The notes under the pieces: model-generated
What the model was told of the DNA's origin: nothing
What the model saw: the letters and a program-made list of their open reading frames with translations, nothing else
Database searches by the model: none
Virus record (IMG/VR): IMGVR_UViG_3300005613_000494
Coordinates: 1 to 20,532 of that record
DNA length: 20,532 nt
Direction: 5' to 3' (one strand)
From: a virus
Translations under genes and position numbers: made by a program
Shown here: piece by piece, positions 1 through 20,532 of the stretch
Layout of the letters: every line of letters starts with the position of its first letter
Numbering within the stretch: the first letter of the stretch is position 1

Positions 1-22
1 AAAATAAAAAAAATATAAAAAA

Positions 23-562
23 ATGGCTTGTAATTGTTCAAACTTATTAACTGGAGGAATTTTAAAATCTTGTGATTTTAACTCTGGTGGGGTTGAGAAA
101 ATTTATATTACTGACCACTGTAACGTTTCTAGTTATACTGAAGCTAATTCAGAAGTAACTGCGATATCAATGGAAAGTACTACACAATTTTTTGAATTCC
201 AATTCAATAGAAATACATCATCTTACGCTGAGAATACAGTAATCAATTTAGAGGCTGGTTCAACATACTACGAACAAACTGTAACATTAGTGTTAAGTAG
301 AAGAGATAAAACTAAGGCTGAGGCTATCAAAGAATTAACAGCTGGTCAAAAACAATTATGGATTATCGTTAAAGATAGTAATGGATTGTATTGGGCATTT
401 GGTAAGGATAGTGGAGCTTACGTTACTGAAATCACTGGTGGTAGTGGTACAGCTAAAGGTGACGCTAACGGATATAATATCGTATTTACGGCTGAGGAAG
501 CGGATAACGCCCCAGAAGTAGATAGTACTATTATCCCAGCTTTATTAACACCAGCACCTTAA
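23..562 (+). CDS. Tail tube (major tail) protein-like
   Basis: This 179-residue protein is probably the subunit of the phage tail tube. It begins with a Cys-rich stretch (MACNCSN, further Cys near residue 17) and then is rich in beta-strand-forming residues. The central and C-terminal part (about 75-165) has the alternating pattern seen in tail tube proteins of Bacteroidota phages: a charged segment SRRDKTKAEAI, then LTAGQKQLWIIVKDSNGLY, a Gly/Thr-rich loop and a final D-x-NGY-x-IVFTAEEAD strand. The family call comes from this pattern and from the neighbouring virion genes (portal downstream). The start is the first ATG in the window after an A-rich leader. A strong terminator follows at 591-625, so the gene ends a transcription unit whose upstream part lies outside the window. 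A head decoration or other beta-rich virion protein is the main alternative. Confidence 0.6.
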   Translation: MACNCSNLLTGGILKSCDFNSGGVEKIYITDHCNVSSYTEANSEVTAISMESTTQFFEFQFNRNTSSYAENTVINLEAGSTYYEQTVTLVLSRRDKTKAEAIKELTAGQKQLWIIVKDSNGLYWAFGKDSGAYVTEITGGSGTAKGDANGYNIVFTAEEADNAPEVDSTIIPALLTPAP

Positions 563-590
563 TAAATAATTTCTATAATAGTTCTATAAA

Positions 591-625
591 AGAGGGTGGG
601 ATTAATTTCCCATCCTTTTTTTTTT
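591..625 (+). terminator. Intrinsic terminator after the tail tube gene
   Basis: An 8-bp stem, GGGTGGGA (594-601) with TCCCATCC (608-615, one G-U pair), encloses the loop TTAATT and runs straight into a ten-T tract (616-625). This is a classic rho-independent terminator on the plus strand. It separates the tail tube gene from the unit starting at 670. Confidence 0.9.
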
Positions 626-630
626 ATATA

Positions 631-660
631 AACGAAAAATAATAAAATTATATTTTATAA
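631..660 (+). promoter_or_regulatory. Candidate phage-type promoter (weak variant)
   Basis: AACGAAA (631-637) lies exactly 20 bases before TATTTTATAA (651-660), followed by AAAGAAG and the ATG at 670. Start-to-start spacing is the same as in the stronger phage promoters at 4821, 6127 and 10704, but only AAC is shared in the upstream box. Its place directly after a terminator and before the portal unit supports a promoter here. The same variant occurs at 19744. Confidence 0.35.
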
Positions 661-669
661 AAAGAAGAT

Positions 670-1068
670 ATGATTTTAATTACTAAAAATAGGTCACAAG
701 CGGTTCATTTAACTTTGAATGAAAAAAGTCAGTATGTTCAGATTGGTGTACAACCATATTTCTTATTTGTATTCCAAAATGAGAATGACCCAAACGCTAC
801 AATAAAATTCACAGCTGAGGATGGTTCAACATTACCAGATAGATATAATGAATTTAGAATTGTTGAGGATGGTGGTGCGATTGATTTGTTAGATGGTGTT
901 ATATGGATGACAGGAAACACATCTCAATGGACTTATGAGGTATATGAAGCCCCTGTTCCTTTTTCAGCTGATACATTGGATATTCAATACACAACAGGTA
1001 AAATATTAGAGAAGGGTAGAGTTCAATTAAATGGAAACGATATCTACATAAATGACATATATAAATAA
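670..1068 (+). CDS. Hypothetical beta-rich protein, likely virion-associated
   Basis: The 132-residue product has no motif I recognise. It is soluble, lacks a signal peptide or membrane segment, and is rich in alternating hydrophobic and polar residues typical of a small beta-sandwich (for example YFLFVFQNENDP, then TYEVYEAPVPF). It ends with a segment reading TTGKILEKGRVQLNGND. It is the first gene after the terminator at 591-625 and lies 8 bases before the portal gene, so it is very probably co-transcribed with portal and connector. That position suggests a structural or assembly role such as a head-tail joining or tail-associated protein, but this is inference from context only. The ATG follows AAAGAAGAT without a Shine-Dalgarno sequence. 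Confidence 0.55.
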   Translation: MILITKNRSQAVHLTLNEKSQYVQIGVQPYFLFVFQNENDPNATIKFTAEDGSTLPDRYNEFRIVEDGGAIDLLDGVIWMTGNTSQWTYEVYEAPVPFSADTLDIQYTTGKILEKGRVQLNGNDIYINDIYK

Positions 1069-1076
1069 TTTAAAAA

Positions 1077-2270
1077 ATGGGAATATTTAATTTTAATAAA
1101 AATAATAAGGTTGAGATACCAATGGAAACACCAAAGAAACAAGGTGGTGATAGTATAGAGAATATCTTTAATTTAAGAATGGAAAATTCACTTCCAGTTA
1201 TTAGAGAAGAAAGAAGTAAAGAATGGGTTAAATATCAAACTGATGAAGGGGAAGAATATCCTACATATTTGGAAAACTTATTTAATACATCACCAACTCA
1301 TCAAGCGATTGTTGAGACAAAGAGTTTAATTGTATCTGGGGATGGTTTTGAGGTTGAAGATACAAACCTTACAGAAGAACAAAAATTAGAGTTATACAAA
1401 CTTTTAGAATACATAGATGGTAAAAGAGACATCGAAGACTTTATAAGGGATTTGGCGAAAGATTTGGAGTTATATGGTTCAATAGCTATTGAAGTTATTT
1501 GGAGTTTAGATTTCACAAAGATTGTAAGATTAAACAGAATATCACCAAAACATATTAGAAGTGGAAAGTATGAAGAAGGTGAGATTAAATGTTATTACTA
1601 TTCAAGAGATTTTAGTGATAGATATGAGGATGTTAAAGAGATAAAATCATTTGACATCAACGATAAAGAAAATCATAGACAATTACTTTATATGGGGACA
1701 CAAATGGTTTCAAATGAATACTATTATGAACCATCGTATTTGGCTTCAACAAATTGGATACAATTAGAAGGACAGACAGGTTTATTCTATAAGAGTTTAA
1801 TGGAGAATGGATTTAACCCATCAGTGGTTGTAAGAATGTTTAGAAAACCTGTTTCACAAGAAGAAAGAGATGATGTAGTTAGAGGATTAAAACAATCATT
1901 TGGTGGAGTTAAGAATAGTGGTAAAGCGATTGTAATGTTTTCAGATGGTAAAGAATTGGCACCAGAAATAGAACCAATATCGGTATCTAACCTCGATAAA
2001 CAATACACAGTATTGGCGGACCAGATACAATCTAAGATACTTACAGGTGGTAGGGTAACTACACCATCATTATTTGGTATTAACATACCTGGTAAGTTAG
2101 GAGATAGTGATTTTGAGACACAGGTTGAGGCGTTTAATAAATTTGTTATTAGACCTAACCAACAATTCTTAAACAGAATTATAAACAAATTATTTTCAAT
2201 AAATGGGTTGGATGTTAATTTCCAAATCAAACCATTGGAATTATATAAAACTAATAAAACAGAAAACTAA
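1077..2270 (+). CDS. Phage portal protein
   Basis: At 397 residues this matches the usual size of a compact HK97/SPP1-type portal. Portal subunits form a dodecameric ring at one capsid vertex through which DNA is packaged and ejected. Portal-like features are a N-terminal segment ending SPTHQAIVETKSLIVSGDGF, where the first helix and the characteristic bulge precede a helical clip region, then LAKDLELYGSIAIEVIW, the beta-rich wing with IVRLNRISPKHIR, and a C-terminal region with ILTGGRVTTPSLFGI and a long helix FNKFVIRPNQQFLNRIINKLF that fits the stem and crown. It is followed after 6 bases by a connector-like gene, the normal head-tail order. The terminase genes lie 5-8 kb downstream, an unusual separation. 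No frameshift or missing segment is apparent. Confidence 0.85.
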   Translation: MGIFNFNKNNKVEIPMETPKKQGGDSIENIFNLRMENSLPVIREERSKEWVKYQTDEGEEYPTYLENLFNTSPTHQAIVETKSLIVSGDGFEVEDTNLTEEQKLELYKLLEYIDGKRDIEDFIRDLAKDLELYGSIAIEVIWSLDFTKIVRLNRISPKHIRSGKYEEGEIKCYYYSRDFSDRYEDVKEIKSFDINDKENHRQLLYMGTQMVSNEYYYEPSYLASTNWIQLEGQTGLFYKSLMENGFNPSVVVRMFRKPVSQEERDDVVRGLKQSFGGVKNSGKAIVMFSDGKELAPEIEPISVSNLDKQYTVLADQIQSKILTGGRVTTPSLFGINIPGKLGDSDFETQVEAFNKFVIRPNQQFLNRIINKLFSINGLDVNFQIKPLELYKTNKTEN

Positions 2271-2276
2271 TATATT

Positions 2277-2840
2277 ATGGCTACATTTCAATCATTCGTA
2301 ACAGAATATTATTTAAAAAGTTTCACACCCATATCACAGAATGTTGATATTACTGAGGTAACTCCTCATTTGGAAACAGTGGAATTAATAAACACAAGAG
2401 AGTTGATAGGAAAACCTTTATATGATGATTTAAAAACTAAGTTTATCAATCAGACATTAGACGCTAATGAAATTCAATTGGTTGACTTATTGAAGAGAGG
2501 TATATCATATAGAGCCACAGCTGAATGTATTCCATTCTTATCAATGAAGATTACATCAAAAGGGGTACAAACTCTTAGAGGTGATTATTCAGAAACACCA
2601 GGTCTTAATTCAATCAAATACCTTAAAGCTGAGTTGGAGAATAAGGCGGAGTATTATGAACAAAGAGTTATCGAATACTTATGTAAAAACTCTAAATACT
2701 TTCCTTTATACAACACATCAGATGATATTGAAGGTATTATTCAATCTTCAGAAACAAGATACGACAGTGATATATACATTGACGATATGGATAACCTACG
2801 ATTAAATAAGTACCTTTACGGACCTAACAAAAATAGTTAA
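2277..2840 (+). CDS. Head-tail connector/adaptor-like protein
   Basis: The 187-residue, mainly helical product begins with FVTEYYLKSFTPISQNVDI and contains ELIGKPLYDDL, then a helix with GISYRATAECIPFLSMKITSKGVQTLRG. This arrangement is that of a family of connector-like proteins placed right after portal in Bacteroidota phages; I associate it with DUF6712 from memory, not from a search. Such proteins form the adaptor ring below the portal. The start lies 6 bases after the portal stop and the stop 5 bases before the holin start, so it sits inside one operon. No zinc site or membrane segment is seen. The role is inferred from family resemblance and position. Confidence 0.65.
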   Translation: MATFQSFVTEYYLKSFTPISQNVDITEVTPHLETVELINTRELIGKPLYDDLKTKFINQTLDANEIQLVDLLKRGISYRATAECIPFLSMKITSKGVQTLRGDYSETPGLNSIKYLKAELENKAEYYEQRVIEYLCKNSKYFPLYNTSDDIEGIIQSSETRYDSDIYIDDMDNLRLNKYLYGPNKNS

Positions 2841-2845
2841 CGAAA

Positions 2846-3271
2846 ATGAATAAGATTGGTGTATTTTTATTATCAGCTTGTAGTTTTATACTACCCATCA
2901 AACCACTTGTATTAATAGTGGTTGGTATAGTTTTATTAGATACAATAATTGGTGTATACGCTACCATAAAAATGAATGGTAAAAAATCATTTAGGTCTGG
3001 GAAGTTATTTAATATTGTACCAAAGGTGTTTTTTTACTCTGTAACGATACTTCTATCGTTTCTGATGGATAAGTATGTATTAGGTGGAGAACTATTCTCT
3101 ATCCCCTTCTTATTAAGTAAATCAGCGTGTGTGTTATGGAGTTTTATCGAAATTAAGAGTATTGACGAAAATTTACAGAAGTTGGGTAACAAACCAATTA
3201 TGGAAACAATTAAAAATTTAATTGGTGGTGTTAAGAATATAAAAAAAGATATTAACGATTTAAAGAAATGA
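2846..3271 (+). CDS. Phage holin
   Basis: This 141-residue membrane protein has two hydrophobic segments near the N-terminus (about residues 5-20 and 22-40), a third at about 58-75 and a fourth at about 80-102. The motif SFIEIKSIDEN following the last membrane segment is typical of the Bacteroidota phage holin family related to Phage_holin_4. A charged helical tail (IKNLIGGVKNIKKDINDLKK) ends the protein. Holins accumulate in the inner membrane and open it at a set time, letting the endolysin reach the peptidoglycan. No endolysin is recognised nearby, so it must be elsewhere. The gene overlaps the next reading frame as ATGA and closes the rightward unit before the bidirectional terminator. 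Confidence 0.75.
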   Translation: MNKIGVFLLSACSFILPIKPLVLIVVGIVLLDTIIGVYATIKMNGKKSFRSGKLFNIVPKVFFYSVTILLSFLMDKYVLGGELFSIPFLLSKSACVLWSFIEIKSIDENLQKLGNKPIMETIKNLIGGVKNIKKDINDLKK

Positions 3272-3330
3272 TGGTAGTTGGAATGATACTGGCTGGTGTA
3301 TGTTTATGGATGATAATCACATATAATTAA
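3268..3330 (+). CDS. Tiny membrane peptide coupled to the holin gene
   Basis: A 20-residue frame, MMVVGMILAGVCLWMIITYN, starts inside the holin stop codon (ATGA overlap at 3268-3271) and stops just before the terminator. It is a single hydrophobic segment long enough to span a membrane. Start-stop overlap is a common sign of translational coupling. It might modulate the holin, but nothing recognisable supports a function, and chance is possible at this length. Confidence 0.4.
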   Translation: MMVVGMILAGVCLWMIITYN

Positions 3331-3396
3331 AAAAAAGAGGGTTAGTGATAACCCTCAATTTTAAAGTAACAAGAACTTTACCTAACAATTTTTACG
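3330..3396 (-). ncRNA. Candidate small RNA between a host-type promoter and terminator
   Basis: On the minus strand a Bacteroidota-type promoter (3432-3402) is followed, about 65 bases later, by the perfect terminator hairpin and U7 tract. No reading frame of note lies between. The predicted RNA also holds a 6-bp stem TAAAGT/ACTTTA (3380-3375 with 3367-3362) with a 7-base loop. Two hairpins and a U tail within a short transcript are typical of small regulatory RNAs. The end near 3396 is inferred from promoter spacing; transcription itself is not shown. Confidence 0.4.
3331..3360. terminator. Bidirectional intrinsic terminator
   Basis: A perfect 8-bp stem, GAGGGTTA (3337-3344) with TAACCCTC (3349-3356), has the four-base loop GTGA. 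Seven A precede it, giving a strong U7 tail for leftward transcripts; the plus-strand side is followed by AATTTT, a weaker U tract for rightward transcripts. It lies between convergent genes: the holin unit from the left and the nuclease/sigma unit from the right. Confidence 0.85.
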
Positions 3397-3401
3397 TAAT
3401 A

Positions 3402-3432
3402 CAAAGATATAATATTTTTTTTATTAAATCAA
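3402..3432 (-). promoter_or_regulatory. Host-type (TTG-N20-TAnnTTTG) promoter, leftward
   Basis: Read on the minus strand, TTG (3432-3430) is followed after 20 bases by TATCTTTG (3409-3402), an exact match to the Bacteroidota -7 consensus TAnnTTTG. It starts at the end of the nuclease gene and points towards the terminator at 3331-3360, so it would make only a short transcript. Confidence 0.5.
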
Positions 3433-3930
3433 CTAATCTGTCCAAATATTTTCATCTTTTTTTATTGTAACCACATTGAATATTTTTCTCCAAAAATTTC
3501 TATGTATACATACTCCCTCAACTCTACCACCATCACCACTTTGTGATTTCCATTCAATACCATCACCATTTTCTTGATGATTATTAACAAACTCTCTTAA
3601 TTCATCTGATTGGATGAAGAACGCCTCTTCCCAATCTGGAAAGTAATAAACAAAGTAGTCAGCTTCAGATGACATTATACCACTATCATTACCACTACAA
3701 GATGTTTCAATAAAGATATTCCATGTCATAAACCCTTTGATGTATTCATATCTATCAGTCTTCACCTCAAAGGTTAAATCATTCTCAGTTGAAGAGGTTA
3801 ATTTAAAATCATATTTTTTATCATTTCTAAATTCAGAAACTTTATATTGGGGTCTTTTATTGGTAATATAATCAGCGATTACTTTCTCACCTTTATTACC
3901 TTGTTCTAAATCATTAGTCCATTTACTCAT
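3433..3930 (-). CDS. PD-(D/E)XK nuclease-like protein
   Basis: The 165-residue product looks like a small nuclease of the restriction-endonuclease fold. Near the N-terminus is GNKGEKVIADYI (E15), then YDFKL (D41) and FEVKTDR (E55, K57), which together give the D-x(n)-E-x-K core that binds metal. This is followed by TWNIFIETSC, SGI and a segment ADYFVYYFPDWEEAFFI that resembles the strands after the catalytic core in VSR/Hjc-like and phage nucleases. It could act in recombination, degradation of host DNA or DNA processing. It is one of only two genes on the minus strand, downstream of a sigma-like gene and ending at the bidirectional terminator. The fold call is from motif reading and needs a structure comparison. 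Confidence 0.6.
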   Translation of the reverse strand: MSKWTNDLEQGNKGEKVIADYITNKRPQYKVSEFRNDKKYDFKLTSSTENDLTFEVKTDRYEYIKGFMTWNIFIETSCSGNDSGIMSSEADYFVYYFPDWEEAFFIQSDELREFVNNHQENGDGIEWKSQSGDGGRVEGVCIHRNFWRKIFNVVTIKKDENIWTD

Positions 3931-3963
3931 TGTTACGTTAAAAATTGTTAGTTTTGTTATTTA

Positions 3964-3973
3964 CTTATAAATA
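3964..3973 (-). promoter_or_regulatory. Possible phage -10-like box before the nuclease gene
   Basis: Read leftward, CATATTTATAAG ends at 3964 and shares the TATTTATA core with the phage promoters at 4841, 6147 and 10724. No AACTTTT-like box lies 20 bases upstream (that stretch is all A), so this is only a partial match. It would give a leader of about 30 bases. Confidence 0.25.
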
Positions 3974-3982
3974 TGTGGAAAT

Positions 3983-4489
3983 TTATTTTTTTTTATTTTT
4001 ATTGAAATATTTTTTTATTTTTTCTCTCAACCTATAAAATCTATCAACATCTTTATCTGTATAATCGTAACCTTCTGGTTTATTTTTTTCATGTACTTTT
4101 TGTAAACCATCTCTTAATTCATAGAACCTTAGAATATTTTGATAGTCTTCTTCACCCAATATTCTTTTTATTGTTTCCAGTGTTGGTGAGGGAAACATCT
4201 CAAAATTCTCTTCATAAGTATCATTATTGATATTCTCATCATATTGTATCTCTTGATTGGTTAATTTATTAGATAGTTGAAAAACACAATTGCGGTATGT
4301 TAAAAACATATAGTTTTCCAAATCATTCATATTTATTTTATCTTGTTGGTATTTTTCAAATAATTTGATTAATACTTCTTGATATACATCTTCGGTATCA
4401 TACTTACCCTTTAACTTATTGAAGTAACCAGATAAGTAGTATTCCCATTTTCTTCTATTCTTATTTAAAACATTTATAATCTCATTCAT
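3983..4489 (-). CDS. Sigma-70-like RNA polymerase factor
   Basis: From the ATG at 4489 the protein has 168 residues. Residues 31-47 (DTEDVYQEVLIKLFEKY) match the region 2 pattern of small sigma factors, where E-D-x-x-Q-E/D-x-x-x-x-x-F binds core polymerase, and 57-75 (LENYMFLTYRNCVFQLSNK) resembles the following helix, which in ECF-type factors recognises the -10 element. A helical C-terminal part (about 145-165) could be a reduced region 4. The frame stays open further upstream to an ATG at 4565-4567, but that extension runs through the 22-bp repeats and reads as non-protein-like, so 4489 is preferred. It would redirect host polymerase to phage promoters. A second sigma-like gene lies at 10749. 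The region 4 part is weak, so it might bind polymerase without full sigma activity. Confidence 0.6.
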   Translation of the reverse strand: MNEIINVLNKNRRKWEYYLSGYFNKLKGKYDTEDVYQEVLIKLFEKYQQDKINMNDLENYMFLTYRNCVFQLSNKLTNQEIQYDENINNDTYEENFEMFPSPTLETIKRILGEEDYQNILRFYELRDGLQKVHEKNKPEGYDYTDKDVDRFYRLREKIKKYFNKNKKK

Positions 4490-4540
4490 ATAATAAAATA
4501 TATATATGACTACTAATGTTTTCCCAGTTGAAGAAGATAA

Positions 4541-4628
4541 ACCACTACAACAAATATGTATGACCACTACAACAAATATGTATAAGTACTACAACAAATA
4601 TGTATAAGTACTACAACAAATATGTATA
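4541..4628. repeat. Four 22-bp direct repeats (iteron-like)
   Basis: Four head-to-tail 22-bp units occur at 4541-4562, 4563-4584, 4585-4606 and 4607-4628. All share the 19-base core ACTACAACAAATATGTAT(A/G); units 1 and 2 begin ACC and units 3 and 4 begin AGT. A length of two helical turns places each unit on the same face of the DNA, as with plasmid and phage iterons bound by a replication initiator or repressor. Confidence 0.9.
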
Positions 4629-4641
4629 ACTCAATAACAAT

Positions 4642-4680
4642 AATAATAAATTAGAATAATAAATTAGAATAATAAATTAG
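4642..4680. repeat. Three 13-bp AT-rich direct repeats
   Basis: AATAATAAATTAG is repeated three times without gaps or mismatches (4642-4654, 4655-4667, 4668-4680), 13 bases after the 22-bp array. It is followed by a stretch of almost pure A/T. Adjacent AT-rich 13-mers are the usual form of a DNA unwinding element. Confidence 0.9.
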
Positions 4681-4777
4681 AATATATATTTTATTATTTT
4701 ATTCTGGATAGGATATATATATTATATTATTTTTCTTTTGTTACTTTTCTTTTATTGGAAAATATTTCTTCAATTAG

Positions 4778-4808
4778 TTGAAATATCAAAAAAAATTTAA
4801 TAATTTTG
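4778..4808 (+). promoter_or_regulatory. Host-type (TTG-N20-TAnnTTTG) promoter
   Basis: TTG (4778-4780), a 20-base spacer and TAATTTTG (4801-4808) match the Bacteroidota housekeeping promoter pattern exactly. It points into the early region beginning at 4961 and lies just upstream of a phage-type promoter, giving two starts under different control. Confidence 0.6.
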
Positions 4809-4820
4809 TAATATATTTTG

Positions 4821-4850
4821 AACTTTTAAAAATTTCAACATATTTATATA
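4821..4850 (+). promoter_or_regulatory. Phage-type promoter (AACTTTT-N13-TATTTATATA)
   Basis: AACTTTT (4821-4827) and TATTTATATA (4841-4850) are 20 bases apart start to start, the same geometry and nearly the same bases as at 6127-6156 and 10704-10733. CA precedes the downstream box, as at 10722. Transcription would begin near 4856 and yield a leader of about 105 bases. Confidence 0.6.
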
Positions 4851-4852
4851 CA

Positions 4853-4920
4853 AAGAGAGTAAACTCTTACCAATTAAATCTGGGTGTTGGAGGGGTCATG
4901 TCCTCCAACTCTACTTCCCA
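4853..4920 (+). promoter_or_regulatory. Structured 5' leader with two stem-loops
   Basis: The first hairpin is AAGAG (4853-4857) with CTCTT (4864-4868). The second is a perfect 8-bp stem GTTGGAGG (4886-4893) with CCTCCAAC (4902-4909) and loop GGTCATGT; an outer helix TGGG/CCCA (4881-4884 with 4917-4920) can close it. No T run follows, so it is not a terminator. The leader is unusually GC-rich for this intergenic region. It may control translation of the gene at 4961 or act as an RNA in replication. Confidence 0.5.
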
Positions 4921-4960
4921 AAACAAGTAGAAATAAAAATAAGTAGATAAAAATAAACAA

Positions 4961-5674
4961 ATGGAAAATTTTATTAAATTACAAATCAACAAAGATTATA
5001 CATTATACCAAAATGTAATTATATCTTACCTTCAATCTTTTCAAGAGAATAACAAATACTACTACGCTGGTGTAAAAGAATTATCTTCAATATTGAATAT
5101 ACCAATTAGTTCATTAAATAATTCAATTAATGATTTAATTAAAAAGAAAGTAATCTTCAAATCTAAAGATAAAAAACATATCCAACATACATTCAATAAT
5201 CGTAGTGCTATTGTATTAGTAGATAAGAATAATCCTTATCCAACGAATGATACATCAAACATTAAACCTAACGAAGTTAAAACTAAAAATAATACCAATA
5301 TACCACAAGAAGAAATTAAAGACGTTACAGACGAAAAATCACAATTACAAAAATTACTGGAACAAGAGATAGAAGAATTAGATAAAGAAAGAGAACTAAC
5401 CAATGAAGAATTAGATAAAATATTAACCGAAGGTCAGAATGGTGTTTTTTATCCAACTGAAAAAAAACAAAAAGAAATAAAAATTTCTCCAGACTATCAA
5501 ACTACAATAATTAGTAATCAAGGTATAGAAATGAAGATAGATGATGATTTGGTTGAATATTACAATACCAAAATAAAACATAAAACAGGATACATCAAAA
5601 ATCATTTAAAATCCAAATCAGAATATATAATGAATATGAACCTTAGAGATAAGATGAATAGTGAAATATATTAA
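4961..5674 (+). CDS. Winged-helix DNA-binding protein, replication-initiator-like
   Basis: The 237-residue product starts with a winged-helix domain (about 1-85): a helix with YQNVIISYLQSF, then YYYAGVKELSSILNIPISSLNNSINDLIKKKVIF, where LSSILNIPISSLNNSINDLIKK is the helix-turn-helix, followed by a wing. This layout is that of phage replisome organisers and plasmid RepA-type initiators. A low-complexity Asn/Thr/Pro linker and a strongly acidic, probably coiled-coil segment follow (about 120-165), then a basic C-terminal part with KHKTGYIKNHLKSKSEY. It lies directly downstream of the iteron-like repeats, so binding to them is a reasonable inference. It is preceded by two tandem promoters and a hairpin leader. 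The ATG follows an A-rich stretch. A transcriptional regulator is the alternative. Confidence 0.55.
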   Translation: MENFIKLQINKDYTLYQNVIISYLQSFQENNKYYYAGVKELSSILNIPISSLNNSINDLIKKKVIFKSKDKKHIQHTFNNRSAIVLVDKNNPYPTNDTSNIKPNEVKTKNNTNIPQEEIKDVTDEKSQLQKLLEQEIEELDKERELTNEELDKILTEGQNGVFYPTEKKQKEIKISPDYQTTIISNQGIEMKIDDDLVEYYNTKIKHKTGYIKNHLKSKSEYIMNMNLRDKMNSEIY

Positions 5675-5697
5675 TAATAAAAAGTAAAAAAAGAACA

Positions 5698-6117
5698 ATG
5701 AAACAACTAACACAAATTAACGGAAACTGGATGGAGACAATAGCCCATCTATTAAACAATTTAAATAATTTATATTTAAGTGGATTAACAACAGAGAATA
5801 CAGAGGTAAGTATAATTGAAAGTGTATGTTTACCACCAAACCAACATATTGAAATACATAATCCTCTCCCAGTTAAAAATAATACACCAAAGATAACGAT
5901 AGAGAAAAGAACTTGTCCTTCACCACCCAAAGTATCAAAAATAAGTAAAAGTGATTTATATCAAAGGAATTGTGGTAAGTGGAACCCAACCAATTCAAAC
6001 TACAGAAGATGTATGACTTGTGTTGATAATCATTACCAACAAGTAGAGAGTAGTAAGGGTTATGTTGAATTAACTGATATGAATGTACAAAAAAAATGTT
6101 ATTGTAAAAAAAAATAA
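5698..6117 (+). CDS. Hypothetical Cys-rich protein, possible zinc binder
   Basis: The 139-residue protein has no domain I recognise. Its N-terminal third is helical and polar; a Pro-rich middle part follows. The C-terminal half holds Cys at 73, 92, 105, 108, 134 and 136, including RRCMTCVDNHYQ and KKCYCKKK, and a pattern around residues 85-110 (SDLYQRNCGKWNPTNSNYRRCMTCVDNH) that could form a treble-clef-like zinc site. The last residues are basic, suggesting nucleic-acid contact. It follows the replication-initiator-like gene after 23 bases and is probably co-transcribed with it. Its stop lies 9 bases before the phage promoter at 6127. Function is unknown. Confidence 0.55.
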   Translation: MKQLTQINGNWMETIAHLLNNLNNLYLSGLTTENTEVSIIESVCLPPNQHIEIHNPLPVKNNTPKITIEKRTCPSPPKVSKISKSDLYQRNCGKWNPTNSNYRRCMTCVDNHYQQVESSKGYVELTDMNVQKKCYCKKK

Positions 6118-6126
6118 AAAAAATTA

Positions 6127-6156
6127 AACTTTTCCAAACTTCGATATATTTATATA
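6127..6156 (+). promoter_or_regulatory. Phage-type promoter (AACTTTT-N13-TATTTATATA)
   Basis: AACTTTT (6127-6133) and TATTTATATA (6147-6156) have the 20-base start-to-start spacing of the family. AAGAACTATT (6159-6168) then abuts the ATG at 6169. With a start a few bases after the downstream box, the mRNA leader would be only about 7 bases. Confidence 0.6.
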
Positions 6157-6168
6157 AAAAGAACTATT

Positions 6169-6693
6169 ATGAACAATTTAGAAAAGATGAAACAGATGTT
6201 AGAGTACCTTATCAATAACAATATACCTGTAGAGGAAGTATCTGATGATTTACAGAAGGATATTTATAGGTATGAAATAAAAAAACAAGGACTAATGAAA
6301 ATGACGAAAATGGAAAAGTTACTACAACATATGGATTTAAGAAAGATAGAGTTATTCTTAGATACCATAATAGAAAATAATGAGATAGAAGACGCTATCG
6401 ATTGGTTAATAGACTTATCAACAACAAATAATAGTGGTGATGAAATAGTTGACTTATACGCCACAGAAATGGAAAATTTAACTGTATTATTAATCACCCA
6501 ACTATACAATGAAAACTTTGAGTTATGTGCCAAAGTAAGGGATGTAATTCAAATAGTAACAAATGATTGTATTAGATTGATTAAAATGAAAAATGTTGAA
6601 AAAGATGTAAAAGCGGATTTATTAAATGAAATAAAGTTTATTTATGATTTATATAAGTTATCATTAAATAAATTGATTGAAGAAGGAGAATAA
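6169..6693 (+). CDS. Hypothetical all-helical protein
   Basis: This 174-residue protein appears entirely alpha-helical and acidic in its middle, without Cys clusters, signal peptide or membrane segment. Repeated patterns such as MEKLLQHMDLRKIELFLDTIIENNEIEDAIDWLIDLS suggest a bundle of amphipathic helices. I do not recognise a family. It has its own phage-type promoter (6127-6156) and its own strong terminator (6758-6787), so it appears to be regulated as a single-gene unit, in the region of small early-type genes after the origin candidate. A host-takeover or anti-defence role would be typical for such a position, but nothing in the sequence shows it. Confidence 0.6.
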   Translation: MNNLEKMKQMLEYLINNNIPVEEVSDDLQKDIYRYEIKKQGLMKMTKMEKLLQHMDLRKIELFLDTIIENNEIEDAIDWLIDLSTTNNSGDEIVDLYATEMENLTVLLITQLYNENFELCAKVRDVIQIVTNDCIRLIKMKNVEKDVKADLLNEIKFIYDLYKLSLNKLIEEGE

Positions 6694-6709
6694 AAGTGCC
6701 ATAATTTTG
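6677..6709 (+). promoter_or_regulatory. Weak host-type promoter candidate
   Basis: TAATTTTG (6702-6709) matches TAnnTTTG. TTG at 6677-6679 is 22 bases upstream, slightly longer than the usual spacer. It would produce a transcript of about 70 bases ending at the terminator at 6758-6787, with no gene in it. Confidence 0.25.
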
Positions 6710-6757
6710 TTTGTTTAAATGTAATAATTGTTTTTGTTATGTTTATTATTATCTAAT

Positions 6758-6787
6758 AAGGGAGGAGTGATTACCTCCCTTTTTTTT
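6758..6787 (+). terminator. Strong intrinsic terminator
   Basis: AAGGGAGG (6758-6765) pairs perfectly with CCTCCCTT (6774-6781) around an 8-base loop, followed by a run of T to 6787. The preceding 64 bases after the stop at 6693 hold no gene. Confidence 0.9.
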
Positions 6788-6818
6788 GTTTATATGAAAA
6801 AAAAACTAAAAAAGGTCA

Positions 6819-6848
6819 TTGCCAATTCAAATTAAATTATTATATTTG
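6819..6848 (+). promoter_or_regulatory. Host-type (TTG-N19-TAnnTTTG) promoter
   Basis: TTG (6819-6821), a 19-base spacer and TATATTTG (6841-6848) fit the Bacteroidota promoter consensus exactly. It follows a terminator and precedes the gene at 6875, leaving a leader of about 20 bases. This is the clearest host-type promoter in the window. Confidence 0.7.
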
Positions 6849-6874
6849 TAGTATAACAATAAAAAATAATAGTA

Positions 6875-7135
6875 ATGGAAACTTTAGAACAAACAAATTT
6901 ATTAGACAATTTCGAAATGATTATTCAAACATTATGGGAAGCCTATGATTGTGATGATATTACCTTAAAGATGGATATATTATCTAATTTAGATAACTAT
7001 GGTGAAGAAGGTAAAGAAGTAAGAATTAAACTTATTGAAGAATTCGAAGATGAAGAAGAACCAGAATATGATGATATTATTGAAGAAATGGTTATGATTA
7101 CATCAATGGGAGCGGTTATGGAATTTATTGACTAA
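6875..7135 (+). CDS. Hypothetical small acidic protein
   Basis: The 86-residue protein is highly acidic and helical, with a dense run of Asp/Glu at about 53-70 (EEFEDEEEPEYDDIIEEM). It has no Cys cluster or membrane segment. It is read from the host-type promoter at 6819-6848, so it may be made at once on infection. Small acidic early phage proteins sometimes imitate DNA or bind basic host proteins; here that is only a possibility suggested by composition. I recognise no family. The start is the ATG after an A-rich leader. Confidence 0.6.
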   Translation: METLEQTNLLDNFEMIIQTLWEAYDCDDITLKMDILSNLDNYGEEGKEVRIKLIEEFEDEEEPEYDDIIEEMVMITSMGAVMEFID

Positions 7136-7146
7136 TACAAAACAAT

Positions 7147-7218
7147 ATGGAAATTATATTAAATGAAATCACAATGGAAGAAATAGAAAATATTTTATCA
7201 GAAAATAACGATTTTTAA
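7147..7218 (+). CDS. Possible 23-residue peptide
   Basis: A short frame starting at an ATG 11 bases after the previous stop reads MEIILNEITMEEIENILSEN followed by three more residues. It is one acidic amphipathic helix, similar in composition to the protein encoded just before it, and lies in the same transcript. At this length it may be chance or a worn copy of a neighbouring gene's end. Confidence 0.3.
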   Translation: MEIILNEITMEEIENILSENNDF

Positions 7219-7239
7219 TTTTTTTTAACTATTTATAAA
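7210..7239 (+). promoter_or_regulatory. Degenerate phage-type promoter
   Basis: TATTTATAAA (7230-7239) resembles the phage -10-like box, and GATTTTT (7210-7216), 20 bases before it, matches AACTTTT at five of seven positions. AAGAACTATT (7251-7260) abuts the ATG at 7261, as at 6169. Confidence 0.4.
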
Positions 7240-7260
7240 TAAATAAAAATAAGAACTATT

Positions 7261-7485
7261 ATGAAAACAAACAAAATTTACGAAAGAACATTATTATCAA
7301 TTAAGTATGATGATAGAATGAGACAAAGTAGTGAGTATAACACTTACATTGTTGAAACTGAAAGGGGAAAAACTCACATGAGATTAAGTAGAAAAACCCC
7401 ACTACCCAAAGTTGGGGATAAAATAAAATTCAAAGTAAAAAACTATTATAAAAGTGATAAGTTTTTTATTTCAGAGTTAGTGTAA
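7261..7485 (+). CDS. Hypothetical small basic protein
   Basis: The 74-residue protein is basic and mainly beta-strand. It contains YNTYIVETERGKTHMRLSR and then LPKVGDKIKFKVKNYYKSDKFFISELV, an arrangement like a small OB- or SH3-type barrel that might bind nucleic acid; this is a visual impression, not a family match. It has its own degenerate phage promoter, the conserved AAGAACTATT leader and a strong terminator at 7514-7539, so it is a separate transcription unit. It is the last gene of the early-type block before the terminase region. Confidence 0.55.
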   Translation: MKTNKIYERTLLSIKYDDRMRQSSEYNTYIVETERGKTHMRLSRKTPLPKVGDKIKFKVKNYYKSDKFFISELV

Positions 7486-7513
7486 GTTTTTTTTTAATTA
7501 TATGTTAAGGATT

Positions 7514-7539
7514 GGGGGTAGTTTTACCCCCTTTTTTTT
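7514..7539 (+). terminator. Strong intrinsic terminator ending the early-type block
   Basis: GGGGGTA (7514-7520) pairs with TACCCCC (7525-7531) around the loop GTTT, followed by eight T (7532-7539). It separates the small-gene region from the packaging genes. Confidence 0.9.
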
Positions 7540-7567
7540 GTCCCTAAGAGACTTAAATAAACAAAAG

Positions 7568-7610
7568 GTATATTATGTATACTTTATGGTATAACAAGGT
7601 AATATAGGAG
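7568..7610 (+). promoter_or_regulatory. Possible promoter/operator and Shine-Dalgarno before terminase
   Basis: GTATA (7568-7572) and TATAC (7578-7582) form an inverted repeat, and TTATG recurs 11 bases apart (7573 and 7584), followed by GTATAACAA, which also follows the promoter at 6841. A clear AGGAG (7606-7610) lies 9 bases before the ATG at 7620, unusual among the genes here. A start site is needed after the terminator at 7514-7539, but no known consensus fits well. Confidence 0.35.
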
Positions 7611-7619
7611 ATTTTTAAG

Positions 7620-8027
7620 ATGCCCAGAAAGAAGAAACCACAATACAAAAAAGAAGACCTAATCAAGATGATTGTTGATTGGGCTATTGAGGGTGTACCA
7701 CAGGCTAAGATTAGAAAAGATATTCTTAATTTTGGTTATCAGATAAGTTATTTTTATAAATTATATACAGAAGCTAAACCCCTAATAAGAGAAACCCTTA
7801 TAGAAGTATCAAAAGATAGATTGGAAGAAACCATTGTTGAGATGGAGAAACAATACTACGAAGCCTTAGAAGAGGGTGATAGAAGATTAGCCAATGATAT
7901 TAGAAAAGAAATAAATAAGATAAGTGGACATCACCAACAGAAAGTAGACATTACCTCAAAGGGTGATAAAATAAATAACATAGAGGTAATTAGAATAATA
8001 GAAGTAAAAAATAATGAAGATGATTAA
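7620..8027 (+). CDS. Terminase small subunit-like protein
   Basis: The 135-residue product fits a small terminase, which binds phage DNA and hands it to the large subunit for cutting and packaging. A basic N-terminus (MPRKKKPQYKKEDLI) leads into a helix-turn-helix region (about 12-50), then an acidic, probably coiled-coil oligomerisation segment (about 55-100). The C-terminal part ISGHHQQKVDITSKGDKINN is a familiar ending of small terminases in Bacteroidota phages. It heads the unit that includes the large terminase five genes later. The gene has a rare AGGAG Shine-Dalgarno element. A phage-type DNA-binding regulator is the alternative. Confidence 0.65.
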   Translation: MPRKKKPQYKKEDLIKMIVDWAIEGVPQAKIRKDILNFGYQISYFYKLYTEAKPLIRETLIEVSKDRLEETIVEMEKQYYEALEEGDRRLANDIRKEINKISGHHQQKVDITSKGDKINNIEVIRIIEVKNNEDD

Positions 8028-8289
8028 ATTAAAATTAAAACCCCAATACGAAGGGTTAAGGATTACGAGAAACGATATCAGAATTGGTAAGATTACATTT
8101 GACGCTAATACTGTTAAAGAGGAACACTATCAAAACTATAAGAATATGGGATTTGATATCTTCGATGAAGTAGAAGTATGTGATACTTGTAATAATGGTA
8201 AATGTATTTGTAAGAAAGAAATCTTAACTGAAGAAAAACCAAAAAGAAAAACCCCTTCCAGAAGAAAGAAAAAAACTGATGAGGAATAA
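8014..8289 (+). CDS. Hypothetical small protein with Cys knuckle and basic tail
   Basis: The 91-residue protein has four close Cys (56, 59, 64 and 66, in VCDTCNNGKCICKK), spaced as in a small zinc knuckle, and a Lys/Arg-rich end (about 75-88). It overlaps the small terminase gene by 14 bases; ATG at 8014 or 8020 could be used. The likely picture is a small nucleic-acid-binding protein acting with the packaging genes, but no family is recognised. Its 3' end overlaps the start of the lipoprotein gene by 11 bases. Confidence 0.6.
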   Translation: MKMIKLKLKPQYEGLRITRNDIRIGKITFDANTVKEEHYQNYKNMGFDIFDEVEVCDTCNNGKCICKKEILTEEKPKRKTPSRRKKKTDEE

Positions 8290-8446
8290 AATATTATTAA
8301 TTGTTTTAACACCCCTTTTAATTGGATGTATGTCACAAATAGAGGTTATGAGACATTATCAAAGGGGAGGTGTACTTCCATATGGAAATAATAAAAAACT
8401 AATGAAATACGAAAAGAATTACAAATGGACTTGTGGGAAAAAATAA
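8279..8446 (+). CDS. Small phage lipoprotein
   Basis: The 55-residue product has a textbook lipoprotein signal: Arg and Lys at positions 2-4, a hydrophobic core ILLIVLTPLL, and the lipobox LIGC with Cys17 as the lipidated residue. Cleavage would leave a mature peptide of about 39 residues starting CMSQ, polar and basic, with a second Cys at 52. It overlaps the gene before by 11 bases and the next ATG (8446) as TAATG, so it is translationally coupled inside the packaging operon. Known roles for phage lipoproteins of this size are outer-membrane spanin subunits and superinfection exclusion by masking receptors. No spanin partner is seen next to it, so exclusion is at least as likely. Function is inferred. 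Confidence 0.65.
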   Translation: MRNKILLIVLTPLLIGCMSQIEVMRHYQRGGVLPYGNNKKLMKYEKNYKWTCGKK

Positions 8447-8730
8447 TGTGGTTTAGAGTGTATGTTGATGGAGTACAATCTACCAATGTGAAAAGAGTTA
8501 AATGGGATAGTGTAACAAAAGAAATGGTTATACAATTTCAAAACGATAGATACTATACTTACTATGATATATCTGAAAAAATATATGTTAACGTATTAGA
8601 TGGATTGGCTGGTACTAAAACAGCTGGACCTTGGGGACCAGTTGGTAAATACCCCTCAGTAGGAGCCGCTGTACATCAATGGTTAATCCAAAGAAAGGTA
8701 AGATATAAAAGAGGAGGTAGAATAGATTAA
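8446..8730 (+). CDS. KTSC-like domain protein
   Basis: From the ATG at 8446, which overlaps the lipoprotein stop as TAATG, the product has 94 residues; an ATG seven codons earlier (8425) is inside the lipoprotein gene and less likely. The centre reads STNVKRVKWDSVTKEMVIQFQNDRYYTYYDIS, the strand pattern of a KTSC domain (small beta-rich domain for which binding to nucleic acid has been proposed, often found in phages). The end is basic (RKVRYKRGG). It lies between lipoprotein and terminase genes, and its role is unknown. Confidence 0.5.
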   Translation: MWFRVYVDGVQSTNVKRVKWDSVTKEMVIQFQNDRYYTYYDISEKIYVNVLDGLAGTKTAGPWGPVGKYPSVGAAVHQWLIQRKVRYKRGGRID

Positions 8731-8755
8731 TAATAAATTATAAAAGATATTTAAA

Positions 8756-9517
8756 ATGCCATTAAAGAGATGTCAAATAAATAACCAAAAAGGTTGGAAG
8801 TGGGGTGACGAAGGAAAATGTTACGTAGGACCAGACGCTAAAGAGAAAGCCCTAAAACAAGGTAGAGCCATTGGTGACTATGAATTGGAAAGTTATGATG
8901 ATTATCCAAAGTCAGCTTCAGAGAACGCCTGTAGAGCCCTTAGATGGGTAGAAGAAAATGGTTGGGGTGATTGTGGTGAAAACACAGGTAAACAAAGAGC
9001 CCATCAACTATGTGGTAGAGAAAAAATCAGTAGAGATACAATCGCTAGAATGGCTTCATTTAAACGTCACCAACAACATAAAGATGTACCATATGATGAA
9101 GGATGTGGTGGTCTAATGTGGGATAGTTGGGGAGGAACAGAAGGAATAGAATGGGCTATCAGAAAGTTAGATGAAATCGAAAAGATGGAGAAGATAAATA
9201 ATCTTCAAGAACTACAGAGAAAGGTTAAGGTTGGATTTGATTACGATGATACCCTTACCAAATATAAAGTAAGAGAATTGGTTAAAGAGTTGATTAAAGC
9301 TGGAGGGACTGAAGTTTATATTGTATCCGCTAGGTCATCATCATTTGAGTTATATAGGGTAGGACAAGAATTGGGTATACCATCATATAGAATATTCTTT
9401 ACAGGTAGTAATGAAAAGAAAATTGAGAAAGTTAAACAATTAGGGTTAAACAGATTTTTTGATAACAATCCAGATGTAATAAAAGAATTACCAAATATTG
9501 GTGTATTAGTAAAGTAA
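8756..9517 (+). CDS. Multidomain phage protein with C-terminal HAD phosphatase domain
   Basis: The 253-residue protein joins three parts. Residues 1-36 (RCQINNQKGWKWGDEGKCYV) form a small Cys/Trp-rich motif known from phage proteins. Residues 50-142 (YPKSASENACRALRWVEENG through KRHQQHKDVPYDEGCGGLMW) match a helical domain I know from assorted phage structural or protease-linked proteins. Residues 158-253 are a HAD-type phosphatase with motif I DYDDT (D162, D164), motif II S191 in VSARS, a Lys at 221/222 and motif IV DNNPD (D236, D240), so all catalytic positions are present. HAD enzymes remove phosphate from nucleotides, sugars or polynucleotide ends. The gene lies directly before the large terminase (TAATG overlap). 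The substrate is unknown. Confidence 0.65.
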   Translation: MPLKRCQINNQKGWKWGDEGKCYVGPDAKEKALKQGRAIGDYELESYDDYPKSASENACRALRWVEENGWGDCGENTGKQRAHQLCGREKISRDTIARMASFKRHQQHKDVPYDEGCGGLMWDSWGGTEGIEWAIRKLDEIEKMEKINNLQELQRKVKVGFDYDDTLTKYKVRELVKELIKAGGTEVYIVSARSSSFELYRVGQELGIPSYRIFFTGSNEKKIEKVKQLGLNRFFDNNPDVIKELPNIGVLVK

Positions 9518-10698
9518 TGGAATTAGAGTTAAAAACAACAAAGGTATTCTCAAAAAACCATTCAGCGTTACAAGATGAGAATATACGTTTCATAATTAAT
9601 CAAGGGGGGAGTAGGAGTAGTAAAACCTATTCCCTTTGTCAGTTAATAATAATCTATTGTCTACAAAACCCTAATAAGGTAGTATCAATAGTAAGGAAAT
9701 CATTCCCCTCACTTAGAGCCACAGTAATGAGAGATTTCTTTGAAGTTTTAAAAGATTTAGAATTATATAACTCAGATAATCATAATAAAACAAATCATAT
9801 ATATAGATTTCCAAATGGGACTGAAGTAGAATTCTTTTCAGTGGATGATGAACAAAAGATTAGGGGTAGGAAAAGACATATCTGTTGGTGTAATGAAGCC
9901 AATGAATTAAATAGAGATGATTTTGTACAATTGAATATTAGGACAGATGATAAATTCTTTTGTGACTTCAACCCCTCAGATACAGAACATTGGTTGTATG
10001 ATTTAATTGAAAGAGAAGATAGTATTAAATTACATTCAACATATAAGGATAATCCATTCCTACCAAAATCATTAGTTAAAGAAATTGAAGAGTTAATCAG
10101 AACAGATGAGGATTACTATAACATATATGCCCTAGGTATCCCCTCAAAATCAAAACATACAGTATATAACCATCAAAAGTATTATACATTCAGACCAGAG
10201 AAGACAGAAACATTATTAGGGTTAGACTTTGGTTACCAACATCCAACAGCGTTAGTAAGATGTGATTTCATAGAGAATGAAGTCTATGTTGAAGAATTAC
10301 TATACGAAAGTTATTTAACTACCCCAGAATTAATAGAGAGAGTTAAAATAATATTTAAAGAGAATAACTTTCCAATGTCTACCCAAATCATATGTGACTA
10401 CGCTAGACCAGAAATCATTGAAGATTTAAGACGTAATGGATTTAATTGTGTTAACGCTAATAAGAATGTTAAAGAGGGTATTGATAGTGTTAAATCAAAA
10501 GAATTATTTGTTCACGAAGATAGTATCAACCTTAGAAAAGAATTCAATAACTATAAATGGAAGGTTGTTAACGATAAACTTATTGATGAAGTAATAAAGA
10601 AATTTGATGATGGTATGGATGCTATGAGATACGCTATCCTACATCACAAAAAGAATAATAGTAGTGGGGGATGGGAATTTACATCTTTTTCAATTTAA
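9517..10698 (+). CDS. terL: Terminase large subunit
   Basis: This 393-residue protein is the packaging motor, with an N-terminal ATPase and a C-terminal nuclease. The Walker A variant GGSRSSKT spans residues 30-37, a coupling segment IVRKSFPSLRATVMRDFF follows, and Walker B is HICWCNE (121-127). FFCDFNPSDTEHWLY fits the PBSX/T4-type family (Terminase_3). The nuclease domain shows LLGLDFGYQHPTAL (D237), IICDYARPE (D294) and FDDGMDAMRY (D365/D368), the three acidic positions that hold metal. Length is normal. Its start overlaps the previous stop as TAATG. The small terminase-like gene lies 1.5 kb upstream, separated by four small or accessory genes. A new promoter at 10704 follows the stop. Confidence 0.95.
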   Translation: MELELKTTKVFSKNHSALQDENIRFIINQGGSRSSKTYSLCQLIIIYCLQNPNKVVSIVRKSFPSLRATVMRDFFEVLKDLELYNSDNHNKTNHIYRFPNGTEVEFFSVDDEQKIRGRKRHICWCNEANELNRDDFVQLNIRTDDKFFCDFNPSDTEHWLYDLIEREDSIKLHSTYKDNPFLPKSLVKEIEELIRTDEDYYNIYALGIPSKSKHTVYNHQKYYTFRPEKTETLLGLDFGYQHPTALVRCDFIENEVYVEELLYESYLTTPELIERVKIIFKENNFPMSTQIICDYARPEIIEDLRRNGFNCVNANKNVKEGIDSVKSKELFVHEDSINLRKEFNNYKWKVVNDKLIDEVIKKFDDGMDAMRYAILHHKKNNSSGGWEFTSFSI

Positions 10699-10703
10699 AA
10701 CTG

Positions 10704-10733
10704 AACTTTTCCTTTTTTCTACATATTTATATA
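10704..10733 (+). promoter_or_regulatory. Phage-type promoter (AACTTTT-N13-TATTTATATA)
   Basis: AACTTTT (10704-10710) and TATTTATATA (10724-10733) have the family's 20-base spacing, and AAGAACTATT (10737-10746) ends two bases before the ATG at 10749. It drives a unit headed by a sigma-like gene, which would allow self-amplifying control if that factor reads the promoter. Confidence 0.6.
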
Positions 10734-10748
10734 GTAAAGAACTATTAA

Positions 10749-11360
10749 ATGGATTATTATAAGATTATTAATGATTTTATTGAGGAGAGATATGATTATT
10801 TATTAAGTTGTTGTGTTAATATTTTAAAATACAACGAAAATATCGAACCACAGGAATTATTAAGTGAATTAACCATACACCTATACACTGAAGAAGAAAA
10901 GATAAGGGAGTATATAGAATTAAATAAGTTAGAGGCGTTTTGTGTGAGTTGGTTAAACATACAGGGTAAATACAAAACCTCCCCAGTCAATAGAAAATAC
11001 TACAAATCTAATACTTATCAATTAGATGATTATACACAGGATACTATAGAATTTAATGATGAGAAATTAGAAGATGAATTATATGATGATGAATATTATA
11101 GAAATTTATCACGTCACTTTACTGAAGAACAAATAAGTAAAATTAAATTGGTTGATGACATAATACCAGAGTTAACCAAATCAGAACAGATACTATTCGA
11201 GGCCTATTTCATTCAAAATTTATCTTATGATAAGATATGTCAAAGATATACATTCTATAGAGAGAAAGATGGTAAGAAGATAACATATAAATCCAAAAAA
11301 AGTATATATAACCTAATGATGGGTTTAAGAGAGAAAATAAATAATTTAATAAATAAATAA
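10749..11360 (+). CDS. Sigma-70-like factor (second copy type)
   Basis: The 203-residue protein has the two-part layout of a small sigma factor. Residues 34-50 (PQELLSELTIHLYTEEE) sit where region 2.1/2.2 would be, followed by a helix LEAFCVSWLN like region 2.3/2.4. After a long acidic linker (about 90-125), residues 141-198 (LTKSEQILFEAYFIQNLSYD, then a loop and KSKKSIYNLMMGLREKI) form a helix-turn-helix like region 4, which contacts the -35 element. The helix-turn-helix is interrupted by a charged insert around 168-181. It is preceded by a phage-type promoter. It resembles the minus-strand sigma-like protein in overall plan but not closely in sequence. It could be the factor that recognises the AACTTTT/TATTTATATA promoters; that is inference. 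Confidence 0.55.
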   Translation: MDYYKIINDFIEERYDYLLSCCVNILKYNENIEPQELLSELTIHLYTEEEKIREYIELNKLEAFCVSWLNIQGKYKTSPVNRKYYKSNTYQLDDYTQDTIEFNDEKLEDELYDDEYYRNLSRHFTEEQISKIKLVDDIIPELTKSEQILFEAYFIQNLSYDKICQRYTFYREKDGKKITYKSKKSIYNLMMGLREKINNLINK

Positions 11361-11362
11361 AT

Positions 11363-12211
11363 ATGGTAAGTTATATTGGAGGAAAAAGTAGAATAAGTAA
11401 GAGTTTAATCATACCAGAGATACCAAAAGACATTCATGTATATGTTGAAGTGTTTGGGGGTATGATGTGGAACTTCTTTAAGATGGATTTGGAAGAATAT
11501 CCAAACCTAAAAACAATTGTGTATAATGATAAGAACCCCCTAAATGTAAATTTAATTAAATGTGTTAGAAATCATAAAGAGTTTTTAAATTATATACATA
11601 GTTTAGATTATAAGATTGAGGATACAGATACATTCAATGAGTATAAGGATAAATTATTCTCTGAACCATTTAAATTAGGGGACAAACCAAATTATGAATA
11701 TGGTTTTATGTATTCTTATATATTAACAACTTGTTATAGTGGTATATCACCAGAGAAAGGTAGATGTGTTAAGAGAGGGGGTTATACAACCAAAGATGGT
11801 AAGTATACATCAAAGTTTGAAAGTTTCTTAAAGAAATTAACTAATAAGGACTGGGTAGAGAAATTTAATTCAATTACATTTACACATTGTTTAGATTTCA
11901 ATAGAGTGATGGACATTTATGATAACCTAAATACATTTTTATATTTAGACCCCCCATATTTTAGTTGTGAAGAATATTATTCAAATCATGACTTTGGGGA
12001 AAAAGACCACAAAAGATTAATTAAGAGATTAGAGAAATCACATAGTAGATGGGCTTTATCATATTATGATTTCCCTCAATTAAGTGAATGGTTACCAAAA
12101 GATGAATATAGATGGATATCAAAAGAATTTATCAAAGAAGGTGGAGCTAAAAAAGGTAAAACAAAAAATAAAGGAACTGAATTATTAATTATGAATTATG
12201 GAGATAAATAA
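11363..12211 (+). CDS. DNA adenine N6-methyltransferase (D12/Dam class)
   Basis: The 282-residue enzyme transfers a methyl group from S-adenosylmethionine to adenine N6. Motif order is that of the D12 (alpha) class: YIGGKSRI near the N-terminus, YVEVFGGMMWNF (27-38) as motif I for S-adenosylmethionine binding, VYNDKNP (53-59), and catalytic DPPY at 196-199 within FLYLDPPYF. The region between, with TTCYSGISPEKGR, would form the target-recognition part, so the target site cannot be read from sequence. Length is normal. It starts 2 bases after the sigma-like gene and overlaps the second methyltransferase by 14 bases. No restriction enzyme is adjacent, so it is an orphan, probably protecting phage DNA or marking it. 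Confidence 0.85.
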   Translation: MVSYIGGKSRISKSLIIPEIPKDIHVYVEVFGGMMWNFFKMDLEEYPNLKTIVYNDKNPLNVNLIKCVRNHKEFLNYIHSLDYKIEDTDTFNEYKDKLFSEPFKLGDKPNYEYGFMYSYILTTCYSGISPEKGRCVKRGGYTTKDGKYTSKFESFLKKLTNKDWVEKFNSITFTHCLDFNRVMDIYDNLNTFLYLDPPYFSCEEYYSNHDFGEKDHKRLIKRLEKSHSRWALSYYDFPQLSEWLPKDEYRWISKEFIKEGGAKKGKTKNKGTELLIMNYGDK

Positions 12212-12887
12212 AATATATAATGAAGATTGTTTAGAGACAATGAGTAAGATACCAGATAATACCATTGATTTAATTATTACATCCCCACCATATAATAATG
12301 GATATTGGAGTAGTAATAGAAATATGGGTAATGGTTTTAATACAAAGAGTAGAAGGATAGAATATTCCAACTTTGATGATAATATGTTACCAGAAGAATA
12401 TGAGGAATGGCAGAGGAAGGTTATAAGTGAATGTTTAAGAATATTAAAACCAACAGGTAGTTTATTCTATAACCATCAACCAATACAAAAAAATCATCAA
12501 GAGGTAAATCCATTATATGTATATGATTTCCCAGTAAAACAAACAATTGTATGGAATAGAAAGAATACACCAAAATTGGATAAGAGTTACTTTTTCCCTA
12601 CCATTGAATGGATTTATTGGATACAGAAAGATAAGTCATCCAGAGTGAAATTTAATAGGAAAAACTCAATGTTTAATAAAGTTATATGGGATATAAATCC
12701 CGATAAAGATAATCCCTTCCCAGCACCATTCCCAGAAGAGTTGGTATTGAATTGTTTATTGAGTTGTAGTGATGAAGGAGATTTAGTATACGACCCATTT
12801 ATGGGAAGTGGAACAACAGCCAAAGTATGTGAAAAAAATAACAGAAATTATATAGGTAGTGAAATAGGATATGGAAATGATAATTAA
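12198..12887 (+). CDS. DNA methyltransferase, beta class (N4-cytosine or N6-adenine)
   Basis: The 229-residue enzyme carries motif IV first (LIITSPPYN, T28-N33) and motif I near the end (DPFMGSGTT, 199-207), the circular order of the beta class. TSPPY is commonest in N4-cytosine enzymes but also occurs in N6-adenine ones, so the base is open. Other recognisable parts are a segment EWQRKVISECLRILKPTGSL and FPEEL just before motif I. A target-recognition part lies at about 95-170. It overlaps the Dam-like gene upstream and the small membrane-protein gene downstream (17 bases), so translation is coupled. With no endonuclease beside it, anti-restriction self-methylation is the likely role. Confidence 0.85.
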   Translation: MEINKIYNEDCLETMSKIPDNTIDLIITSPPYNNGYWSSNRNMGNGFNTKSRRIEYSNFDDNMLPEEYEEWQRKVISECLRILKPTGSLFYNHQPIQKNHQEVNPLYVYDFPVKQTIVWNRKNTPKLDKSYFFPTIEWIYWIQKDKSSRVKFNRKNSMFNKVIWDINPDKDNPFPAPFPEELVLNCLLSCSDEGDLVYDPFMGSGTTAKVCEKNNRNYIGSEIGYGNDN

Positions 12888-13131
12888 GATTATTGGATTA
12901 AGTTGTATGACTTATCTATTTGTTAACTCTGAACCACTTATTTTAATTAAGAGGGGTTTAGGGTTTAGAGAAGAAGAATACTACGACTATGGAAAGATTA
13001 AGGGGTTTATTTACAGATTAATTACGTGTTGTCTATGTAGTGGATTTTGGATTGGATTAATCTTCACCCTTAACGTATATGAGGCTTGTGTAATAGCCAT
13101 AATAAGTGAACTAATAAATAAAATTTTATAA
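12871..13131 (+). CDS. Small membrane protein with CCLCSGFWIG motif
   Basis: This 86-residue protein has a hydrophobic N-terminal segment (about 4-26), a charged stretch FREEEYYDYGKIKG, and a hydrophobic C-terminal half (about 46-80) containing CCLCSGFWIGLIF (Cys 53, 54 and 56; GFWIG 58-62). A C-x-C-x-GFW-x-G motif in a short membrane protein recurs in many phages and in the DUF1360 group; its function is not known to me. It likely crosses the membrane two or three times. The gene overlaps the methyltransferase gene by 17 bases and is followed by another small gene after 2 bases. Confidence 0.6.
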   Translation: MEMIIKIIGLSCMTYLFVNSEPLILIKRGLGFREEEYYDYGKIKGFIYRLITCCLCSGFWIGLIFTLNVYEACVIAIISELINKIL

Positions 13132-13133
13132 TT

Positions 13134-13376
13134 ATGAACCCACAATTTAAAAACTTCTTCATTGATTTATCTGAAGAGAACATTCACCAAAGAGTAGGTG
13201 AATTATTAGATGGTATTAAAACCAATTATGTAACATCAGTACAGACAGATATTATGTTTGGAGTACACAATAGACTATTCCCCAATCAAAAAGAATATAC
13301 AAAGGGATGTACAGCTTGTAGGAAAAGAGTGTATGATAGATTAAAGGAATGGTATAAAAACAATTTAAAGGAATAA
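13134..13376 (+). CDS. Hypothetical small protein with CTACRKR motif
   Basis: The 80-residue soluble protein is mainly helical. It ends with KGCTACRKRVYDRLKEWY, where Cys59 and Cys62 form a CxxC pair next to a basic amphipathic helix; two more ligands would be needed for a zinc site, possibly His45 or a second subunit. I recognise no family. It lies between the membrane protein and the tail-chaperone gene, with spacings of 2 and 11 bases, so it is part of the same long operon beginning at 10704. A link to tail assembly or to methylation cannot be told. Confidence 0.55.
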   Translation: MNPQFKNFFIDLSEENIHQRVGELLDGIKTNYVTSVQTDIMFGVHNRLFPNQKEYTKGCTACRKRVYDRLKEWYKNNLKE

Positions 13377-13387
13377 TATATTTTATT

Positions 13388-14053
13388 ATGATGAGATTAT
13401 TAAAGAAAAATAAGGAAGAGGTATTAAGTTGGAAAGATATTAAGTTATCCCAACTACAAGAAATTCATACATTACCAGAATATGAAGATAAAATCGATTT
13501 GATGGTTAATGTATTATCAATTTTATTGGATAAAGACCCATATGATATTGAGAATATGTTGGTTACAGATATATTCAAAGAATATGATAAATGGACATTC
13601 TTACAAGAACCCCCAAAAGAAGAATTAATACCAATCATAAAACACAATGGTAAAAGATATGGTATTATTGAATTGGATAAAATGAGTTTGGGACAATATG
13701 GTGATGTGGAAGAGTATTTATCTGAGGGGAATATATTTGATAATATACATAGAGTATTATCTGTATTATACCTCCCAGTCAAAAAATACAATCCTTTTAA
13801 TGGTAAGTATGAATTAGAAGATTACACACCATCAATTGAGAGAGAAGAGATGTTTAAAGAAATGACTATGGATGTAATTTATCCTACCATACTTTTTTTT
13901 TATCATATCGTAAACAACTTTTTAACAGATTTTCAACACTCTTTAATAGAGAAGAAGGAGAAGGAACTGAAGAAGATGATATCCCTGGAGGAAGAACAAT
14001 TGGAGAAGCTAAAGAAAGACAACGAGAAAAAATTAGAAGAAAATGGAATATAA
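13388..14053 (+). CDS. Tail assembly chaperone (short, zero-frame product)
   Basis: The 221-residue product resembles tail assembly chaperones of Bacteroidota phages: SWKDIKLSQLQEIHTL at the start, a helical region DLMVNVLSILLDKDPYDIEN, then IKHNGKRYGIIELDKMSLGQYGDVEEYL, followed by a helix around HRVLSVLYLPV. Chaperones of this kind bind the tape measure protein and recruit tail tube subunits. After residue 171 the zero frame encodes a Lys/Glu-rich coiled coil that ends at 14053. A nine-T run at 13893-13901 offers a -1 shift into a second open frame (see next entry). Unusually, no tape measure gene follows, and the tail tube-like gene lies more than 12 kb to the left. The call is from sequence pattern plus frameshift architecture. 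Confidence 0.65.
   Translation: MMRLLKKNKEEVLSWKDIKLSQLQEIHTLPEYEDKIDLMVNVLSILLDKDPYDIENMLVTDIFKEYDKWTFLQEPPKEELIPIIKHNGKRYGIIELDKMSLGQYGDVEEYLSEGNIFDNIHRVLSVLYLPVKKYNPFNGKYELEDYTPSIEREEMFKEMTMDVIYPTILFFYHIVNNFLTDFQHSLIEKKEKELKKMISLEEEQLEKLKKDNEKKLEENGI
13893..13901 (+). promoter_or_regulatory. Slippery site for -1 programmed frameshift
   Basis: Nine T in a row include the heptamer T TTT TTT (13894-13900) in the right phase: zero-frame codons are CTT, TTT, TTT, TAT. A slip back by one base moves ribosomes into a frame that is open from 13858 to the TAA at 14170-14172. Confidence 0.6.
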
Positions 14054-14172
14054 TGAATATGATAGATAATTTGGCTGGAGGTGATATTTTAAAATATGAA
14101 GAAGTAGTTGAATTACCAATAATATTCTGTTTTACTTACTTATTATATAAAAACGAAACAAAAGAAGAATAA
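13900..14172 (+). CDS. -1 frame extension of the tail chaperone (long product)
   Basis: A -1 shift at residue 171 would add 90 residues, giving a 261-residue fusion. The extension begins LSYRKQLFNRFSTLFNREEG, passes through a Gly/Glu/Arg-rich linker and ends with WNIMNMIDNLAGGDILKYEE and then VVELPIIFCFTYLLYKNETKEE. That last part (small helices with LA-x-x-D followed by EEV and a hydrophobic helix) resembles the T domain of chaperones made by frameshift, as in the lambda G-GT system. An ATG at 14053 overlaps the zero-frame stop as TAATG and could start a separate 39-residue peptide, but the frame is open about 65 codons before it, which is better explained by frameshifting. Confidence 0.6.
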   Translation, partial: LSYRKQLFNRFSTLFNREEGEGTEEDDIPGGRTIGEAKERQREKIRRKWNIMNMIDNLAGGDILKYEEVVELPIIFCFTYLLYKNETKEE

Positions 14173-14173
14173 T

Positions 14174-14611
14174 ATGATTACATACAATACAATATTAAAA
14201 ACATTTGAGGACATATCTGTAAATCACAAACAGATAAATAACTTTGGAACAGGAACTTTAGATGAAGTAAATACTTTTTCTAAAGATGGTAAATTTCCTG
14301 TGTTATGGGTTATACCCCAAAGAGTTCAATTAGGTGAAAATGCGATGACTTATACAATAAGGGTGATGGTGTTTGATATAAGTGAGACTGATGATAGTAT
14401 AGATGATGAAATATACTCAGATACAATTTTAATTTTAAATGATATTATGTTCATTTTAAACACACAACCTTTTTGGAATAAAGATGAGGCTTCTGTTTCT
14501 AATGTACCTACAGCAACACCATTTAGACAAAAGTTTGTTGATTATTGTGCTGGTTGGTATGCTGATTTTGATATTGAAGTACCTTCATTTAATAATTTAG
14601 GATATTGTTAA
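14174..14611 (+). CDS. Tail terminator/neck-like protein
   Basis: The 145-residue product has an alpha-beta composition typical of small phage neck proteins: a first helix TILKTFEDISVNH, a strand FPVLWVIPQRVQL, then MTYTIRVMVFDISETDDSID, a helix SDTILILNDIMFIL and a last strand FVDYCAGWYADFDIEVP. This alternation resembles tail terminator (lambda gpU-like) proteins, which cap the tail tube and join it to the head. The position directly before a gp10-like neck gene agrees. It starts one base after the chaperone extension ends and overlaps the next ATG as TAATG. Assignment is by fold impression and context. Confidence 0.5.
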   Translation: MITYNTILKTFEDISVNHKQINNFGTGTLDEVNTFSKDGKFPVLWVIPQRVQLGENAMTYTIRVMVFDISETDDSIDDEIYSDTILILNDIMFILNTQPFWNKDEASVSNVPTATPFRQKFVDYCAGWYADFDIEVPSFNNLGYC

Positions 14612-15081
14612 TGGAAAATGATGAAGAAATATTAAAAGCTCTAAAATACCTAGGGGATAGTATTGTGGGGGATATGAAAGCCCTCATAGAACTAAATGGT
14701 GCTATTGCCACTGGTTGGTTAATGGATAGTATTGCTTCTAAAGTATTTAAAGATAAGAATGATGTATATTCTTTATCATTCTCTTATTTAAACTATGGTA
14801 AATTTGTTGATGAGGGTAGAAGACCAGGTAAAATGCCCCCATTAGAAGATATTAGAGAGTGGGCAAGAATAAAAGGTATACCTCAAACAGCTGTATACCC
14901 AATAGCAAAAAAGATTGGTGAGAAGGGTACAATTAAGAGAAAAAATTATAATGGTATTGATTTTACAGAACCAATTTATGATGATTTAAAAGTTATAAAA
15001 GAAATTATGGGTGATAAATTTTCATCAGTAATAGCAAAAGAATTATTAAAAAATATAAATAAAGAAACTTATGGCAGTTAG
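14611..15081 (+). CDS. HK97 gp10-like neck/tail-completion protein
   Basis: Started at the ATG 14611 (TAATG overlap) the protein has 156 residues; a TTG two codons earlier is less likely. The key segment LNYGKFVDEGRRPGKMPPLE followed by DIREWARIKGI is a signature I know from gp10-like proteins, which help join tail to head or complete the tail. A first part with helices (ILKALKYLGDSIVGDMKALI) and a short strand ATGWLMDSI, then the signature, then a C-terminal helix fits this family. It overlaps the next gene by 11 bases. This is the surest call in the neck region. Confidence 0.65.
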   Translation: MENDEEILKALKYLGDSIVGDMKALIELNGAIATGWLMDSIASKVFKDKNDVYSLSFSYLNYGKFVDEGRRPGKMPPLEDIREWARIKGIPQTAVYPIAKKIGEKGTIKRKNYNGIDFTEPIYDDLKVIKEIMGDKFSSVIAKELLKNINKETYGS

Positions 15082-16792
15082 TATTTTAAAAACACCATCA
15101 GAGGGACAAACAAAACCAATGATGCCAGTGTATAATGGATTACCATTCATTTTAAGTAGTAATAGGAATAAAAGATTGAATTATAAATACATCGCTGATA
15201 TTTATGTTGGTGGTGTAAAATCGGCTACCCTTAAACATAACAAAGATTTATCTAGTGGTAGTGGTATATTTGATATTGGTAGGGTTGTGGAGAATACCTT
15301 AAAAACAAGAAGATACGATTATACAACCCCAGGTTTCGCTGGTGATACAACTTGTTCAACAGATTATTATATAAAGTTTGGTGAAGAATATGAAAGATAT
15401 TTAGAATATACATCAGCCTCTTCATATGGTGGTGGAGCTCAAACAAGATTATCATTATCTCAACATAATTTAAGAGTTGGTGATTATGTTGTTCTTCAAA
15501 ATAATACTGAAAGTTCATATGACTTTGATTACTTTGGTAATATCTACTTTGAGGTATTATTAGTTACATCATCCTATATTATAATAGACAAACCATTTAC
15601 GAACAACTCAACAGGTTTGGTTATTGAAGGAGAACATTTCATTGATAACTATTATTATTCACATCCAACATTAGGAGCATTAGTAGGGTTTGTTATACCA
15701 GAGAGTATTAGACCTACAAATATCAATGTAGGAGATACAGTAGTAGTATCAAATAGAAAAGCACCAGTTGTTCCAGCGGTAGCTGGTTATGATGGTGAAT
15801 GGATTGTGGTAGATATAATCACAGTAGGTTCAAATAAAGTTATAATTACCAATTGTCCTTGGAATACATCATCATCTGTTGTACCAGGTGTTATATACGC
15901 CAAAGATAAGTATGTATTTGAAAATCAAGTACAATCAACAACAGAATATAGTTGGAATGGTGGTTTTCAATATAAAGATTTTTTAAATTATGATATTGAT
16001 GATTTTTATATTTCTTCTTTACCTTCATCACAGGGAAGATTTTTAACGAATGGACCTAAGACAAGAAAAGTTAGAGAAGGAGAAGTAGAATATTTATCCC
16101 TTATCAATTGGGATAATAGTACTCTTTATAATATGACAGCGGTATATAAGTCATATACATCAAATGGAACTTTAATTGATACATATACAATCAATTTAGG
16201 TTCATCAACAAAGGTTCATAAGGTATTACAATTAGGGGTTGGTAGAGAGAATTTAGATACTTATTTAGATTTTACCAACGCTACATATTATACAGTTCAT
16301 ATAGAAGATAGTTTAGGTACACAAATATCAGAACAAATCACTTATTTAATTGATACAGAATGTTACAGATTTACCCAAAAGAGACTTATGTGGTTAAATA
16401 GACTGGGTGGATGGGATTTCTTTACATTCAACCTAAGAAGTGACAAGACAATCGATATAAATAGAAATGAATATAAGAGAAATTTAAGGTCTTATGATAG
16501 TAGTACTGACTTATATAACTACTCAATGGGTGATAGAGGTAGAACAACATATATTGTTGAGGCTAGTGAAACTGAAACTTGTTTCTCAAATTGGATTAGA
16601 GATGATGAAATGAGTTGGATGGAAGAATTATATACATCACCAGAGGTTTATTTAATAGAAGATACAACTAATATGTTACCAATTAATATTACAGATGATA
16701 GTGTTACATTAGGTAAAGCTGAGAATTACGGATTGGTATCATATACAATAACATTTAAACATTCAAACGATAGAGTAATACAGAGAGGATAA
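15071..16792 (+). CDS. Large tail-tip/distal tail-like protein
   Basis: The 573-residue protein is almost all beta-strand, rich in Tyr, Ser, Thr and Asn, and has no signal peptide or membrane segment. The first part (KPMMPVYNGLPFILSSNRNK, then YKYIADIYVGGV) is like the first strands of the distal-tail-type proteins that precede the long tail protein in Bacteroidota phages. The middle (about 110-260) inserts two or three SH3/carbohydrate-binding-like beta modules (for example NLRVGDYVVLQN and NVGDTVVVSN, which look like repeats). The C-terminal part with RLMWLNRLGGWDFFTF and EVYLIEDTTNMLPINITDDS resembles the outer Dit domain. It is followed by the long tail protein with a TAATG overlap. Exact role is inferred. 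Confidence 0.55.
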   Translation: MAVSILKTPSEGQTKPMMPVYNGLPFILSSNRNKRLNYKYIADIYVGGVKSATLKHNKDLSSGSGIFDIGRVVENTLKTRRYDYTTPGFAGDTTCSTDYYIKFGEEYERYLEYTSASSYGGGAQTRLSLSQHNLRVGDYVVLQNNTESSYDFDYFGNIYFEVLLVTSSYIIIDKPFTNNSTGLVIEGEHFIDNYYYSHPTLGALVGFVIPESIRPTNINVGDTVVVSNRKAPVVPAVAGYDGEWIVVDIITVGSNKVIITNCPWNTSSSVVPGVIYAKDKYVFENQVQSTTEYSWNGGFQYKDFLNYDIDDFYISSLPSSQGRFLTNGPKTRKVREGEVEYLSLINWDNSTLYNMTAVYKSYTSNGTLIDTYTINLGSSTKVHKVLQLGVGRENLDTYLDFTNATYYTVHIEDSLGTQISEQITYLIDTECYRFTQKRLMWLNRLGGWDFFTFNLRSDKTIDINRNEYKRNLRSYDSSTDLYNYSMGDRGRTTYIVEASETETCFSNWIRDDEMSWMEELYTSPEVYLIEDTTNMLPINITDDSVTLGKAENYGLVSYTITFKHSNDRVIQRG

Positions 16793-19740
16793 TGAGAAAT
16801 TATAGATTAATAGTTCAGTCACAACAGAATACATCAACAGACTTTTTAGATTTATATGATAATGTAAATGTACCTGTTGTTTTTAATGTAAAAGATGTTA
16901 GAGAACCAGAGAGTATCAAAACAAACTATACAAAACAATTTGACATCCCAGCTTCACACACTAATAATTTATTCTTTGAAGGATTATATGAGAAGGGATT
17001 TTCAGTAAATGAGTTTAATCCCAATTATAAAGTTCAATGTCAATTGACATATGATGATAATATTATTATTGATGGTTACTTACAAGTTGTTGATGTAAAT
17101 AGAGTAGATGAAGATGGGTATTATTCTATTATTGTATATGGTGAATTATCGTCTTTATTTAATAATTTAATTGGTTGTAAAATAAGTGATATAGATTTAT
17201 CAGAATATAACCATAGATGGACTTATGATAATGTTGTTAATAGTTGGGAAACTTCAATTAAAAGAAATGATTTAGATATACCATTTTTAATGGGTAGGGG
17301 ATATGTTTATCCCTTAATAAATAGAGGACAACAGGAATTTGATTTAACTACTGAAGATTTTTTACCAGCGATATATGTAAAAACAATATGGGATAAAATT
17401 TTTGAGGGTACTGGAAAAAAATATAAGTCAAACTTTATAAACTCAGATAAATTTAAAAGTTTAATTTTACCACATGGTAAAGATAGAATTTATTTAAGTG
17501 AAGAAGAAAAAAATAGTAGATTATTCTCAGTAAAAATTGATGAGGGTGATTATAATGATTTGGGTTACGCTGGGTATAAAAAACATTATACAGGTTCGGC
17601 TACAATAGCGTGGAATTCACCAAAGTATAAAATTAAATTCCCAACAGAAGAAGCTGACCCTAACAACTTATTTTTCACAAATGATACCTACATACCAATT
17701 GTTAAACAAAACACTTCCATAGCCTCTAATATCTGTATAAAAACAATTTTTAGGGCTACACCTGGACAACCAGATGGGTTTTTTATTAAGGGTGGTAATA
17801 TCACAGGTAATGTTTATTTGAAAGATGAGACAACAGGACAATTTATACACTCAGAACCATTTGAGGTAATACATTCAACAGGACAAGTTGGTGTAGCTAA
17901 GAGTGATTATGTTGTTAAGACAAATGTATTTTTAGATTATACAGGTATTTTAGAACCATATCATAAATATACAATATGGATTGATTATAGTTGTCCAGCT
18001 GGAACATCATCTTCAAAGTTTATAAATACCATAGGACAAGTAATTGGTGGTTATATTTTTAATGGTGTATCAACTGATAGTGAATGTACAACTGAATTAT
18101 ATAACGCTACATCACAAGAATGGATATTGGAAGGTGATTTAGTTGATATGAACCAAATATTACCCCAAGATTTAAGTTGTGTTGATTTCTTAAAAGATAT
18201 TAATAAGATGTTTAATCTTTATTGGGTAGCTATTGATGAGAATACATTTCAAATAGAACCTAGAGATACATTTTATACATCAGATGATGTCAATATATGG
18301 GATTGGACAGAAGAGTTTGATAGACAGAATGAAATTAAGATTATACCCTTATCAGAATTAAACAATAAACAATACTTATTTACATATTCAGAAGATGATG
18401 ATTATTATAATGATTTCTATACAAGAACATATAAAGAAATATATGGACAAAAATTAATTGAGGTATCGAATGATTTTGTTAATGATGTTGATAAGATTGA
18501 TATTAAATTTTCACCATCACCATTGGTATCATTTTTAAATTCAAATATAGTCACATCAACGTTTTTAAATATTGAGAATGGTTTTACAGAAAGTACTGAA
18601 GTTAAAAATAGAATATTAATTTATGGTGGTGTTATAAATACTAATGTAAGTTATACAATTAAAGATAATGTTTTTTTAAAATACCCATACACTGGACATT
18701 TTGATAATCCTTATTCACCAACTTATGATATCAATTGGGGACAAACAAAAGAATATTATTATGATTGGGAATTAGTACCACAAGATAACTTATTCGAAAC
18801 ATATTGGAAAAACTTTATGTTAGATATAACTTCACCAGATAGTCATATGTTGACTGGACAACTTCATTTAAAACCCTTAGACATCATCAATTTAAATATT
18901 TTCGATACTATTCAAGTTGATAATGTATGGTATAAAATAAATAAGTTGGAATATGATATCATTACAGAAGTGGCTAAGGTAGAATTATTCAAAACATTTA
19001 CATATTTATCATTCCCAGCTCAAAAAACTACATCAACAGGTAATAGTGGTGTTGTAACGAAAAAACCAACTGAGGAAATAAAACAAAAACCAATTGGAAA
19101 ACCAGGTTGGAATATTCCATTCTTAGAACCTACAACAAATTGGATATCTACAGGTGGTATAACACCAAATACAACTTTTGGTGTATGGACTAATCAAACA
19201 TCATTAGAATATGGTGGATGGTTAAATAAAAATAATGAAGAATTATTATTAAAGAAAAAGATTGGTAATAATACTTATTCAAAAGGTAATTTAGAAACTA
19301 ATATCAATAAAAACACTTTTAGAAAAGGTAGTTTTGTTGAGATAATGGGTAAGGAAAACTATATATCACCACAAGCTAGTGGTATTTCTATTAAGGGTAA
19401 TACAAATAGAATATCAGATGGGGTTAAAAACGTATCCATAATGGGTAATAATAACTTTGTTGAAGCTGGGGTGGAGAATACTCAAATTATTGGTGATAAC
19501 TTATATGTAACAAAATCAAACGCTACATATCTTAATGGTGATATAATTGAAAAAGGTAGTGTTAAACAATCACCAAACTTTGTTGGAGGTATGGTAAATA
19601 GAACTTCTGTACCATTCGAAAGTGGTGATAGGATTGATTTAATTAAATGTCCAGTAGATTGTGTTCAGAATACTGGGGGAATAAGTAGATTTAACTTAAT
19701 AAATTGTGGAATTGATAATAGTTTAGAGTTTCTATTTTAA
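16792..19740 (+). CDS. Large baseplate/tail-tip protein (Tal-like)
   Basis: This is the largest protein in the window, 982 residues. Its N-terminus (VNVPVVFNVKDVREPESIKT then NYTKQFDIPASHTNNLFFEG, and FNPNYKVQCQLTYDDNIIIDGYLQV) matches a pattern I know from long tail-tip proteins of Bacteroidota phages. Mid-region strands (about 450-760) resemble the gp27-like hub fold, with LSCVDFLKDINKMFNLYWVA, typical of such hubs. After about 770 a Pro/Gly linker leads to a C-terminal region (848-917) with repeated I-x-G-x-x-N-x-I units (EIMGKENYI, SIKGNTNRI, SIMGNNNFV, QIIGDNLYV) that look like beta-helix coils, ending in a small beta-rich tip with Cys. Such proteins form the tail tip and may carry receptor-binding or cell-wall parts. 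No peptidase or lysozyme motif is seen. Confidence 0.6.
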   Translation: MRNYRLIVQSQQNTSTDFLDLYDNVNVPVVFNVKDVREPESIKTNYTKQFDIPASHTNNLFFEGLYEKGFSVNEFNPNYKVQCQLTYDDNIIIDGYLQVVDVNRVDEDGYYSIIVYGELSSLFNNLIGCKISDIDLSEYNHRWTYDNVVNSWETSIKRNDLDIPFLMGRGYVYPLINRGQQEFDLTTEDFLPAIYVKTIWDKIFEGTGKKYKSNFINSDKFKSLILPHGKDRIYLSEEEKNSRLFSVKIDEGDYNDLGYAGYKKHYTGSATIAWNSPKYKIKFPTEEADPNNLFFTNDTYIPIVKQNTSIASNICIKTIFRATPGQPDGFFIKGGNITGNVYLKDETTGQFIHSEPFEVIHSTGQVGVAKSDYVVKTNVFLDYTGILEPYHKYTIWIDYSCPAGTSSSKFINTIGQVIGGYIFNGVSTDSECTTELYNATSQEWILEGDLVDMNQILPQDLSCVDFLKDINKMFNLYWVAIDENTFQIEPRDTFYTSDDVNIWDWTEEFDRQNEIKIIPLSELNNKQYLFTYSEDDDYYNDFYTRTYKEIYGQKLIEVSNDFVNDVDKIDIKFSPSPLVSFLNSNIVTSTFLNIENGFTESTEVKNRILIYGGVINTNVSYTIKDNVFLKYPYTGHFDNPYSPTYDINWGQTKEYYYDWELVPQDNLFETYWKNFMLDITSPDSHMLTGQLHLKPLDIINLNIFDTIQVDNVWYKINKLEYDIITEVAKVELFKTFTYLSFPAQKTTSTGNSGVVTKKPTEEIKQKPIGKPGWNIPFLEPTTNWISTGGITPNTTFGVWTNQTSLEYGGWLNKNNEELLLKKKIGNNTYSKGNLETNINKNTFRKGSFVEIMGKENYISPQASGISIKGNTNRISDGVKNVSIMGNNNFVEAGVENTQIIGDNLYVTKSNATYLNGDIIEKGSVKQSPNFVGGMVNRTSVPFESGDRIDLIKCPVDCVQNTGGISRFNLINCGIDNSLEFLF

Positions 19741-19743
19741 AAA

Positions 19744-19773
19744 AACAAAAAGTAAGAATAATATATTTTAATA
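19744..19773 (+). promoter_or_regulatory. Candidate phage-type promoter (weak variant)
   Basis: AACAAAA (19744-19750) lies exactly 20 bases before TATTTTAATA (19764-19773), followed by AAAAGAT and the ATG at 19786. It matches the weak variant at 631-660 and lies in the 45-base gap before the tail fibre gene. No terminator is seen in that gap. Confidence 0.35.
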
Positions 19774-19785
19774 AAAAGATTTAAT

Positions 19786-20532
19786 ATGCCCTTAAACACA
19801 CAGAATACAAGAGTAACTTTTAAATACTCAACGATTAGTGGGGAAACTCCTTCAATAGCACCATCGTTAGACCATACAGATGGAACATGGAGTGCCACAG
19901 ACATATATGTAGGAGAATTTTTCTTAAACGCTGTTGATGATAATATGTGGATTAGAACCTTAAATGGTATTGTTCCTATCACTTCTGGGACATCTTCTAT
20001 AGCGATAAGTACATATGTTAACAAAACAGGAGATACGATGACAGGTGACTTAAATTTACCTTCATTGTCAGCTTCTACATCAGTTACTTCACCAACATTT
20101 TATGGAACAACATTTAGTGGTGGAACTTATTATGGTGATGGAAGTAATTTAACAGGTATTGTAGCCAATTGGAATGGTGGAACTGTTACAGGTGATACAA
20201 CATTCACAGGACAAGTTGATTTATGTGGAGCTGGAGTAACTATTGATACCTTAGAGGTATGTAGTGGTAGTACCCTTCAAATAATTGGTGACACACAAGT
20301 AAATGGGACTTTAACTACAACATCTGATTTAACAGTAGGAGGTATAATTTATGGTGATGGTAGTGGTATTACAGGTATTCCTTCATTATCAGCGATTACA
20401 CTTGATGAAGTTTTAATACAAGGTGATACATCAGTAAATGGTGATATAAATCTAATAAACGGAAATATCACTTTAACTAATGGTATATTCTATGGAGATG
20501 GTAGTGGTTTAACAAATATTCCAACTACGGCT
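19786..20532 (+). CDS. Tail fibre protein (5' part, cut by window end)
   Basis: The frame starts at ATG 19786 and is open to the window edge (249 codons), so the 3' end is missing. The N-terminal part (MPLNTQNTRVTFKYSTISGE and then DIYVGEFFLNAVDDNMWIRT) is the head-type domain that attaches fibres. YVNKTGDTMTGDLNLPS is a typical phage tail-fibre repeat (GDTMTG-x-L). From about residue 100 there are three copies of YYGDGSNLTGI-like units (DNA 20131-20160, 20350-20379 and 20491-20520), common in trimeric phage fibres and cell-surface proteins. The remainder would probably hold the receptor-binding tip. The gene may have its own weak promoter at 19744. Confidence 0.8.
   Translation, partial: MPLNTQNTRVTFKYSTISGETPSIAPSLDHTDGTWSATDIYVGEFFLNAVDDNMWIRTLNGIVPITSGTSSIAISTYVNKTGDTMTGDLNLPSLSASTSVTSPTFYGTTFSGGTYYGDGSNLTGIVANWNGGTVTGDTTFTGQVDLCGAGVTIDTLEVCSGSTLQIIGDTQVNGTLTTTSDLTVGGIIYGDGSGITGIPSLSAITLDEVLIQGDTSVNGDINLINGNITLTNGIFYGDGSGLTNIPTTA

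Follow-up and report, generated by a model that had tools for sequence, protein, structure and literature searches.

A putative iteron-type replication origin and its candidate initiator in a small uncultured tailed phage

At ori-lambda, four iterons, which are 19-bp inverted repeats, lie beside an AT-rich region, and the phage-coded initiator O has an N-terminal DNA-binding part (PMC7466680, PMC3985674, PMC5043065). In the RepA replicon of the PLE satellites of Vibrio cholerae, a replicon with three semi-palindromic iterons of ~30 bp that relies on the helper phage ICP1, co-variation of the DNA-binding domain with the origin, with the C-terminus kept, has been proven, and exchange of an origin-specificity cassette has been demonstrated (PMC8263062). 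The iteron origins of plasmids such as RK2, P1 and F carry helically phased direct repeats beside AT-rich 13-mers (PMC5043065). We compared with these systems a locus in a virus record of 20,532 bases, hereafter the window, which is a fragment of a phage genome. The window belongs to a tailed phage, with TerL at 9517-10698 (Terminase_3, 5e-30) and the portal at 1077-2270 (Phage_portal, 1e-10). Its TerL shares ~33% identity with TerLs from phages of Bacteroides and Parabacteroides, and the related IMG/VR contigs include many of 28-31 kb; the phage is probably a small, uncultured one of about 30 kb with a host among the Bacteroidota. Five related contigs (L087, L178, L009, L132 and L005) were reached through searches with TerL, the portal, the sigma-like gene and the genes at 3433 and 5698, so that the comparison rests on a small base of six contigs, the window included, taken as independent modules. 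The features of the locus are as follows.

3983-4489, minus strand: divergent neighbouring gene, sigma-70-like by a weak match, which flanks the array in the window, L087, L178, L009 and L005 and not in L132
4540-4630, plus strand: iteron array of four 22-bp units with the exact core ACTACAACAAATATGTAT (repeat finding, shuffles)
4633-4820, no strand: AT-rich block, whose first 100 bp form the contig's thermodynamic minimum (duplex stability)
4642-4684, plus strand: AT-rich 13-mers AATAATAAATTAG in 3.3 exact copies, a probable DNA-unwinding element (repeat finding, shuffles)
4822-4847, plus strand: promoter-like motif ACTTTT...TATTTAT before the putative initiator gene (found 4 times in the window, where 0.24 would be expected)
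4855-4931, plus strand: structured leader with three hairpins at 4855-4868, 4886-4909 and 4910-4931 (two-sided changes in relatives)
4961-5285, plus strand: putative initiator gene, codons of the winged-helix DNA-binding domain at the N-terminus and of the first part of the linker (PHROG matches, structure prediction, comparison)
5268-5281, plus strand: linker DNA CTAACGAAGTTAAA, conserved where the domains are swapped (comparison with relatives)
5286-5674, plus strand: putative initiator gene, codons of the linker and of a conserved C-terminal part, retained upon replacement of the DNA-binding domain (comparison with relatives)

The segment from 4540 to about 4820 is very probably the replication origin of the phage, with the product of 4961-5674 as its initiator. 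The 18-bp core occurs in four exact copies at 4544, 4566, 4588 and 4610 (span 4544-4627), spaced by exactly 22 and with no further exact occurrence in the 20,532-base record, and Tandem Repeats Finder reported 4540-4630 (period 22, 4.1 copies) and 4642-4684 (period 13, 3.3 copies, 100% match). Both the array and the 13-mers are far beyond chance: lag-22 self-similarity over ~4 copies was 0.95, whereas 300 shuffles of the window that preserved dinucleotides never exceeded 0.68, and that of the 13-mers was 1.0, with no value above 0.77 among 1000 local shuffles. An earlier note on this DNA had described four 22-bp repeats, three exact 13-bp repeats and a long A/T tract, and all of these were found in place, the tract at about 4685-4704 after the 13-mers; the 13-mers do follow the array, but the gap between the last core and the first 13-mer, given there as 13 bases, measured 14. 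By nearest-neighbour energy, no 100-bp stretch of the window is less stable than the one that starts at 4633 (92.5 kcal, against a second-lowest value of 100.6 and a mean of 116.0, sd 5.8). The GC skew of the window is monotonic, tracks the coding strand and gives no origin signal, speaking neither for nor against the origin reading.

The array and the AT block resemble those of the plasmid origins in their helically phased direct repeats and adjacent 13-mers, and resemble ori-lambda in the pairing of an iteron array with an AT-rich region and a probable initiator with an N-terminal DNA-binding part. Unlike the lambda iterons, those of the window are direct repeats, and the array ends at 4630, upstream of a conserved leader and outside the gene that starts at 4961. 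Unlike the plasmid origins, the origin region contains no DnaA boxes that could be found: the exact box TTATNCACA is absent from it, and one-mismatch matches are not common to L009, L178 and L132. One-mismatch 9-mers of this kind (TTATACATA; TAATCCACA) do lie inside arrays, on the minus strand at 4577, 4599 and 4621 of the window and on the plus strand at 4566, 4588, 4610 and 4632 of L087, and they are probably due to chance because the arrays of L009, L178 and L132 lack them.

The exact iteron sequence had no match among all viral contigs, and the repeats of the module differ in sequence among all five related loci. The layout of a 22- or 23-bp array, an AT block and then the initiator gene is nevertheless kept in L087, L178, L009 and L132 and, more loosely, in L005, so that the iteron layout is conserved among relatives and the iteron sequence is private to the window. 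L087, whose portal is 94% identical, has four exact copies of AGGTAGGTAATCCACAGGTTAC; L178 has a 22-bp array of degenerate units around TTACnnnnnGGTAA, a dyad that recurs in the L087 units (TTACAGGTAGGTAA); L009 has a 23-bp array with TCTTATTTAATAA 13-mers; L132, which encodes a homologue of the DNA-binding domain of the window, has about five 23-bp GGGACAA... repeats with AT 10-mers; and L005 encodes a DUF6291 protein (2.8e-17) with loose AACCCA repeats. The stability minimum of the contig adjoins the array on the initiator side in the window, L087, L178, L009 and L132, and lies elsewhere in L005. A scan of the fetched loci for arrays of period 16-30 found, beyond those of the window, L009 and L087, only those of L005 and L030 (both at initiator genes), L077 and L175. 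That the repeats are a recent local duplication without function, as exact copies can be and as a unit not common to different phages might suggest, is barely credible given the few such arrays elsewhere and the retention of position, 22/23-bp spacing and AT block in five contigs despite differing sequences. In L009, the module of sigma-like gene, array and initiator gene is inverted relative to the flanking genes; compared with the window, the inverted segment is 4171-6077 (initiator, origin, sigma-like gene and 3433-gene). The sigma-like gene was considered as reader of the array and rejected, being 83% identical in L087 despite an entirely different array and absent from the L132 module, where an array persists.

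The gene at 4961-5674 codes for 237 residues, for which Pfam gave sub-threshold winged-helix matches only and PHROG a weak match to 'replication initiation protein' (6e-4). The earlier note had read 4961 as a winged-helix gene, and AlphaFold does predict, with fair confidence, a single winged helix spanning residues 15-86, the rest of the model being unreliable; the C-terminal half matched no family. In a fold search this winged helix matched many kinds of winged-helix proteins (best E 0.017), among them weakly 4pt7 'initiator' and 5kbj 'Rep-DNA complex' (E 0.03-0.09). Rep_3/TrfA-type proteins have two winged helices, unlike the one predicted here, and neither Rep_3 nor RepA_N was among the Pfam matches, so that by sequence the protein is also unlike PLE RepA in not belonging to the RepA_N family. 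In searches of viral contigs, annotated phages, plasmids and genome contigs its sole match was the L009 homologue (50-53% identical), which itself matches HTH_36 (6e-8) and the replication-initiation family phrog_270 (2.6e-8), as well as phrog_345 (5e-4). The match to the 'O-like' phrog_678 is weak for the window protein (0.1) compared with that of the L009 homologue (3e-5), and Pfam Phage_rep_O scores the latter below cut-off (0.22). Matches to phrog_270 in genome searches were discarded as proof, the family having been matched in 12 of 14 control genomes as well. Taken together, the protein weakly and loosely groups with known phage replication initiators; of the former impression that repeats and protein were both unrelated to known ones, the privacy of the repeats stood, but the protein falls weakly among the PHROG replication-initiation and O-like groups. 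Both homologues found, in L009 and L132, carry a 22-23-bp array and AT block at the same position; homologues without nearby repeats had been named beforehand as grounds for abandoning the pairing of repeats and protein.

The location of the array between two divergent genes, together with a predicted winged helix that is about as similar to MarR-type regulators as to Rep proteins, would also suit an operator through which a repressor or activator controls the sigma-like and its own promoters, with replication starting elsewhere. We regard a purely regulatory role as unlikely, since the AT-rich 13-mers and the stability minimum lie on the initiator side, the protein has replication-initiation family matches, distant relatives have lambda-O-like intragenic arrays and no other initiator candidate emerged among the proteins searched; it is quite possible that the protein regulates its own gene besides acting at the origin. 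Direct-repeat arrays bound by winged-helix proteins can also be centromeres, as with TubR. A partition centromere of the TubC/ParC type bound by a TubR- or ParR-like protein is highly improbable here, because no tubulin-, actin- or ParA-like NTPase was found alongside (the products of the next genes, 5698 and 6169, gave no match to these families) and the unstable AT block would be left unexplained. These two downstream genes likewise matched no helicase-loader family, and, unlike in lambda, no P-like loader was recognised next to the initiator gene. No DNA polymerase, helicase or primase was matched among the searched proteins of the window and of the L005 genome, a set that did not take in every small ORF, and the phage likely depends on the host replisome.

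The origin reading gains most from the way in which array and DNA-binding domain have been replaced together. Between the window and L087, in 50-bp bins, the sigma-like gene is 72-98% identical, the array 38-50%, the leader ~85%, the winged-helix codons mostly 30-58%, the C-terminal end ~85% and the downstream DNA mostly 80-100%. Neighbouring DNA is thus mostly 80-98% identical where array and winged-helix codons are replaced, with the leader and the C-terminal end kept. L087 and L178, which share the C-terminal part of the 4961 protein and have an array at the same position, are about 95-100% identical over 1 kb outside two main dips, one at the array and the other at about codons 26-83 of the winged helix; minor differences are a small indel in the AT block and a short linker stretch. 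By this comparison, what was replaced in two separate patches is the set of repeats and the domain that should recognise it, close relatives having swapped both together as a matching pair. This co-variation backs the link between repeats and protein that the earlier note had put forward, and with the conserved layout and the replication-initiation matches it makes the iteron-origin interpretation a strong one. The linker DNA CTAACGAAGTTAAA is present at the swap junction in the window, L087, L005, L132 and L006. The N-terminal domains of L087 and L178 form one family, which in L087 matches phrog_186 (1.8e-5); the AF2 model of the L087 initiator was too poor for use (pLDDT 38). At ~4516 of L178 a one-base deletion relative to L087 breaks the initiator frame after the winged helix, either through sequencing or assembly error or in reality.

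The repeats, the stability minimum, the protein family resemblance, the layout conservation and the co-replacement were computed here; for initiation itself, we infer a course in which the N-terminal winged helix would bind the four 22-bp iterons, which, being about two helical turns apart, would lie on one face of the DNA. The complex so formed would wrap or bend the DNA and melt the adjacent 13-mer block, and the C-terminal part would recruit or load the host replicative helicase. The module would work like a lambda O or PLE RepA replicon, its protein being a candidate initiator with established membership in neither class. With PLE it shares an intergenic origin candidate, co-variation of iterons and DNA-binding domain, a kept C-terminus and module swapping; unlike that of PLE, the candidate is the phage's own origin. 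The probable origin is thereby located for a phage group for which a literature search found none described, and nothing was found on iterons of Flavobacterium phages.

Between the AT block and the start codon, the window, L087, L178 and L132 have in common the promoter-like motif and the three-hairpin leader (4855-4960, 4835-4939, 4133-4237 and 1258-1362, respectively). Two-sided changes preserve hairpin pairs, GUUGGAGG/CCUCCAAC becoming GUUGGUGG/CCACCAAC, and CUACUU/AAGUAG becoming CUUCUU/AAGAAG and CUCUUU/AAAGAG. The 3' strand of the third helix (AAGUAG, AAGAAG or AAAGAG) has a second, covarying copy just before the start codon, so that two alternative pairings are possible. The window leader folds more stably than shuffled versions of it (z -3.3), the others being less clear (-1.6 and -1.8), and no Rfam family matched it. 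On the basis of four sequences, one pair of which is nearly identical, the leader may set initiator dosage.

In phages with TerLs ~58% identical, the probable initiator gene often contains an array of 9-12-bp period around codons 85-132, where the DNA-binding domain joins the C-terminal one, so that the lambda-like placement of iterons inside the initiator gene is met in distant relatives only. Where the period is 10 or 11 bp, which is not a multiple of three, the arrays are repeats at the DNA level, and peptide repeats are ruled out as their cause. The DNA-binding half is DnaD-like in L055, L020 and L026 (PHROG) and L017 (similarity), DUF6291 in L014, L030 and L041 (Pfam) and L047 and L075 (similarity), DUF1376-like in L142, which resembles L134, itself matching DUF1376 below cut-off, and without a family name in some others. 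Initiators of distant relatives match phrog_2514 (1e-25 to 1e-33), so that these and the L087 N-terminal domain resemble phage DnaD-like helicase loaders or replisome organizers (phrog_186, phrog_2514), to which the window protein has no match. L055 and L030 are 84% identical in the last 75 residues and 23% in the first 95, whereas L055 and L017 are 77% identical over the N-terminal of these stretches and 14% over the C-terminal one; by such comparisons, initiator halves are shuffled among distant relatives. DUF6291 (PF19808, of unknown function), for which a literature search found no paper naming it, occupies the DNA-binding slot of the probable initiators of L014, L030, L041, L047, L048 and L075, whose genes contain 9-11-bp arrays directly after the domain.

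A possible reading, which we hold tentatively, is that origin specificity, i.e., iterons plus reading domain, forms a cassette that has been swapped time and again while leader and C-terminus stayed constant, with DUF6291, DUF1376-like and L087-type winged-helix domains as interchangeable iteron readers and the leader RNA setting initiator dosage. If so, these three domain types would be new replication-initiator classes, and the exchange might serve escape from origin-directed nucleases or parasites, or avoidance of incompatibility. For DUF6291 and related domains, which have no function today, the reading of phage-origin iterons is suggested; L087 and L178 would offer a natural, nearly isogenic origin-initiator pair in which the correspondence between winged-helix residues and iteron bases could be deciphered directly.

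The motif ACTTTT-N13-TATTTAT, perhaps a phage-specific promoter, also recurs upstream of genes, at 4822-4847, 6128-6153 and 10705-10730 of the window and at 6081-6106 and 11188-11213 of L009. The window has two sigma-factor-like genes in one small phage genome, at 3983-4489 (minus strand) and 10749-11360 (plus strand), with weak matches to Sigma70_r2 and a match to phrog_1740 at 6e-5.
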